The notes below the pieces were generated by a model. That model searched no databases and was not told where the DNA came from. It worked only from the letters and a program-made list of their open reading frames with translations. From contig NZ_OMPN01000001.1 in NCBI RefSeq assembly GCF_900291975.1, forward strand, positions 2,742,501 through 2,806,500: a DNA stretch of 64,000 nucleotides, given 5' to 3'. The DNA is from Agathobaculum massiliense. GTDB taxonomy: Bacteria > Bacillota > Clostridia > Oscillospirales > Butyricicoccaceae. Shown here in pieces: positions 1 to 64,000 of the stretch (positions within the stretch are counted from its first letter, which is position 1; every line of letters starts with the position of its first letter). Made by a program: the position numbers and the translations under genes.

Positions 1-2061
<2,061 letters not shown>

Positions 2062-2138
2062 CATATTAGAGGCAATCTCAGATTTTACTCTTTGTTTGCC
2101 ATAGTTATTGTTCAGTTTTCAAGGTGTAATCCTGAACA

Positions 2139-2254
<116 letters not shown>

Positions 2255-2258
2255 ATAA

Positions 2259-2296
2259 AAAACGCCAATCCGTTAAGGGTTGGCGTTTTGTTTTTG
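2259..2296 (+). terminator. Rho-independent terminator of the rRNA operon
   Basis: AACGCCAATCC and GGGTTGGCGTT form an 11 bp stem (one G-U) around a short loop, followed by a T-rich run, immediately after the 5S gene. Confidence 0.92.
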
Positions 2297-2336
2297 TTAA
2301 GATTGGCTCTGACCGCTGGTACAGAACGCATTTTTC

Positions 2337-2345
2337 TGGTATGAT
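2337..2345 (+). promoter_or_regulatory. Extended -10 promoter for the DUF1538/PII pair
   Basis: TGGTATGAT is an extended -10 element (TG-N-TATGAT) about 40 nt before the DUF1538 start codon. No good -35 is visible, which is common for extended -10 promoters. The position between the rRNA terminator and the gene fits. Confidence 0.5.
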
Positions 2346-2385
2346 AATATTAAGATTGTATTAAGATGGTGCTGGAGGAATGTGA

Positions 2386-3918
2386 ATGAACAAAATCCTG
2401 AAAGAAAAATTGATGGAGTCGCTGTCTTCGGTACTCCCAATTACAGTGATCGTTTTACTGCTTAGCGTTACAGTGGCGCCTATGCCTGTCGGAACGTTGA
2501 CTCTCTTTTTGACAGGTGCGGTGCTTTTGATTATTGGAATGGCCTTTTTTTCGCTCGGTACGGATGTCTCTATGACGCCTATGGGCGAAGGTATCGGCGC
2601 GCAGCTGCCGAAAACGAAAAATCTGGCGATTGTTATCGGTATTACGCTGCTGATTGGTATTTTGATCACGATTGCAGAGCCGGACCTGCAGGTTTTGGCG
2701 GAGCAGGTACCATCCATCCCTAATGCCATGCTGATCTGGACAGTAGCGGCTGGCGTCGGCCTGTTCTTCGTGATTGCCATGCTGCGTACCCTGTTCAAGA
2801 TCCGACTGGCGAATCTGTTGATTATGTTTTACATCGGCGTTTTCGTGCTTTCTATTTTTGTCCCCAACGAATTCGTTTCGGTGGCGTTCGATTCGGGCGG
2901 CGTGACGACCGGCCCGATTACGGTTCCGTTCATCATGGCGCTCGGCATCGGCCTGGCCTCCATCCGTGGTGACCGTGACGCGCAGGACGACAGCTTCGGT
3001 TTGGTTGCGCTGTGCAGCATTGGGCCGATTCTGGCCGTGCTACTACTGGGGATTTTCTATCGCGGCGGCGATCCCAGCTATACGCCGGTCACAGTGCCGG
3101 AGGTGCAGGACACGCAGCAGGTAGCGCTGGTATTCCTGCACGATCTGCCGGAGTATATTAAAGAGGTATGCTCCGCGCTTTTCCCGATTATCATTTTCTG
3201 CGCGATATTCCAGCTTGTTTTCCGGCGTTTCCGCCGGCTGCAGCTACAGAAAATCGGCGTCGGCTTTATTTATACTTTTGTTGGGCTGGCACTGTTTCTG
3301 ACTGGTGTAAACGTCGGTTTTATGCCGGCCGGCCATTTCCTGGGACAACAGCTCGCCGGCGGGGGACATAGCTGGCTGCTGGTGCCGCTTGGCATGCTGA
3401 TCGGCTATTTTCTAGTCACGGCCGAACCCGCAGTACATGTTCTGAACAAACAGGTAGAGATGATTACAAACGGCGCGGTATCCCAGCGCGCTATGATGCT
3501 GAGCCTTTCCATCGGCGTAGCCTGCTCGGTAGGCATGTCCATGCTGCGTGTGCTGACAGGGCTGTCGATTTACTGGATTTTGGTGCCGGGTTATACGGTC
3601 GCACTGGGGCTGACCTTTCTGGTACCCAAAATATTCACCGGTATCGCGTTCGACTCCGGCGGCGTGGCCTCCGGACCGATGACGACGACCTTTCTGCTGC
3701 CGTTTGCAATGGGCGCCTGTGAGGCGATGGGTGGCAATGTATTGACCGATGCGTTTGGAATTGTGGCGATGGTTGCAATGACCCCCTTGCTTACGATACA
3801 AATTCTTGGTATTCTATATAGGAAGAAGCAACGCCTTACCGAAGCGGAGGAGGAACTGCCCGCCGCAGAGGATGAGGATGAAATCATCGTATTACAGGAG
3901 GACACGCCGCATGAGTGA
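2386..3918 (+). CDS. DUF1538 family integral membrane protein
   Basis: This 510-residue, very hydrophobic protein is built as two homologous halves of about six membrane segments each. The clearest internal repeat is AFDSGGVTTGP near residue 167 and AFDSGGVASGP near residue 420, each followed by a hydrophobic helix. That duplicated architecture and the DSGG motif are typical of DUF1538 proteins, whose transport or regulatory role is unproven. The C-terminus is a short acidic cytoplasmic tail. The start codon has a GGAGG site 7 nt upstream. The stop overlaps the next gene by 8 nt, so the two are translationally coupled. A transporter or channel gated by its PII-like partner is an inference from that pairing only. 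Confidence 0.88.
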   Translation: MNKILKEKLMESLSSVLPITVIVLLLSVTVAPMPVGTLTLFLTGAVLLIIGMAFFSLGTDVSMTPMGEGIGAQLPKTKNLAIVIGITLLIGILITIAEPDLQVLAEQVPSIPNAMLIWTVAAGVGLFFVIAMLRTLFKIRLANLLIMFYIGVFVLSIFVPNEFVSVAFDSGGVTTGPITVPFIMALGIGLASIRGDRDAQDDSFGLVALCSIGPILAVLLLGIFYRGGDPSYTPVTVPEVQDTQQVALVFLHDLPEYIKEVCSALFPIIIFCAIFQLVFRRFRRLQLQKIGVGFIYTFVGLALFLTGVNVGFMPAGHFLGQQLAGGGHSWLLVPLGMLIGYFLVTAEPAVHVLNKQVEMITNGAVSQRAMMLSLSIGVACSVGMSMLRVLTGLSIYWILVPGYTVALGLTFLVPKIFTGIAFDSGGVASGPMTTTFLLPFAMGACEAMGGNVLTDAFGIVAMVAMTPLLTIQILGILYRKKQRLTEAEEELPAAEDEDEIIVLQEDTPHE

Positions 3919-4609
3919 GTATCAGCCTCAGATGACGGTACACAGCGCAGTCGAGCTTGTTGTAGCGGTGGTCGATACGGCGCAGGCTGAGAGCGTGCTG
4001 CGTGTTTATCGGGAAAATCGCGCGCTGGTCAGCTTTGAGTGCATGGCGCGGGGGACTGCGCGCACGGAAGTGCTTGACCTGCTCGGCCTGGGCGAAACAT
4101 CGAAAGCGATCGTGATGTGTCTTGCTGGGCATCAACTGGCGCAGCATCTGCTGGAACGGCTCGGCTATGAGCTGAAAATGCGTTACCCAGGCCGCGGCAT
4201 CGCCTTTTCGGTGCCGGTCACAGGAATCGGTGTGCGTTGGCACAAGCTGCTGACACAGGCAGAACAAACGGAGGTGTTGGATATGGACAGAGCGGAAAAG
4301 AAGGACGGCTTTGACGTGGTCGCGGTCGTCATGGAGCAGGGGTATACCAATCTGGTCATGGATGTCGCGCGGAAAGCGGGCGCCCGCGGCGGTACGGTGA
4401 TCTCCGCCCGCGGCATCGCGGAGGATGAGGTTAAGCAGTTTTTCGGCATCGAGATACAGGCGGAAAAGGAGATTGTTTTCCTCGTGGTCAAGAGCGAGGA
4501 GAAGCAGGAGATCATGACCGCTATTATGAAAGCGGTCGGCATGAAAACCAAAAGCCACGGCATTGTCCTGTCGCTTCCGGTATCCAACGCGATCGGTTTG
4601 GCGGATTAA
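3911..4609 (+). CDS. PII-like regulator with two tandem PII-type halves
   Basis: The 232-residue protein contains two PII-like ferredoxin-fold halves, about residues 11-105 and 115-232. Each opens with a strand like VELVVAVV or FDVVAVV and ends with a PVTGIG- or PVSNAIG-type segment. The second half keeps a T-loop-like stretch, GARGGTVISARG. PII proteins sense nucleotides and metabolites and bind membrane transporters. A fused double PII could act as a pseudo-multimer. Start choice: MSEYQPQM at 3911, inside the end of the DUF1538 gene, rather than an upstream in-frame ATG that would read far back into that gene. The partner and ligand are unknown. A role controlling the DUF1538 protein is inferred from gene coupling. 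Confidence 0.85.
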   Translation: MSEYQPQMTVHSAVELVVAVVDTAQAESVLRVYRENRALVSFECMARGTARTEVLDLLGLGETSKAIVMCLAGHQLAQHLLERLGYELKMRYPGRGIAFSVPVTGIGVRWHKLLTQAEQTEVLDMDRAEKKDGFDVVAVVMEQGYTNLVMDVARKAGARGGTVISARGIAEDEVKQFFGIEIQAEKEIVFLVVKSEEKQEIMTAIMKAVGMKTKSHGIVLSLPVSNAIGLAD

Positions 4610-4619
4610 ACCGAACAGA

Positions 4620-4664
4620 GCGCCTGCACTATATATTGTGTGATATATGGTGCGGGCGTTTTTG
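4620..4664 (+). terminator. Terminator after the PII-like gene, overlapping an NrdR-like box
   Basis: GCGCCTGCACTATAT and ATATGGTGCGGGCG pair (with wobbles) around a short loop, followed by TTTTT. The 5' arm and loop contain a palindrome that also matches the NrdR operator (4626-4641). Confidence 0.75.
4626..4641. promoter_or_regulatory. NrdR-box-like operator 1
   Basis: GCACTATATATTGTGT matches the known NrdR box pattern acaCwAtATaTwGtgt at 15 of 16 positions by eye. NrdR is the ATP/dATP-sensing repressor of ribonucleotide reductase genes. The box lies about 330 bp upstream of nrdD, farther than usual, and inside the terminator hairpin of the preceding gene, so it could be coincidental. Confidence 0.5.
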
Positions 4665-4677
4665 CGTCTTCCGGTAG

Positions 4678-4750
4678 CTTTCCACACTGCGGACACAGCT
4701 TTATCCACAGGAGGCAGGCTGTCCACAGGGGATTATTCACATGGTCCACA
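4678..4750. promoter_or_regulatory. Cluster of five DnaA-box-like 9-mers upstream of nrdD
   Basis: In one orientation the region holds CTTTCCACA (4678), TTATCCACA (4701), CTGTCCACA (4719), TTATTCACA (4733) and TGGTCCACA (4742). The second and fourth are exact matches to the DnaA box TTATNCACA and the others keep the CCACA core. Five such words in 73 bp is far above chance. DnaA controls nrdAB in E. coli, so cell-cycle control of this reductase operon is a reasonable inference. The cluster ends about 80 bp before the promoter -35. Confidence 0.65.
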
Positions 4751-4830
4751 GGGGGAAAAAGAAAAGATTAGAAAATGCAACAAGAAAAAATGCGGATTTC
4801 TTGTGATTCTGCCAAAAAGCCGAAATGGGC

Positions 4831-4859
4831 TTGACATTGTATAGGGATAGGGGTAAAAT
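4831..4859 (+). promoter_or_regulatory. Sigma-A promoter of the nrdD operon
   Basis: TTGACA (4831-4836) and TAAAAT (4854-4859) are separated by exactly 17 nt. Transcription would begin near 4866, giving an untranslated leader of about 90 nt before nrdD. Confidence 0.8.
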
Positions 4860-4870
4860 ATCAAATACAG

Positions 4871-4886
4871 GCACAATATATGGTGC
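4871..4886. promoter_or_regulatory. NrdR-box-like operator 2, at the transcription start
   Basis: GCACAATATATGGTGC matches the NrdR box pattern at 13 of 16 positions and is itself nearly palindromic. It covers about +5 to +20 relative to the predicted start, where a bound repressor would block initiation. The two boxes are 245 bp apart, so they do not form the usual closely spaced pair. Confidence 0.6.
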
Positions 4887-4957
4887 AGAAAAATGAAAAA
4901 CACTACGAAATTTAGTGAGCGCCGCAAACGGCGGCGAAAAGGAAAGGGACAGCGAAT

Positions 4958-7291
4958 ATGATCCAGCAGATCATCAAAAGGGACGGCCGCCGTGCGCCCT
5001 TTGAAATTGATAAGATTGCAAGCGCGATCTTCGGCGCGGCGCAGGCGTCGGGCGGCCAGGACTATGAAATGGCGCGCGATCTGGCCGGACAGGTGGAAAA
5101 AGCGCTGGAAGCCGCTGCTGGAGACGAGATCCCTACCGTTGAGCAGATACAAGATACGGTAGAGAAGGTGCTGATTAAAAACGGACATGCCCGCACGGCA
5201 AAAAAGTATATCCTCTACCGGAATGAGCGCACACGCGTGCGCGAGATGAACACCAAACTGATGAAAGTGTACGAGGATCTGACTTTCCAGTCCTCGCTCG
5301 AAAACGATGTCAAGCGCGAAAACGCCAACATCGACGGCGATACCGCGATGGGTACTATGCTCAAGTATGGTTCAGAGGGCGCCAAACAGTTCTATGAGAT
5401 GTTTATTCTCGACCCTGCGCACGCCAAGGCGCACCGCGAAGGCGATATCCATATTCACGACCTGGATTTTCTGACGCTGACAACAACCTGTTGCCAGATC
5501 GACCTATTGCAGTTGTTCTCCGGCGGTTTTTCGACGGGGCATGGATTCTTGCGCGAGCCGAACGATATCCGTTCATATTCCGCGCTGGCCTGTATCGCCA
5601 TTCAGTCCAACCAGAATGACCAGCATGGCGGACAGTCCGTTCCCAACTTCGACTACTCGATGGCGCCGGGGGTGAAGAAGACCTTCCGCAAGCTGTTCCG
5701 CGACAATCTGGCGAAAGCGCTGGAAGTATATGGCGCAGATGAGAACAATGAGGTGGATGCCGCGGCGCTGACCGAACGGCTCGAACGCCAGACCGGCAAA
5801 TGGGCCTGTCTGGCGGGGAGGAACGGCTATGACGAGGCCCTGAACGCCGCGCTGGGGGAGAACCTTGGCACGGAGGCGGCGGCCAAATGCGTGCGCTTCG
5901 CTCGCAAATACGCAGATAAGGAAACCCGTAAGGCCACCTATCAGGCCATGGAGGCGTTGGTACATAACCTCAATACCATGCATTCCCGCGCGGGCGCGCA
6001 GATCCCGTTTTCCTCGCTCAATTACGGCACGGATACCTCGCCCGAGGGGCGTCTGGCGACAGAGCAGCTTCTGCTGGCGACCGAGGCGGGACTGGGCAAC
6101 GGCGAAACGCCGATCTTCCCGATCCATATCTTCAAGGTCAAGGAAGGGATCAATTACAACGAAACCGACCCAAACTACGACCTGTTCAAGTTGGCCTGCC
6201 GCGTGTCGGCCAAGCGAATGTTCCCGAACTTCTCGTTCCTGGACGCACCGTTCAACCGCAAATATTACAAGCCCGGCCATCCGGAAACCGAATGCGCTTA
6301 CATGGGCTGCCGTACCCGCGTGATCGCCAACCGGTATGATCCCACGCGCGAGATTGTCACCGGCCGCGGCAACCTGTCGTTCACGTCGATCAACCTGCCG
6401 CGTATCGCGATCCGCAGCCACGGCGATATCGACTGGTTCTTTGAGGATCTCGACCGGAAGATCGATCTGGTATTCGATCAGCTGCTGGCCCGCTTCCGGA
6501 TACAGGCGGCGAAAAAGGTGCGCAATTATCCGTTCCTCATGGGCGAGGGCGTATGGATCGACTCAGATAAGCTCGGACCGGACGATACGGTGGGCGAGGT
6601 GCTCAAGCACGGTACCCTGACGCTTGGCTTCATCGGCTTGGCGGAAACGCTCAAGGCACTGATCGGCAAGCATCACGGGGAAAGCGACGAAGCGCAGAAC
6701 CTGGGTCTGGAGATCGTCAGCCACATGCGCGAGCGGGTGGATAAGGCGGGCGAAAAATACGGCCTGAACTTCTCCCTGATTGCGACGCCGGCAGAGGGGC
6801 TGTCCGGCCGCTTCGTCAAGATCGACCGCCAGAAGTACGGAAAGATCGAGGGCGTGACCGATCGGGATTACTATACGAATTCGTTCCATGTACCGGTATA
6901 TTATCCGATCTCGGCGTTTGAAAAGATTGTGCGAGAGGCGCCCTACCACGAACTGACCAATGGCGGCCACATCAGCTATATCGAGCTGGACGGCGACCCG
7001 ACGCAGAATTTGGAGGCGTTTGAGGCGGTAGTCCGCGCGATGAAAGAGGCGGGTATCGGCTATGGCGCCATCAACCATCCGATCGACCGCGACCCTGTGT
7101 GCGGCTATACCGGCATCATCGGTGAAACCTGCCCGCGTTGCGGCCGGCATGAGGGCGAGGGCGTGCCGCTTTCCAAGCTGCAGAAGCTCGGCCTTTACAA
7201 GAATTTGAACAGTATGACGCTCGGCTACCACGGCGATCCTGCGGAGGAAGCCGACCGTCAGCCCAATACATTGAAAATCGTCAAGGATTGA
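4958..7291 (+). CDS. nrdD: Anaerobic ribonucleoside-triphosphate reductase, catalytic part (no glycyl-radical loop of its own)
   Basis: This 777-residue class III reductase reduces NTPs to dNTPs without oxygen. Residues 1-90 are an ATP-cone (IIKRDGRRAPFEIDKI) for allosteric control. The barrel follows, with active-site Cys178/Cys179 in TTTCCQIDL, the QNDQHGGQSVPNFD segment, and Cys451 in YMGCRTRV. The C-terminus has a zinc-site remnant with Cys715, Cys725 and Cys728, one cysteine short of the usual four. The radical motif RVxGYL that should follow is absent. About 49 unrelated residues come instead, and the motif is encoded by the next ORF, in the same frame beyond a TGA stop. Start chosen at the ATG behind AAAGGGA. 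Confidence 0.95.
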   Translation: MIQQIIKRDGRRAPFEIDKIASAIFGAAQASGGQDYEMARDLAGQVEKALEAAAGDEIPTVEQIQDTVEKVLIKNGHARTAKKYILYRNERTRVREMNTKLMKVYEDLTFQSSLENDVKRENANIDGDTAMGTMLKYGSEGAKQFYEMFILDPAHAKAHREGDIHIHDLDFLTLTTTCCQIDLLQLFSGGFSTGHGFLREPNDIRSYSALACIAIQSNQNDQHGGQSVPNFDYSMAPGVKKTFRKLFRDNLAKALEVYGADENNEVDAAALTERLERQTGKWACLAGRNGYDEALNAALGENLGTEAAAKCVRFARKYADKETRKATYQAMEALVHNLNTMHSRAGAQIPFSSLNYGTDTSPEGRLATEQLLLATEAGLGNGETPIFPIHIFKVKEGINYNETDPNYDLFKLACRVSAKRMFPNFSFLDAPFNRKYYKPGHPETECAYMGCRTRVIANRYDPTREIVTGRGNLSFTSINLPRIAIRSHGDIDWFFEDLDRKIDLVFDQLLARFRIQAAKKVRNYPFLMGEGVWIDSDKLGPDDTVGEVLKHGTLTLGFIGLAETLKALIGKHHGESDEAQNLGLEIVSHMRERVDKAGEKYGLNFSLIATPAEGLSGRFVKIDRQKYGKIEGVTDRDYYTNSFHVPVYYPISAFEKIVREAPYHELTNGGHISYIELDGDPTQNLEAFEAVVRAMKEAGIGYGAINHPIDRDPVCGYTGIIGETCPRCGRHEGEGVPLSKLQKLGLYKNLNSMTLGYHGDPAEEADRQPNTLKIVKD

Positions 7292-7309
7292 GAAAGGAAG
7301 CGTACGATT

Positions 7310-7495
7310 ATGGAAGAAAAGGTAATGCAGGAGCAGTTGATCGGCGAGGGTGTCGGCTTTGAGCGTATCCGCCGTATCACGGGCTATCTGGTCGGCACGC
7401 TCGATCGGTTCAATAACGCCAAGCGCGCGGAGGAGCATGACCGCGTAAAGCACACAGTAGCGTGCTGCTCGCTGGAAGAGGAGCATACGGCGTAA
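7310..7495 (+). CDS. Separate glycyl-radical domain of the class III ribonucleotide reductase
   Basis: This 61-residue protein is essentially only the C-terminal radical segment of an NrdD. RRITGYLVGTLDRF aligns with the E. coli NrdD segment RVCGYLGSPDARPF, and both end in RVKH. The predicted radical residue is Gly25. A clear AAAGGAAG ribosome site precedes its ATG, so it is made as its own polypeptide. Its stop overlaps the nrdG start (TAATG). The large protein lacks this motif, so the ORF probably supplies the radical in trans after activation by NrdG, comparable in principle to the spare glycyl-radical subunit YfiD/GrcA of pyruvate formate-lyase. The assembly is inferred. Confidence 0.85.
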   Translation: MEEKVMQEQLIGEGVGFERIRRITGYLVGTLDRFNNAKRAEEHDRVKHTVACCSLEEEHTA

Positions 7496-8004
7496 TGGAA
7501 GGGTCCATACGCATTGCGGGTACGGTCGGGGAGTCGATTGTCGACGGCCCCGGCTTCCGCTATACTCTGTTCACGCAGGGTTGCCCACATCACTGCCCGG
7601 GCTGCCACAATCCGCAGACGCACGATTTTGCGGGCGGCAGGGATATGGAGCTAGAAGCCCTGCTGCGCGATATGTGCAAAAACCCGCTGGTAAAGGGCGT
7701 GACCTTTTCCGGAGGCGAACCGTTTTGTCAGCCCGAGCCACTGTACCGGCTGGCGGTTGAGCTGAAGAAGAAGGGGAAGCACCTGATGGCGTATTCCGGC
7801 TATACGTTCGAAGAGCTTCTGGGGCTGCCCGATCCCTCTGTGAAAAAGCTGCTTTCCCAGCTTGACCTGCTGGTAGACGGGCGGTTTATCGAGGCTGAAC
7901 GCAATATCGAGCTGCGGTTCCGCGGCAGCGAAAACCAGCGCGTGCTGGATGTCCCCCGGTCGCTTGCAGAGCAAGCGCCGGTCTGGGCGGAGCAATACCG
8001 TTAA
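7495..8004 (+). CDS. nrdG: Anaerobic ribonucleotide reductase activating protein (radical SAM)
   Basis: The 169-residue protein carries the radical-SAM cluster motif CX3CX2C as CPHHCPGC (Cys30, Cys34, Cys37) and a GGE motif (TFSGGEPF) for S-adenosylmethionine. It generates the glycyl radical on the reductase. The start is the ATG overlapping the stop of the small radical-domain ORF (TAATG). An upstream in-frame ATG would add 11 residues with no family likeness. The overlap couples its synthesis directly to its presumed substrate protein. Confidence 0.94.
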   Translation: MEGSIRIAGTVGESIVDGPGFRYTLFTQGCPHHCPGCHNPQTHDFAGGRDMELEALLRDMCKNPLVKGVTFSGGEPFCQPEPLYRLAVELKKKGKHLMAYSGYTFEELLGLPDPSVKKLLSQLDLLVDGRFIEAERNIELRFRGSENQRVLDVPRSLAEQAPVWAEQYR

Positions 8005-8009
8005 TGAAG

Positions 8010-8037
8010 AAAACCCGCCTGAAAAGGCGGGTTTTGG
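8010..8037. terminator. Terminator after nrdG
   Basis: AAACCCGCCT-GAAA-AGGCGGGTTT is an uninterrupted stem followed by a T-rich stretch. It lies between convergent nrdG and the GNAT gene and could serve both strands. Confidence 0.88.
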
Positions 8038-8045
8038 TTTGACTT

Positions 8046-8618
8046 TCAGGCATCGGCGCTGTCCTCAGCCGTTGCTTGTCCCTGCGTCAGCGGCTGGTCG
8101 AGCGCACAGACGATATGCGGCATGTCCTTGCCGCGGTAATGCTTGCTGATCTGCCCGACGGCCTGCATCCCGCATTGGGCGGCGACACGCAGAGAGGGCA
8201 GGTTGTTGGGGCGGATGGTCGCGACCACACGCACCGCGCCGAGCACGCCGAACGCATAGCGGATGCAGGCACGGGCGCATTCCACGCCGTAGCCCTGCCC
8301 CCACAGCTCGCGCCGGACGATATAGCCGATCCCGATCTCAGCCCGCTCTTGGAGCTGCTCGACCAGAGGGCCAGCAAGCGCGACAAGCGCGCCGGTCTGC
8401 CGGCTTAGCGCAGCAAAATAACCGCAGCCGTCCTCTCGGTAACGGTGCAGCATGTCGGCGATCCAGTCGCAGACCTCCTCATAGGAAAACGCATGCTCCC
8501 AAGCATACATGGTCTGTACATCCTGCAGGATCGGGGCGACAAGGCCAAAATCATCCGCGCGCAGCCGCCGGAAGCGCAGGCGGTCGGACTCGATCTCATA
8601 ATGCTGAATTTCTTCCAT
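8046..8618 (-). CDS. GNAT-family N-acetyltransferase (RimJ/RimL-like)
   Basis: The 190-residue protein begins with a typical RimJ/RimL entry (ESDRLRFRRLRADDF) and contains an acetyl-CoA-binding loop, REL-WGQGYGVE, near residues 105-115, followed by the late motif RPNNLPSLRVAAQCGM. Such enzymes acetylate ribosomal-protein N-termini, small amines or antibiotics. The substrate here cannot be named. The start is set at MEEIQHYE because GGGAG sits 9 nt upstream. An ATG 15 nt earlier has no ribosome site. It is separated from upp by a terminator, so it probably has its own promoter or depends on read-through. Confidence 0.85.
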   Translation of the reverse strand: MEEIQHYEIESDRLRFRRLRADDFGLVAPILQDVQTMYAWEHAFSYEEVCDWIADMLHRYREDGCGYFAALSRQTGALVALAGPLVEQLQERAEIGIGYIVRRELWGQGYGVECARACIRYAFGVLGAVRVVATIRPNNLPSLRVAAQCGMQAVGQISKHYRGKDMPHIVCALDQPLTQGQATAEDSADA

Positions 8619-8634
8619 TTGAAAAGCTCCCATG

Positions 8635-8670
8635 AAAATGGTGCGGCGTTAGCCGCACCATCTTTTTGTT
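8635..8670. terminator. Terminator between upp and the GNAT gene
   Basis: ATGGTGCGGC-GTTA-GCCGCACCAT is a perfect 10 bp stem flanked by A-rich sequence on the left and T-rich sequence on the right, the usual form of a bidirectional terminator. On the minus strand it ends the tsaE-tsaB-upp unit. Confidence 0.8.
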
Positions 8671-8674
8671 TTTT

Positions 8675-10028
<1,354 letters not shown>

Positions 10029-10032
<4 letters not shown>

Positions 10033-10454
10033 GCGGATACCTCCCCAATCGTGACCGCTCGGTCGTTTTCAGCATTTCCGTACGAAATATGCACGGTTTT
10101 ATAGGAATCCGGCAAAATATCGGCCGCGTTTTCGCTCCATTCGATCAGCACAATGCGATCCCCGCCCAAATATTCGTCAAAGCCGATCTCGAACAGCGCC
10201 TCGCTGTCCAGGATGCGGTACAGGTCGAAATGCGCCACACGCCCGGCGGGCGTGTCATATTCGTTGGCGATCGCAAAGGTCGGGCTGGTCACACGGCCCT
10301 TGTATCCCAGACCGCGCAGCACGCCGCGCGTGAACGCGGTCTTTCCCGCGCCCAGGTCGCCGGAAAACGCGACCACGTCGCCTAGGCGCAGCGACCGCGC
10401 ATATTCCGCGCCGAGGGCTTCGGTCTCCTCGGGGGAGTGGGTGATATATTCCAT
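10029..10454 (-). CDS. tsaE: tRNA threonylcarbamoyladenosine biosynthesis ATPase TsaE
   Basis: The 141-residue P-loop protein has Walker A GDLGAGKT (residues 32-39), the TSPTFAIANEY segment, and HFDLYRI with a late IEWSE motif typical of TsaE. It hydrolyses ATP to reset the TsaB-TsaD complex in t6A synthesis. The start MEYITHS is preferred because AAAGGTG precedes it. A more upstream ATG overlaps the likely transcription start region. First gene of the tsaE-tsaB-upp unit. Confidence 0.94.
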
Positions 10455-10484
10455 CAAAACACCTTTTCTATACATTCTCTAACT

Positions 10485-10513
10485 ATCATACCACGGCGGG
10501 ACGCAAATGGCAA
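10485..10513 (-). promoter_or_regulatory. Sigma-A promoter of tsaE-tsaB-upp
   Basis: Read on the minus strand, TTGCCA (10508-10513) and TATGAT (10485-10490) are separated by 17 nt. Transcription would start about 20-25 nt before the tsaE start codon. Confidence 0.7.
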
Positions 10514-10582
10514 GGCGCAGGCCGGCGCGGCGCTTTGCCGGAATTTTATGCGCACCGCACTGCGGATTTAACACAGGGGTGC

Positions 10583-10588
10583 TATACT
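10583..10588 (+). promoter_or_regulatory. Possible -10 element for the zinc-ribbon protein
   Basis: TATACT lies 28 nt upstream of the start codon. The corresponding -35 region (CTGCGG) is poor, so this is tentative. Confidence 0.35.
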
Positions 10589-10616
10589 GGAAGCGAAAAC
10601 AGGGGAGGGGAACGGC

Positions 10617-11150
10617 ATGAGCTTCAAAAAGGCAGAAATCGCAGGAGTTAGCCTGCTCGCGGCGGCGTTGGCGGTGCTTCTGTATACCGCGGTTCGGCAC
10701 GACTGGCCCGCATGGGAAACGCCGTGGACGATCGGGGGCGCCCTTCTGCTGGCGGTCGCGGGTACGGCGGTGCTGCTCGCCGGCTACCGCTGCCCGTATT
10801 GCGGCAAGGGGCTGAAGTTCGGCGCGCGATACTGCACGCATTGCGGCTCCTCGCTCGAGGACTGCGGCCGCATCCGGCGGGACCATGCGCCGCCCGCATC
10901 GGCAAAGCTGCCACGCGGCCATGTGTGGGCGGCACGCCTGCGCTGGGCGCTTTCCGTGCCGGTGTTTCTCGCGCTGGCGTGCAGCCCTTATGCCGCCTGG
11001 GAGCGGCTGGCGCTGGCCGTGCTGATCGGCAGCTACCTGCTGGCCGAAGTCGGCATCGCGTGCCTATGGATGAGATGCCCGCACTGCGGGAAGCCCCTGA
11101 ACGGCGGGGAGGAACACTGCCCCCGCTGCGGGGTGCGGCTGGAGAGGTAA
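10617..11150 (+). CDS. Membrane protein with two zinc ribbons (function unknown)
   Basis: The 177-residue protein has two hydrophobic helices (about residues 8-24 and 38-56), a zinc ribbon CPYC...CTHC near residues 59-77, then two more hydrophobic stretches (about 108-145) and a second ribbon CPHC...CPRC at the C-terminus. Both ribbons are of the double CxxC type found in many Firmicutes membrane proteins. GGAGGGG precedes the start. It is divergent from tsaE and convergent with the ABC-F gene, whose stop is only 4 nt away. I do not recognise a named family and assign no function. Confidence 0.8.
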   Translation: MSFKKAEIAGVSLLAAALAVLLYTAVRHDWPAWETPWTIGGALLLAVAGTAVLLAGYRCPYCGKGLKFGARYCTHCGSSLEDCGRIRRDHAPPASAKLPRGHVWAARLRWALSVPVFLALACSPYAAWERLALAVLIGSYLLAEVGIACLWMRCPHCGKPLNGGEEHCPRCGVRLER

Positions 11151-11154
11151 ACGG

Positions 11155-12630
11155 TCACAGCCGCACGGTTTCGGTGGCGATCTTTTCGCAGAATGCGCGG
11201 TCGTGCTCGACGAACAGCAGTGTGGGCTGGTACGCGAGCAGGAGCTGCTCGATCTGCATGCGGGAAAATACGTCGATATAGTTGAGCGGCTCGTCCCACA
11301 GATACAGGTGCGCCTGCTCGCAGAGACTGCGGGCAAGCAGCACCTTTTTCTTTTGCCCGGCGCTGTAATCCGCCATATCCTTTTCAAACTGCACGCGGGC
11401 AAAGTCCAGCTTGCGCAGGATGGAGAGGAACAACGTGCGGTCCACGCTGCAGGCATCGGCATAGCCAGTCAGGCTGCCGGAGAGGAAGGACGCGTCCTGC
11501 GGCACATAGGACACGGTCAGCCCGCTGCCCAGCCGCACTGTGCCGGTGTGCGGGATATCCTGACCGGCGATCAGCTTGAGCAGGCTGGATTTGCCGCTGC
11601 CGTTTCGTCCGGTGAGTGCGATGCGCGCGCCGCGCGTCACCGCAAGGCGCACGTCCGCGACGACCGGCGCGCCGCCGTACTGCACGGCCACGTCGGTCAG
11701 TTCGGCAAGCGCCTGCGCGCGGTAGGAGAGCGGGTGGAGCTTTAAATCGTCCACGCGCTCGACGTTGTGCAGCAGCCCCGCCTTTTGCTCCACCGCATCC
11801 AGCCGCCGCGCTTCCAGCGACTTGGCGCGTTGCATCATCTTGGCCGCCTTGTGGCCGATATAGCCCCGATCGGGACGCAGGCCGCTGTTGCGCGCGTGCT
11901 TTTCGGACTCGGTCCGATCCGACCAGCGGGCGGCGCGCTTGGCCGCTTCATCCAGCCGCCGGATATCCGCGCGTAAGCGCTCGTTTTCAGCCAGCTCAAA
12001 AGCGTCCATCTGTTCTTTATTGGAGAACCAGGACGAAAAATTGCCTTTTTGCAGCGAAATATCCGATTTATTGATCGAAAGGATGTGATCGACACAGCCA
12101 TCCAAAAACGCGCGGTCATGCGAGACGAGCAGGAAGCCGCGCTTGCTTTTCAGGTAATCCGCCACCAGCGCGCGGGCTTCCGTGTCCAGATGGTTGGTCG
12201 GCTCGTCGATCAGCAGGAAGCGGTTTTCGCGCGCAAACAGCAACGCGAGCAACAACCGCATCTGCTCGCCGCCGGACAGCGAGCGGAACGGCCGGTACAG
12301 GATCTCGTCCGAAAGCGCCAGCCGGTGCAGCTCGCGCGCGAGCCGCCAGTATTCGTAGTCCGGCTGCACGTCCTCGACCACACCGATTGCGTCCTTGCAC
12401 GGGTCGGGGATGGGAAAAGGGAAATAGTCGCACGGCACGGTGGAGCGGACCGCGCCGCCGCAGGGCAGCGCGCCTTGGAGCAGCCGCAGCAGCGTCGTTT
12501 TGCCGCGCCCGTTGCGGCCGACCAGACCGAGCCGCCAGTCGGTGTCCAGCCGGAGGGAAACGTTCTCAAAGATAGCGTCATAGCTGCCCTCATAGGCAAA
12601 GGTCAGATTGGAAATTTCGATGACAGACAT
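11155..12630 (-). CDS. ABC-F ATPase of the Lsa type (likely ribosomal protection)
   Basis: The 491-residue protein is two ATPase domains without membrane segments. Domain 1: GRNGRGKT, LSGGEQ and LLIDEPTNHLD. The inter-domain linker near residues 190-270 is charged and helical. Domain 2: GRNGSGKS, YSAGQKK and LWDEPLNYID. The start MSVIEISNLTFAYEG and the altered second signature and Walker B (DEPLNYID) resemble Lsa-family proteins, which dislodge lincosamides, pleuromutilins and streptogramin A from ribosomes. Resistance is inferred from family likeness, and the exact spectrum cannot be read here. The start follows a strong AGGAGGTG site. A structured leader with a two-codon ORF precedes it (12631-12829), as in inducible ABC-F genes. 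Confidence 0.9.
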   Translation of the reverse strand: MSVIEISNLTFAYEGSYDAIFENVSLRLDTDWRLGLVGRNGRGKTTLLRLLQGALPCGGAVRSTVPCDYFPFPIPDPCKDAIGVVEDVQPDYEYWRLARELHRLALSDEILYRPFRSLSGGEQMRLLLALLFARENRFLLIDEPTNHLDTEARALVADYLKSKRGFLLVSHDRAFLDGCVDHILSINKSDISLQKGNFSSWFSNKEQMDAFELAENERLRADIRRLDEAAKRAARWSDRTESEKHARNSGLRPDRGYIGHKAAKMMQRAKSLEARRLDAVEQKAGLLHNVERVDDLKLHPLSYRAQALAELTDVAVQYGGAPVVADVRLAVTRGARIALTGRNGSGKSSLLKLIAGQDIPHTGTVRLGSGLTVSYVPQDASFLSGSLTGYADACSVDRTLFLSILRKLDFARVQFEKDMADYSAGQKKKVLLARSLCEQAHLYLWDEPLNYIDVFSRMQIEQLLLAYQPTLLFVEHDRAFCEKIATETVRL

Positions 12631-12829
12631 AAAAATGCACCTCCTACGCATGAAAAACGGTGCAGGACGACGCAGACCGCTTCCCACGCGCAAAAAGGCG
12701 CAGAAAAAGGCGGCAAAGACAAAATAAGCGCTCCTGCAAGCGGGTGCGGCAAACCAAAGCGGTCTGCCAGCCCAATGAATCCTGCAAGAAGAGCTTATTT
12801 CATCCTTCCACCTCAAATCATTTATTAAC
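12631..12829 (-). promoter_or_regulatory. Structured 5' leader (attenuator-like) of the ABC-F gene
   Basis: About 200 nt separate the promoter from the start codon. Two long-range pairings are visible. Segment 12781-12800 complements 12722-12740 around the core AAATAAGC, and 12757-12767 (AAGCGGTCTGC) is an exact reverse complement of 12672-12682. They interlock (a 5' partner of one lies between the arms of the other), so they can compete. The first pairing also covers the end of the two-codon ORF, and its 3' arm runs into a T-rich stretch. This is the layout expected of ribosome-stalling attenuation. The exact switch structure is inference. Confidence 0.6.
12795..12803 (-). CDS. Two-codon leader ORF (Met-Lys-stop)
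   Basis: ATG-AAA-TAA is preceded by GAGGTGG four nt upstream, a credible ribosome site, about 26 nt after the predicted transcription start of the ABC-F gene. Its stop codon is part of the 5' arm of the leader stem. Very short leader ORFs are known upstream of inducible ABC-F genes. Translation here is not proven. Confidence 0.45.
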   Translation of the reverse strand: MK

Positions 12830-12835
12830 GGGGTC

Positions 12836-12864
12836 AGTATACCGCATTCCGCGCGGCTTGTCAA
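12836..12864 (-). promoter_or_regulatory. Consensus sigma-A promoter of the ABC-F gene
   Basis: On the minus strand, TTGACA (12859-12864) and TATACT (12836-12841) are spaced by 17 nt. It starts directly after the terminator of the upstream aldo/keto reductase gene. Confidence 0.88.
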
Positions 12865-12865
12865 G

Positions 12866-12902
12866 CAAAAATGCCAGCCGGCCGCTTGCGCGGCCGGCTG
12901 CG
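12866..12902 (-). terminator. Terminator of the aldo/keto reductase gene
   Basis: CAGCCGGCCGC and GCGGCCGGCTG form a perfect 11 bp GC-rich stem, followed on the minus strand by GCATTTTTG. It lies 5 nt beyond the reductase stop codon. Confidence 0.88.
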
Positions 12903-12907
12903 CCCGT

Positions 12908-13750
12908 TCAGGGCTGCTGCTTGGGAAAGTCCGGATGCAGGCCGGACCAGCCGAACTGCGGCAGGGTGAGGATGCGATCCATATCCGCGTCCGATATCGT
13001 AAAATCGAAAATGTCGAGATTGGCCGCCATACGTTCCGGCGCGGAGGACTTGGGCAGCGGCAGCACGCCGCGCTGTAGGGCAAAGCGGAGGCAGAGCTGC
13101 GCGACGGACTTCCCGTATCCGGCCGCCAGCTCGCGTAGGAACGGATCGTCCAGCACGCGCGTGCGGCCGAGCGGACTCCACGCCTCCGGCAGAATGCCGT
13201 GCGCCTTGCAGAATTCGACGTTCCAGGTCTGCGGGTAGCCCGGATGGAATTCGATCTGATTGACCATGGGCGCGACCTCCGCGGTTTCCATCAGGCTGCG
13301 CAGATGGTGGGGCAGGAAGTTGCTCACGCCGATCGCGCGAACGCGGCCCGCATGGTATAACTCCTCCAGGGCGCGCCAAGTGCCGCGGTCAAGCTCGGCC
13401 CACTCCGCGGAGAGGTCGTCCGGACGCGGCCAGTGGATCAGGTATAGGTCGAGGTAGTCTGTGCCGAGCTTTTCCAGAGAACGCTCGAATGCGTCGAGCG
13501 CCTGCCGGTAGCCCAGCTCGGTCTTCCACAGCTTGGAGGTTAGAAAAAGCATGCCGCGCGCCGCGCCGCATTGTTGGAGGGCGCGCCCCAGCTCGGCCTC
13601 GTTGCCATAAAAAGAAGCGGTGTCAAAATGGCGGTAGCCCGCGCGCAGAGCATTTTCGACGACTGCGGCGCTGTCGCAGTCCGCAAGATAAGTGCCATAT
13701 CCAACGGCGGGAATAGACACACCGTTGGATAACGTAAAGTTTTCCATCAT
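12908..13750 (-). CDS. Aldo/keto reductase
   Basis: The 280-residue single-domain protein has the complete AKR tetrad: Asp43 and Tyr48 in HFDTASFYGNE, Lys73 in TSKLWK and His106 in YLIHWP. The late cofactor-binding segment LPKSSAPERM marks an NAD(P)H-dependent reductase of the AKR5/diketogluconate reductase-like group. The physiological carbonyl substrate is not evident. AAGGATG lies upstream of two adjacent ATG codons, and the first is used here. The gene is monocistronic with its own terminator. Confidence 0.92.
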   Translation of the reverse strand: MMENFTLSNGVSIPAVGYGTYLADCDSAAVVENALRAGYRHFDTASFYGNEAELGRALQQCGAARGMLFLTSKLWKTELGYRQALDAFERSLEKLGTDYLDLYLIHWPRPDDLSAEWAELDRGTWRALEELYHAGRVRAIGVSNFLPHHLRSLMETAEVAPMVNQIEFHPGYPQTWNVEFCKAHGILPEAWSPLGRTRVLDDPFLRELAAGYGKSVAQLCLRFALQRGVLPLPKSSAPERMAANLDIFDFTISDADMDRILTLPQFGWSGLHPDFPKQQP

Positions 13751-13919
13751 TTACACATCCTTGTCAGCAGAGGGTGGGTATGCTACATTGTAACAGGTTC
13801 AGTATATCATATCCTGTGGCGGAAAAAAAGATTTTTACACTTTGGAAAGAAGCAGGAGAAAATGCATGCAATATTTTTTTCACTGCAGGGGTCTAATAGG
13901 CAGAAAGGAGGAGGGAACG

Positions 13920-14438
13920 ATGAGGGAAATCACAGCCCCGCCCTCTATGAGGGAGGCATTCGACCTTGACCATGCTATGGTGGCTTATGGCACCGACCTG
14001 TTGCGCCTGTGTACCCTGTACCTTGGCGACCGCACGCTGGCTGAGGATGCAGTGCAGGACACTTTTTTCCGCGCGTGGCGGTCAGGCGGCTTTCGCGGCG
14101 AGAGCGGTGAAAAAACGTGGCTGACGCGCATTGCGATCAATGTGTGCAAAAGCTATCTCCTGTCGCCATGGCACAAGCGCCGCGCGGACGGCGAAGCGCT
14201 TGCCGCCCTGCTGGCCGATGCGTCTGACGGGGCGGATGACACGCTGATTCGTGCGGTGCTGTCGCTCGCACCCAAATACCGAGCAGTCGTCCTGCTGCAC
14301 TATTATGAGGGCTACAAGGCGCGTGAGATCGCACAGCTTCTGCATGTGCGGACGAACACCGTAGTTAGCCGGCTCAAACGGGCCAGGGAACAGCTTAAAC
14401 CCATGCTGAAGGAGTGGTATTATGAGGAAAATATTTAG
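13920..14438 (+). CDS. ECF-type RNA polymerase sigma factor
   Basis: The 172-residue protein has sigma region 2 (LYLGDRTLAEDAVQDTFFRAWR near residues 40-62, with the promoter-melting segment) and region 4 (YRAVVLLHYYEGYKAREIAQLLHVRTNTV near 118-148, a helix-turn-helix). There is no region 1 or 3, which defines group 4 factors. The start MREITAPP has AAGGAGGAGGG just upstream. An upstream in-frame ATG reads through unlikely sequence. It overlaps the next gene by 17 nt. The partner is a membrane protein that probably acts as its anti-sigma factor. The inducing signal and target genes are unknown. Confidence 0.9.
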   Translation: MREITAPPSMREAFDLDHAMVAYGTDLLRLCTLYLGDRTLAEDAVQDTFFRAWRSGGFRGESGEKTWLTRIAINVCKSYLLSPWHKRRADGEALAALLADASDGADDTLIRAVLSLAPKYRAVVLLHYYEGYKAREIAQLLHVRTNTVVSRLKRAREQLKPMLKEWYYEENI

Positions 14439-15402
14439 AGAAGAATGCAATGCCGCCTTGCAAAACGTAACATTTGACAACCGTCAACAGAAGGCGGTGC
14501 GCATGCGCGTAGAACGGTGCCATAAGCCGCGGCGCAGAATGAGAGGGATGGTAGCGGTTGCAGTTGCGGCGGCGCTGACGTTTTCCGGGGCATTTGCAGT
14601 ACAGGCTGTGCGGGATAACATCCGGAATACCATGGCAAGTTGGGAGGATACGCATACGGGAACCGCGCTGGGGCTCAGTCAGTCGGACGCAGGCCTTACA
14701 GTTACGCTGGATGAAATATACGGGGACACATGGTATGTCTACCTTAAGGGGACGGTAGCCAGTGAAACAGAAAAGACGATGCGGGTGGATAACTGGACGA
14801 ACCGTTCGGGAACGCAGTATGCCAATGCGGGTTTTTGTGACTGGGAGTTTACCATACCCGACCAGAAAACGCAGCTATCACATGGCAGCAATATAAGTTT
14901 CCTTAGCGTTAACGGGCAGGAGGATGCTCCGTTGGAGTTCCTGATTCGGCTGAGTGCAACGGATTTTGCGCTGACAGGCGAGGCGTCTGCTTTGTTTAAC
15001 GGCTTTTGGTATGAGGCGGATGGCGAACTGCAAGAGTTGGACGGATGCTGGGAGTTTACTTTCCCAGTGGATCGTAACGATGATGGGGAGACATTGCTGG
15101 TCGGTAAATCCATTCAGACGGATGCTGGTACGGTGACCTTGGACTGCCTGCAATTTTCCGCGCTTGATATATCGGCTGAGTGGAGCGGCGCAAATGAAGC
15201 GCTGTTCGGCTGGGATCAGAGCAATACATATCTGCTGCTGAAATCAGGGGAACGAATCGGATGCCAATCGGCAGGTATTGAGGATGAGAATGGAGAAAAG
15301 ACCCGAATGGAATTTGCACCATTTAATAATGGCCTCGGTCACATCTCTGCTGACGATGTGCAGGCAGTGGTGTTCGCCGGGCAGGAAATACCGGTTACAT
15401 AA
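14422..15402 (+). CDS. Single-pass membrane protein with DUF4179-like domain, probable anti-sigma partner
   Basis: The 326-residue protein has a short basic cytoplasmic N-terminus (about 40 residues), one membrane helix near residues 43-64 (MVAVAVAAALTFSGAFAVQA) and a large extracytoplasmic region. The outside part is rich in beta-strand segments and begins like DUF4179 domains found in sigma-factor partners of Bacillota. The 17 nt overlap with the sigma gene supports a regulatory pair in which the N-terminus binds the sigma factor. That N-terminus lacks a recognisable zinc-binding anti-sigma motif, so the mechanism is inferred. Confidence 0.75.
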   Translation: MRKIFREECNAALQNVTFDNRQQKAVRMRVERCHKPRRRMRGMVAVAVAAALTFSGAFAVQAVRDNIRNTMASWEDTHTGTALGLSQSDAGLTVTLDEIYGDTWYVYLKGTVASETEKTMRVDNWTNRSGTQYANAGFCDWEFTIPDQKTQLSHGSNISFLSVNGQEDAPLEFLIRLSATDFALTGEASALFNGFWYEADGELQELDGCWEFTFPVDRNDDGETLLVGKSIQTDAGTVTLDCLQFSALDISAEWSGANEALFGWDQSNTYLLLKSGERIGCQSAGIEDENGEKTRMEFAPFNNGLGHISADDVQAVVFAGQEIPVT

Positions 15403-15404
15403 CA

Positions 15405-15433
15405 TAAAAGCCGCCCCATTCGGGCGGCTTTTT
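15405..15433. terminator. Bidirectional terminator between convergent genes
   Basis: AAAGCCGCCC-CATTC-GGGCGGCTTT with T-rich ends on both strands lies between the anti-sigma-like gene and the AEC transporter gene. Confidence 0.9.
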
Positions 15434-15445
15434 CCTGCCATATCC

Positions 15446-16378
15446 TCATATCAGCGCGTCGTATACTCCAATCATCACCGGCATAGTCACGATGGAAAGC
15501 AGCGTTGTCAGTACATACAGTGCGCTGGAATACGCGGCGTTGCGGTCGTAGAGCTGCGCGAGCGAGGTCACGGTCGCACAGGCGGGGGTGATACAGGCGA
15601 GATAGACGATCATCAGAATATTCTTTCCGTCCGCAATCCAGCCGGCCGCGCCGGCAGCCCGCAGCAGCAGCACGGTCACAAGCGGGAAGGCCAGCAGGCG
15701 GAGCAGCACGGGCAGATAATTGCGCGGCGTGGTGAACAGGCGCCGCAGCGGTGTGTCCGCGATGACCATGCCGGCCAGCAGCATGCCCAGCGGCCCGAAC
15801 ATATCGCCCAGCGTACCCAACGTGTCGTTGATAAGGGCGGGCAGCGGCACGCGCAGCAGGAACAACGCACAGCCAGCCACAATCGCGATAATATTGACGT
15901 TCAGGAAAAGCTTGCGCCATTCCATGCCGCGCGTGCCGCAGAGCAGGCTGCGGCAGTGCGTCCAGATCAGCACCTGCTGCACCACGATGAACGCGCAGGA
16001 ATAAATGACGTATTCCGGACCGAGCAGCGCGTTCACAAGCGGGATGACCAGGATACCCGCGTTGGTGTAGATAACGGCGGTGCGTTCGATCACATCCAGA
16101 TGCAGCGGACCGGCAAGCAGGCGGGTGAGCAACAGAAACAGGATGTGCGCCGCGATCGAAATGGCGAAGGAGAAGATAAGCCCGGCCATGACCTGCGGCG
16201 TGTATTCGACCTGGAAAGCGTTGATGATGACGCAGGGCGTGAGCAAGTATACCATGACGACCGATAGGCTGCGGCTGTCCTCCGGACGGAGCAGCTTTGC
16301 CCTTACGATGATGTAGCCCATCAGCAGGATGATGAACAGCTGGACGATCTCCCGCATCAGGATCAGGCTGATTTGCAT
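15446..16378 (-). CDS. AEC-family (auxin efflux carrier-like) transporter
   Basis: The 310-residue protein is predicted to have about ten membrane helices in two groups of five. The first helix region (IVQLFIILLMGYIIVRAKLL), YLLTPCVIINAF near residue 45 and the late ITPACATVTSLAQLY segment are characteristic of bacterial AEC permeases, which usually move small organic acids such as malate or malonate. The substrate is unknown here. It lies 72 nt downstream of fhs on the same strand with a hairpin between, so it may be partly co-transcribed with it. Confidence 0.88.
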   Translation of the reverse strand: MQISLILMREIVQLFIILLMGYIIVRAKLLRPEDSRSLSVVMVYLLTPCVIINAFQVEYTPQVMAGLIFSFAISIAAHILFLLLTRLLAGPLHLDVIERTAVIYTNAGILVIPLVNALLGPEYVIYSCAFIVVQQVLIWTHCRSLLCGTRGMEWRKLFLNVNIIAIVAGCALFLLRVPLPALINDTLGTLGDMFGPLGMLLAGMVIADTPLRRLFTTPRNYLPVLLRLLAFPLVTVLLLRAAGAAGWIADGKNILMIVYLACITPACATVTSLAQLYDRNAAYSSALYVLTTLLSIVTMPVMIGVYDALI

Positions 16379-16411
16379 GGGCGTTTTCCCTCCTTGTTGG
16401 GTTGAGGCAAG

Positions 16412-16440
16412 GCAAAGGCCGCCCCCAGGCGACCTTTGCG
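16412..16440 (-). terminator. Hairpin between fhs and the AEC gene
   Basis: GCAAAGGCCGCC and GCGACCTTTGC form an imperfect stem. No T-run follows on the minus strand, so it is more likely a weak terminator or an mRNA-end stabiliser than a complete stop. Confidence 0.45.
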
Positions 16441-16450
16441 TCAGGAAGCG

Positions 16451-18121
16451 TTAGAACAGGCCGGTGATCCTGCCTTCCCGATCCACGTCGATATTTTCCG
16501 CAGCCGGTACCCTGGGCAGGCCGGGCATGGTCATGATCGCGCCGGTCTCGACGACGACAAAGCCCGCGCCTGCGGCCAGGCGCGCCGTGCGCACGTTGAC
16601 CACAAATTCGGTTGGCCGGCCGAGCAGGGCCGGATCGTCGGACAGCGAATACTGCGTTTTCGCCACGCACACCGGCAGATGGCCGTAGCCCATTTCGGTG
16701 ATGTTCGCCAGCTCCTTGTGCGCCGCCGGGGCGATGGTCACGCCCAGCGCGCCGTAGATCTCCTTGGCGATTCTGCGGATCTTATCCTCGAGCGGGAGGC
16801 TGTCCTCGTAGAGCATATGGAAGTCCGCTTTGCCCTCGTCCAGCACGGCGAGCACCTCGTTTGCAAGCGCCTTGCCGCCCTCGCCGCCCTTGGCGAACAC
16901 CTCGGAGAGAGCCACGCGCACGCCGCGCTTTGCACAGTGCGCGCGGATGAAAGCGACCTCCTCCTCGGTATCGGTCGGGAACGAATTAATGGCCACAACC
17001 ACCGGCACGCCGAACTTCTGCATGTTGTCCAGGTGCGCGTCCAGATTGCAGACGCCGCGTTCGAGCGCGGCCAGGTCGGGCGCGTTCAGCTCGGCCTTGG
17101 ATACGCCGCCGTTGTATTTAAGCGCGCGCACGGTCGCTACGAGGACGATGCAGTCGGGCGAGAGGCCAGCCTTGCGGCACTTGATGTCCATGAATTTTTC
17201 CGCGCCAAGGTCCGCGCCGAAGCCGGCCTCGGTGATGGCGATGTCCGCGAGCTTTAAGGCGAGCTTGGTCGCCTGCACGCTGTTGCAGCCGTGCGCGATA
17301 TTGGCGAACGGACCGCCGTGCATCAGGCAGGGGGTGCCTTCGAGCGTCTGCACCAGGTTGGGCTTGATCGCGTCCTTCATCAGCGCGGTCATCGCGCCTT
17401 CCGCATGCAGGTCACGCGCGAAGATTGGCTTGCCTGCGTAGGAATAGGCGACCAGAATGTCACCGAAGCGCTTTTTCAGGTCGTCCAAGTCGGAGGCTAG
17501 GCACAGGATCGCCATGATCTCGGAGGCGACCGTGATCATAAAATGGTCTTCGCGCGGCACGCCGTTCATTTTACCGCCCAGGCCGATCGTAATATTGCGT
17601 AGGCTGCGGTCGTTCATGTCCATCACGCGGGTGAAGATCACGCGACGCGGGTCGATGCCGAGCGCGTTGCCCTGCTGCATGTGGTTGTCCAGCATGGCGC
17701 AGAGAAGGTTGTTCGCGGCGGTGATAGCGTGCATATCGCCAGTAAAATGCAGGTTGATGTCCTCCATCGGCACAACCTGCGCATAGCCGCCGCCGGCCGC
17801 GCCGCCCTTGATGCCGAATACAGGACCGAGGGATGGCTCGCGTAGCGCGATCACCGCATTCTTGCCAAGCTTGGCCATCGCTTGACCGAGGCCGACGGTC
17901 GTGGTGGTCTTACCCTCGCCCGCGGGGGTGGGGTTGATGGCGGTGACGAGCACCAGCTTGCCGTTTTCATGGCCCTCCAGCTTGGTCCACACGTCTGTGG
18001 ACAGCTTGGCCTTGTACTTGCCGTACAGCTCCAGGTCGTCCGCATCCAGCCCGGCAGCCGCGGCGACTTCCGCGATCGGGCGCATCTGGCAGCTCTGCGC
18101 GATTTCGATATCGGATAACAT
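16451..18121 (-). CDS. fhs: Formate-tetrahydrofolate ligase
   Basis: The 556-residue enzyme makes 10-formyl-THF from formate, THF and ATP, feeding purine and methionyl-tRNA formylation and the methyl branch of one-carbon metabolism. Family hallmarks seen are the P-loop [14 protein letters not shown] near residue 65, [20 protein letters not shown] near 107, and [13 protein letters not shown] near the C-terminus. Length is normal. GGGAGGAA precedes the ATG. It is divergent from the SEDS gene. No other one-carbon pathway genes are next to it, so an acetogenic pathway cannot be claimed. Confidence 0.98.
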
Positions 18122-18156
18122 AACATTTCCTCCCGTATAATTTACACAGTGTCAAT

Positions 18157-18162
18157 ATTATA
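18157..18162 (-). promoter_or_regulatory. Probable -10 element of the fhs promoter
   Basis: TATAAT on the minus strand, 36 nt before the fhs start codon. The -35 region at the 17 nt spacing reads CTGGAA, only a partial match. Confidence 0.45.
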
Positions 18163-18239
18163 ACAATGTTCTGCACAGTTTTCCAGCGGTAGACGCGAAA
18201 AATTTGCTGAATTTGCGACTCGCAAACGGCGCTGCATTG

Positions 18240-18248
18240 TGGTATGAT
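18240..18248 (+). promoter_or_regulatory. Extended -10 promoter of the SEDS gene
   Basis: TGGTATGAT is a TG-N-TATGAT extended -10, ending 41 nt before the GTG start. The -35 (TCGCAA, 17 nt spacing) is weak. Confidence 0.6.
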
Positions 18249-18289
18249 ATAAAACAGGCGCAAATCCCATATAGAAAAGGAGGGGCGGC

Positions 18290-19420
18290 GTGGACGTTTT
18301 CAAAACCGTCAGACATTACCTGAAAAATACCGACCTTTATCTGCTTGTCCTCGCGCTTCTGTGCTCGGCGTATGGCATGGTGCTGATTTATTCGGCAACG
18401 CTCAATCCCGTGAGCGGGCTGGATGGCAGCACGCGCAACCTGTTCGTGCAGGCGGCGGCGATTATCATCGGCCTGGGCGCGTTTGTCGTGATGAGCCTGA
18501 TTGACCTGGAAACCATGAGCGGCTGGTGGAAGATATTCGTGCTGCTCAATATTGGCCTGCAGATGCTGCTGTTCACCCCACTTGGGCAGGAGGTCAACGG
18601 CCAGCGCGCGTGGCTCAACCTGGGCGTGACCAGCCTGCAGCCGGGCGAGCTGGGCAAGCTGATTTTTATTTTTACGCTTGCCGCGCACATTTCCGAAATA
18701 CGCGAGCACATCAGCGAATGGCGCGGCCTGTTCGTGATCGGCCTGCACACGCTCATCATGATGGGCGCGGTGGTCGTTGCCTCGGGCGATACTGGCATGG
18801 CGATCCAGTATTTTATGATCGCGCTGATTATGCTGTTTGCCGCGGGTCTGTCGATGAAGTGGATCGCCGTGGGCGCGGGGCTCGGGCTGGTCAGCATACC
18901 GTTCCTGTGGAATTTTGTCCTGGTGGGCTACCAGATCACGCGCATCCTGGTGCTGTTCGACCCGTCGATCGATCCGGATATCTCGCGCCAGGCGACCTAC
19001 GGCAAGATCGCGATCGGCTCGGGGCAGCTCAGCGGGCAGGGCCTGACCAACGGCACGATGACGCAGATGCAGATTGTATCGGAAAACCAGACCGACTATA
19101 TTTTTTCTGTCGCGGGCGAGGAGCTGGGCTTTATCGGCTGCATGCTCATCATCGGCCTGCTGACGCTGCTGATCCTGCGGCTGTTTTATGTTTCGTACCG
19201 CGCGTCAACGACGTTTTCGTCGCTGCTCGCCGTGGGGGTGTCGGGCATGTTCCTGTTCCAGACGTTTATGAATATCTTCATGAACGTCGGCCTGCTGCCT
19301 GTCATGGGATTGACGCTGCCGTTCTTCTCTTACGGCGGTACGTCGATCGTCACCATGTACGCAGCGCTGGGCATTGCCGCGGGCGTGCGTATGAGGGAAA
19401 AGCCGTCGTGGCTGCAGTAG
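18290..19420 (+). CDS. SEDS-family peptidoglycan polymerase (RodA/FtsW)
   Basis: The 376-residue membrane protein, with about ten predicted helices, has the SEDS signatures QRAWLNLG, LQPGELGKL, a large extracellular loop around SGQLSGQGLTNG, and the C-terminal LPVMGLTLPFFSYGGTS. SEDS proteins polymerise lipid II glycan strands together with a class B PBP. RodA (elongation) versus FtsW (division) cannot be settled without a neighbouring PBP. The overall look is RodA-like. It uses a GTG start with AAAGGAGGGG just upstream. It is followed 53 nt later by an HD-domain gene. Confidence 0.93.
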   Translation: MDVFKTVRHYLKNTDLYLLVLALLCSAYGMVLIYSATLNPVSGLDGSTRNLFVQAAAIIIGLGAFVVMSLIDLETMSGWWKIFVLLNIGLQMLLFTPLGQEVNGQRAWLNLGVTSLQPGELGKLIFIFTLAAHISEIREHISEWRGLFVIGLHTLIMMGAVVVASGDTGMAIQYFMIALIMLFAAGLSMKWIAVGAGLGLVSIPFLWNFVLVGYQITRILVLFDPSIDPDISRQATYGKIAIGSGQLSGQGLTNGTMTQMQIVSENQTDYIFSVAGEELGFIGCMLIIGLLTLLILRLFYVSYRASTTFSSLLAVGVSGMFLFQTFMNIFMNVGLLPVMGLTLPFFSYGGTSIVTMYAALGIAAGVRMREKPSWLQ

Positions 19421-19473
19421 CGCGCGGCCGGACGGAAAACGAAAACAGAAAAACGCGGAAAGGATGTTAGGCA

Positions 19474-20049
19474 ATGGAAAGACAACAGGCATGGGAGCTT
19501 TTGTGCAGATATAACAGGGAACCGTTCCATCTGCGCCACGCGCTGACGGTCGAGGCCGTTATGCGGTATTTCGCGGAGCAGCGGGGCGAGGACGCGGATT
19601 TTTGGGGCGTAGCCGGTCTGCTGCATGATATTGATTTTGAACAATGGCCGGAGCAGCACTGCGTCAAGGCGCCCGAGCTGCTGCGCGAGGGCGGGGCGGA
19701 CGAGGCGACCGTCCATGCGGTGTGCAGCCACGGCTGGGGGCTTTGCTCGGATGTGGAGCCGACGCACGAAATGGAAAAGCTGCTGTTTGCCTCGGATGAG
19801 CTGACCGGACTGATCGGCGCGGCCGCGCTCATGCGGCCCTCCAAAAGCGTGCAGGACATGGAGCTGAAAAGCCTGAAGAAAAAATATAAGGATAAAAAAT
19901 TCGCTGCCGGCTGTTCGCGCGAGGTGATCGCGCGGGGGGCAGAGCTGTGCGGGCTTACACTGGACGAGCTGCTGCAGCTGACGCTGGACGCGATGCGGGT
20001 AAGCGAGGATGCGGTTAACGCACAAATGGAAAGCTTGCATCATAAATAA
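19474..20049 (+). CDS. HD/HDIG-domain hydrolase-like protein
   Basis: The 191-residue protein has an HD core: His near residue 19 (HLRHALTVEAV), HDID at 49-52 (GLLHDIDFEQW) and a downstream His in AVCSHGWG, all metal-binding positions of the HD superfamily. Related small proteins are annotated as HDIG-domain phosphohydrolases of unknown substrate. The C-terminal third is charged and helical. It probably shares a transcript with the SEDS gene upstream and ends before a strong terminator. Confidence 0.85.
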   Translation: MERQQAWELLCRYNREPFHLRHALTVEAVMRYFAEQRGEDADFWGVAGLLHDIDFEQWPEQHCVKAPELLREGGADEATVHAVCSHGWGLCSDVEPTHEMEKLLFASDELTGLIGAAALMRPSKSVQDMELKSLKKKYKDKKFAAGCSREVIARGAELCGLTLDELLQLTLDAMRVSEDAVNAQMESLHHK

Positions 20050-20095
20050 CTTAAGGGCAACCGTTAGACAGGCTTTTATAACACAGGATATTATT

Positions 20096-20134
20096 GCCAA
20101 AAGGCGCTATCCAAGCTGGATAGCGCCTTTTGGC
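20096..20134. terminator. Strong bidirectional terminator
   Basis: GCCAAAAGGCGCTATCC and GGATAGCGCCTTTTGGC form a perfect 17 bp stem with a four-base loop. The A- and T-runs are inside the stem ends. It separates the convergent HD gene and lipoprotein gene. Confidence 0.85.
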
Positions 20135-20194
20135 ATATGGGAGGGGAGCGGTAGGGAGCGAATGCCCAAAAACGCCCTTCAATGAGTATGTGGC

Positions 20195-21157
20195 TTATTC
20201 AGTGGGGTCCCTATCCGAAGAGGCGGCCTGGGAAGTATGCCCTCCGGACAGCGTGATTTTCTCCACCTGATTCGGTTCGGTGCCGGTTTGACGGTACAGA
20301 GTAGATCCGTCGGAGGAGATAAAGTAGGTTTCGACAAGGGAATTCGTACCTGCCGCGTTTTTTTGATATACATAAATTGTCAGGCATGCAGTATGATCCA
20401 CCTCTACAAAGCCGGGACCGGGCTTCAGGCTGTATTCGGACATGGAAGAACCTGGCAGGCCGATTTCTTCGGGGGAGACGGTGTTCAGCAGGTCTTTCGC
20501 GGTGGAAAAGGAGAGGGCAGAGCCGGCTGTGAGCAGGGAGTTGCCGAAGTCCTGCCCGGCTACATGGTCGAGCGTAACCAGACAACTGGTCGGCGTCCAG
20601 TCAATGCGGACGCGGAATAGCAGTTCAGGGTCATGCGGGAGCGATGCATAGGACGTTGCTTCGCCGTCGCCAGTATTTTCCCCTTCGCTGTTTGCAGACG
20701 TAGCGCCGTCCATGACCGCCTGACGGGTGAGCAGAATGGAGCCGACAGGCTGGGTATAGACACTGTCGTCCGGCTTTTCCTCAGGCTGTAGGGCGATGGC
20801 CTCGCCAGTCAGAAGATCGACATAGGAGCGCACGACAGGACCGGTCTGATATTCAGTGAATTGCTGATAGTCGTAAGCGATGTAGGGGGAGGTCGCGTCG
20901 GCCTCGTTGCCCGCACTGTCTGTACGCTCTGCGTTGCCGTCGTCAGTACCTGCGTCATCACCCGCTGTGCTTTCGGGAGAAAGCACAGCGGTCAGGCGCC
21001 CGCCGGACTGTTCCGTCATCACCTGCTCCAGCGCGGGAATCGTATCCTCGCCGAAGCTGTAAGTGGATATGGTTTCGGAAGCAGGGCTGTCGCCGCTGCA
21101 AGCGGACAGCAGGCAAAATAGACAAACGGAAAAAGATATGAAAAAGCGTTTCATCAT
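20195..21157 (-). CDS. Predicted secreted lipoprotein, unknown function
   Basis: The 320-residue protein begins MMKRFFISFSVCLFCLL, a lipoprotein signal, followed by the lipobox LSAC, so the mature protein should be lipidated at Cys20 or so and anchored outside the membrane. The mature N-terminal third is acidic and low in complexity (GDDAGTDDGN, repeated Asp/Glu/Ser). The rest looks like a beta-rich globular domain (YIAYDYQQFTEYQTGP onward). I recognise no family. The start was chosen at the tandem ATG because AGAAGGGA precedes it. An earlier in-frame ATG lacks a signal peptide. Confidence 0.75.
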   Translation of the reverse strand: MMKRFFISFSVCLFCLLSACSGDSPASETISTYSFGEDTIPALEQVMTEQSGGRLTAVLSPESTAGDDAGTDDGNAERTDSAGNEADATSPYIAYDYQQFTEYQTGPVVRSYVDLLTGEAIALQPEEKPDDSVYTQPVGSILLTRQAVMDGATSANSEGENTGDGEATSYASLPHDPELLFRVRIDWTPTSCLVTLDHVAGQDFGNSLLTAGSALSFSTAKDLLNTVSPEEIGLPGSSMSEYSLKPGPGFVEVDHTACLTIYVYQKNAAGTNSLVETYFISSDGSTLYRQTGTEPNQVEKITLSGGHTSQAASSDRDPTE

Positions 21158-21306
21158 CCTGAGATCCCTTCTTTCATCAAAAATATCTGTATATATGATA
21201 CCGTTCTGCCTGTGACAAAGGCAACGGAAATTGCGCACAAAACAAAGCGGGAACAGAGATTAAAATGAGCGAAAACGATGAAAAGCAAAAAGGCGTGAAA
21301 TCATGG

Positions 21307-21334
21307 TTATTTTTCTGATGGATATGTCCGATAA
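21307..21334 (+). promoter_or_regulatory. Sigma-28-like promoter upstream of the SLH protein
   Basis: TCCGATAA (21327-21334) matches the sigma-28/sigma-D -10 box GCCGATAA at 7 of 8 positions. A TTATTTT element 13 nt upstream resembles the one at the flagellin promoter. This suggests that the SLH gene belongs to the late motility regulon. It is tentative, as the -35 differs from the Bacillus TAAA. Confidence 0.4.
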
Positions 21335-21415
21335 ATAATAAAAAGGTATTTACACGGCAGCGAAGACGCCAGCGAAAGCGGTGCCCGGCCGTGCGCAGGA
21401 AAGGACGCGGTGCGT

Positions 21416-23674
21416 ATGAATGGGAAATGGACACAGGGATTGGCCGGTCTGTTGGCGGCAGTACTGCTTATGCCAACGCCCACTGCTCTTGCGGCGGAGA
21501 TCGGGGGGATTGGAGACTCTCCAACAAGATCTGCATCTAATGCTGCAACGGTAGATATTGCAAACGGAAGCGGCAGCAAGGTCCAATTTGAGCCGAATGG
21601 TGAAGTGGAGCTGACTGACGGAAAAAGCGCCTCCTTTACCCTCGTAACGGAGGAGGGGTACCGGCTGGAAAATATAACCATAGAAATTAAACCAGAGGCA
21701 GGATCAACGGTTTCGCTTACATTGGAGCAGGATATGCTGAGCGGAGCGGATGTGAATAGTGGGATATCGGCGCAGGTGGATCAGTGGCCGAGCTTTTCCA
21801 ATACATGCAGGCTGACGGTTACAGCGGGGCAGCTGACAGCGGACGCGGATATCAGCATATCTGCCTACGCGCCCGTCACAGAGTATGATGCGGAAATTGA
21901 CGAACCAGAAGATGGGAAAACAGGCGGGAGCGGTACATATGGAAACGGCGAAAGGACGACACTTTCTGTTACGCCGGATCAGGGGTATCAGCTGAAAAGC
22001 CTGTACCTGTCCTATACCGTAAATGGAAAAACGGAGACGAACACGGTGTCCTCTTCAGGTGATTGGAATGGGTTGAAAATTGCTTGGAGTGCCGCCGATC
22101 AGACGACGGTCAGTGGCCCGCTGTATGGCGATCTGAGGATCACGCCATCCATAGAAAAAATACCGGTTACGCACAAGGTACGCATTTATATGGATGACGG
22201 GCTGGAGCTTGACCGCCCCGGCAGTGAAACGACCACTGTGGATGAGGGGGATTCCCTTTCAGTTCGGGTTTCAACGGAGGAAGGCTACCTGATCGACCAG
22301 ATGCTGGTGCAGGTTGGGAAAACCTATGCAACATGGACGCCGGAGCAGTCTTACTTCATGGTGAATTACGACCGCATTTCCGTGCGTGAATCAGATGACA
22401 GCGTATCCTTTGTGCTTCCGGAAATCACAGATGATGTCACGATTGAATTTGCCTCCACATACGATGAAAACAATATTCCCATCAAGCTGGAGGAGGGTTC
22501 CCGCATCAATATTGATTCAGATGTGGGGGATACGGTAGCCCGTGGTGAGGACGCCGCTTTTACGATCAGCACCACGTCGGATAGGTATTCCGTAAAGAGA
22601 ATTACCGTTCGGATTGGGGAAAGCAAGGCTTCCGCCGATCCGGATGATGAGACAATCCGTGTAGGCAACCGTAATTATGAGATTCAGGACAACGGCAACG
22701 GGGAATATACGCTTTATATCGATAATATCAGGGAGCCTGTCACGGTAGGGGCGACCTCGAATAGCTCAAGCACGGTGTCCCGCCCCTCGCTTACGATCAA
22801 CAGCTCCAGCAATATGAAGATTACCAAAAGCGTTTCCGGTAGCCGGATCGATGCGGGAGACAGCGTACGGTTTTACTTTACGCCCAATAAGAATTACCAG
22901 ATCGATGAGATTACAGTGAAAATCGGGGGCAGTAGCCGCACTGTGGGGGCGGATAAGGCATACATCCGCGTCGGCGGGGAGAGCTATCAGATGAGCCGCA
23001 ATGCGGACGGCGTAGTGACGCTGTATCTGGATGACATAGAAGAAAATGTTACGGTTTCTGGACGGGCTTATTATTCAAGGGATTCGGTAAAGCCAACGGG
23101 AACGGTAAAGCTCAATACTTCAAGCAGGATCGCGTTCCTCAACGGCTATGCCGACGGCACCTTTCGGCCGGAAGCCAATATGACACGGGCAGAGGCTGTC
23201 GTCATGCTGTACCGATTGTCCGATGTTGAGAACGTTTCCAACACAGGGGATATATTTATCGATGTACCCTACAACATGTGGTGCGCAGGTGAAATCAATG
23301 CCTTTGCAAATGCGGGTATTATTGATGTAACAAGCTACTTCCATCCGAACCAGTATATTACGCGGGCAGAGTTTGTAGAGATGCTTTACCGGCTGATGGG
23401 ATCGCCGAGTTATTCGCGCGGTACGCTGCGGTTCAGCGATGTGACAGGTGCTACGAACGAGGATGCGATCTATTATGCGGTGTCCCGCGGGTGGGTCAAT
23501 GGGTATGCGGATGGGACGTTCCGTCCGTTTAGCTATATCGCGCGAAGCGAAGTAGCGGCGCTGATGACGCGCCTGCTGAACAGGACCTCCGGCGGCAGTG
23601 GAGTGTCTTACAAAGATGTGCCATATACCTATTGGGCATACCGCTATATTCAATTAGCATCTTCTTATATATAA
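21416..23674 (+). CDS. Secreted protein with S-layer homology (SLH) repeats
   Basis: The 752-residue protein opens with a signal peptide (NGKWTQGLAGLLAAVLLMP, cleavage after TALA). A long beta-rich region follows. Its last part contains two clear repeats of about 90 residues (near 358-446 and 461-551) sharing the words ITVRIGES/ITVKIGGS and TLYIDNI/TLYLDDI. From about residue 568 there are SLH units: NGYADGTFRPEANMTRAEAV, a second at DVPYNMW, a third with NGYADGTFRPFSYIARSEVA, and a final half-unit at the end. SLH domains anchor proteins to pyruvylated wall polymers. GGAAAGGA precedes the ATG. A GTG six nt earlier is an alternative. A hairpin follows the stop. Confidence 0.9.
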   Translation: MNGKWTQGLAGLLAAVLLMPTPTALAAEIGGIGDSPTRSASNAATVDIANGSGSKVQFEPNGEVELTDGKSASFTLVTEEGYRLENITIEIKPEAGSTVSLTLEQDMLSGADVNSGISAQVDQWPSFSNTCRLTVTAGQLTADADISISAYAPVTEYDAEIDEPEDGKTGGSGTYGNGERTTLSVTPDQGYQLKSLYLSYTVNGKTETNTVSSSGDWNGLKIAWSAADQTTVSGPLYGDLRITPSIEKIPVTHKVRIYMDDGLELDRPGSETTTVDEGDSLSVRVSTEEGYLIDQMLVQVGKTYATWTPEQSYFMVNYDRISVRESDDSVSFVLPEITDDVTIEFASTYDENNIPIKLEEGSRINIDSDVGDTVARGEDAAFTISTTSDRYSVKRITVRIGESKASADPDDETIRVGNRNYEIQDNGNGEYTLYIDNIREPVTVGATSNSSSTVSRPSLTINSSSNMKITKSVSGSRIDAGDSVRFYFTPNKNYQIDEITVKIGGSSRTVGADKAYIRVGGESYQMSRNADGVVTLYLDDIEENVTVSGRAYYSRDSVKPTGTVKLNTSSRIAFLNGYADGTFRPEANMTRAEAVVMLYRLSDVENVSNTGDIFIDVPYNMWCAGEINAFANAGIIDVTSYFHPNQYITRAEFVEMLYRLMGSPSYSRGTLRFSDVTGATNEDAIYYAVSRGWVNGYADGTFRPFSYIARSEVAALMTRLLNRTSGGSGVSYKDVPYTYWAYRYIQLASSYI

Positions 23675-23737
23675 ATTTTTGTTAAATTACATATGAGCAT
23701 AGGACGCTGGAGAGCAGATGTCCGCAGGCTTGGGGAT

Positions 23738-23766
23738 AGTGGGCGCGGCTTTAGGCCGCGCCCACT
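23738..23766. terminator. Strong hairpin after the SLH gene
   Basis: AGTGGGCGCGGC and GCCGCGCCCACT form a perfect 12 bp GC stem about 65 nt after the SLH stop. No T-run follows, so it is a probable but not typical terminator. Confidence 0.55.
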
Positions 23767-24192
23767 AAAGCTTAGAGGCAGCGGCGTCTCTGTGAGGACA
23801 GCCGCGACAAGGAAACGGGAGGAGAGCCTTTATCAGGAAAGTGATGTTCATATAAATAAACGAATTTTATATTATGTATTGATAGAGCGGCGCTGCAATA
23901 AAAACGATTATGTAATGTCATTCCATAAAAATAACGCATGATTGCGAGCACGTATATAGGGGAGGTTGAAATTATAGGAATTCAGATAAAAGTATTATAA
24001 AAAATTGACTATTTAAACAAAAAAAGAAATAAGTGTGGAAAATAAGGCTGTAATGGTGAATTATTAGTACAAATAAGTGGTTTTTTTTTTTTTTTTCGGT
24101 GATAAAAGGGGTGGAGAGCATCTGAGTGATACGGATTTGTTGAAAATGTCTATAGATGTTGAAAACAAATATCGATTATTGTCGAAAAAACG
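23767..24192. other. AT-rich intergenic region before the flagellar operon
   Basis: Apart from the T16 tract (24081-24096) and a direct repeat TGTTGAAAA (24138 and 24157), I see no gene or RNA element here. A short open frame at 23693-23941 has no ribosome site or protein-like composition. The region is clearly more AT-rich than its surroundings. No cyclic-di-GMP riboswitch core was found. Confidence 0.6.
24081..24096. repeat. Homopolymer tract of 16 T
   Basis: A run of 16 T residues about 100 bp upstream of the flagellar operon promoter. Such tracts are prone to slippage and can act as contingency switches, or can be assembly artefacts. Confidence 0.8.
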
Positions 24193-24221
24193 TTGACCCT
24201 AATCAGGAGAAGATGTAAAAT
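24193..24221 (+). promoter_or_regulatory. Sigma-A promoter of the flagellar operon
   Basis: TTGACC (24193-24198) and TAAAAT (24216-24221) are separated by 17 nt, giving a start near 24228 and a leader of about 65 nt before flgB. A second TATAAT (24244-24249) has no good -35. Confidence 0.7.
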
Positions 24222-24293
24222 ATAACAGAATGATTATTTCGTATATAATTCGGAAGAACTTGTAGGGTTCGACAGTTTGGAGATGAGGGAAAA

Positions 24294-24674
24294 ATGGATG
24301 CGCTTACCAGTAATTCACTGTTGATGATGGAACGTTCCATGGATTTTCTGTGGACAAAGCAAACCGCGATCTTAGATAATTTGGCGAATGTTGAAACACC
24401 GAATTACAAAACCAAATATGTGACCTTTGAAGAAACGCTGCGTAGCCGTCTGCAAGCCGCTGTACCGTCGGGCGGCGGCTTGCGCGAGGCTATAGAGGGT
24501 GCAAGACCGGTTATTCATGTCGCGGAAAATGAAACGGCGCGCATGGATGGAAACGGTGTGGATGCAACGGAGCAGGGGATTGAGCTGGCGCGCAACGCGC
24601 TGCAGTTGCAGCATGTGATGAGCGCGGTTTCTGATGATCTCTCTTTGCTGCGCACTGCAATCCGCGGACAATAA
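24294..24674 (+). CDS. flgB: Flagellar basal-body rod protein FlgB
   Basis: The 126-residue proximal rod protein has the N-terminal rod signature ILDNLANVETPNYKTKYVTFEE and a C-terminal coiled segment (GIELARNALQLQHVMSAV), as expected for axial proteins that lack a cleaved signal and leave by the flagellar export system. First gene of the long operon. GGAGATGAGGG lies before the ATG. flgC follows after 15 nt. Confidence 0.96.
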   Translation: MDALTSNSLLMMERSMDFLWTKQTAILDNLANVETPNYKTKYVTFEETLRSRLQAAVPSGGGLREAIEGARPVIHVAENETARMDGNGVDATEQGIELARNALQLQHVMSAVSDDLSLLRTAIRGQ

Positions 24675-24689
24675 CAGGAGGGTAGCGGA

Positions 24690-25157
24690 ATGGCTTTTCT
24701 CAGTTCAATGAACATTACGGGTTCGTCGTTGACCGCCCAGCAGCTGCGTTTGGATGTTATTTCGGAAAATGTAGCCAATATCAACACCACAAGAGTCGAA
24801 GGTGGAAACGGACCATACCGCAGAAAGCTGGTGGTCATGGAAGCGGAAAACGGAAGGGACTCTTTCCGCAATGTTTTGGCACAGGCCGCAGGAGGTGTAC
24901 CGGCGGCTGCCGGCGGGCTGTCCCAGCAGGGGGGCGTGCGGGTGACGCAGATTATTGAAGACACAAGCCCGTTTAAGCTGTCGTATGATCCCACGCATCC
25001 GGATGCGAACGCGCAGGGATATGTTGAGCTGCCCAATATTGATCTGGTCAAGGAGATCAGCGATGCGATGGCAGCGACACAGGCATTTTCGGCAAATGTT
25101 ACGGCATTTAATACGCTGAAAACAGTTGCGTCGCGCGCGCTGGAAATCGGTAAGTAA
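24690..25157 (+). CDS. flgC: Flagellar basal-body rod protein FlgC
   Basis: The 155-residue rod protein contains the axial-protein N-terminal motif (LRLDVISENVANINTTRVEGG) and the C-terminal heptad region ending LVKEISDAMAATQAFSANVTAFNTLKT. It stacks on FlgB in the proximal rod. CAGGAGGG-type ribosome site. 18 nt before fliE. Confidence 0.96.
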   Translation: MAFLSSMNITGSSLTAQQLRLDVISENVANINTTRVEGGNGPYRRKLVVMEAENGRDSFRNVLAQAAGGVPAAAGGLSQQGGVRVTQIIEDTSPFKLSYDPTHPDANAQGYVELPNIDLVKEISDAMAATQAFSANVTAFNTLKTVASRALEIGK

Positions 25158-25175
25158 ACAGGAGGGAGCGTAAGG

Positions 25176-25487
25176 ATGGCAGTGATTTCCAATATACATC
25201 CCTTATGGGATGCCTTGCCCATTTCCGTGGGGAAAGAAGAGCGGGAGTACTCCGAACGGACGGCGCTTCCGGTTTTTGAGCAGATTTTCCAGGAAGCAAT
25301 CGATAATGTAAGGCAGACCGATCAGGAAAAGAACAAAGCGGAGTATCTGATGGCGACAGGGCAACTGGATAACCCCGCTATTCGGACGATCGCAAGCACA
25401 AAGGCACAAATGTCGGTGGAACTGCTGGTACAGCTTCGCAACAAAGCGCTCGATGCGTACAGTGAACTGTCCCGCATGAGCATATAA
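25176..25487 (+). CDS. fliE: Flagellar hook-basal body protein FliE
   Basis: The 103-residue small rod adaptor joins the MS-ring to the proximal rod. The C-terminal half (AEYLMATGQLDNPAIRTIAS, then VELLVQLRNKALDAYSEL) matches the conserved FliE region. The variable N-terminus is normal for the family. Separated from fliF by 54 nt, the widest early gap in the operon. Confidence 0.93.
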   Translation: MAVISNIHPLWDALPISVGKEEREYSERTALPVFEQIFQEAIDNVRQTDQEKNKAEYLMATGQLDNPAIRTIASTKAQMSVELLVQLRNKALDAYSELSRMSI

Positions 25488-25541
25488 CAGCTGTGGATAC
25501 ACAGCCGGAAGTATCGGTAGTTGGGGAACAGGGCGGAAGTA

Positions 25542-27152
25542 ATGGTAAAAGAAAAACTGCAAAACAACCTCAACAAAGTGAAAAGCTTTTTTGAAGGAGA
25601 AAATAAAAAGAAAAGGATCGTTACTGCGGCAATTATTATTGTGGCGGTAATCATCGTATCTGTTATCGCTGCCGTGGTGCTGAACAATCGCCCTTACGAA
25701 ACACTGTTTACAGGACTGACAACCGATGAGGCATCAGCTATTGTGGGAAAGCTGGAAGAGTACGGCGCTGCGGATTATAAGATCGAGGGAGATACGATTA
25801 AAGTGCCCGCAGCCCAGGAGCCGGACCTGAAAGCAAAGCTGCTGCTGGACGGCTATCCAAAATCAGGCTTCGGTTATGACACCTATTTCAACAATATCAG
25901 TATGATGGCAAGCGACTCGGATAGGGACACGGTGCGCAACTATGAACTGCAGGACCGGATGGCAGCGGTTATCCGCTGCTTTGAAGGCGTTAAGGACGCG
26001 GTGGTCAATATCTCCGAGGGCTCGGATCAGCGCTATGTTCTTGACAGTGAAAACGCGACGCCTGCGACCGCTGCTGTTTTTGTAACGATGCAGGATGGCG
26101 GCGCATTGCCGGAAAACTATGTTGATGCAATCGGAAACCTTGTTGCGCGCAGCGTAAAGGGGCTGGAGTTCGGCAGTATTACGGTTACGGATTCGGTCGG
26201 CAACAGCTATATGCCGGGCGCAGAAAACAGCACGACCTCCTCGGCGTCCGACCTGAAGCTGCGGCTGGAAAATCAGGTAAATAACCGTGTGCGCGGGGAA
26301 GTAATGCAGGCGCTGACGCCGATTTACGGGCCGGACAACGTGCGGGTCAGCGTGACCAGCACGGTGGATGTCAGCCGGCGTGTACAGGAGAATACGGTTT
26401 ATTCCTCTCCGGAGGGGGCGCCTGAAGGCGAGGGGATCATTGGACAGCGGGAATATGACCAGGAGCTGACGCGGGGAAATGAAAATACCGCGGGCGGTGT
26501 AGTCGGTACGCAGTCCAATGCGGACATTGAAACTTACATGGAATCGCAGGACGCGGTCAATGGAGATGAAACCTGGATCAAAAACGCAGGAACCGAGGAT
26601 TACAAGGTGAACTCCTCTACCGAGCAGAGCGAGCAGAATTCAGGGGTTGTTACCGATGTGATGATTGCGGTAACCATCAATCAGAATGCGGCGGGTAATG
26701 TTGCGGCGGCACAATTGACCAGCCATATCGCCCGCGCGGCAGGCATTGCACCTGAGGTACAGGCAGATAAGATTAATGTGCTGATCGCGCCGTTCTACAC
26801 GGATACGCCGACTAATACAGATAGCTTGCCGATTGGCGGGCTGCAGCTGCCCAAATGGGCAATATATGCGATCGCGGGCGCGGTGGGGCTTCTGCTCATG
26901 CTGGTGATACTGTTGCTTATCATACAGCGCCGCCGCAAAAAGGCAAAAGCGGCTCTGGAAGAGCTGGAGCAGCAGGCGGCGCTTGCTGCTGCGGAACGCG
27001 CAGAGCGTGAGAAACGGGAAAACCTGCTGGATATCCAAAACGAAAAGAGCATGGAGCTGAAGCAGGATATCCGAAAGTTTACAGAGGAAAATCCAGAGAT
27101 CGCAGCGCAGATGATACGGGTTTGGTTAAAAGGGGACGGTGTAAATGGCTGA
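25542..27152 (+). CDS. fliF: Flagellar MS-ring protein FliF
   Basis: The 536-residue protein has a membrane helix near residues 25-45 (IVTAAIIIVAVIIVSVIAAV), two periplasmic-type ring-building motifs (LFTGLTTDEASAIVGKLEEYG and the region around GSITVTDSVGN) and a second helix near 440-462. It ends in a cytoplasmic tail (IRKFTEENPEIAAQMIRVWL) that binds FliG. ATG at 25542 follows GGCGGAAG. A TTG start 21 nt earlier is possible. It overlaps fliG by 8 nt. Confidence 0.96.
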   Translation: MVKEKLQNNLNKVKSFFEGENKKKRIVTAAIIIVAVIIVSVIAAVVLNNRPYETLFTGLTTDEASAIVGKLEEYGAADYKIEGDTIKVPAAQEPDLKAKLLLDGYPKSGFGYDTYFNNISMMASDSDRDTVRNYELQDRMAAVIRCFEGVKDAVVNISEGSDQRYVLDSENATPATAAVFVTMQDGGALPENYVDAIGNLVARSVKGLEFGSITVTDSVGNSYMPGAENSTTSSASDLKLRLENQVNNRVRGEVMQALTPIYGPDNVRVSVTSTVDVSRRVQENTVYSSPEGAPEGEGIIGQREYDQELTRGNENTAGGVVGTQSNADIETYMESQDAVNGDETWIKNAGTEDYKVNSSTEQSEQNSGVVTDVMIAVTINQNAAGNVAAAQLTSHIARAAGIAPEVQADKINVLIAPFYTDTPTNTDSLPIGGLQLPKWAIYAIAGAVGLLLMLVILLLIIQRRRKKAKAALEELEQQAALAAAERAEREKRENLLDIQNEKSMELKQDIRKFTEENPEIAAQMIRVWLKGDGVNG

Positions 27153-28152
27153 TCAGGAATTGACTCCGCAGCAAAGGGCCGCCACAGTGATCGTTGCGCT
27201 GGGGACAGATAAGGCATCGCGTATTTATCAATATATGGGACCGGATGAACTGGAGCAGTTGACGCTCGAGGTCGCCAAGCTGGGGCATGTCCCGACAGAA
27301 CGCACGGAGCAGGTGCTGGAAGAATTTTACCAGATGTGCCTGACCAATAAGGCGGTTACAGAGGGCGGGATGGAGTATGCACGGTCGGTGCTGCAAAAAG
27401 CCTTTGGCGATCAGGCGGCCGATCAGCTGCTCAGTAAGGTGACGAAGGCGTTGACTAACCGTGCGTTCTCTTTCCTGGATAAAACAGATGCGAAAACGCT
27501 TCTTTCCACGCTACAGCATGAACGTGCGCAGACGATTGCGCTGGTGCTGTCCTATGTGGATCCGGATAAGGCTGCAGCAGTCATTGAGGAACTGCCGGCA
27601 AACAAAAAGCTGCGTGTTGTGGAGAATATCGCCCGCATGGAGAGCGCTTCGCCTGGCGCGGTAAAAATGCTGGAAGAAGAGTTGAAGAAGAAGTTTGCCA
27701 ATATTATCGTTGCGGAAAAGGTACAGGTCGGCGGACTCGACCAGATTGCCGCTATTATGAACAATTTGGAGCGTTCCAGCGAAAAAGCAGTTTTCGATGG
27801 ATTGGAAAAGCGGAACGGCAAACTGGCGGAAGAGATCCGCAAACGCATGTTCGTTTTCGAGGATATCGTCAAGATGGACGATCGTTCGGTGCAGCGTTTT
27901 GTGCGCGATTGCGATACACGGGATATCGTGCTGGCGCTCAAGGGGGCAAACAGGGAGGTGGCAGAAAAGCTGTTTGCCAACATGTCGTCGCGTATGCGGC
28001 AGAATATCGAGGAGGATCTCGAAATCACAACCAATGTGCGTATCCGCGACGTGGAAGAAGCGCAGCAGCGTATTGTTGGCATTATTCGTGATTTGGAGGA
28101 ACGGAATGAAATCATTATCCTGAAGGGTGGAAAGGATGAGATCATTGCCTAA
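27145..28152 (+). CDS. fliG: Flagellar motor switch protein FliG
   Basis: The 335-residue rotor protein has N-terminal FliF-binding, middle and C-terminal torque domains. Visible landmarks are the EHPQ-like region replaced by LQHERAQTIALVLSYVDPD, the MFVFEDI segment of the middle domain, and the charged torque helix (LKGANREVAEKLFANMSSRM) that contacts MotA. Length is normal. Translation is coupled to both neighbours (8 nt overlap with fliF, 17 nt with fliH). Confidence 0.97.
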   Translation: MADQELTPQQRAATVIVALGTDKASRIYQYMGPDELEQLTLEVAKLGHVPTERTEQVLEEFYQMCLTNKAVTEGGMEYARSVLQKAFGDQAADQLLSKVTKALTNRAFSFLDKTDAKTLLSTLQHERAQTIALVLSYVDPDKAAAVIEELPANKKLRVVENIARMESASPGAVKMLEEELKKKFANIIVAEKVQVGGLDQIAAIMNNLERSSEKAVFDGLEKRNGKLAEEIRKRMFVFEDIVKMDDRSVQRFVRDCDTRDIVLALKGANREVAEKLFANMSSRMRQNIEEDLEITTNVRIRDVEEAQQRIVGIIRDLEERNEIIILKGGKDEIIA

Positions 28153-28996
28153 TATCCTCAAATATTTTATGAAGCCTCATGCGGAGGACTATCAGCTTCC
28201 AGATACCGAACAGATGGCAGATACGCTGGAGGAAATGGTCCGGCTGAAGGAAAGCGTCCCCTATGAGGGGGAGCCCCCGTCGCAGTCCGCCGAGCAGGAC
28301 GAGGCGACGCAGCGCAGCGACATGGAACCGGAGGAAGTGCAGGAAAGCGTGCCACCGGTGCGCTCCCTGTCCTTTGCCCGTGCGGAAGCAGATGCATTGC
28401 TGCGGGACGCGCATACGCAGGCCGATGAGATTATCGCGGCGGCAAAGCAGGCAGCCGAGACTGAGGTGGCAAAGATACATCAGCAGGCGGCCGAAAAAGG
28501 ATACAGCCAAGGCTATGCGGATGGTGCGGAAAAGGGACGGAAAGAGGCCGCCGCAGCAACAGAGGCCGCAGCGCAGCAGTCTGTCCAGGAAATGCAGCGC
28601 TTTTTGCAGCAGGCGGCTCAGATTCGGGATGATTCTATCGACCGGCTGCAGGAGGAGCTGTTGCAGGTTGCGATTACGGTCGCGGAAAAAGTAATCCATG
28701 TCAGTCTGCAAAGCAGCGAGGAAATTATCCGGAGGATGATTGTAGCGGCGACTGATAAGCTGAAACGGCGCGAGTGGGTGCAGATCTATGTGGCGGACTG
28801 TGATGTAAAAGGAGCCGCGCAGGCGGATCCGGCGCTGGCGTCTGCGCTGTCCGGTCTTTCAGGACATGTGAAGATCGTGCCGATGCACGATGCGGAGCCA
28901 GGGACCTGTATTGTCGAAATGCCGGATGAAATCATCGATGCGAGCGCATCAACACAACTGGATAATATCCGCGCAATCGTGCGGGAGAACGCATAG
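28136..28996 (+). CDS. fliH: Flagellar export regulator FliH
   Basis: This 286-residue negative regulator of the export ATPase is acidic at the N-terminus. It then has a long coiled coil with the GYSQGYADGAEKGRKEA glycine-rich repeat region near residues 125-140, typical of FliH, and a globular FliI-binding C-terminus (LQVAITVAEKVIH onward). The ATG at 28136 is preferred (GGGTGG five nt upstream). A GTG at 28127 is an alternative. Confidence 0.92.
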   Translation: MRSLPNILKYFMKPHAEDYQLPDTEQMADTLEEMVRLKESVPYEGEPPSQSAEQDEATQRSDMEPEEVQESVPPVRSLSFARAEADALLRDAHTQADEIIAAAKQAAETEVAKIHQQAAEKGYSQGYADGAEKGRKEAAAATEAAAQQSVQEMQRFLQQAAQIRDDSIDRLQEELLQVAITVAEKVIHVSLQSSEEIIRRMIVAATDKLKRREWVQIYVADCDVKGAAQADPALASALSGLSGHVKIVPMHDAEPGTCIVEMPDEIIDASASTQLDNIRAIVRENA

Positions 28997-29027
28997 CCGG
29001 TATCGGCGGGAATAAGGAAGAAAAGCA

Positions 29028-30329
29028 ATGCTTGAACGGGTCATCCAACAGATCAGAGACAGCGATACGCTGAGCCGTACTGGGAAAATAGAAAATATTA
29101 TTGGCATGTCCATTGAGGCTTCCGGTGGGCGGGGGGCGATGGGAGACATATGCCGTATCTATTCTGCGGAGTCCAACAGCCAGGTGCTGGCTGAGGTGGT
29201 AGGCTTTAAAAACGAGCATATGCTGCTGATGCCTTACCAGAATATGAGTGGACTCGCCCCCGGAAGCTTTGTGCGCAATACAGGGCGGCGGCTTCGTCTG
29301 CGGGTGGGGGATTTCCTGCGCGGACGTATCATTAATGCCATGGGGCAGCCGATAGACGGAGGGACGGCTTTCCCAGAGGGGGAAAGCTACTATGTTGACA
29401 GTCCCTATATTAACCCGTTGACAAGACCGCCGATCCGCGAGCGGATCGAGTTTGGTATCCGTGCGATCGATGCGACGCTGACGATTGGGAAGGGACAGCG
29501 CATCGGTATTTTTGCAGGCTCCGGTGTGGGAAAATCAACGCTGATGGGTATGATTGCAAAAAATGTGAAAGCGGATATTAACGTGATTGCTCTGGTGGGC
29601 GAGCGCGGGCGAGAGGTGCTGGAATTTGTTCAGAAAGATCTGGGGGAAGAGGGGATGCGGCGCTCGATCCTTGTTGTTGCAACCTCGGACCAGCCGGCGA
29701 TGCTCCGCATGAAATGCCCTTCTGTGGCAACTGCAATCGCGGAATATTTCCGTGACAAAGGGCTGGATGTCCTCCTGATGATGGATTCCCTGACGCGCTT
29801 TGCAATGGCGCAGCGCGAAATCGGACTGGCCGTGGGAGAACCACCGGTAGCGCGTGGTTACACGCCGTCCATTTATGCGGAGTTACCCAAGCTGTTGGAG
29901 CGGAGCGGAAATTTTGAAAAAGGTTCGATCACCGGTGTGTATACGGTGCTTGTGGAAGGCGACGATACGAACGAGCCGATCGCAGATACAGTGCGCGGTA
30001 TTTTGGATGGGCATATCGTCCTCTCGCGCAAGCTGGCAAACGCGAACCATTATCCGGCAATCGACGTATCGGCCAGTATTTCCCGCTTGATGGTTGAAAT
30101 CGCACCGCAGGAGCATATCAGACTGGCGAGTGAACTGAGAAATATATTGAGCATTTATGAAAAAAATGAGGATTTGCTTGCAATTGGTGCTTACAAAGCA
30201 GGAACGAATCCCAAGCTTGACAATGCCATCGCTAAAATAAGCAAGATAAACGCATTCCTGATGCAGGGGATCAACGAATCCTTTACCTATGAGCAAAGCC
30301 TGCAGCAAATGCGGAAAATTCTCCAGTAA
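29028..30329 (+). CDS. fliI: Flagellum-specific export ATPase FliI
   Basis: The 433-residue F1-beta-like ATPase of the flagellar type III secretion system has Walker A GSGVGKST at residues 164-171 and Walker B region LDVLLMMDSLTRFA. The segment PPVARGYTPSIYAELPKLLER is a family signature. AAGGAAGA precedes the ATG. fliJ follows after 25 nt. Confidence 0.98.
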   Translation: MLERVIQQIRDSDTLSRTGKIENIIGMSIEASGGRGAMGDICRIYSAESNSQVLAEVVGFKNEHMLLMPYQNMSGLAPGSFVRNTGRRLRLRVGDFLRGRIINAMGQPIDGGTAFPEGESYYVDSPYINPLTRPPIRERIEFGIRAIDATLTIGKGQRIGIFAGSGVGKSTLMGMIAKNVKADINVIALVGERGREVLEFVQKDLGEEGMRRSILVVATSDQPAMLRMKCPSVATAIAEYFRDKGLDVLLMMDSLTRFAMAQREIGLAVGEPPVARGYTPSIYAELPKLLERSGNFEKGSITGVYTVLVEGDDTNEPIADTVRGILDGHIVLSRKLANANHYPAIDVSASISRLMVEIAPQEHIRLASELRNILSIYEKNEDLLAIGAYKAGTNPKLDNAIAKISKINAFLMQGINESFTYEQSLQQMRKILQ

Positions 30330-30354
30330 AGCGATAAAAAGACGGGGAGCTGCG

Positions 30355-30807
30355 ATGAAAAAGTTTCATTTTTCAATGGAAATGGTGCTGCGTTATCAGG
30401 AGCAGCGGCTGGATGCGCTGCGTGCCGAGCATGCGGCTGCTATCGCAAGGACCAGAGAGCAGGAGACGGTTGTGGACCGCCTTACCCAAAGCTTCCGTTC
30501 TGTAAACGAGGAATATCGTGTCCGCAAGGCGCATGGAATGACTGTTGCGGATGCGATGGGCTATGACCTTATGCTACGGACACAGGAAAAGGAAATACAG
30601 GCTGCGGCAAAGGCTCTGGAAGAACTGCGCAGGGTAGAAGATCAGAAGCGGGAAGCGGTGATTGCAGCCAAAAGAGATAAGGCGACGATTGAAAAGCTGA
30701 AAGAAAAAAAGCTGGACGCCTATCATAAGCAGGAGCAGAAAAACGAGGAGCAGATGATTGATGAATTTGTGTCGGCCGCACGCGTTGTTTCCAGAATGGC
30801 GCATTGA
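30355..30807 (+). CDS. fliJ: Flagellar export chaperone FliJ
   Basis: The 150-residue protein is almost wholly alpha-helical coiled coil and highly charged, with the N-terminal FHFSMEMVLRYQEQ that opens FliJ proteins. FliJ acts as the central stalk inside the FliI ring and moves chaperones. ATG at 30355 has GGGGAGC upstream. An earlier in-frame ATG would fall inside fliI. Confidence 0.9.
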   Translation: MKKFHFSMEMVLRYQEQRLDALRAEHAAAIARTREQETVVDRLTQSFRSVNEEYRVRKAHGMTVADAMGYDLMLRTQEKEIQAAAKALEELRRVEDQKREAVIAAKRDKATIEKLKEKKLDAYHKQEQKNEEQMIDEFVSAARVVSRMAH

Positions 30808-30837
30808 CAGCGGTGCGGTGAAAGGAGGTGAGGAAGA

Positions 30838-31953
30838 ATGAATACGGAACAGATCGCGTTGCTCAAATCACTGTTGCAGTATTCTGCAAAGGGCAACGTA
30901 AGCACGGACGATCCGCCTAAAAACGATTTTCAGGATCTGCTTGCACGGAAAAAGAACGACGCCGCAGCCCCGCAGGAAATTGATGGGGAGATAGAGGTGC
31001 CGCAGGGCAGCGGAGAGCCACCAGAAAAATTGCAGGAGGCGAATGGGACCGAAGAAGCCGCGGCGGCGCAGCAGTTGATGGCGGCGCTGGCGGTGCAGCA
31101 GTTTATTGTGCCAGCGGCAATTGAAGAGCAGCCGGCTGGCGGCGGTGTTCCTGTGGTAGCAAACCTGCCGCAGCCAACAGTCGATCCAATGGTGACGGCA
31201 AAGGGGACGGGTGTGCAACAAGCGGCATCGGAAGTGCAGAACATGCTGCAGCAGCCGGTAGAGGAAATCGCATCAGAGATACCCAGACAGGTACGGCAGC
31301 CAGAAGAAAGAGGGCAGACCGTCCAAACAGGTCAGTCGGTCATAAAGCAGAGCGAGCCTACGGTGTATCTTTCGACGGCTGTAAAGACAGATGGAGAAAA
31401 TACGCCCGGGCAGAGTACTACTGAAGACGCACAAAAGCCGGTACAGGTTACCGTCGCACAGGCGGAACAGCCTGTGTTCCAGAATGTGGAAAATGTGCCG
31501 GTGAAGGTAGCGGACGCTGCACAAGCCGTGGATACGGCGTCGGCTGATATGGATGCCCGTATAGCGGATACCGTGCGTGCGGAACTGAAAAACACAGGCG
31601 ATAAGGTGGAAATACAGCTCAAACCAGAGCACCTTGGAAAGATTACGATTGAGTTGACGCAGACCGCAGGAGGCATTGGTTTGTTGATCCATGCGGACAA
31701 TGCAAAGACTGCATCCCTGCTTGCACAGCATGCGGGCAACCTGGGAGCACTGTTGGAGGACCGAACTGGACAGCATGTTCAGATACAGGTGCCACAGCAG
31801 GAGTACCAGCAGCCGCAGTATGATGGGCATAACCGGCAGCAGCAGGAACGGCACCAGAACCATCGGGCGCAGGAGCCGGCAATCAGCCAGGAAGAGCAGG
31901 ACAGCTTTTTAGGCCAGCTCCGTCTGGGACTGTACCAGATGGAAACCGTATGA
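30838..31953 (+). CDS. fliK: Flagellar hook-length control protein FliK
   Basis: The 371-residue protein has a long low-complexity N-terminal and central region rich in Gln, Pro, Ala and Glu, the molecular-ruler part. It then has the conserved C-terminal switch domain (VEIQLKPEHLGKITIELTQT near residue 258 and IHADNAKTASLLAQ), which stops hook export by acting on FlhB. The end is a Gln/His-rich tail. AAAGGAGGTGAGG lies before the ATG. Confidence 0.92.
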   Translation: MNTEQIALLKSLLQYSAKGNVSTDDPPKNDFQDLLARKKNDAAAPQEIDGEIEVPQGSGEPPEKLQEANGTEEAAAAQQLMAALAVQQFIVPAAIEEQPAGGGVPVVANLPQPTVDPMVTAKGTGVQQAASEVQNMLQQPVEEIASEIPRQVRQPEERGQTVQTGQSVIKQSEPTVYLSTAVKTDGENTPGQSTTEDAQKPVQVTVAQAEQPVFQNVENVPVKVADAAQAVDTASADMDARIADTVRAELKNTGDKVEIQLKPEHLGKITIELTQTAGGIGLLIHADNAKTASLLAQHAGNLGALLEDRTGQHVQIQVPQQEYQQPQYDGHNRQQQERHQNHRAQEPAISQEEQDSFLGQLRLGLYQMETV

Positions 31954-31973
31954 CAAAAAGGAAGTGATACAGA

Positions 31974-32552
31974 ATGAGCGATTTATTTGCCCCCACCGTG
32001 GCGCGGGCCTATGTGCCGGATACGCAGAGCTCCGGCTCAAAAAAGACGAAAGCAGCAAGCGATAATTCCGGTTATCTGGATAACGGAAGTTCAGATAATC
32101 TCGCCCTGACAATGGAAGACTTTCTGCAGCTGATGATCGTACAGTTTCAGAATCAGGATATTGAAAACCCTGCTTCAACAAGCGATATGATGAACCAGCT
32201 GATGCAGATGTCCACAATTCAGGCAATGGCCACTGTTACGGATGCGGCCACAATGTCCTATTCAGCCTCGCTGGTTGGAAAGACTGTGACTGTGGGCGAA
32301 TATGTGAATGGCAAGCTGAACGAGGTCGTTGGAACCGTGACGGGAAGCGCACGCGAAAACGGCGAGCAGGTGATTTTCGTGGATGGCAAGAAGTATAAGC
32401 TGAACTCGATCATGGCAGTCGGGGAACTGCCGCCGGTAGATGAAGAGCCACCGGTGGAGGAAAAACCGGGCGACGGAACCGAGGAAAAACCGCCGGTGGA
32501 AGAAAAGCCTGAGACCGATCCGGACAGTGGTGCGGATGAAAAACGCCTATGA
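31974..32552 (+). CDS. flgD: Flagellar hook-cap protein FlgD, with an added acidic proline-rich tail
   Basis: The 192-residue hook-assembly scaffold has the N-terminal FlgD hook-cap signature (LTMEDFLQLMIVQFQNQD, then NPASTSDMMNQLMQMS). A short beta region follows. From about residue 148 the protein continues with a repeated Pro/Glu tail, PPVDEEPPVEEKP...KPPVEEKPET, not part of the usual FlgD. The next gene's ATG overlaps its stop by 4 nt. Confidence 0.93.
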   Translation: MSDLFAPTVARAYVPDTQSSGSKKTKAASDNSGYLDNGSSDNLALTMEDFLQLMIVQFQNQDIENPASTSDMMNQLMQMSTIQAMATVTDAATMSYSASLVGKTVTVGEYVNGKLNEVVGTVTGSARENGEQVIFVDGKKYKLNSIMAVGELPPVDEEPPVEEKPGDGTEEKPPVEEKPETDPDSGADEKRL

Positions 32553-32932
32553 TTGAACGTCTGAATGGTACGTTCCCAGCAGCGGGAACGGAGCGGCGTC
32601 AGACAGCACCAGAGACCGGTACGTTCGGTGACCTGCTGCGGCATCGCCTGGAAAGCATTGGCGTCGAAGCACAGGAGGGCGGTGTGGCGCTGTCCAAGCA
32701 TGCACAGCAGCGTGCAGAGGAGCGCGGCATTGAAATAACGGGTGACCTGATGGCGCGGCTGAACGATTCGGTTGGACGCGCACAGGCGAAGGGCGCAAAA
32801 AATATCCTGGTGTTTGATGCGACACGGGCGTTTATCGTGAATGTACCGCAAAGCCGTGTGATCACAGCGATCTCACAGGAAGAAATGAAAGACAATGTAT
32901 TTACCAATATTGACGGCGCTGTTCTTTTGTAA
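32549..32932 (+). CDS. Flagellar operon protein (TIGR02530 type)
   Basis: The 127-residue protein matches the small family found between flgD and flgE in Bacillota flagellar operons. Hallmarks are LSKHAQQRAEERGIEI and NILVFDATRAFIVNV, plus ISQEEMKDNVFTNIDGAVLL at the end. Its exact role is not established. It probably assists hook assembly. It starts at the ATGA overlap with flgD and is followed by a 100 nt gap with a hairpin before flgE. Confidence 0.88.
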   Translation: MIERLNGTFPAAGTERRQTAPETGTFGDLLRHRLESIGVEAQEGGVALSKHAQQRAEERGIEITGDLMARLNDSVGRAQAKGAKNILVFDATRAFIVNVPQSRVITAISQEEMKDNVFTNIDGAVLL

Positions 32933-32969
32933 AGGATAAAGAAAGCAGGACCCCACAGGGGGAGGCTTT

Positions 32970-32995
32970 GGAAGCTCGTCCGTTTGACGGCTTCC
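32970..32995 (+). other. Hairpin just upstream of flgE
   Basis: GGAAGC-T-CGTC-CGTTT-GACG-GCTTCC pairs as a strong stem with one bulge. No T-run follows, so it is not a terminator. It could protect or expose the flgE message. Confidence 0.55.
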
Positions 32996-33032
32996 GGCAG
33001 CGCGATGCTTGGAAGGAGCAATATCGTATCTT

Positions 33033-34190
33033 ATGACAGGTTCTATGTATGCTGCGATTGCGGGCCTGCAGACCCACATGCAGAAGATGAATGTAATCGG
33101 AAACAACATTGCCAACGCCAATACATATGGCTTTAAGCCGGGCGTGACCTCTTTTACGGAATCCATGTACACTTCGAGCAAGGCAAGTACAGCGGGCGGC
33201 GCGCAGTACGGCGGCACCAACGCCGCGCAGATTGGCTATGGCTCCAAAATTGGCTCGATCGATCTGAACTTTGCACAGGGTACCTATGCGGCGACCGGTA
33301 CAAACTCCCACCTGTATCTGGATGGCAACGGATTCTTTCTGGTAGGGCCAAAGCCGTCGAATATACAGGGAATCAATGACGACGGTACTACGGAAGAGAT
33401 CACAGGCTATTACGAACCCGATCCCGATAACCTGACCCTGACCCGCGTGGGCAATTTCTGGCTGGACGGCGACGGGTATCTGGTGACTCCGGATGGCAAC
33501 TGTGTATACGGCTTCATGCCGCAGGGTACAGATCAGATTACCGAAGGGGCGGGCAGCAATATCATGACGGATGCAGAGGGCAATGTCGTGTGGAACACCT
33601 GCCTGCAGCCGATCCGCCTGCCGCTCGCAGCACCCAAAGGAGACGGTACGGGTATTAAGGAGAACGGCGCGATGTATCCGGTCCTGGATGACCAGGGAGC
33701 AACAAACCAACTGGAATATCCCCAGAATGGTGGTGAGGATGTCAATATTAATAAGACGGTACCAGCGAGTGCGGTTAACCTGAGTGTTGGTCAAAACGGC
33801 GTAATCACTGCCGTTATTGACGGCGGCGATCCGATTACAGTCGGCGTCATCGCGGTAGGGAGTGTTATCAACCCGAACGGCCTGACCAAGCTCAGCAACG
33901 GCTATTACCAGGGTGGTAATAACGCGGGTGATATGACGGTCGGCACTTGCACCGGTGTTTTAGGCGATGCCTATCTGAACAATATGCCTGCCGATACGGC
34001 GACGTCGGATCTGGCGATCGGCAAGGGCGGCACGACCAAGATTATTGCAGGCGGCCTGGAATCGTCCAAGACCGACATTGCAGTTGAATTTGCCGACCTG
34101 ATCACTGCACAGCGCGGTTTTCAGGCGAACACAAAAATCATTACTGTGACCGATGAAATGCTTTCCGATCTGGTAAGCATGAAGCGGTAA
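33033..34190 (+). CDS. flgE: Flagellar hook protein FlgE
   Basis: The 385-residue hook subunit has the axial-protein N-terminus (MTGSMYAAIAGLQTHMQKMN, NNIANANTYGFKPG) and the matching C-terminal coiled region (SSKTDIAVEFADLITAQRGF, TVTDEMLSDLVSM). The central part carries hook beta-domains. The ribosome site GGAAGGA is unusually far (15 nt) from the ATG, which may matter for output. Confidence 0.95.
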   Translation: MTGSMYAAIAGLQTHMQKMNVIGNNIANANTYGFKPGVTSFTESMYTSSKASTAGGAQYGGTNAAQIGYGSKIGSIDLNFAQGTYAATGTNSHLYLDGNGFFLVGPKPSNIQGINDDGTTEEITGYYEPDPDNLTLTRVGNFWLDGDGYLVTPDGNCVYGFMPQGTDQITEGAGSNIMTDAEGNVVWNTCLQPIRLPLAAPKGDGTGIKENGAMYPVLDDQGATNQLEYPQNGGEDVNINKTVPASAVNLSVGQNGVITAVIDGGDPITVGVIAVGSVINPNGLTKLSNGYYQGGNNAGDMTVGTCTGVLGDAYLNNMPADTATSDLAIGKGGTTKIIAGGLESSKTDIAVEFADLITAQRGFQANTKIITVTDEMLSDLVSMKR

Positions 34191-34213
34191 GGCAGGACGA
34201 TAAGCAAAGGCTG

Positions 34214-34251
34214 GCAGGGCGGGCGCGTAAATTGCGCGCCCCGCACCCTGC
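34214..34251 (+). other. Hairpin downstream of flgE
   Basis: GCAGGG-CGG-GCGCG and CGCGC-CCCG-CCCTGC form a long GC-rich stem 23 nt after the flgE stop, again without a T-run. Confidence 0.6.
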
Positions 34252-34275
34252 ATTGTATGGGAAAGGGGTAGTACA

Positions 34276-34506
34276 ATGATCCGCTTGACAAAGCTGAACA
34301 GGGAACCATTCCTGTTGAACCATATGCAGATTGAAACCATTGAACTTATTCCGGAAACCAAAATCATTATGATGAACCATGACTATTACATCGTGCGGGA
34401 AACACCGGAGCGTGTCGTTGCCCTGATTGAGGAGTATACGGCCAAGGTGCGGGATATTTATCGGGAAATCACGATCTCTGATAAGCAAAACAGGGACTGG
34501 AAATAG
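34276..34506 (+). CDS. flbD: Flagellar protein FlbD
   Basis: The 76-residue small protein of the FlbD/SwrD family begins MIRLTKLNREPFLLNHMQIE and contains IIMMNHDYYIVRETPERVV. In Bacillus subtilis the homologue SwrD boosts stator function and motor power. AAAGGGG precedes the ATG. motA follows. Confidence 0.9.
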   Translation: MIRLTKLNREPFLLNHMQIETIELIPETKIIMMNHDYYIVRETPERVVALIEEYTAKVRDIYREITISDKQNRDWK

Positions 34507-34563
34507 ATTGAAAGAAATATAGAAAAAATATAGAAAAACCCGGACAGGGGGATTGGCAGCAAA

Positions 34564-35403
34564 ATGAATCTGACATTTATCATAGGCATTGTGTTTGGCT
34601 TCTTCATGATCATCTATGGCATTATCATGGGCGACACCCTGACTATGATCGATATAAATCAGCTGGAACAATTTGTAGATATTCCCAGTATTTTAATTGT
34701 AGTTGGCGGCACGCTGGCAACGGTTATCGCGGGCAATCCCATGAAGACTCTGGTAAAGTTCCCCAAGCATTTGAGCATCATACTGAACCAGAAAAAGTTC
34801 AATCCGGCAGGCATTATTGATGAAGTGGTTGAATTTGCTCAGATCGCACGAAAAAATGGATTGCTGGCATTGGAAGAGCCGGCGAGTCAGCTGGAAGACC
34901 CGTTCTTTAAGAAAAGCATCATGCTGATTGTGGACGGTAACGACTCGGAAAAAGTGCGTGAGATGCTGACAAGTGACATCGACCAACTGAGTGCGCGGCA
35001 TGACGACGTTGCTTCCATGTATGAAAAAGGATCCGCTGCGGCGCCGGCATTCGGTATGATCGGCACCCTGATTGGTCTGGTCAAGATGCTGGCTGGTATG
35101 GGGGAATCAAGCACGGGAGCAAGCGATATTGGACCGGCTATGGCCACGGCGTTGATTACTACGTTTTACGGCTGTATTTTGGCGCATCTGGTGTTCAACC
35201 CGATCGCGAACAACCTTCGTACACGAGATGAAGAGGAATGCCTGTGCCGCCAGCTGGTCGTAGAAGGCGTTATGGCGATCCAGTCTGGCGAAAACCCGAA
35301 ATTTATCAGGGAAAAGCTGGAAGGTTACCTGGAGCAGCAAGCGACTGGCGGAGAAGCTGGGGAATCAGGGAAAAAGAAGAAGGGCTCCAGAAAAGAAAAA
35401 TAA
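34564..35403 (+). CDS. motA: Flagellar motor stator protein MotA
   Basis: The 279-residue protein has four membrane helices (about residues 5-24, 38-56, 155-178 and 188-210) and a large cytoplasmic loop with the rotor-contact region. The segment APAFGMIGTLIGLVKMLAGM is diagnostic of MotA/PomA. The C-terminal tail is basic. Forms the ion channel with MotB encoded next. Confidence 0.96.
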   Translation: MNLTFIIGIVFGFFMIIYGIIMGDTLTMIDINQLEQFVDIPSILIVVGGTLATVIAGNPMKTLVKFPKHLSIILNQKKFNPAGIIDEVVEFAQIARKNGLLALEEPASQLEDPFFKKSIMLIVDGNDSEKVREMLTSDIDQLSARHDDVASMYEKGSAAAPAFGMIGTLIGLVKMLAGMGESSTGASDIGPAMATALITTFYGCILAHLVFNPIANNLRTRDEEECLCRQLVVEGVMAIQSGENPKFIREKLEGYLEQQATGGEAGESGKKKKGSRKEK

Positions 35404-35437
35404 TGATCTGCCTGCGGTATAGGAGGGGCGATACGGC

Positions 35438-36187
35438 ATGAAACGAAAAAAGGGCGGTGGCGGTGGCGCAAACTGGATGGATACCTATGGCGATATGGTA
35501 ACCCTGCTGCTTTGCTTTTTCATTATGCTGTACAGCATGTCGACAATTAATGAAGAGAAATGGCAGCAGTTTGTGCAGAGCTTCCAGCGGCAGCCTTCTT
35601 CGGAGGCTGTGGGAATGGGAGGACAGGATAAGGTAGAAACGACTGAACAGGATGTGCAGGAGGCTCTCACACAGATTGCGGCGGCACTGAATGAATACAG
35701 CGCAGAGAATAACCTGCAGCAGCAGATGACCGTCACCCAGGGGGCAGATTATGTGTTCATTACCTTCCAGAATGCGGTTTTCTTTGCGGGCGACAGTTGG
35801 GAGCTGCTTGACAGCGGAAAAAGGATGCTGGACGAGGTTGCCAAGGCAATACAACCGCAGAGCAAACTGATTGACGAACTGCGTGTGATGGGACATACCT
35901 CACAGGGTTCCCCTGATAAGGCAAACGACCCGACGGTGGACCGTTTCCTGGCCTCGAACCGTGCGGCGACAGTAACCGTATATCTGCAAAACAAAAACGT
36001 AGTTGATGCGGATAAGCTGGTGAGTGTGGGCTATGGGCAGTGGCGGCCGATCGATGGCTTTGACACCGAGGAAGAGCGGGCGCACAACCGGCGTGTGGAA
36101 CTGATGGTCACGGGACTGGATCCCGGCAGCGCCGAAAACAGTGTGGAGAAATATTTCACCATGCGCGAGGGCGCGTTGGAGGAGTAA
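35438..36187 (+). CDS. motB: Flagellar motor stator protein MotB
   Basis: The 249-residue protein has one N-terminal membrane helix with the ion-carrying Asp19 in DTYGDMVTLLLCFFIMLY, a periplasm-facing linker, and a C-terminal OmpA-like peptidoglycan-binding domain (LRVMGHTSQG near residue 150, NRRVELMV near 222). The pore residue pattern does not by itself settle proton versus sodium drive. Confidence 0.95.
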   Translation: MKRKKGGGGGANWMDTYGDMVTLLLCFFIMLYSMSTINEEKWQQFVQSFQRQPSSEAVGMGGQDKVETTEQDVQEALTQIAAALNEYSAENNLQQQMTVTQGADYVFITFQNAVFFAGDSWELLDSGKRMLDEVAKAIQPQSKLIDELRVMGHTSQGSPDKANDPTVDRFLASNRAATVTVYLQNKNVVDADKLVSVGYGQWRPIDGFDTEEERAHNRRVELMVTGLDPGSAENSVEKYFTMREGALEE

Positions 36188-36220
36188 TAACAGTACGCAG
36201 GTAAAAGGATTTGTTATAAC

Positions 36221-37252
36221 ATGTCTGAAGTTTTATCACAAAGCCAAATAGATATGCTCCTCAACGCGGCGAGAAACGGCAATATTGACGCGGGAGTGGG
36301 GAATACCGCACAGTCTGAAGAAAAGCGGTATCCGAAATATGACTTCTACAGCCCTAAGAAGTTTACACGCGACAGGCTCAAGATGGTGAGTAGTGTTTTT
36401 GAAAGCTATGTCAGGGTGTTGTCCTCCCGATTGAACGCAATGCTGCATCTGGCATGCGACCTTGAGGTCGAGTCCGTTGAGGAACAGCGGTACTACGAGT
36501 TTTCCAATGCCTTGAGCGAACGGGATGTGCTGGTGCTGGTGCAGGATACGCTGGAGGATACGGGGGAAAAGGAGCCGATCCTGCTCCATATCACGACAGG
36601 CATCATGGTGAGTATGATTGACCGCCTGCTGGGGGGAAGCGGCGACGTAGAGGGCGAGATCGGATCGGATTATGAGTATACGGATATAGAGCTGAGGCTG
36701 TACACAGACCTTATGCGGAGCATGGTGGACTGTTTGGACAGCGCTTGGAAAAATTATATTGATATCGGATTCCGGTTTAACCGCGTCGAGGTCAATCCGA
36801 CGCTGGTTCAGTTGATCGGGCTGGATGAGGCCGTTGTTATCATTGGTATAACAGTAAAGACGGCTGTCAGCAGCGGACGCTTCAGTATATGCCTGCCAGG
36901 CACCATGCTGAGCGACGTGTTCAGCCAAATGAATCGGGAAACCAGCAGCATGCGCCAGCCCAATAAGCATGACAGCGATGAAATTATGGATTACCTGCGC
37001 GCCTCGGAGCTTCCCATTATTGCGGAACTGCAGCACACAACGCTGAGATTGTCAGATATTTACCATCTGCATGTTGGCGATGTGATAGATTTGGGACAGC
37101 CGAAGGATTCAAAGGTATTCCTGAATATAGGGGATAAGCGTTGGTTCGACGGCACCATGGGAGTGTTTCAGAAAAATAAAGCGGTTCGGATCGATAAGAC
37201 CTATGTGCTGTCTGAAATGGGGCGCTTAGAAGATGAAGGAGAGAGGCAGTAA
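36221..37252 (+). CDS. fliM: Flagellar motor switch protein FliM
   Basis: The 343-residue protein has the CheY-P-binding peptide LSQSQIDMLL at residues 5-14, a CheC-like middle domain (residues about 40-235) and a C-terminal SpoA domain (LRLSDIYHLHVGDVIDLG). It links FliG to the lower C-ring. Its stop is 2 nt before the start of fliY. Confidence 0.97.
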   Translation: MSEVLSQSQIDMLLNAARNGNIDAGVGNTAQSEEKRYPKYDFYSPKKFTRDRLKMVSSVFESYVRVLSSRLNAMLHLACDLEVESVEEQRYYEFSNALSERDVLVLVQDTLEDTGEKEPILLHITTGIMVSMIDRLLGGSGDVEGEIGSDYEYTDIELRLYTDLMRSMVDCLDSAWKNYIDIGFRFNRVEVNPTLVQLIGLDEAVVIIGITVKTAVSSGRFSICLPGTMLSDVFSQMNRETSSMRQPNKHDSDEIMDYLRASELPIIAELQHTTLRLSDIYHLHVGDVIDLGQPKDSKVFLNIGDKRWFDGTMGVFQKNKAVRIDKTYVLSEMGRLEDEGERQ

Positions 37253-37254
37253 GA

Positions 37255-38496
37255 ATGGCATCGAGTTTGTTTAGCCCAATGGCGATGGATGCAATTGGAG
37301 AGATTTTCAACATCAGTTTGGGCTCTTCTGCAACGGCTGTTTCCAATATGCTGGCGCGGCGTGTGGACATCACAACGCCCAAGGTATCGCTTGTATCCGC
37401 CGAAAATTTCACGCTTGGCGACCTACAGCCCGCAATCGGTGTAAAGATCGATTACATAGCCGGACTGACCGGAAGCAACATCATGCTGCTCAAACGGAGC
37501 GATGTGCGGGCGATCGCGGATATCCTGCTGGGAACGGAAACCAAAGACGAGGACTTCCAGATCAATGAGCTGAACATGAGTGCGATTTGTGAGGTCATGA
37601 ATCAGATGATGGGGGCTGCATCCACCGCAATGTCTGATTTTCTCAATCGCATGGTGAATATCTCAACGCCGCAGGCGTTTGAGATACAGAGCTTGGATGA
37701 ATTTGTGCGGGAATATTTCCCGTCAGGTGGAACGATGGTTGTCGTCCGCTTCCAGCTTAGCATTGAAAATGCAGTCGAAAGTGAATTTATGAGCGCGCTT
37801 AGCATGGATCTGGCGTGTGAACTGCTGGAGGGCTTTAACATTTCCGGTGCCGATGTCGGCCTGCCGGAGGAGCCGTCGCCACAGGCGGCGGCATCCCCAG
37901 CTCCATCGCCTGTGGCAGAGCAGGCAAGCGTCGGCGCGGCGTTGAGCCAGGATGAGATTGAAAAGCTGCTGGCACAGAATATGCCTTCCGCGGAAGTGTC
38001 GGCAGAGACACCGCAGCAGGCAGCCGTACAGTCGCCACAGGAAGCGGCACCTGCTCGTGCAGCTGAGATGCCGCAGCCTCAGATGCAGATGCCATATCCC
38101 CCGTATGGGATGCAGATGCCATACCCGCCCATGTATTACATGCCTCAGCCGCCGGCGGAGCCGAAAACAATCAAAACAAGCAGCCCTGTCATGCCGGAGC
38201 TGGACAGCAGGACGGCGCAGCTAACGCAAGAGCAGGAGGGCAATCTGGATTTGCTGATGTCCGTACCGGTGGACGTGTCAGTCGAAATCGGAAGGACGCG
38301 CCGGCGGGTAAAGGATATTTTGAATTATACAAAGGGCTCTCTTGTGGTGCTGGACCGATTGGCAGGGGATCGGGCGGATCTGTATGTCAATGGAAAATGC
38401 ATTGCCAAAGGTGATATTGTGGTAGTTGACGATAACTTTGGCATCCGTATTGCCGAGATTATTGAACCGTTGGAACTGGAAGACCTAAGCAAGTAA
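37255..38496 (+). CDS. fliY: Flagellar motor switch phosphatase FliY
   Basis: The 413-residue protein has a CheC-like phosphatase domain with both active-site patterns intact (E-x2-N in GEIFNISLG near residue 15 and in CEVMNQMMG near 114). A long Pro/Ala/Gln linker contains the near-duplicate MQMPYPPYG/MQMPYPPMY around residues 280-300, and a C-terminal SpoA/FliN domain follows (LLMSVPVDVSVEIGRTRRRV). It dephosphorylates CheY-P at the switch. Confidence 0.95.
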   Translation: MASSLFSPMAMDAIGEIFNISLGSSATAVSNMLARRVDITTPKVSLVSAENFTLGDLQPAIGVKIDYIAGLTGSNIMLLKRSDVRAIADILLGTETKDEDFQINELNMSAICEVMNQMMGAASTAMSDFLNRMVNISTPQAFEIQSLDEFVREYFPSGGTMVVVRFQLSIENAVESEFMSALSMDLACELLEGFNISGADVGLPEEPSPQAAASPAPSPVAEQASVGAALSQDEIEKLLAQNMPSAEVSAETPQQAAVQSPQEAAPARAAEMPQPQMQMPYPPYGMQMPYPPMYYMPQPPAEPKTIKTSSPVMPELDSRTAQLTQEQEGNLDLLMSVPVDVSVEIGRTRRRVKDILNYTKGSLVVLDRLAGDRADLYVNGKCIAKGDIVVVDDNFGIRIAEIIEPLELEDLSK

Positions 38497-38520
38497 TTAT
38501 AAAAAAGGATGGTTTTTACA

Positions 38521-38886
38521 ATGGCGAAGATTTTACTGGTGGATGATGCGGCTTTTATGCGCATGATGGTCAAAAATACGCTGAATGAGAACGGCTATAC
38601 CGACCTGTATGAGGCAAGTGACGGCGCGGAAGCAGTTACGAAATATGCAGAGCTGAAGCCCGATCTGGTGATTATGGATATTACCATGCCGAACATGGAC
38701 GGTTTGGAAGCCCTGAAAGCGATTCGTAAAGCGGATCCAAACGCCTCGGTAGTGATGTGTTCTGCAATGGGGCAGGAGGCAATGGTAATCGAGGCGATCA
38801 AGTCAGGCGCCAAGGATTTCATCGTAAAGCCCTTTAAGCCGGACCGTATTATTAAAACCGTAAGCTCGATCGTGGGCCAGGCCTGA
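38521..38886 (+). CDS. cheY: Chemotaxis response regulator CheY
   Basis: The 121-residue single receiver domain has phosphoacceptor Asp53 in IMDITMPNMDG, acidic pocket DD near residues 8-9 and a conserved Lys in IVKPFKP. The start is MAKILLVDD. An ATG 12 nt earlier is possible. Placed inside the C-ring genes, it binds FliM when phosphorylated. The kinase CheA is not in the window. Confidence 0.95.
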   Translation: MAKILLVDDAAFMRMMVKNTLNENGYTDLYEASDGAEAVTKYAELKPDLVIMDITMPNMDGLEALKAIRKADPNASVVMCSAMGQEAMVIEAIKSGAKDFIVKPFKPDRIIKTVSSIVGQA

Positions 38887-38887
38887 T

Positions 38888-39262
38888 ATGCCGCCCTTGC
38901 TTTCACTGGCAGGGATGCTGCTGTGTACAGCGGTTATATTGTTCCTAGCCTACTGGGTAACGCGGAAAATTGGGCTGAGCAGCGGCGTGGGGAATGCGGG
39001 CGTGGGCAGCCGGATGCGTGTTTTGGACAGGCTGCCAATAGGGACCGGCCAGTCCCTGCTGGTTGTTCAGCTTGGTGAGCAGTGCTTTGTTCTGGGAGTA
39101 TCCAAGGAGCACATCAGCCTGATTGCCGAGTTGACGGAGGAGCAGGCGCAGTTATGGAAGAAATCGGCTGCGGTGCATAAGGCTGACACCGCTCCGGCGG
39201 CTTTTTTTGAGACGCTTTCCCGCAGGCTGCATGGAAGAGACGATCAGGATAAGGGGGGATAA
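38888..39262 (+). CDS. fliO: Flagellar export protein FliO
   Basis: The 124-residue protein has one N-terminal membrane helix (LAGMLLCTAVILFLAYWV) and the conserved cytoplasmic SRMRVLDRLPIGTGQSLLVVQ segment of FliO. It helps assemble the FliP ring. The start is 1 nt after the cheY stop, and fliP is 5 nt downstream. Confidence 0.88.
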   Translation: MPPLLSLAGMLLCTAVILFLAYWVTRKIGLSSGVGNAGVGSRMRVLDRLPIGTGQSLLVVQLGEQCFVLGVSKEHISLIAELTEEQAQLWKKSAAVHKADTAPAAFFETLSRRLHGRDDQDKGG

Positions 39263-39267
39263 GGGGC

Positions 39268-39933
39268 ATGCCCGAAGGACTGATCAATGTAAATGGAGAT
39301 AACGTCCAGACGCTGGAGGTATTGTTCCTTACCACAGTCATCGCGTTGCTTCCGTCCATCCTGGTTATGATGACCTCCTTTACCCGGATCATCATTTCTC
39401 TGTCTTTCCTGCGCAGTGCGATAGGGACACAGCAGAACCCGCCCAATATGGTGCTGATTGGGATTGCGCTGTTTTTAACACTGTTCATCATGAATCCGGT
39501 TTTAACGGAGATACAGCAAAACGCATATGAACCATATCGGCAACAGGCAATCACGCAGGAGCAGGCGCTTGAACGCGCGGAGGTCCCGCTGAAGCGGTTC
39601 ATGCTGCGGCAGACCGAGCAGTCCTCGCTGAATATGTTTTGTGATCTGGCACAGGTGGATGCGCCTGCGTCCGAGGAGGAGGCGATGGCGCTGTCCATGC
39701 GGGTGGTCGTTCCCTCCTATATGACGAGCGAGCTCAAGCGAGCGTTTGAGATCGGCTTCTTTCTGTATATCCCCTTTATGCTGATCGATATTGTGGTTTC
39801 TTCCACATTGATGAGCATGGGTATGATTATGCTCCCGCCGGCGATGATCTCCATGCCGTTCAAGCTGCTGTTGTTTGTCACGGTGGATGGATGGCAGCTG
39901 TTGTTTTCCACGCTGGCGCAGGGCTTCCGATAG
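39268..39933 (+). CDS. fliP: Flagellar export gate protein FliP
   Basis: The 221-residue protein has the FliP core TSFTRIIISLSFLRSAIGTQQ and late helices FEIGFFLYIPFMLIDIVVSS and MLPPAMISMPFKLLLFV. It is somewhat shorter than proteobacterial FliP because it has no cleaved signal sequence, which is usual in Bacillota. Confidence 0.97.
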   Translation: MPEGLINVNGDNVQTLEVLFLTTVIALLPSILVMMTSFTRIIISLSFLRSAIGTQQNPPNMVLIGIALFLTLFIMNPVLTEIQQNAYEPYRQQAITQEQALERAEVPLKRFMLRQTEQSSLNMFCDLAQVDAPASEEEAMALSMRVVVPSYMTSELKRAFEIGFFLYIPFMLIDIVVSSTLMSMGMIMLPPAMISMPFKLLLFVTVDGWQLLFSTLAQGFR

Positions 39934-39957
39934 CGGTTGAGAAAGGCGGGTGCCATA

Positions 39958-40218
39958 GTGGATCAAAATCAGGTGATGGATATTCTGCGGCAGGGGATGT
40001 GGGTTGCAGTCAAGATCGGCGGGCCAATGCTGATTGCAAGTATGGCGGTCGGCATACTGGTTGCTATTTTTCAGGCGGCGACACAGATCCATGAGCAGAC
40101 GCTCTCGTTTGTACCAAAGCTGCTCCTGATCGCAGTATTCTGTATGGTGGGCGGTGGATGGATGCTGAATACCATGCAGGACTTTACAAGAATGATTTTT
40201 ACACAAATGCTGGGATAG
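39958..40218 (+). CDS. fliQ: Flagellar export gate protein FliQ
   Basis: The 86-residue protein has two membrane helices, including GPMLIASMAVGILVAIFQAA and TQIHEQTLSFVPK, the FliQ signature. It starts at GTG with AAAGGCGGG 7 nt upstream. A TTG at 39937 is in frame but less well placed. Confidence 0.93.
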   Translation: MDQNQVMDILRQGMWVAVKIGGPMLIASMAVGILVAIFQAATQIHEQTLSFVPKLLLIAVFCMVGGGWMLNTMQDFTRMIFTQMLG

Positions 40219-40237
40219 GCGCACAGGGAGCAAAAAG

Positions 40238-41008
40238 ATGATAGATGAAGCGGGGCTGACATTGTTCCTGTATATCCTGATGCGGATGACAGGCTTTGTT
40301 GTTTTTAATCCGCTCTGGGGACGGATGAATGTGCCGGCTATGGTCAAGGCCGGAGTGAGCCTTGTTATGGCGGTCTTTGTCGGTGCGTTTGCCGTACAGA
40401 ATGCTGTGGCTGTGCCGGCAACGGCAATAGAGCTTGCGCTGCGGCTTTTATTGGAGCTTGCACTGGGTTATCTGGTTGCAGTGGTCATGCATTGCTTCTT
40501 TTATGTGCCGCTTCTGGCGGGACATATGATTGATGCGCAAATGGGGATGAATATGTCCGAAAACTACGATCCTGCTATGGGGACCAATGTATCCCTTACC
40601 TCTACCTTGCTGAATATCATGCTTGTCCTGCTTTTTTTCTCTGCGGGAGGGCATATCACACTACTGCGCATTTTACTCGATTCAGGCCGTATTATTCCAT
40701 TTGGATCGGCTGTATTAGGGGAGCAGGCGGTTTCCAGCCTTCTGGAGCTGTTCGCTTCCTGTACAGTGCTGGCACTTAAGCTCAGCCTGCCTGTTTTGGC
40801 TGCAGAGCTTATCGGGCAGCTGGGAATGGGTATTCTGATGAAGGTAATACCGCAGATCAATGTATTTGCTATCAACTTTGAATTAAAGATCCTGCTGGGG
40901 TTGCTGTTGGTGACATTGCTCATGCCGCTGATGGGGGAATTCCTTTTGGGTATGGAAAAGCAAATGCTGGTGGCAATCGAGCAGATGATAAAAACGACAA
41001 TATTATAG
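40238..41008 (+). CDS. fliR: Flagellar export gate protein FliR
   Basis: The 256-residue protein has about six membrane helices. LGYLVAVVMHCFFYVPLLAG and IDAQMGMNMSENYDP are typical FliR segments. Completes the FliP-FliQ-FliR gate. flhB follows after 28 nt. Confidence 0.95.
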   Translation: MIDEAGLTLFLYILMRMTGFVVFNPLWGRMNVPAMVKAGVSLVMAVFVGAFAVQNAVAVPATAIELALRLLLELALGYLVAVVMHCFFYVPLLAGHMIDAQMGMNMSENYDPAMGTNVSLTSTLLNIMLVLLFFSAGGHITLLRILLDSGRIIPFGSAVLGEQAVSSLLELFASCTVLALKLSLPVLAAELIGQLGMGILMKVIPQINVFAINFELKILLGLLLVTLLMPLMGEFLLGMEKQMLVAIEQMIKTTIL

Positions 41009-41036
41009 TATTGCAGCCGGAAAGGGGGGAGCGGGC

Positions 41037-42107
41037 ATGGCGGCTGGAGAAAAGACCGAAAAAGCGACACCAAAACGGCGCCGTGACGAACGAAAAAAGG
41101 GTAATGTTTTGATGAGCCGCGACGTGGTCGCAGTGGCAACCCTGTTTGCCAGTTATGTGACGCTTCGCATTGGCTTGCCTTTGATGGCAGAGGCTATGGC
41201 CGCGCTGGTACGCTTTTGCATCGGGCTGGTGGGAAGCCTGCCGACCGGCGGCGCGAGCGCCATAGGGACTGAACTGAAGGCACAGTCTATGATGGCGTTG
41301 GCGCGGTCCGTCGCGCTCCCTCTTCTTATCACTATATTGGCAGCGGTTGCCGCAACATTTGCACAGACAAGGCTTCTGGTGTCATTTGAGGCGCTCCGGC
41401 CCAAGTTCAGCAGACTGAATCCTTTGCAGGGGATCAAACGGCTTTTTTCACTGAAAAGCATTATAGAGGCATTCAAAGGCGTGCTGAAAATAGCGATACT
41501 GCTGTTTTTGATCTACCGGTTTGTGGAGGGAGCGCTTTTAAAGTTTGCCCAGTATATGAATATGGATCTGGCAAGATCGATTCAGTCTATGCTGGAATTG
41601 GGGCTTGGCCTGTTGCTGGAGGTGGCGGCAGCGTTTCTGGTGATTTCCTTTTTTGATTACCTGTACCAATGGTGGGAATTTGAGCGACAGCTCAAAATGT
41701 CCAAACAGGAGATTAAAGAGGAATACAAGCAGATGGAAGGCGACCCGCAGATTAAAGGGAAAATTAAAGAGCTGCAGCGAAGAATGGCGCGTTCGCGCAT
41801 GATGCAGGCTGTGCCGGGCGCGGATGTGGTCATACGAAATCCGACGCACTTTGCGGTCGCATTGCGTTATCGCACCGGACAGGATGCAGCTCCGGTTGTG
41901 GTCGCCAAGGGGCAGGATGCGTTGGCCCTGCGTATTGTAGCCGTAGCGGAGCAAAGCGGCGTTGCGGTGGTCGAAAACAAGCCGTTGGCGCGGGCGCTGT
42001 ATGCGTCGGCCGAGGTTGGGCAGATGATACCGGCAGAGCAATATGGTCCGGTGGCAGATGTGCTGGTTTATATCTACAAGCTGAATCATAAAAAACCGGT
42101 TGGTTAA
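41037..42107 (+). CDS. flhB: Flagellar export specificity switch FlhB
   Basis: The 356-residue protein has four membrane helices and a cytoplasmic domain with the self-cleavage motif NPTH at residues 268-271 (VVIRNPTHFAVAL). Cleavage between Asn268 and Pro269 permits the change from hook to filament export, triggered by FliK. EKTEKATPKRRRDERKKG is the standard N-terminus. The start follows a GGGGGGAG site. Confidence 0.97.
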   Translation: MAAGEKTEKATPKRRRDERKKGNVLMSRDVVAVATLFASYVTLRIGLPLMAEAMAALVRFCIGLVGSLPTGGASAIGTELKAQSMMALARSVALPLLITILAAVAATFAQTRLLVSFEALRPKFSRLNPLQGIKRLFSLKSIIEAFKGVLKIAILLFLIYRFVEGALLKFAQYMNMDLARSIQSMLELGLGLLLEVAAAFLVISFFDYLYQWWEFERQLKMSKQEIKEEYKQMEGDPQIKGKIKELQRRMARSRMMQAVPGADVVIRNPTHFAVALRYRTGQDAAPVVVAKGQDALALRIVAVAEQSGVAVVENKPLARALYASAEVGQMIPAEQYGPVADVLVYIYKLNHKKPVG

Positions 42108-42133
42108 AGATATAGGGAAGTAACGGTGAAACG

Positions 42134-44206
42134 ATGAAACGAATTTTTGACAATGTCATATCTGTGTTCGTGGTGGTCATCGTGCTTTTTCTTCTGATTC
42201 CGCTGCCGCCATTCCTGCTGGACGTATTTTTTATTCTGAATATTTCATTGTCGCTGATCATCCTGCTGATCACGATGAATATTAAGGAGCCGCTGGAATT
42301 TTCAATTTTTCCGTCGCTTCTGCTGATCACGACGCTGTTCCGTCTGGGACTGAATGTTTCCTCAACGCGCCTGATCCTGTCTGAGCAGGGGGAAGCAGGG
42401 CAGGTAATCAAGGTCTTTGGCGAATTCGTTATTCAGGGCAACGTGGTTATCGGCGTCATCATATTTCTGATCATTGTATTGATGCAGTTTATCGTAATCA
42501 CAAAGGGCGCGGAGCGCGTGGCAGAAGTCGCAGCGCGTTTTACGCTGGACGCCATGCCTGGAAAGCAGATGGCGATTGATGCAGATTTGTCCTCCGGTAT
42601 CATAAACGAACAGGATGCCAGACGCCAGAGAGCGAAAATCCAGCGGGAAGCAGACTTCTATGGTGCAATGGACGGCGCGACCAAAATCGTAAAAGGTGAT
42701 GCGATCATGTCGATCATCATCACCTCGATCAACTTTATCGCGGGCTCAATCATTGGCATTGTACAGTCTGGCATGGAACTGAGCGATGTTCTCAGCATTT
42801 ACTCGATTGCAACGATTGGCGACGGCTTGGTATCGCAGCTGCCGGCGCTGATGATTTCCACAGCTACCGGCATGATCGTAACACGTTCGGTTGCAGATGG
42901 AAGCCTGAACAACGATGTAATCCGTCAGTTTCTGGCGCAGCCGCGCGCGCTTTCGATTGCGGGGCTGATACTTGCCATATTTGCGGTCCTTCCCGGTACG
43001 CCGCATGTTCAGCTCATATTGATCTCGGCTGCTCTGTTTCTGGTCAGCCGGCGGGTAACCAGCCAGATGGAGGCGCTGGAACGGCAGCAGCAGGAATTGC
43101 CGGCGGCACAGGAAGCTGCAAAACGCGAGGCGGAAGCACAGCAATCCGAGATGGATTATTATAAAGATATTAATAATGTGTACTCGCTGATCAATATCGA
43201 GCCGATCGAAATGGAATTTGGATATAGTCTGATCCCGCTGGTTGATGAATCGAGCGGGGGCAAGCTGATCAGCCGTATCGTTATTTTTCGGCGCCAGTAT
43301 GCACAGGATATGGGCTTTGTCGTGCCGTCTATCCGCTTGCGTGATGTGGCGATGCTGGGGACCAACCAGTATGTCATCAAGATTAAAGGGGAGGAAGTGG
43401 CGCGCGGAGAGATCCTGACAGATTATTATCTTGCGTTGGAGCCGCCGAATCCCGCAGGGGAAATCGACGGGATTGAAACCATAGAACCCTCCTATGGGAT
43501 TCCCTCTCGCTGGATTCTGCCCGAAAATAAAGAAATGGCGGAGATCTATGGCTATACAGTGATCGACCCGCTTTCGGTTATGCTGACACATTTGTCGGAA
43601 ACGATTAAAAAGCATACCTATGAAATCCTGAACCGTGCGGAAACCATACAGCTTGTGGATAACATGAAGAGAATCGCCCCCCAGTTGGTGGAAGAGGCGT
43701 TCCCCAACGTTATCTCCTATGCAATGCTGGAGAAGATTCTGAAAAACCTGTTAAAAGAAGGGATACCGATTAAGGATATGGTGACCATCGTCGAAACGGT
43801 TGTTGACGCGGTAGCGATTACCAGGGATACGGATTTGATTACCGAAAGCGTGCGTGCCCAGTTGAAGCGGACGATTACCCACCGGTTCTGCGAGGATGGA
43901 AAGCTGAACGTAATTACACTGGATGCAGAAGTGGAGAAGAAGATCGTGGCAAGCCTGACGAAAAACGAACAGGGCGTTTATCTTGCCATCGGCCCCGAAC
44001 TGATGCAAAAGCTTTTGTCACAGCTGGGGGAATATGTAAAAAAGTTTGCCGAGCTTTCGCAGAAGCCGATTCTGCTGACCAGCCATATCATCCGGATATA
44101 TTTGAGCAGGCTGCTGGAACAGTTTTATCCGGATATAACAGTGCTTTCCTTTAATGAGATTATTACAAACGTGCAGATTCAGTCGCTGGGAAACGTTACG
44201 CTTTGA
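42134..44206 (+). CDS. flhA: Flagellar export channel protein FlhA
   Basis: This 690-residue protein is the largest export component. About eight membrane helices lie in residues 10-310, with the conserved FHIPEP-like region containing FTLDAMPGKQMAIDADLSSG. The cytoplasmic chaperone-docking domain then runs to the end (GYTVIDPLSVMLTHLSE, ERTITHRF-like). Length is normal. flhF and flhG, which often come next, are absent here. Confidence 0.98.
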   Translation: MKRIFDNVISVFVVVIVLFLLIPLPPFLLDVFFILNISLSLIILLITMNIKEPLEFSIFPSLLLITTLFRLGLNVSSTRLILSEQGEAGQVIKVFGEFVIQGNVVIGVIIFLIIVLMQFIVITKGAERVAEVAARFTLDAMPGKQMAIDADLSSGIINEQDARRQRAKIQREADFYGAMDGATKIVKGDAIMSIIITSINFIAGSIIGIVQSGMELSDVLSIYSIATIGDGLVSQLPALMISTATGMIVTRSVADGSLNNDVIRQFLAQPRALSIAGLILAIFAVLPGTPHVQLILISAALFLVSRRVTSQMEALERQQQELPAAQEAAKREAEAQQSEMDYYKDINNVYSLINIEPIEMEFGYSLIPLVDESSGGKLISRIVIFRRQYAQDMGFVVPSIRLRDVAMLGTNQYVIKIKGEEVARGEILTDYYLALEPPNPAGEIDGIETIEPSYGIPSRWILPENKEMAEIYGYTVIDPLSVMLTHLSETIKKHTYEILNRAETIQLVDNMKRIAPQLVEEAFPNVISYAMLEKILKNLLKEGIPIKDMVTIVETVVDAVAITRDTDLITESVRAQLKRTITHRFCEDGKLNVITLDAEVEKKIVASLTKNEQGVYLAIGPELMQKLLSQLGEYVKKFAELSQKPILLTSHIIRIYLSRLLEQFYPDITVLSFNEIITNVQIQSLGNVTL

Positions 44207-44249
44207 TCTGGCATAGCCCGGAAGATGAGAGAGGACGGGAAGAGGCGTT

Positions 44250-45032
44250 TTGGAAGAACAGAAGCAGTGGGCAGAGCTGTCGAACGAGGCGCTGCTCGAA
44301 GAGTATAAGCAGTCCGGTGATAAGGAACTGAAAAAGGTTCTGGTGATGCGGTATGCCTGTCTTGTAAAAAATGTGGCACTAAAGCTGCGTGGGGTTTATG
44401 CCAGCTTCGCACAGGTCGATGATATTATTAACGAGGGGATCATCCTTTTAATGAATGCTCTGGATAAATTTGATCTGAGCCAAAATGTAAAGTTTGAAAC
44501 CTTTATATGCAAACGCCTGCGCGGCATGATTATTGATGTTGCGCGGAAGCAGGACTGGATCCCCCGGTCCGTGCGCCGACATATGCGGGAGATCGATGAG
44601 GCCAATGGGCAACTATATACTCGACTGGGCAGGGCGCCAACAGATCAGGAGGTGGCAGGGCATCTTGGTATCAGCGTGGAGCGCTACCAAGCAGAGCTTG
44701 CCAAGACTGCTTTGTGCAATGTGCTTTCCCTGGACATGATGCTGGATGAAAACGATTCCGACACATTGGTGAAAAAGCTGCCGCAGAGTGACGCGGACGC
44801 CCAGCCGGAGGAGCGTTATCAGAAGAAGGAGATGCAGAAAGTTTTGCGTGACAGTATTGCAGGGCTGCGGGAAAATGAGCAGGTTGTTCTGTCACTGTAT
44901 TATCAGAAGATGTTGCAGATGAAAGAGATAGCAAAGGTGCTTGGCGTAAGCGAGCCACGTGTTTCTCAGATCCATTCCAATGCGATCCGGAAGCTCCGAG
45001 CCGCAATGACAGCCTATATATATGATACATAA
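44250..45032 (+). CDS. fliA: Flagellar sigma factor, sigma-28/FliA (SigD) type
   Basis: The 260-residue factor has region 2 (FAQVDDIINEGIILLMNALDKFD), region 3 (GRAPTDQEVAGHLGISVERY) and region 4 (MKEIAKVLGVSEPRVSQIHSNA), the full FliA/WhiG pattern. It should direct late motility genes such as flagellin. The start is TTG with GGGAAGAGG upstream, implying modest translation. flgM, its anti-sigma factor, is not in the window. Confidence 0.95.
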   Translation: MEEQKQWAELSNEALLEEYKQSGDKELKKVLVMRYACLVKNVALKLRGVYASFAQVDDIINEGIILLMNALDKFDLSQNVKFETFICKRLRGMIIDVARKQDWIPRSVRRHMREIDEANGQLYTRLGRAPTDQEVAGHLGISVERYQAELAKTALCNVLSLDMMLDENDSDTLVKKLPQSDADAQPEERYQKKEMQKVLRDSIAGLRENEQVVLSLYYQKMLQMKEIAKVLGVSEPRVSQIHSNAIRKLRAAMTAYIYDT

Positions 45033-45049
45033 CGAGGGAGGAATACGCA

Positions 45050-45805
45050 GTGTATAAAGGATTTTACGATCTGACCTCGGCCATGCTCACGCAGACGAGG
45101 AACCTGGATGTGATCGGCAATAACATGAGCAATACTGCCACCACAGGCTATAAAGCAGATCGCTATGCGGACACGACCTTTGATGAGGTTATGCGCAGCC
45201 GGGTGGGGAACAAGCAGAAAGCCCCGCAGGCATTGGGTACAACGACGAGTTATATCACAGCGCTCGATGAGGTATATACCGATCACTCCCAAGGTGGGCT
45301 GGAGCAGACGGGGCTTCCGTTCGATTTTGCCATAGAAGGGGAAGGATATTTTGCCGTTCAAAGTGCGTCGGGGCGGGTATATACGAGAAACGGATCGTTT
45401 ATGCTGGACGATCAAGGTTATCTCTACCTTGCTGGACAAGGGCGCGTACTGGGACAGAACGGACAGCCTATCTATCTGGGGACGGATCATATCACTGCCT
45501 TAACTGATGGTACGATCATGGGGCCAGACGGACGTGTGCTGGGAGCCTTGGGTGTATTTGCATTTGCCGATCCAGCGCAGACGCTGGAAAAGACGGGGGA
45601 GGGGATGTTCACTGCCAATACCCAGCCGCAGGCAGCAGGCAACCGGATAATCCACCATAAAATGATTGAGCGCTCCAATATTGACCTGGTACAGCAGATG
45701 ACCGAGATGATGACCTGCCAACGTGCCTTGCAGAGTTCATCGCAGTTAAGCAAAATGTATGATCAGCTTATGACGAAGACTTCGACCGAACTTGGGCGAG
45801 TTTAA
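45050..45805 (+). CDS. Flagellar hook-basal body protein, FlgF/FlgG-like (proximal of two)
   Basis: The 251-residue distal-rod type protein has the axial N-terminus MYKGFYDLTSAMLTQ, NNMSNTATTGYKAD, and a C-terminus ending IDLVQQMTEMMTCQRALQSSSQLSKMYDQL. It pairs with the similar gene downstream, as in Bacillota with two FlgG-like paralogues. FlgF or FlhO is the likely role. GTG start with GGGAGGAA upstream. Confidence 0.9.
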   Translation: MYKGFYDLTSAMLTQTRNLDVIGNNMSNTATTGYKADRYADTTFDEVMRSRVGNKQKAPQALGTTTSYITALDEVYTDHSQGGLEQTGLPFDFAIEGEGYFAVQSASGRVYTRNGSFMLDDQGYLYLAGQGRVLGQNGQPIYLGTDHITALTDGTIMGPDGRVLGALGVFAFADPAQTLEKTGEGMFTANTQPQAAGNRIIHHKMIERSNIDLVQQMTEMMTCQRALQSSSQLSKMYDQLMTKTSTELGRV

Positions 45806-45829
45806 AAAATCGAAAGGGAGCCTTAAAGC

Positions 45830-46546
45830 ATGAATCAGTCCTTTTATGCCGCTTCTGTTGCAGTATCGCAGCAACAGAAACGACTGAACGTAACAGCCAA
45901 TAATCTGGCAAACGTCAATAATGCCGGCTTTAAAGCGGAAAAAGCGCAGTTTTCCGACCTGCTTTACCGGAACTGGACGGGACCCGATAATGCAGCCCTG
46001 CCGCGTGGGTCGGGCAGCCGCATGATCCAGACGGCGACGGATTTTTCTCAGGGCGCCATGATGACGCGGGAGTCCGGCCAAAACTATGGCATAGAGGGAC
46101 GCGGCTTTTTTGCCCTGCTGAATCCACAGAGCAATGAAATATGCTATACGCGCTCTGGCGCTTTCCACTGGGGAAGTGTCCAGCGCGGAGAGCAGGCGGT
46201 GTTCTACCTGTGCGACAGCGACGGGTATTATGTGCTTGATCAAAACAGGCAGCCGATTGAGTTGACCAATGGTACGGAAGCGGCGTATCCCGTTGGTGTA
46301 TTTGATTTTGCCAATACGGATGGGATGCAGCATTTGGGCTCTAACAAGTTGCTTCCAGTTGCAAAGAACGGCGCGCCGCTGCCAGCAACAGGCAAGGCGA
46401 TGAAAGGCGTATTGGAAGCATCTAATACAGACATTGCAACGGAGTTCGGTAAGGTGATCGAGGCGCAACGGTCTTTTTCCTATGCGCTGAAGATGCTGCA
46501 GACACAGGATGAAGTGGAGTCAACAATCAACGGCTTAAGGACCTGA
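45830..46546 (+). CDS. flgG: Flagellar hook-basal body protein, FlgG-like (second of two)
   Basis: The 238-residue protein begins MNQSFYAASVAVSQQQKRLN with NNLANVNNAGFKAEK and ends with the FlgG-type SNTDIATEFGKVIEAQRSFSYALKMLQTQDE. Together with its paralogue it forms the distal rod, but which one is FlgG proper cannot be fixed by eye. GAAAGGGAG precedes the ATG. Confidence 0.88.
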   Translation: MNQSFYAASVAVSQQQKRLNVTANNLANVNNAGFKAEKAQFSDLLYRNWTGPDNAALPRGSGSRMIQTATDFSQGAMMTRESGQNYGIEGRGFFALLNPQSNEICYTRSGAFHWGSVQRGEQAVFYLCDSDGYYVLDQNRQPIELTNGTEAAYPVGVFDFANTDGMQHLGSNKLLPVAKNGAPLPATGKAMKGVLEASNTDIATEFGKVIEAQRSFSYALKMLQTQDEVESTINGLRT

Positions 46547-46561
46547 TAGGAGAGCAAGTAC

Positions 46562-47185
46562 GTGAATTTACGAAAATATGAGGAAATGAATTCACAGCAG
46601 ATCGATGCACTGCGTGAAGTAGGCAGTATAGGGACGGGAAATGCTGCGACAGCTTTATCCGCATTGTTGGGCTGCGAGGTGCGCATCCCTCTGCCAGAGG
46701 TTCAGGTGCTGGAGTTCAACGACGCTGTAGAAAAGCTGGGTGGCTTTGAAACCGTTTCTGCAGGCATCATCTCCAGCCTGAGTGGAGAAATCAATGGGTT
46801 GATGCTGGCGCTGGTGCAGCTGGATGCAATCAACCTGATCCTGAAGCACATTATGGGAAAGCAGATCGTCAGTTATGACGACCTGACAGAGCTGGAGGAT
46901 TCAGCGGTTATCGAGGTCGGGAACATACTGATCTCCTCTTTTGTCAATGCGCTGTCCGGACTGTCCGGCGTCAAGATCGTGCCATCGGTACCCCAGCTGA
47001 CGATCGATATGCAGGGAGCGATCATTACCGTACCAATGGCGGCTTACGGCAACCAGTCGGATTACATTATGCTGATCGGGGGCAGCTTTCTGGTAGAGGG
47101 GAAGGAGCTTCCCTGCCGGCTGCTCCTTGCGCCGGATGTACGTTCGCTGAATTATCTTCTGCACAGGTTGGGAATTGACGGATGA
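46562..47185 (+). CDS. cheC: Chemotaxis phosphatase CheC, with altered first active site
   Basis: The 207-residue CheY-P phosphatase and CheD partner has two E-x2-N sites in the family. Here the second is intact (IEVGNILIS near residue 116) but the first reads REVGSIG, with Ser in place of Asn. GTG start. The ATGA overlap with cheD couples the pair, as in Bacillus, where CheD-CheC control receptor adaptation. Confidence 0.93.
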   Translation: MNLRKYEEMNSQQIDALREVGSIGTGNAATALSALLGCEVRIPLPEVQVLEFNDAVEKLGGFETVSAGIISSLSGEINGLMLALVQLDAINLILKHIMGKQIVSYDDLTELEDSAVIEVGNILISSFVNALSGLSGVKIVPSVPQLTIDMQGAIITVPMAAYGNQSDYIMLIGGSFLVEGKELPCRLLLAPDVRSLNYLLHRLGIDG

Positions 47186-47661
47186 ATAAGCTGACAGTCG
47201 GCATTGCCGATATGAAAATGGCACGCGATGAGGGCGTTTTAATTACCTATGCATTAGGCTCCTGCATAGGCATTTGTCTCTATGACCCATTTATCAGGCT
47301 GGGGGCGCTGGTGCATGTCATGTTGCCGCTCAATATGGAAGCGAACCGTACCTCGCCGTTGAAGTATGCGGATACTGGGATACGCCTGACGATCAGTAAG
47401 ATGGAACAAAGAGGCGCGCGGCGCTCGCGCCTGGTAGCAAAGATCGCGGGCGGGGCGAAAATGTTTGACGTAGCAGGGAACGGGAGCCTGGGCAGCATCG
47501 GGCAGAGGAACATCGACAGCGTGCATCAGGTGCTGCAGCAGGAGCGGGTTCGGCTGTTGCGAGAGGATGTCGGCGGACGAAGTGCGCGCACGTTGTTATT
47601 TGATGTTGCTACCGGAGAGGGCTGCATCAAGGTCGTCGGTAAGGCGGAGAAAATACTTTGA
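47182..47661 (+). CDS. cheD: Chemoreceptor glutamine deamidase CheD
   Basis: The 159-residue enzyme has the catalytic Cys28 in ALGSCIGICLYD and His45 in VHVMLP, both in place. It deamidates receptor glutamines and is held by CheC. Length is normal. Confidence 0.96.
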   Translation: MNKLTVGIADMKMARDEGVLITYALGSCIGICLYDPFIRLGALVHVMLPLNMEANRTSPLKYADTGIRLTISKMEQRGARRSRLVAKIAGGAKMFDVAGNGSLGSIGQRNIDSVHQVLQQERVRLLREDVGGRSARTLLFDVATGEGCIKVVGKAEKIL

Positions 47662-47689
47662 CATAACAGCGATCGAAGGAGTGGGAATT

Positions 47690-48622
47690 ATGCAGGAAAA
47701 CAAGCGCGGCAATATCTTACTGGAATCGGGAACCAACGAAATTGAAATCATGCAGTTTACGGTCGATGATAACCTGTATGGCATTAATGTCGCAAAGGTG
47801 CGTGAGATTATGATGAGCGTGCCGGTAAAAGCAATGCCGCATGCCCATCCCGCGGTGGAGGGAATATTCAAGCCGCGCGATGTTGTGCTGACCGTGGTGG
47901 ATCTTCCATTCTATCTCACAGGGCAGCATTCCAAGCCAAACCCCAAGGATTTGTTTATCGTTACCAATTTCAATAAAATGTATATTGCATTCCGCGTGCA
48001 TACAGTGGTGGGGATCAGCCGCATTTCGTGGACAGATATTCAGAAGCCGGACAAAACGGTTTCCGGCGGCGAGGAAGGCGTGGCCACAGGCATTGCCCAG
48101 TGCGAAGGGCAACTGGTGACTGTGCTTGATTTTGAACGAATCGTTGCGGAAATAGCGCCAGAAACCACAATACAGATATCTGAAATCGAAAAAAAGGGGG
48201 CGCGTGCGCAGCGTAGCTGTCCGGTGCTGGTGGCGGAGGACTCGATCCTGCTGTCGCGTATGATACAGGATTCACTCGAAAAGGCAGGATATACAAACCT
48301 GCACATGTTCGCAAATGGGCAGGAGCTGTGGGATTATATCGAACCGCTGGCAGAGGAGCCAGCGAACTTGGAAAGGCATGCTGCACTGGTTATCACCGAT
48401 ATTGAAATGCCCAGTATGGATGGACACAGGCTGACCAAGCTGATCAAATCTGACCCGGTGCTGCGCGAGATACCGGTTATTATTTTCTCATCGCTGGTGA
48501 CTGAGGAAATGCGTGTGAAGGGAAAGGAACTTGGTGCGGACGAGCAGCTATCCAAGCCTGAGATTGGACACCTGGTGGATGTGATGGACGGCTTGCTGGA
48601 TAAAAAGAAGCAGGCAAGGTAA
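47690..48622 (+). CDS. cheV: Chemotaxis coupling protein CheV
   Basis: The 310-residue protein has an N-terminal CheW domain (residues about 20-160, TVDDNLYGINVAKVREIM) and a C-terminal receiver domain with phosphoacceptor Asp237 (ITDIEMPSMDG). It couples receptors to CheA and adapts by phosphorylation. The start MQENKRGN has GAAGGAG upstream. Confidence 0.96.
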   Translation: MQENKRGNILLESGTNEIEIMQFTVDDNLYGINVAKVREIMMSVPVKAMPHAHPAVEGIFKPRDVVLTVVDLPFYLTGQHSKPNPKDLFIVTNFNKMYIAFRVHTVVGISRISWTDIQKPDKTVSGGEEGVATGIAQCEGQLVTVLDFERIVAEIAPETTIQISEIEKKGARAQRSCPVLVAEDSILLSRMIQDSLEKAGYTNLHMFANGQELWDYIEPLAEEPANLERHAALVITDIEMPSMDGHRLTKLIKSDPVLREIPVIIFSSLVTEEMRVKGKELGADEQLSKPEIGHLVDVMDGLLDKKKQAR

Positions 48623-48646
48623 AAGCGGCCAAAGGGGGCAGATTTC

Positions 48647-49975
48647 ATGGTAAAAAATAAATATATTGTCCGGCAGGCAATCAAGGACGCGGACAGCCAT
48701 GTGCTGGGATATGAGATTATGTATTCCAACGGAAATGAGGCATACGGAGGGGATACGGGAGAGGATGCGGCGGCTGCGGAAGCAATTTACGACTTCCTGA
48801 TGCAGAACTCTGAAAAAGCCCTTAAGGATTCCTGTACATTTATGACCTTCACCAGTTCCTTGCTGGCGCGCCGCACACCGCATCTGTTTAAGAACGACTC
48901 GCTCATCATTCAAATCGATGACAGTGTAATCATCCATCCTTTTGCCATGCATTTGGTACAGCAGTATGCAAAAGAGGGATACCAGATTGCAGTCAACGAT
49001 TTTCAGTTTATGCCGCGCTATCTGGGCATGTTGGAATATATCTCCTATATCAAACTCAATATGCAGACAACAGGAGGCAACTCGGCGGAAAATGTCATGC
49101 GTGTGGCGCACAGTATGAATAAGCGTGTGATCGCCACGGGCGTGGATGACCAGCAGAAGTTTGACCAGGCCAGAGAACTGGGCGTTTATGGCATGCAGGG
49201 AGCATTTGTGGCAGATAAGTTGGCGAATAAGGTGCATCAAAGCGGCTACCTGCGCAGCAATTTCTTTCGTCTGGTTGTTGCGGTTACACGTGAGGAGCCC
49301 GATGTACAGGAAATTGAGCAGATCATTTCCATGGATGTTACACTGACTTACAGCCTGCTCAAAATTGCCAACTCGGCTTATTTTGCGCGCCGTACACAGA
49401 CGACCTCCGTCCAGCAGGCGATTATGACACTTGGATTAAACCAGATTAAGCGCTGGGTATACCTGCTCAGCGCGGGCGACCAGAGCGCGCAGGAGCTGGA
49501 GGATTCCGAGGAGTTTATCAAACGGTCGTTTATGCGAGCAAGCTTTGCAGGCGAGCTGCACCGCTATATGAAGCAGAAGCCCTTGACCCGTTCAGAGGCA
49601 TACCTGCTTGGTATGTTCTCTACGCTGGGCTACCTGATCGATGCGCCGATGGAGGATATCCTTTCGGATATCCCGATGGTGGACGAACTACGGAATGCAT
49701 TGCTCAGACATGAAGGGACTGCGGGCAAGCTGCTTGAACTGATCATAAGCTATGAGAAGGCAGATTGGAAGCAGATTACGGAAAACGCGGAAGCGCTGGG
49801 AATACCGGCAAACCTGCTCACGACCATTTATTTCGACTGTATGGAGGAAGTGAACCGGATGTGGGAGCAGATGCTCCACCCGGCTATGAGCGAAGAGGAG
49901 GCCGCCGATGCGCAAGCGGCGCTCACGGCGCAGCCTGACAATGAAAAAGAGTCTCTGCCAAGAGAGGAGAACTAA
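48647..49975 (+). CDS. HDOD protein with degenerate EAL-like domain
   Basis: The 442-residue protein has an N-terminal half resembling an EAL cyclic-di-GMP phosphodiesterase fold, but its signature reads LGYEIMYSN in place of EAL, and the metal-binding acidic residues are missing, so it should not cleave. The C-terminal half is an HDOD domain (ISMDVTLTYSLLKIANSAYF, SVQQAIMTLGLNQIKRWVYL). This is the YuxH/CdgJ type. It could be a cyclic-di-GMP-responsive regulator. Last gene of the flagellar operon, before a strong terminator. Confidence 0.88.
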   Translation: MVKNKYIVRQAIKDADSHVLGYEIMYSNGNEAYGGDTGEDAAAAEAIYDFLMQNSEKALKDSCTFMTFTSSLLARRTPHLFKNDSLIIQIDDSVIIHPFAMHLVQQYAKEGYQIAVNDFQFMPRYLGMLEYISYIKLNMQTTGGNSAENVMRVAHSMNKRVIATGVDDQQKFDQARELGVYGMQGAFVADKLANKVHQSGYLRSNFFRLVVAVTREEPDVQEIEQIISMDVTLTYSLLKIANSAYFARRTQTTSVQQAIMTLGLNQIKRWVYLLSAGDQSAQELEDSEEFIKRSFMRASFAGELHRYMKQKPLTRSEAYLLGMFSTLGYLIDAPMEDILSDIPMVDELRNALLRHEGTAGKLLELIISYEKADWKQITENAEALGIPANLLTTIYFDCMEEVNRMWEQMLHPAMSEEEAADAQAALTAQPDNEKESLPREEN

Positions 49976-50001
49976 AAAAGGAGCCATATGGCTCCTTTTT
50001 T
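49974..50001. terminator. Terminator of the flagellar operon
   Basis: AAAAAAGGAGCC-ATAT-GGCTCCTTTTTT is a perfect stem with A- and T-runs, usable on both strands. Confidence 0.93.
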
Positions 50002-50013
50002 ATGAAAATATCA

Positions 50014-50039
50014 GGGGAGGTACGGCGCCGTACCTCCCC
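50014..50039 (-). terminator. Terminator after the YjfB-like gene
   Basis: GGGGAGGTACGGC pairs perfectly with GCCGTACCTCCCC. A weak T-rich stretch follows on the minus strand. Confidence 0.6.
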
Positions 50040-50046
50040 ATTGGCA

Positions 50047-50229
50047 TTATGCACAGGTATTGATATGCTCTCCCACGCCCGGCTGGGCGGGAAGCATCTG
50101 CAGAAGCTCCTGCGCGGCAAGCTCCGCGGAGTCCATCGACTTTTTGGCAATCGAGATCGATACGCTCTGCTGTAGCTGTGCCGCATGCATGGAAACCGAA
50201 AGACCAGCGATATCGCTCATCATACTCAT
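50047..50229 (-). CDS. YjfB-like putative motility protein
   Basis: The 60-residue protein is MSDIAGLSVSMHAAQLQQSV-type, matching small YjfB proteins found near flagellin genes. AGAGGAGGT precedes the ATG. Its function is unknown, and it may be secreted or bind flagellar parts. It lies downstream of flagellin on the same strand, past a hairpin. Confidence 0.8.
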   Translation of the reverse strand: MSMMSDIAGLSVSMHAAQLQQSVSISIAKKSMDSAELAAQELLQMLPAQPGVGEHINTCA

Positions 50230-50263
50230 TTGCGGTTACCTCCTCTTTGCGGGTCCATAAATG

Positions 50264-50295
50264 CAGGAAAGCACGCGGAAATGCGTGCCTTCCTG
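50264..50295 (-). terminator. Hairpin after the flagellin gene
   Basis: CAGGAAAGCACGC and GCGTGCCTTCCTG form a 13 bp stem with one mismatch. The following minus-strand sequence is only weakly T-rich. Confidence 0.5.
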
Positions 50296-50336
50296 TGATG
50301 TGTAGGGATAATAAATATTGCAGTACAACAAAAACC

Positions 50337-51809
50337 TTACTGCAGGAGCTGCAGAACGCCCTGCGGCACCTGGTTGGCCTGCGCGAGCATTGCCTGCGCG
50401 GACTGCACCAGAATGTTGTTCTTGGTGTAAGCCATCATCTCGTCGGCCACGTCGGTGTCGCGGATGGTGGACTCGGCGTCCTGGATGTTCTCCGTCATGA
50501 CGGACAGGTTATTCTGGGTGTGCTCCAGACGGTTCTGGGTCGCGCCCAACTCACCGCGAATAGAGGATACCTTATTGATCGCGTCCTTGATAGACTTGAC
50601 CGCAGCCTGCGCGGCATCCTGAGAAGCAACACTGATGCTGCTCAGACCAAGAGCCTGTACATGTACATCGCCGATTTTAACCTTCATTTGGTTATAATCA
50701 TCCGAAGTATCGCCAATCTGTAGGGTCAGACCAGTGCCGTTTTGATCAGCGGTAAACTCCAAGGTGTTAGCATTATTTTTTACACTGATACCCGTACCCT
50801 TCAATGCAGCATTAATCGCCGCAGCGTTGGCATCTGCATCTGTACCCAGCACGATAGCGGTTGCACCCTCCGTTTTTGTTTCATCACCAGCTTTAGCTAC
50901 AAACTCATAAGTCTTGCCGTTAAGCGTAAAGCTATCGCCAGCTTGCAGTGTATCGCCACCGGCCAGCGTTGTTTTTGCGTTGGCACCCGCAGTAACAGTT
51001 GCGTTCGTACCAGTAATAACACCGGTATCATTGCTGCTCATGGTGATAACCTTAGCGCCATTTTCACCGGCAACCTTAGAGGTCAGTTCAACCTTAGCGC
51101 CTGTTCCGCCGACATCAAAAACTGCAGACAGCTCTGCATTTTTGGAAATTGCATCCCGAATTGCAGTGGCTTGATCATTTGCATCGTTTGTATCACCAGC
51201 ATAAGTAATTTCAACCTTTTTCAGTTGACCATCCGCAGTTGCATACTCTACGGTAAGCTTGTGATCGCCTGCCGTCCCCATCGCGGCAACCGTGATTTCA
51301 GATTTCGCGCCAGTAGCTGCAACATTGGTAATCGTGCCTGTCGCACCAGCAACTGTAGCAGCCGTCATATCAATTTCTGTCTCTGCCAAGGAACCGTCCA
51401 ACAGCTTGATGCCGTTGAAGTTAGAGCTGTCCGCGATGCGGTCGATTTCTTCCTTGAGTTTGTCTACTTCCAACTGAAGATTGCTGCGGTCAACCTCGTT
51501 GTCATAGGTGCCGTTCGCAGACTGGGTGGCCAGCTCGACCATACGGTTGAGCATGTCTTGCACTTCCTGCATCGCACCCTCACCGGTCTTTACCAGCGAG
51601 ATACCGTCCTTTACGTTCTTCTGCGCAGTTTCCAGACCAGTGATCTGTGCGCGCATCTTCTCGGAAATCGCAAGGCCGGCCGCGTCGTCGCCCGCGCGGT
51701 TGATCTTGTAGCCCGAGGACAGCTTTTCAAGGTTCTTGGATAGTGCCGAGGTATTGTTGTTGTAGTTGCGGTAGGCGTTCATCGCCATGATGTTATGCTG
51801 AATACGCAT
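50337..51809 (-). CDS. Flagellin
   Basis: The 490-residue filament protein has conserved N-terminal D0/D1 (MRIQHNIMAMNAYRNY, then LEKLSSGYKINRAGDDAAGL) and C-terminal D1/D0 (SSIRGELGATQNRLEHTQNN, DEMMAYTKNNILVQSAQAML). A variable, Ala/Thr-rich domain lies between (about residues 170-400), the surface-exposed part. AAGGAGGAA precedes the ATG. An in-frame upstream ATG is unlikely. A sigma-28 -10 box lies 190 nt upstream, and the leader is long and structured. Confidence 0.97.
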   Translation of the reverse strand: MRIQHNIMAMNAYRNYNNNTSALSKNLEKLSSGYKINRAGDDAAGLAISEKMRAQITGLETAQKNVKDGISLVKTGEGAMQEVQDMLNRMVELATQSANGTYDNEVDRSNLQLEVDKLKEEIDRIADSSNFNGIKLLDGSLAETEIDMTAATVAGATGTITNVAATGAKSEITVAAMGTAGDHKLTVEYATADGQLKKVEITYAGDTNDANDQATAIRDAISKNAELSAVFDVGGTGAKVELTSKVAGENGAKVITMSSNDTGVITGTNATVTAGANAKTTLAGGDTLQAGDSFTLNGKTYEFVAKAGDETKTEGATAIVLGTDADANAAAINAALKGTGISVKNNANTLEFTADQNGTGLTLQIGDTSDDYNQMKVKIGDVHVQALGLSSISVASQDAAQAAVKSIKDAINKVSSIRGELGATQNRLEHTQNNLSVMTENIQDAESTIRDTDVADEMMAYTKNNILVQSAQAMLAQANQVPQGVLQLLQ

Positions 51810-51998
51810 AATGTTTGTTCCTCCTTGAGCATTACAGGGAAAATCCATTTTCCCCAACAAATTTAATTTTCCTGCCGCGTCCCGTGAGCTCGAACAGGAC
51901 AGGGCAGAAGTAGTGCTGCGGCGGGCGGCGCCGCCCGTAAGCCGGACCAGGGGATTTATGTACCCCCTCAATGGCTGCCGCTATTGGCTTACATATAA
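51810..51998 (-). promoter_or_regulatory. Long structured leader of flagellin
   Basis: Between the sigma-28 box and the start there are about 185 nt with several hairpins. One, at 51837-51854 (GGGAAAAT-GG-ATTTTCCC), exposes TGGA in its loop, the pattern bound by CsrA. The ribosome site AAGGAGGAA is a second possible target. In Bacillus, CsrA-FliW controls flagellin translation. Neither gene is in the window, so this is inference. Confidence 0.4.
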
Positions 51999-51999
51999 A

Positions 52000-52026
52000 T
52001 TATCGGCGGTGTATCACATAAAATAA
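52000..52026 (-). promoter_or_regulatory. Sigma-28 promoter of flagellin
   Basis: On the minus strand GCCGATAA is an exact sigma-28 -10 box at 52000-52007. The -35 region shows TTATTTT, not TAAA, but a similar element stands before the SLH gene's box. Confidence 0.75.
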
Positions 52027-52127
52027 GGGAAAAATAAAAAAATATGGGGTGCTTATATAAAAAAGAGCTTGCAAATAAAAAAAGTTGAACAACACCTTTT
52101 TTTAGATAAAAATCAGCCGATATAATA

Positions 52128-52255
52128 AACGAACCCATTGAGAGAGAGTCTATGGCCAAGGTCCGCGCCTTTGGTTGTGGACTCTTTCTTGCTTCGGAAT
52201 ACCCCCGGATGAAAGCGAATGAAAAACACCCGCCCTTATGGCGGGTGTTTTTTCA
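52128..52255 (+). ncRNA. Candidate small RNA
   Basis: A promoter-like -10 (GCCGATATAAT at 52116-52126, matching sigma-28 and sigma-A boxes at once) precedes a region with no ORF. The RNA would begin near 52133, fold into an almost continuous 21 bp hairpin (52141-52189), then a single-stranded stretch, then a strong terminator (52222-52255). The promoter-hairpin-terminator layout is typical of trans-acting small RNAs. The -35 is weak, and transcription is not shown. Confidence 0.4.
52222..52255. terminator. Terminator of the candidate small RNA and of the hemerythrin gene
   Basis: AAACACCCGCC-CTTAT-GGCGGGTGTTT with T-run on the plus strand and A-run on the other, so it can act both ways. Confidence 0.9.
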
Positions 52256-52268
52256 AGAACAGGTGATC

Positions 52269-52760
52269 TTATGTGTTTTCACGGATAAACGAAGCGAGCC
52301 GCTTATCCTCCCTGCGAATATGGTTAATCAAAACATTGACCAGCTGGTTCAGGCGCTGAAGATTTTCCATGGTACCGCCCGCACGTTTGATGGCATCCGC
52401 AGCATCGCGGATCTGCTTTTTATAATTTACATGGAAGGTACGGTGTGCATCGTAGTGCGGATAATGGTATTGCTTCTGTAGCTGTTCCTCATCCCCGAAG
52501 TGCTTTGCGACATAATCGGAAAGAAACTCTGCGGTGTCCCGAAGCGAGTCTCGGCCCCGTCCGGAGGCACAGGCATCCAGAAGGGCATTGATGGCTTCAA
52601 ACAGCTGTGTATGCTCAGAGTCGATCAGTTCATTGCCGGTAACCAATTCTGGTGTAAGGGAATAGCGCTTAGTACTTATCGAGGTCCTCGGTAAAGGATT
52701 TTCCTGCTGCGGAGGAGCGACGAAAGGTATCCCCCTGATCGGGGGACAGTCCTCCTGCAT
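52269..52760 (-). CDS. Hemerythrin-like domain protein, start uncertain (possibly frameshifted MCP extension)
   Basis: From about 52664 downwards the frame encodes a complete bacteriohemerythrin of about 131 residues: [32 protein letters not shown] and NHIRREDKR supply the usual di-iron ligands. No normal start codon stands close before it. The nearest ATG in frame is 52760, inside the chemoreceptor gene in another frame, without a good ribosome site. An ATA with GAGGA upstream lies at 52679. Dropping one base at 52671 would fuse it to the receptor. It probably senses oxygen. Boundaries are tentative. Confidence 0.6.
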
Positions 52761-54471
52761 AAGGGCTGCCGCCGAATTTTGCAGAGGAGGAACTGTTGAC
52801 ATGGAACGCGGAGAAAATCTGACGCATGATATTGGCCTGGGAGGAAAGCTCCTCGCTTGCCGCTGCGGATTCTTCGCTCGTTGCGGAATTGGTCTGTACA
52901 ACCGTGGAAATCTGATCGATGCCCTGCATGATCTGGTCGATGGATTCCGATTCATGCTCTGCGGCATCGGCGATCCGGCTGATCTGCTCAACAGACTGCG
53001 TGGTCAGTTCTGCGCTCTGCGTAATGGAATCCGCCGCAGTGCGGGCGATTTCGGAGCCGTTTTCCACAGCCTTGATCGAGGATTCGATCAGAGCGGTCGT
53101 ATTGCTGGCAGCTTCCGCGCTCTTGGTGGCGAGATTACGCACCTCGTCGGCGACGACCGCGAAACCCTTGCCCGCAGAACCGGCGCGCGCGGCTTCGACT
53201 GCGGCATTGAGCGCCAGGATATTGGTCTGGAAAGAGATATCCTCGATCGTTTTGATGATCTTGCTGATCTCCTGTGAGGTAGCTGTAATCTCGTTCATGG
53301 CCTCGATCATCTTGGCCATTTGCTCCTGGCTCGCGATATTCTGCTGTCCGGCCTTGTCCGCGTTTTCCTTCGCTACACGCGCCGATTCGGCGTTTTCACG
53401 GGCAGCATCAGCAATATCGTTAATGGTGGAGGAAAGCTCCTCTACCGCGCTTGCCTGCTCAGTAGCGCCCTGTGCGAGCGCCTGCGCACCATTGGAAACC
53501 TGCTCGGCACCGGCAGATACCTGGTCGGCCGAGGACATGGCGTTGGAGATCATATTGCCCAAAGTAGAAAGAAGGGTGGAAAGATTGTTGGATACGGTTT
53601 GAAGTGCGCCGGGGAAATTTCCGTTTACAGAAATCGTAAAATCGCCGTTGGCCATACTGGTAGAGACGCGTGCGATTTCGCTGATGGATTCCTTCAGGAC
53701 CGTTTGGCTGGTCTTGAGCGCGGAGGAGATTTCACCTACCTCATCACGGGACTCATAAGTAACGGGACGATCGAGATCGCCGTCGCTCATAGCAACGATA
53801 GCGTCGCGCGCTTCGGACAGCGGCACCCGAATGGAGTGGATGATCTTAACAGCGAAGATAAGTGTGAGAGCCAGAAAGATCAGTGTCATGCTAACAAAGA
53901 TAATAGCGATCCGTATGACATTGCTGGTTTCATTGTCGATAAGGACCTTTATGTCACTTTGTAATCCGCGAATAAAAGTGCGGGCAGCATCAGCTTGGGC
54001 AGTCAAAGCCGGCGTACACTCTTGCTGCAGGATTTCAGTAGCAGCATCAAAATCATTTTTATCCAGAGCGGCAGTGATTTCGGGAACAATATTCAACCAT
54101 TTTTGCGAAGCGGCAATAACCTCATCTGCTGCATTGGCTGCCATATACTTTCCGGTATTTTCCTGTAAGTAAGAAATTTTCTCCTCCAAGCTGCTGATGG
54201 CTTCATTCAGTTTTTCCTGATTGGAGGCATAATCGGACTTGTTCGTATCGAGTACCATATCGCGTGCATAGCGAGCGGCGGTGTTGATATTGACCTGAGA
54301 TTCCAACGCCTGTGTTTCAAGCTGTAGTTCGCCATTAATTAGATCGGTGTAACGGTTGTTAACAGAAATCGTATTGATCAGTGCAAATATGACGAGTATG
54401 AGTGACAGAATGATTGGTATGGCAAAACCTACGGCAAGTCGTGCGCTAATACGCATGTTTTTCAGCTTCAT
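52669..54471 (-). CDS. Methyl-accepting chemotaxis protein
   Basis: The 600-residue receptor has membrane helices near residues 13-33 and 190-212, a periplasm-type four-helix sensor between them, HAMP near 213-265 and the signalling domain from about 300 to 560. It has the hairpin tip [19 protein letters not shown] and [23 protein letters not shown] precedes the ATG. The C-terminus ends DLDKY and is followed out of frame by a hemerythrin domain. Confidence 0.96.
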
Positions 54472-54522
54472 GTTGTGAAATTCCTCCTGAGTTTTGAAAA
54501 TGAATTTATAAAAAACGGCAGC

Positions 54523-55224
54523 TTAACGCAACTCGCCGTATTTTCCTTTTTCGACGTCCCCTGCAATCCGGCCGGAAACCAGCGTAACAACGCGCCGGCA
54601 CATGATATTGACAAAGTTTTTAGCATGGGTCGCCATAATGATGGTTGTACCGCGGCGGTTGATCTCGTTTAAAATGTTCATGATATCCCAGCCGGTATCG
54701 TCATCCAGATTTGCGGTGATCTCATCCAGGAGCAGGATATGAGGATTGCAGATGATGGCTCGCGCAAGCTCGACCAGCTTTATCTGCCCGCCGGACAGCA
54801 TGTATGGATAGGAGTCCGCCATAGTGCGCATACCAACAATGGAGAGGGCTTTGAGTGTGTTTTGTGGGATAACCCGATTGGAAACCCCCATGGCCCGCTG
54901 GACGATTTCAAGGTTTTCCCCGATCGTTTTTTTACGAATGAGGGCTGGTTCCTGCCACACCTGCCCAATCCGGCGGCGGTACAATGGACGCCGCCACTGT
55001 GGTATACGGTTGATCTGCTGCCCTTCCACCCATATGGCGCCCTCCTCCGGAGTGATGTGGTTTGCAAGCAGGCGGAGAAGCGTTGTTTTTCCCGCACCGC
55101 TGCTGCCAATCAGAAAAACAAAGTCTCCTGCTTCGATCGAAAGCGAAAGTTCGTCGATTGCAGCAAAACGGCGCTTTTCATTCATAAAATATTTGCTTAC
55201 ATGGTCAAATTCGATCTGGGGCAC
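54523..55224 (-). CDS. FtsE-like ABC transporter ATP-binding protein, without permease partner
   Basis: The 233-residue ATPase has Walker A GSSGAGKT near residue 40, Q-loop VWQEPALI, signature LSGGQIKLVELARA and Walker B ILLLDEITANLD. It most resembles FtsE, but no FtsX-like permease is adjacent. The signature and Walker B depart slightly from consensus (QIKL, DEIT). GTG start with GGAGG upstream. It is followed by the MCP gene on the same strand, 51 nt away. Confidence 0.85.
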   Translation of the reverse strand: MPQIEFDHVSKYFMNEKRRFAAIDELSLSIEAGDFVFLIGSSGAGKTTLLRLLANHITPEEGAIWVEGQQINRIPQWRRPLYRRRIGQVWQEPALIRKKTIGENLEIVQRAMGVSNRVIPQNTLKALSIVGMRTMADSYPYMLSGGQIKLVELARAIICNPHILLLDEITANLDDDTGWDIMNILNEINRRGTTIIMATHAKNFVNIMCRRVVTLVSGRIAGDVEKGKYGELR

Positions 55225-55264
55225 GCGTTGTTCCTCCGGAAAAATACAAAATGGTGGTCAAGAA

Positions 55265-55293
55265 TGGACAAAAACGGGTTTATCTGCTATGAT
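55265..55293 (+). promoter_or_regulatory. Sigma-A promoter of the C39-like peptidase
   Basis: TGGACA (55265-55270) and TATGAT (55288-55293), with 17 nt between, plus a TG extension before the -10. On the opposite strand the same place reads GCAGATAA, a 7/8 sigma-28 -10 match that could serve the ABC gene. Confidence 0.7.
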
Positions 55294-55328
55294 ATCAAAA
55301 ACAGGCTGACGATAAGGAGGTGAGCGGC

Positions 55329-56213
55329 GTGAAAAAAGTAAAAAAGCACAAGATCAGAAATACGGTTACCGTACTCCTCCTCATGGTATGCTGCATTGGT
55401 GGTGCGGAGCTTGCAGTCGCCTACTGGCTGGATCGGCCGGTTTTTGACAAGCTCACAAAGCCGGTGATACAGAAAGCGGAACAACTTTGGCAGCGCGGCG
55501 GTGAGGTGATTGCCGCCGGCCGGTTTTGGCTGACTGATAAATTCGCACAGCCTGCCCTTATGGAGCAGGAAACGGTAGACCCGCAGAAAGCCAGCGAGCC
55601 CATGCTGTCAGACGGCGGGGAGGCGATCACAGATCCATCTGTCACAGAGCTGACAATAAAGGATGGGCAGGAACTTCTGACCGGCGGTTCCATTTCCGTT
55701 GCGTACTTTGCACAAAGCGATTCGGCGTGGAAGGATAAAAGCTATGGAAACGATCCGATCGGCAGCTATGGATGCGGCCCCACGGTTATGGCAATGGCTG
55801 TGCAAAGCATGACCGGAACGAAAACTGATCCGGAAAAAATGGCGGCGTGGTGCGCTGTACATGGTTATTGGGCACCCCAAAGCGGTTCTTACCATTCTAT
55901 CGTGCAGGGGGTAGCAGATGCCTTCGGATTGGAATGTGATCCGGCAGGGACGCTTAGTGCGGACGAGCTTCGCCTTCAGCTTTCCGGTGGCCGCATTGCG
56001 GTGGCGCTGATGAAAGCCGGACATTTTACAAGCGGTGGACATTTTATCCTGCTGCGCGGTACAACAGTGGAGGGGAAGATCCTTGTAGCTGACCCCAACA
56101 GCCGCGCGCGCAGTCTGGCTGCGTGGGATGCCCAGACCATCATAGACGAACTGAGCGACAGCCGCAGCGCAGGAGCGCCGCTGTGGTTCCTGTCAAAATC
56201 AGTGCAGGATTAG
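55329..56213 (+). CDS. C39-like cysteine peptidase with membrane anchor
   Basis: The 294-residue protein has an N-terminal basic stretch and one helix (NTVTVLLLMVCCIGGAELAV), then from about residue 125 a peptidase C39-like domain: Cys149 in GSYGCGPTVMAMAV, His238 in SGGHFILLRG and Asp255/Asn257 in ADPNSRAR. This should act outside the membrane. Substrate unknown. GTG start with AAGGAGG 8 nt upstream. Its end overlaps the fliT-like gene by 4 nt, convergently. Confidence 0.85.
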   Translation: MKKVKKHKIRNTVTVLLLMVCCIGGAELAVAYWLDRPVFDKLTKPVIQKAEQLWQRGGEVIAAGRFWLTDKFAQPALMEQETVDPQKASEPMLSDGGEAITDPSVTELTIKDGQELLTGGSISVAYFAQSDSAWKDKSYGNDPIGSYGCGPTVMAMAVQSMTGTKTDPEKMAAWCAVHGYWAPQSGSYHSIVQGVADAFGLECDPAGTLSADELRLQLSGGRIAVALMKAGHFTSGGHFILLRGTTVEGKILVADPNSRARSLAAWDAQTIIDELSDSRSAGAPLWFLSKSVQD

Positions 56214-56581
56214 CCGCGTGTGGAGAGACCCTGTTCGAGCCGCTGGTTGAGTGGAAGGAGCCGATCCAGCAACTGGCGGTTTTGCGCCATCTGCCGCGCG
56301 AGCAGTTGACCCTCTTCATCTTCAGGCAGGCCCCCGTCCAGAAGGGCCTGCCATTTTTGCTGCATATCGTCGGATAGGCTCGCACACAAGGTGTGTATGG
56401 CCTGATCTGAGGCTTGAAGTCGCAGAATCGACTCTTGACGCATGGTGAGCAGAAGTCCGAAAGAGGTGCGGTCTCCGCGGTCCAGCGATTCGCCGAGCTG
56501 TACGGTGAGATCAAGCGTTTCGCTTAAAGCGGTATACCTGCGGCGGAGCTGGGTCAGGAGCTGTTGGGCCTGTGCGTTCAT
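56210..56581 (-). CDS. Probable flagellar chaperone (FliT/FlgN-like)
   Basis: This 123-residue, fully helical, Gln/Leu-rich protein begins MNAQAQQLLTQLRRRYTALS. It has no sharp motif. The position after fliD-fliS, with an ATGA overlap with fliS, fits FliT, the FliD chaperone. FlgN-like is possible. Confidence 0.65.
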   Translation of the reverse strand: MNAQAQQLLTQLRRRYTALSETLDLTVQLGESLDRGDRTSFGLLLTMRQESILRLQASDQAIHTLCASLSDDMQQKWQALLDGGLPEDEEGQLLARQMAQNRQLLDRLLPLNQRLEQGLSTRG

Positions 56582-56949
56582 ACGCCGCCTTCTTTCTGAG
56601 CGGCGCGGAACGTATCGCGCAGGTCGGTCAGCCGCGGCTTTACCTCTGCCAGGATTCTGGTGTTGCGCCCGATCTTTACGCGGGTCAACTCATATGTGAA
56701 AAAATCATACAGGCGATGCAGGTCGTGGCTGATGGGATACTGTGGGTCAAGCGTATCGTCCAGATATTCGAGGATTTCGATACAGCGCGTGATGGATGCC
56801 TCGAAAAGCGTATAATCCTGCTTGCCTATGGCAAGCTCGGCGCGCGTAAGGCGCTTGACCAATTCGTCATAGAGCAGCAACAGCAGCTCGCCGCGTGTCA
56901 TCGTATTGACAGACTGCGCCTTATACTGTTCGTAGCCATGCATATCCAT
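56578..56949 (-). CDS. fliS: Flagellin export chaperone FliS
   Basis: The 123-residue helical protein has the FliS pattern: YEQYKAQSVNTMTRGELLLLLYDELVKRL at the start and a late FFTYELTRVKIGRNTR. It binds the C-terminus of flagellin before export. The start MDMHGYEQ has GGAAGGA upstream. Confidence 0.95.
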   Translation of the reverse strand: MDMHGYEQYKAQSVNTMTRGELLLLLYDELVKRLTRAELAIGKQDYTLFEASITRCIEILEYLDDTLDPQYPISHDLHRLYDFFTYELTRVKIGRNTRILAEVKPRLTDLRDTFRAAQKEGGV

Positions 56950-56968
56950 AGGCTTTTCATCCTTCCGG

Positions 56969-59524
56969 TCAATAGCCGCTCCCACCTAAGCTGGCAAGGT
57001 AGGAGCTCTGGGAATTCATCTGGCTGATCAGAACCTCCAGCCTGCTGAACTTCGCGGTGTAGGTATCGATCTGATCATTCAATTTATCGGTAAGTGTGTC
57101 AATCATATCGGTGATATCCTCGAGCTGGTTCTGGATCGTATTGTTCAGCAGGGAGAGGGGGGAATACTGAGAGCCTGCCTTTTCGATCAGGATGCCCTTG
57201 GTCGCGCCGGTGGTACCGGCATATTTGTCAAGCTGAACTTTCAGGCGGGAAATAGCGCCGCCCGAGGAGGTGTCATCCACCCAAGTGGTTGTACCGTCTG
57301 CGTTGGTAACCTGCTTTTGCTCCATCGGGTCGGAAAACGCGCTTGCCACGGCATCCGGATCGGTTTCAAGGATGGAACGCAGTTTGGTTTCGTCGAGTGT
57401 GATTTTGCCCTTATCTGAATAGTTTGTGGAAACATTGATACCGATTTTGGACAAATCAGAGCCGGAAAAGAGAAAGCGCAGACTGCTGGAGAGCGAACCA
57501 AGGTCGCTGTCATTGAACAGCAGGCCCTGCTTGGCCTTTGTCTCAAAGGCTTCAATCTCCTTATCGCTCATATCCGCCTTCTGATCTTCTGTAAGCGGCT
57601 CGTAGCTCTTATTGTAATCGGGCTGGGTGGAATACTGCTCATTGATCTCCGAGAGGACCTTGTTGTAATCCTCGACAAAGCTCTTGATTGCGTCGACAAT
57701 CTTATCGCTGTCCACCTTTGCGCTGAACGAAACACCGGAATCATTTTCCGCAGCCGCGTCAAAGGTGCCGCTGGCGGTAACGGTAAAGCCGTCTATGTTG
57801 AAAGCATTAGTGCCGCTGGTCAGCTCCCGTTCCACACCGTTAATAAGCGCGGTCATTTTTGCATCCTGTCCCTGAATACGGGTGGAGGAAGCGCTGTCGA
57901 CATACTGCCCCTGTTTGTCCAAACGCTGGATTTTTGCGGTGCTGCCATCATCACTGTATTCGACGGTGCCAAATAAACGGGCGGCAAGATTATCCGCCCC
58001 ATCCGAGGTGGTTTTGCTAATGGAAACGCGGCCGCCGGTACCACCGTGCGTGGAGGAAAATACAAACTGGTTAGAGGTTTTGGAATAACTGAGCTTGACG
58101 CCGGCCTCGGGCTTGCTGTTGATTGCGCTGGTCAACGTACTGATGCTGTCGTTTGCGCTGAATTCCCCGATCTTTACACCGTTGATTTCAAAGGAATACA
58201 GGGCGTTTCCACTTTCATCGGTCTTGATTTTCCCATCAGGGCCGGTAATAGCAGTCATACCCTTAATGATGGTGATTTTCTTTCCGTCCTGCTCTATCGA
58301 ATCGGTACCATACAGGTCGCCCAGAGTTTTGCTCGTATTGACACGGTTGGATGCGCCTCGGTCGATACCGAAAATGCCGCCCTTGCCAACCACATGGAGC
58401 GTGCCGGAGTCGATAGAAAGCGTATCGCTGTCACCCTTAACAGAGAAAGAGGGCTGGAACGTGCCATCTGAGGCGGTGTTGGAAACCGTAACCCTACCGT
58501 AGCCGAACGCCTGATCCAGCTGCGTTTGCAGATAGTTTTGCATAGCGGAATTGGGGTCAGAGGACTCGAAGATTGCCTTGTATTCTGCAGAATCCTTTTC
58601 CGGCATCGTGATTGTTGCCGTGGTGCCATTGAAAGTAAATTTCATGGAAGAACCGGCTAAAACCTCACCGGCGGGTTTGCTGGTGGCCAGATCCGTCGCT
58701 TCCACTGCAGAGGAGGATTCGATTTTATCGGTTGCCGTCAGCTTGCTTCCGCTGGACAGATGCAACGCTGTCAGCACTTCCTGAGAGGAACTGCCCAGCA
58801 GCTCGAGGGTGTTGGTTTCGCTGGAGTTGGTAAACTGGAACGAAATTTTTCCATCGACGACCTCGGCCTTGACCTTGCTGTCCATTTTTATACTGGTGCC
58901 ATCGCTAAGCGAGACAGAGGCGTTTGAAAGCTGCCGGTTAATTTCATCAGCGACATCTTCAACGCTTTTGTATTCACGATCGCTGTCAAATGTAATGGAA
59001 AAGGATTTGTTGCCATATTTAAAGGATAACTGCTTTCCGGCCAGATTACTTACGTTCACATCACCTTTCAAGTCCACGCCCTTGGAGGCGTCAATGCTTT
59101 GGGTGTTGTCAATACCACTCAAGCCGGAAAAGGTGATGGTTTCTGATTTTGCAAGCTGGCTGACACGCTGGATCACAATATCGCTTGTTGTATTGCCGGA
59201 AGCTGAAATTAAGTCCTTATATTTACCGGCTGTAGTGATAATACTCGGCTTGAAGAAATTCGCACTCATCAGATTGGTTGAGGAGGTGTACGAGGTATAT
59301 TTGGTGGAAAGCTGCACCAATTGATCGCTGATACTGCGGTACGCTTCCTGCTTCCACAGCAGCTTTTGCTGTTTCTGTTGCTGCGCTGTGATTTTGTTTT
59401 TTGTGCCCATGACCATGTTTTCGATCATGGCTTCAGTATCCATGCCGCTGGCAAGTCCGCTCAGCACATTGCGGCTGCCATAAAGGCTGGAGGCGCTGCT
59501 GCCGCCTACACTGCTTACTGCCAT
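56969..59524 (-). CDS. fliD: Flagellar filament cap protein FliD
   Basis: The 851-residue protein, longer than the usual 450-700, has FliD_N near residues 20-115 (GLASGMDTEAMIENMV), repeated beta regions in the middle and FliD_C near the end (NKVLSEINEQY, LSSSLRFLFSG, LEDITDMIDTLTDKLNDQID). It caps the filament and folds flagellin. AAAGGAG precedes the ATG. The extra length is in the central surface domains. Confidence 0.95.
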   Translation of the reverse strand: MAVSSVGGSSASSLYGSRNVLSGLASGMDTEAMIENMVMGTKNKITAQQQKQQKLLWKQEAYRSISDQLVQLSTKYTSYTSSTNLMSANFFKPSIITTAGKYKDLISASGNTTSDIVIQRVSQLAKSETITFSGLSGIDNTQSIDASKGVDLKGDVNVSNLAGKQLSFKYGNKSFSITFDSDREYKSVEDVADEINRQLSNASVSLSDGTSIKMDSKVKAEVVDGKISFQFTNSSETNTLELLGSSSQEVLTALHLSSGSKLTATDKIESSSAVEATDLATSKPAGEVLAGSSMKFTFNGTTATITMPEKDSAEYKAIFESSDPNSAMQNYLQTQLDQAFGYGRVTVSNTASDGTFQPSFSVKGDSDTLSIDSGTLHVVGKGGIFGIDRGASNRVNTSKTLGDLYGTDSIEQDGKKITIIKGMTAITGPDGKIKTDESGNALYSFEINGVKIGEFSANDSISTLTSAINSKPEAGVKLSYSKTSNQFVFSSTHGGTGGRVSISKTTSDGADNLAARLFGTVEYSDDGSTAKIQRLDKQGQYVDSASSTRIQGQDAKMTALINGVERELTSGTNAFNIDGFTVTASGTFDAAAENDSGVSFSAKVDSDKIVDAIKSFVEDYNKVLSEINEQYSTQPDYNKSYEPLTEDQKADMSDKEIEAFETKAKQGLLFNDSDLGSLSSSLRFLFSGSDLSKIGINVSTNYSDKGKITLDETKLRSILETDPDAVASAFSDPMEQKQVTNADGTTTWVDDTSSGGAISRLKVQLDKYAGTTGATKGILIEKAGSQYSPLSLLNNTIQNQLEDITDMIDTLTDKLNDQIDTYTAKFSRLEVLISQMNSQSSYLASLGGSGY

Positions 59525-59675
59525 AAAAACACTCCTTTCCCCATGATACGGGGTGATAATACAGTGAACAGGATCATGCAGAAAAAAATAAAAATCCCTA
59601 TATTTTTATCTCGACGTATAGTATACTAAAATTAAGGGCGGAAAGCTTTTTTTTAAAGACAAAGGAGTGATTTTA

Positions 59676-60446
59676 TTGGCGGAGATAATTGCGGTCACCA
59701 ATCAGAAGGGCGGCGTTGGCAAAACAACGACCGCCGCAGCGCTGATTGCTACACTGGCGGAAAAGGGGAAGAAAGTTCTTGGCGTCGATCTGGACCCGCA
59801 GGGCAATCTCGGCTTCAGCCTCGGTATAGATATTGATAATGTACATACCCTGTATGAGGTGTTTAAAAAACAGATACCGGTCGAGCAGGCGTTATGTGCT
59901 ACGGAGTATGGGGACATGCTCGCGGCAAATATCCTGTTGTCCGGTGTGGAATTGGAGTGCAACAAGCCAGGGCGGGAGTACCTGCTCAAGACCGAGCTGT
60001 CCGCGCTGTCGGCGGATTACGACTATATCATTATTGATACGCCGCCTGCACTGAACCTGTTGACAGTGAATGCTTATGTGACAGCGGACAAGCTGATCAT
60101 CCCGATGGCACCTGAGATTCTCAGCCTGCTTGGCGTAACCCAGATCAAGGAAACAATCGAAACGGTGAGGCAATACTATAACCCGCGTCTGAAGGTCATC
60201 GGTATTCTGCTCAATAAATTCAATGCACGGCTCAACCTGAACAGGGATGTGCTGGATCTGTCACGGCAGATCGCAGAGCAGCTTGATACCAAGGTGTTTG
60301 AAACAAAAATAAGGCAGGGTGTGCTTGTAGCGGAATCACCCGCACATGGGAAAAGTGTTGTGACCTATGCGCCGCACTCCAAGCCTGCAATGGATTTTGT
60401 TGCGCTTGTTGAAGAAATACTGCAGGAAGGCTCGGTGGAGCAGTAA
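59676..60446 (+). CDS. ParA/Soj-family ATPase
   Basis: The 256-residue protein has deviant Walker A KGGVGKTT at residues 11-18, GVDLDPQGNLG, and the Walker B region YDYIIIDTPPALNLLTVNAY. It is of Soj/ParA rather than FlhG type. TTG start with AAAGGAG 8 nt upstream. A GTG 9 nt earlier overlaps the ribosome site. Followed 20 nt on by a ComFB-domain gene and no parB, so its cargo may be a motility or signalling complex and not DNA. Confidence 0.92.
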   Translation: MAEIIAVTNQKGGVGKTTTAAALIATLAEKGKKVLGVDLDPQGNLGFSLGIDIDNVHTLYEVFKKQIPVEQALCATEYGDMLAANILLSGVELECNKPGREYLLKTELSALSADYDYIIIDTPPALNLLTVNAYVTADKLIIPMAPEILSLLGVTQIKETIETVRQYYNPRLKVIGILLNKFNARLNLNRDVLDLSRQIAEQLDTKVFETKIRQGVLVAESPAHGKSVVTYAPHSKPAMDFVALVEEILQEGSVEQ

Positions 60447-60466
60447 CGTGGGAAAGGGGAAAAAAC

Positions 60467-61255
60467 ATGGCGGAAAAGCGCAGCAGTAAAACGGCGCGCG
60501 TGCTGAACCTGATCACGCAGCAGGGGGGTGAAACGCCGGAGCAAAACACAGAGGAGGTACGGCAGCCGGCTGACGTAACGCAGGAAGAGAAAAAAGCGGT
60601 GAAGCGCAAGGCCGCAAGGAAAGCTACGGTCCCTCGCAAGCCGGCTGTACAGAAGAAAATAGAGGACCAGGATGAGCCGGATCAGCAAGCGTCAGCTGTG
60701 CCGGAGCGCATGGCACAATCCGCACCGCTGCCGGTTGTCCCTATCGTGCAGACCACAAAGGATCGGGAAAAGGCATTGTCGGACGAGATACGCACAGGTC
60801 TGTTACAGGCGCTGGAAGCAGAGGTGAACGCAATACCGGCGCAAACAGCGGAGGAGGAGGCGCCTCCGGATGAAAAAGCAGTCGACAATATGCCGTCAAC
60901 GGAACCGGAACCAGCGGAGCAGAAAAAGATATGCTTTCCATCACAAGGCGCAAAGGAAGAACAGGCCTTTGTAACACCGCATGGGGAAAAGGATGTCCAA
61001 TACATTAACGTTCTGCAGGAGCTGGTGGAGGAGGAAGCAGCATACTATGTAGAACATATGCTGCAATGCCGCTGTGCTCGCTGTGTTGCAGATATGAAAG
61101 CGCTGGCATTGACAAACCTGCCCTCCAAATATGTTGTGTTGGACAGCAAAAGGCGGAATGCGATGATGAGTCTGTATGCGGCGCGGTATGATAAGCTCCT
61201 GTCCGTCCAGATGATGCGCGCATGTGTGCTTGTGAATGAGAACCCCCATCATTAG
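60467..61255 (+). CDS. Protein with C-terminal ComFB domain
   Basis: The 262-residue protein has a long, low-complexity charged N-terminal part (about 170 residues rich in Lys, Glu, Pro and Ala). A ComFB domain follows: INVLQELVEEEAAYYV, the CRCARC cluster at 201-206 (three Cys) and DMKALALTNLPSKYVV. ComFB proteins have been reported as cyclic dinucleotide receptors in cyanobacteria. The residue match here is by eye. Paired with ParA upstream. Confidence 0.8.
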   Translation: MAEKRSSKTARVLNLITQQGGETPEQNTEEVRQPADVTQEEKKAVKRKAARKATVPRKPAVQKKIEDQDEPDQQASAVPERMAQSAPLPVVPIVQTTKDREKALSDEIRTGLLQALEAEVNAIPAQTAEEEAPPDEKAVDNMPSTEPEPAEQKKICFPSQGAKEEQAFVTPHGEKDVQYINVLQELVEEEAAYYVEHMLQCRCARCVADMKALALTNLPSKYVVLDSKRRNAMMSLYAARYDKLLSVQMMRACVLVNENPHH

Positions 61256-61276
61256 AAAGCAGGGAAAGGTGCTACA

Positions 61277-61311
61277 AAAAGGGGCCGCAGCATAGCTGCG
61301 GCCCCTTTTTA
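61277..61311. terminator. Bidirectional terminator
   Basis: AAAAGGGGCCGCAG-CATA-GCTGCGGCCCCTTTT is a perfect 14 bp stem between the convergent ComFB and GGDEF/EAL genes. Confidence 0.93.
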
Positions 61312-61328
61312 CTGTCGGCGGATAGCGG

Positions 61329-64000
61329 TTAATGGCTGATTGTGCCCTCTGGCGTCTCGAGCAGACGACCGAGCGCGTCCAAATCCAGCGGCCGGTAGAA
61401 ATAAAAACCCTGGATGAAATCACAACCGGTCTGTCGGATCAAGTTGAATTCGTCCTCGGTCTCCACACCTTCGACACAGACTTGTTTGCCAAAACGGTGG
61501 CAGGAATAGATAATGCTTGCGATAAAGTCCAGCTTCTGCTTGGAGGAGGTGATCCCGTGGATCAGCGTTTGATCCAATTTGATCAGGTCGGCCGGATGCT
61601 GTAGAAGCAGGGAAAGGTTGGAATAAGCTGTGCCAAAGTCGTCCAGAACAAAGGAAATGCCTATTTCCTTGCACTGCCGGATAAAGGCTTCCAGTCGCTC
61701 CGGCGCACTGTCATGATGGGTTTCCGTAAGCTCTATCAGTAGGTTGTGGGCTGGGATATGGAACTGTTGAAGCGTCTGCCGGATATGAGGGAACAAGCCG
61801 TCATCCAGAAGCTGAAGGTAGCTGATGTTGATGGAAAAGCGAAAGTCCGGCCGAAGGGAAAGAATATGCTGTGCCGCACGCGCGGTCTGGGTGATGACCC
61901 ATTTGCCGACAGGAACAATCACACCCTGCTGTTCCAGTGTGGCGATGCACTGGGAAAGCGAAACATTTTGCCCATGCATGCTCCAGCGGAGCAGGACCTC
62001 GCCGCCGAATATCTGTTGCGTAGCGGCTTCAACCTGCGGCTGGACAACGATATGGAAGCCTTCAAAGCCGTGGTTGACACTGTAATTGAGGGTAAAACCG
62101 AGACTGCTTTGTTCTCTCCGATTTTGTATCATATGGGGAGAAAATTTCAGATAATCCAGCGAGGGGAAGCCAGCCGAAACATTTGCGACCACGATGGCGT
62201 TGTCAATCAGCTCCTGCGCGGTGGCCCCGTCCTCAGGGTAATGCAGCACGCCTGCCGCGCAGGGATACATCATATGGATTCCGTATTTGGCACAGGCATC
62301 CAGCATGATATTGCGTATCCGCTGGACCGGAAGCGCAGGCTTCAGGTTTTTATGGGAGAAAGCGAGGAAATGGTTGTCACTCAGGCGAAAAAAACGGAAG
62401 AACGTACCCATCTGTATTTCCAACTGGCAGCCAATCTCACGCAGGACAGCGTCTCCCGTTTCGCGGCCGAAAGCAAGGTTGATATCGGCAAGCGGCTGGA
62501 ACGCAAAGCTGAGCAGGAGCAGGGGGGAGCGGGAAACGCTGCAGATAGCAGACAGCTCCTCTTCTGCCGAGGACAAATTGAGAAGCCCAGTGGTCGAATC
62601 AACGGCGTCTTCGTTTTTCAGGCAGACCATGCTACCGGAAAAGAAGAGCGGGCGGGCCATTTCCGCGTCCCACTTCATAATGCCGCGGCAATGGATCCAC
62701 AGCAACTGCCCCGCCTTGTTGTAAATACGGTAGCGGATCGTATGGATCTTGCGTTTCTTTTCAATCATATCCTGCAAATCGGCTATATGAAGCGCCTGAT
62801 CCGGCTTATAAATCCGCTGCTCCAACAGGTCGACAAAATTATACACAAGATTGTCTGTAAAATTGAATTCGTCTTTCAGGTTATCGGAAATAAAATAGAC
62901 ATTTTTCTGCATATCACCACAATAGAGGTAAAAGGTGGTATCTGCCATGGCGACGGACTGGAAAAAGACCTCGGGATCAAAAAAATAGTTGCTCAGGAAG
63001 TTTTGGAACGCGGTTTCCCTGGAGGAGAAGCAGGCAGGCGGCATAGCACTGCCGCGCAGCGTGGAATGGCGCGTCTGGCCGGTTGCGAGGTCGATGCGGC
63101 TGTAGTATTTCCGCTTATCCTGATACATCAGATCGTCCGCTTTCTGTATCAGGGTGCGGATATCCTGGCTGGTATCCGCTGTCCACAGGCTGCCGATAGA
63201 CAGCTCGCAATTGCTTTCAGCCAAGAACACCCGCAACTGGGCGACGCTTTGTTCAAAGTCCGGCTGCGGCGTATTATCGCATAAGACCAGGAATTCATCA
63301 CCGCCCATACGGTAGACCGGCTGGGTGGGGAACGCTTTCTGCAGAATATGAAAAATACGTACAATCAGTTCGTCGCCGCTGTTATGACCGAGCAGATCGT
63401 TAATGCTTTTCAGTCCGATCAGGTCGCAGTAGACGAGGCCGATTGAATGCAGTGGACATTCCCTGCGGATATGGTCTTTTAGTGCGCGGCGATTCAGGGC
63501 ACCGGTCATCTGGTCGTACATGCTGGAGTTCTTGAAATAATGCAGCAGATCTCGCCGCTGCATGGTCGTGGTGATGAAAGGGGACAGCACCTTGCAGATA
63601 TCGGAAAGATAGCGGAGTTGTTGCGGCGGTGCGTTGTCCAGACGCAGGTAGCCGCTGATGCGGCCCTCCAGCAACAGTGGAACAAGGAGAAGGGACTGAT
63701 CACCCCCAGCGGAAGCTTGGTCACAGAAAACGGGAAGATGCCTTTGCAGCTCTTGACCACTGGAAAGAACCAGAGGCTCGGTGCTGTCACGACCGGGATA
63801 CTGTTGTGAGAGGTACTGCTCCAAATCAAAAGGGAGTATCTTAGTACCCGCAGAGGAGGGAGGCCAGCAGTAAGTGCTCTGAAATCGGTGTTCGGCCGGT
63901 ACGCGTTCGTAAATGGAAAGCTGCAGACCGGCCTGCTGCTGTCCAATATACTGCAGCATCAGGTTCAGGGATTCATCCGGCTCATCCGAGGCCGCGAAAG
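61329..64000 (-). CDS. GGDEF/EAL cyclic-di-GMP protein (5' end outside window)
   Basis: The open frame continues to the right edge, so only 890 or so C-terminal residues are seen. Parts in order: a GAF-like domain, a GGDEF domain with the intact motif (YRMGGDEFLVL, codons near 63283-63300), a PAS-like part, a second degenerate GGDEF (LSDNHF instead) and an EAL domain. The last reads GGEVLLRW (EVL for EAL) but keeps the further catalytic acids (ELTETH, LDDFGTAYS, KLDQ, EGVET), so both synthesis and cleavage of cyclic-di-GMP are possible. Confidence 0.92.
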   Translation of the reverse strand, partial: FAASDEPDESLNLMLQYIGQQQAGLQLSIYERVPAEHRFQSTYCWPPSSAGTKILPFDLEQYLSQQYPGRDSTEPLVLSSGQELQRHLPVFCDQASAGGDQSLLLVPLLLEGRISGYLRLDNAPPQQLRYLSDICKVLSPFITTTMQRRDLLHYFKNSSMYDQMTGALNRRALKDHIRRECPLHSIGLVYCDLIGLKSINDLLGHNSGDELIVRIFHILQKAFPTQPVYRMGGDEFLVLCDNTPQPDFEQSVAQLRVFLAESNCELSIGSLWTADTSQDIRTLIQKADDLMYQDKRKYYSRIDLATGQTRHSTLRGSAMPPACFSSRETAFQNFLSNYFFDPEVFFQSVAMADTTFYLYCGDMQKNVYFISDNLKDEFNFTDNLVYNFVDLLEQRIYKPDQALHIADLQDMIEKKRKIHTIRYRIYNKAGQLLWIHCRGIMKWDAEMARPLFFSGSMVCLKNEDAVDSTTGLLNLSSAEEELSAICSVSRSPLLLLSFAFQPLADINLAFGRETGDAVLREIGCQLEIQMGTFFRFFRLSDNHFLAFSHKNLKPALPVQRIRNIMLDACAKYGIHMMYPCAAGVLHYPEDGATAQELIDNAIVVANVSAGFPSLDYLKFSPHMIQNRREQSSLGFTLNYSVNHGFEGFHIVVQPQVEAATQQIFGGEVLLRWSMHGQNVSLSQCIATLEQQGVIVPVGKWVITQTARAAQHILSLRPDFRFSINISYLQLLDDGLFPHIRQTLQQFHIPAHNLLIELTETHHDSAPERLEAFIRQCKEIGISFVLDDFGTAYSNLSLLLQHPADLIKLDQTLIHGITSSKQKLDFIASIIYSCHRFGKQVCVEGVETEDEFNLIRQTGCDFIQGFYFYRPLDLDALGRLLETPEGTISH

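Follow-up and report, generated by a model that had tools for sequence, protein, structure and literature searches.

The locus in Agathobaculum massiliense

In the window, the 64,000-nucleotide stretch of DNA analysed here from the gut bacterium Agathobaculum massiliense, the gene for a ComFB-domain protein (hereafter, the partner) starts 20 nt downstream of that for a Soj-type ParA ATPase, and a GGDEF-EAL gene lies opposite (Table 1). The description of a Soj-type ATPase without parB coupled to a ComFB protein, given in an earlier note on this DNA, was confirmed by the matches to AAA_31 and PF10719 and by the lack of an adjacent ParB. The same note had placed a probable cyclic-di-GMP enzyme beside them, and GGDEF, PAS and EAL domains were indeed found in one opposite-strand protein, which was called at 1046 aa in a longer stretch (L042). 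Neither flhF nor flhG was found between flhA and the sigma factor gene (42134..45032), and the genome's own Soj-Spo0J is presumably encoded at a separate locus (L003), as named from its sequences and neighbours.

Table 1. Features of the window discussed in the text.
Feature	Position	Strand	Basis or remark
FliM	36221-37252	+	carries peptide LSQSQIDMLL
FliY	37255-38496	+	carries peptide LSQDEIEKLL
flhA	42134-44206	+	Pfam
Sigma factor gene, directly after flhA	44250-45032	+	Pfam
FliS	56578..56985	-	Pfam
FliD, divergent from ParA	56969..59524	-	Pfam FliD_C/FliD_N
Ribosome-binding-like AAAGGAG	59661..59667	+	precedes ParA TTG start; sequence reading
Soj-type ParA ATPase (256 aa with the TTG start)	59676..60446	+	AAA_31 E=4.4e-52; tree; motif counts
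Partner protein, 262 aa	60467..61255	+	ComFB at C-terminus
N-terminal motif SKTARVLNLI, partner residues 7-16	60485..60514	+	proposed ParA-contacting tail
Predicted linker helix, partner residues 93-121	60743..60829	+	structure prediction, alignments
ComFB domain with CxCxxC	61007..61246	+	PF10719, invariant columns, fold match
GGDEF-PAS-GGDEF-EAL protein	61329..64000, runs past window end	-	Pfam domains

The preferred start of ParA is the TTG at 59676, 8 nt past AAAGGAG, with the GTG at 59667 as the alternative. The protein shows the ParA/Soj family trait of a deviant Walker A with a signature lysine (KGGVGKT; K14 and K19). Both lysines are kept in all the ParA rows of class 1 (21/21), class 2 (7/7) and the f26 type (10/10; f26 is a family of nine genomes), the Walker A of two class-2 rows reading KGGAGK.

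In the partner, a disordered linker that contains a single helix joins an N-terminal motif to the ComFB domain at the C-terminus. The match to PF10719 (residues 181-260, E=1.3e-10, 41.6 bits against a cut-off of 25) is the only one in the genome at E <= 0.001, and the Pfam scan of the partner returned ComFB only, with neither a ribbon-helix-helix nor a ParP-type array-binding domain. Three invariant alignment columns, C201, C203 and C206, are predicted to form a zinc site together with the C-terminal His262, and the modelled fold matches 4wai and 8hja, the latter being syn_CdgR with c-di-GMP (E=2e-3). The ComFB fold, the zinc-site CxCxxC and the dimer residues (4wai, 8hja) are shared with ComFB/CdgR receptors, from which the partner differs in that its fourth zinc ligand would be the C-terminal histidine instead of a cysteine, as well as in its long N-terminal extension, the loss in most sequences of a T/S..G loop, and the pairing with ParA. 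The linker helix, conserved in alignments of class-1 partners, was predicted with pLDDT values of 94 (residues 101-110) and 91 (residues 111-120), and a further helix was predicted at residues 9-17 with low confidence. The N-terminal motif pattern was found in 20 of 29 pairs detected in relatives and in all 43 complete partners of a scan of named organisms (see below); the nine pairs without it belong to classes 2 and 3 and have different N-termini. When ParA and the partner were folded as one chain, the motif was left undocked in the model, with pLDDT block means of 49 and 41.

Recurrence of the pair and its flagellar neighbourhood

The two genes are co-conserved and co-inherited. A ParA-long ComFB pair was found at 29 loci of the sampled relatives, always with both genes on the same strand and separated by -20 to +65 nt, and the named scan (Flavonifractor, Oscillibacter, Clostridium viride and others) showed ParA paired at 43 of 43 complete loci, which overlap the 29-pair set. 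The pair of the earlier note therefore proved to be conserved, and it also proved to lack an adjacent parB in relatives: two ParB queries gave no match beside the pair at any of 84 loci, and the same queries matched at 30 of 57 ParA loci used as a control. The distinct complete partner sequences amounted to 61. In two of ten extra ParA-positive genomes (G101 and G146), a ComFB-like partner was not detected near ParA. The GGDEF/EAL neighbour was retained at 3 of 32 long-ComFB loci, some contigs stopping before the site is visible, and it is therefore not a conserved part of the module; a role as a conserved third member was ruled out.

Flagellar genes were found within 3 kb of 25 of the 29 pairs versus none of 31 short stand-alone ComFBs, a set that left out three contig-cut long copies and a false ComFB match on ParA (L086). 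For 19 pairs FliD is no more than 6 kb away, and FlgK, FliW and CsrA are also frequent neighbours; at L033 and similar loci, the pair is located amid flgK, a flgL-like gene, a DUF6470 gene, fliW, csrA and fliD-fliS. The four pairs without a flagellar neighbour are L091, on a short contig, L073, L060 and L041. The sample comprised 394 genomes of the same order as A. massiliense, 68 of them flagellated as judged by FlhA, which was present in each of the 28 sample genomes where a long ComFB was found. Most genomes whose ComFB matches are all short are flagellated as well (19/26). A role for flagella or receptor arrays had been suggested in the earlier note, and the link of the pair with the flagellum is strongly supported by this neighbourhood and by the FlhA tree described below. 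None of the literature titles among the matches listed for ComFB, ParA-like proteins, and FlhF/FlhG in Clostridia describes a ParA-ComFB pair, and the best reading of the data is a previously unreported ParA-adaptor module serving the flagellum.

ParA relationships and the distribution of FlhF

In the ParA tree, from which duplicate loci and the contig-cut L091 were left out, FlhG and MinD rows were split from 77 other rows with a branch support of 100/99. The ParAs of class 1, class 2 and f26 formed one clade (92/97), with three other ParAs within it, apart from both Soj and FlhG, and class-3 pairs have a ParA from another branch. FlhG activates FlhF by means of an N-terminal DQAxxLR helix. 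This motif was detected in 13 of 14 FlhG sequences and was absent from untrimmed ParAs of the pairs (0/29), the f26 type (0/10), two extra-order genomes (0/2) and the named scan (0/41). An FlhG mistaken for Soj was thus ruled out by the tree and the missing motif, and ParAB chromosome segregation by the absence of ParB at the 84 loci and by the genome's own Soj/Spo0J locus elsewhere. The pair, which is neither ParAB nor FlhG, occurs mostly in flagellar loci and in sampled flagellar systems without FlhF.

FlhF was called above the TIGR03499 cut-off. Among the 68 flagellated genomes, 38 have the ParA-ComFB system, 17 have FlhF, none has both, and 13 have neither. In 25 of the 38 system genomes both genes were seen, 3 have a contig-cut long ComFB, and 10 were assigned by ParA score (at least 245 bits, all other matches reaching 182 at most). 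In A. massiliense, FlhF matches were found only below the cut-off, and above it FlhF is likewise missing from both extra-order genomes that carry the pair. One of the 13 genomes with neither (G399) has a contig that ends just where ParA would lie (L206). The FlhA tree, built with 65 of the 68 genomes after leaving out the fragments of G237, G209 and G249, separated 18 rows (15 with FlhF and 3 with neither) from 47 rows (38 with the system and 9 with neither). The mutual exclusion therefore corresponds mainly to one deep split, and for this reason its Fisher value of 2.7e-8 overstates independence. Moreover, neither ParA-ComFB nor FlhF is obligatory, since 13 flagellated genomes have neither.

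Because the pair recurs in sampled flagellated relatives without FlhF, it may place or count flagella, and perhaps it replaces FlhF-FlhG. Both systems have a ParA/MinD-superfamily ATPase in flagellar loci and likely perform the same task; however, the ATPase described here is Soj-like and devoid of DQAxxLR, no FlhF above the cut-off accompanies it, and its partner carries a ComFB domain. FlhG of Bacillus subtilis contacts FliY, according to PMC12826062.

Proposed function and alternative explanations

We regard the chances as about even that the pair is one functional unit, in which a ParA-type positioning ATPase acts with an adaptor dedicated to the flagellum. The adaptors of ParC-ParP, PpfA-TlpT and McdA-McdB contact the ATPase through an N-terminal tail, and the pair resembles these systems in combining a ParA ATPase with an adaptor of that build, whereas no adaptor domain common to them was found and the cargo would here be flagellar. 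According to PMC10241942, the N-terminus by which partners of ParA-family ATPases act, as demonstrated for some and proposed for others, is disordered and carries a positive charge. By analogy, the basic N-terminal tail of the adaptor would stimulate the ParA ATPase, its ComFB domain would make it a zinc-bound dimer, and its linker may contact the motor switch or CheY. By cycling on the nucleoid, ParA could in this way position or count the basal bodies, or else the switch or chemotaxis machinery, and ParA and the adaptor would take over the task done elsewhere by FlhF-FlhG. As the least certain step, the ComFB domain might sense a cyclic dinucleotide. For the control of flagellar number or place without FlhF-FlhG, the module offers a concrete candidate that occurs in common gut Clostridia, and its build yields direct predictions. 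It would show the recruitment of a partition-type ATPase to the flagellum via a new adaptor domain, and it would give the ComFB family a role beyond competence and cyanobacterial cell size.

A gated ComFB domain, with binding of c-di-GMP or c-di-AMP switching the adaptor, is possible although we hold it doubtful. It would be consistent with the modelled fold match to c-di-GMP-bound syn_CdgR and with the binding of both ligands by Synechocystis ComFB (PMC12313861). Ten of the 29 pairs, versus 1 of 31 lone ComFBs, also have genes for c-di-GMP proteins (GGDEF, EAL-HDOD, PilZ) at a distance of at most 3 kb, and PilZ, GGDEF, ParA and partner genes stand in a row at 4 of 4 widely fetched f26 loci; at a fifth, narrowly fetched one (G377, L230), the ORF ahead of ParA is not GGDEF-sized. 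Nevertheless, GGDEF was present in all 71 flagellated genomes examined and therefore does not discriminate, and the three f26 partners scanned fell under the Pfam cut-off. Furthermore, a Y..[TS]..G loop, a self-chosen proxy taken from lone ComFBs and CdgR and not from CdgR ligand contacts, was found in 26 of 31 lone ComFBs and in CdgR, but in 2 of 29 pairs, both class 3, and in 2 of 67 distinct partners. Thus, of the c-di-GMP-responsive positioning system proposed in the earlier note, the flagellar link stood, whereas the loss of this loop and the scarcity of the GGDEF/EAL neighbour speak against the c-di-GMP response. A broader scenario appears improbable as a whole: in a lineage of clostridial flagella, FlhF-FlhG would have given way to a cyclic-dinucleotide-gated ParA system derived from a partition cassette by exchange of the DNA-binding domain for a ComFB receptor domain, with switch-peptide linkers in some species tethering it to the C-ring or CheY-P and the second-messenger level setting the place or number of flagella.

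ParC-ParP and PpfA-TlpT position chemoreceptor arrays or the CheY pool, and a ParP-type partner carries its own array-binding domain. The pair might likewise position arrays or CheY instead of flagella, with switch-type peptides in the linker capturing CheY-P, a reading that we consider rather unlikely. Linkers with FliM/FliY-type peptides were found in 10 of 78 partner rows (36 copies, against 0.0 in shuffles), corresponding after deduplication to 7 of 67 distinct partners and 23 copies, and within 6 kb of the 29 pairs a chemoreceptor (MCP) gene occurs at 9 and CheD at 4. However, such peptides belong to the C-ring too and most partners do not have them. Under the pattern used, the partner of the window has none either, and ComFB is its sole Pfam domain; the frequent proximity of FliD, FlgK, FliW and CsrA points to the flagellum.

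It is less probable still that the pair controls late flagellar genes, either their expression or the order of assembly, with ComFB as sensor and ParA as nucleotide switch. The proximity of fliW and csrA in many genomes, as in L033-type loci, would fit this explanation, as would the finding that in Anabaena the ComFB homologue CdgR exerts its effect via the transcription factor DevH (PMC13075795). Against it, the deviant Walker A lysines are kept throughout class 1, and the tail, linker and dimer-domain build of the partner seems that of a positioning adaptor.

Similarities to ParA-ParB and plasmid ParA cassettes include the ParA type, the gene order, and perhaps the basic N-terminal tail of the partner with a short hydrophobic motif; the differences are the lack of a detected ParB, a partner ending in ComFB and not in a DNA-binding domain, and the flagellar locus. 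The pattern [AV][LM][NQ][LF][IL][ST], which is short and was picked after inspecting the sequences, was found in the N-termini of 4 of 7 plasmid-type partners, in those of 27 among the 67 distinct partners of the pairs, and in none of 720 other neighbouring ORFs. Small partners accompany three ParAs that group with class 2; one of these partners is weakly RHH/ParG-like and none is above the Pfam cut-off, and a plasmid search with one small partner as query gave no match. Despite this pattern and these small partners, a plasmid-type partition cassette stranded on the chromosome without a cellular role in motility is very improbable, given the ComFB domain and the absence of ParB, and given that many genera have the pair at their flagellar loci and that, within the sample, flagellated genomes alone carry it.

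A conserved ParA-ComFB pair beside flagellar genes

The 3.2-Mb host genome of the window carries, beside fliD-fliS, a Soj-type ParA gene followed by a partner gene with a C-terminal ComFB domain; the scan of named strains placed Agathobaculum desmolans ATCC 43058 closest at this locus. Among Protein Data Bank entries, the ParA best matched 8ray (ParA family protein), followed by 4pfs and Soj structures. In NCBIfam, none of the best 25 of 34 models for the ParA reached its cut-off, and the sole model matching the partner stayed under its own. An EAL-HDOD gene lies elsewhere in the window, and genes of this type adjoin the pair in several relatives, also outside the order.

Features of the pair locus and of the EAL-HDOD gene in the window
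Feature	Position	Strand	Remarks
ParA gene	59676-60446	+	TTG start, AAAGGAG ahead; AAA_31 4.4e-52
Partner, 262 aa	starts 20 nt past ParA		ComFB PF10719 1.3e-10 at residues 181-260
GGDEF-PAS-GGDEF-EAL protein	extends beyond window end	opposite to pair	
fliD + fliS	upstream of ParA	divergent	
EAL-HDOD protein	48647-49975	+	

Of the 394 genomes in the order sample, 54 contained ComFB. The neighbourhoods of these matches, together with those in close relatives, revealed 31 lone ComFBs (85-115 aa, except a single copy at 144 aa) that lack a pair-type ParA directly upstream, and 29 long ComFBs (146-431 aa), all with a same-strand ParA directly upstream (gap -20 to +65). The 29 pairs are spread over 28 genomes, of which 25 are part of the order sample; three contig-cut long copies outside this set (L030, L085, L079) bring the sample genomes to 28. 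The named scan yielded 50 loci, many identical with the first set: 43 with complete long ComFBs, six contig-cut and one without a ComFB ORF. ParA was found upstream in all 43, a script detecting it at 41 and inspection at the other two (L143, L167); among the carriers are Flavonifractor plautii ATCC 29863, Oscillibacter valericigenes Sjm18-20, O. ruminantium GH1 and [Clostridium] viride DSM 6836. The coupling of ParA to ComFB pointed out in the earlier note is thus conserved in both sets, which overlap, and the two genes form a genetic unit. As in that note, which knew of no description of such a pair, none was found in searches of open-licence papers, read mainly as listings.

The motif [SNT]KT[ASD][HR]V[LM][NS][LVM][LIV] occurs near the N-terminus of all 43 complete named partners, partly by selection, being one of the two search patterns of that scan, and in 20 of the 29 pairs, which were found via the ComFB domain or the window's partner. 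The nine motif-less pairs make up classes 2 and 3, whose N-termini differ but are conserved. Pooling both sets gave 61 distinct complete partners, or 67 including contig-cut ones. In a class-wide sample, ComFB was detected in 112 of 391 genomes, nearly always as short open frames, with neighbourhoods read for a minority of these. Three long ComFBs were found outside the order, with the pair in G566 and G645; in G490, ComFB is N-terminal in its protein, and ParA was not found within the 9 kb fetched.

The pair is associated with flagellar genes, one of which lay within 3 kb of 25/29 pairs versus 0/31 lone ComFBs. Typically, as at L033, the order is flgK, flgL-like, DUF6470, fliW, csrA, the pair in opposite direction, and fliD-fliS; at other loci, CheD, flagellin, FapA, EAL-HDOD or PilZ genes adjoin the pair. 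The pairs without a flagellar neighbour are L091 (a short contig), L073 and the class-3 loci L041 and L060. Each of the 28 sample genomes carrying a long ComFB had FlhA, versus 68/394 overall; FlhA was also present in 19 of the 26 sample genomes with short ComFB matches only, so that in this sample ComFB of any kind tends to go with flagellation. A further ComFB close to a ParA-superfamily ATPase, of capsule type, was seen at L069 (7487-10024, G267), where a 144-aa copy overlaps a CpsB/CapC gene with a Wzz/BY-kinase-like gene alongside.

Relation to ParAB, FlhG and FlhF

The pair belongs to neither the ParAB nor the FlhG systems. The earlier description of a Soj-type ParA without parB was borne out, since two ParB queries taken from the window's own genome detected no ParB-like gene at 84 pair loci, whereas identical queries recovered ParB at 30 of a set of 57 ParA loci. 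The host's own Soj is encoded at a separate locus, with Noc-like and Spo0J-like genes. In a ParA tree of 92 rows, the ParAs of class 1, class 2 and f26, a family with degenerate ComFB partners, form one clade (92/97), set apart from both ParB-associated Soj and FlhG. The partner N-terminus defines class 2, which is monophyletic in this tree (99/92). Three ComFB-less ParAs group with it; the small proteins that partner them include one with a weak RHH/ParG likeness and none over a Pfam cut-off. Class-3 ParAs (G041, G083) fall elsewhere on long branches, near mobile ParA, and may have a separate origin. Three more ParA genes in the window's genome (G000:C2:935358, 1933305, 2373766) have ParB-like neighbours and probably belong to mobile elements.

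Among 71 flagellated genomes (68 sample genomes and three relatives), 17 had an FlhF match over the cut-off, none of them with the pair; the FlhF matches in the window's genome, where a sigma factor gene directly follows flhA, were all sub-threshold, and none over cut-off was found in G566 or G645. Searching for ParA in the 40 flagellated genomes in which no pair had been seen by then added ten genomes (245-301 bits; remaining matches at most 182 bits). A ComFB-like partner adjoined ParA in eight of them and was not detected beside it in G101 and G146. Pair-type ParA was found in none of the 17 FlhF genomes, four of which had no match at the search threshold. Overall, 38 of the 68 flagellated genomes have the system, 17 FlhF, none both and 13 neither (Fisher 2.7e-8), an exclusion that in the FlhA tree (65/68 rows) is mainly one deep split, between 18 rows (15 FlhF, three neither) and 47 (38 system, nine neither). 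The pair therefore marks one flagellar lineage, with few independent replacements. Since families f7 and f17 contain both pair and FlhF types, in different genomes, and the window's genus contains both class-1 and class-2 pairs, neither flagellar type nor pair simply tracks species. Flagellated genomes in which neither FlhF nor ParA-ComFB was found include G035, G248, G267, G044, G068, G087, G148, G203, G260 and G318, among others.

Partner architecture and putative mechanism

The pair most likely acts as a ParA positioning module for the flagellum. ParA would cycle on the nucleoid, presumably by binding DNA, the adaptor tail would trigger its ATPase, and the ComFB dimer and linker would hold a putative cargo; the pair may also have a sensing role. 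The partner's N-terminal tail is short and basic, the same build as the tails through which partners of ParA-family proteins are shown or suggested to act (PMC10241942). In the predicted structure of the partner, the ComFB domain reaches pLDDT ~98 and the linker contains a helix (93-121); Foldseek retrieved 4wai (5e-5) and the syn_CdgR c-di-GMP complex 8hja (2e-3). The invariant residues C201, C203, C206 and H262 match the zinc site known from B. subtilis ComFB (C25, C27, C30 and C88; PMC4381287), His replacing the last Cys. By our alignment-based correspondence, nearly all partners retain the dimer residues N181, D209 and Y222.

The pattern [AV][LM][NQ][LF][IL][ST] was found near the N-terminus of 4/7 plasmid-type ParA partners, against 0.002 of 7 in shuffles, and in 27/67 distinct pair partners versus 0/720 other neighbourhood ORFs, scanning the first 60 residues of partners (26/67 at 40) and 40 of ORFs; picked after looking, it serves as a lead.

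The peptide LS(Q/D/E)xxIxxL(L/F) occurs in 36 copies in 10/78 partner rows (shuffles, 0.0) or, with duplicates removed, 23 copies in 7/67 partners, six of which have two or more; the window's partner has none. The host's own FliM (LSQSQIDMLL) and FliY (LSQDEIEKLL) contain peptides of similar form. The switch peptide of FliM/FliY type binds CheY-P. Partners at L087, L089, L033, L144, L145 and L147 carry 2-5 such FliM/FliY-like peptides in a disordered linker.

Evidence for and against a cyclic-dinucleotide link

Four observations favour this link: the partner fold; the binding of both c-di-AMP and c-di-GMP by Synechocystis ComFB, as stated in PMC12313861; the c-di-GMP genes near 10/29 pairs versus 1/31 lone ComFBs; and the order PilZ-GGDEF-ParA-partner beside flgB-flgC-fliF at all four wide-flank f26 loci (nine f26 genomes). 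Against it, the GGDEF/EAL gene that the earlier note placed beside the pair does lie opposite it in the window but is retained at only 3/32 loci, and in G377 (f26) the ORF preceding ParA is 244 aa. Moreover, the loop Y..[TS]..G, found in 26/31 lone ComFBs and visible in CdgR too, is kept in 2/29 pairs and 2/67 distinct partners. The presence of GGDEF discriminates nothing, because it was found in 71/71 flagellated genomes. The degenerate ComFB parts scanned at the f26 loci L203, L204, L205 and L207 lie below the Pfam cut-off but keep CxCxxC and the C-terminal FH.
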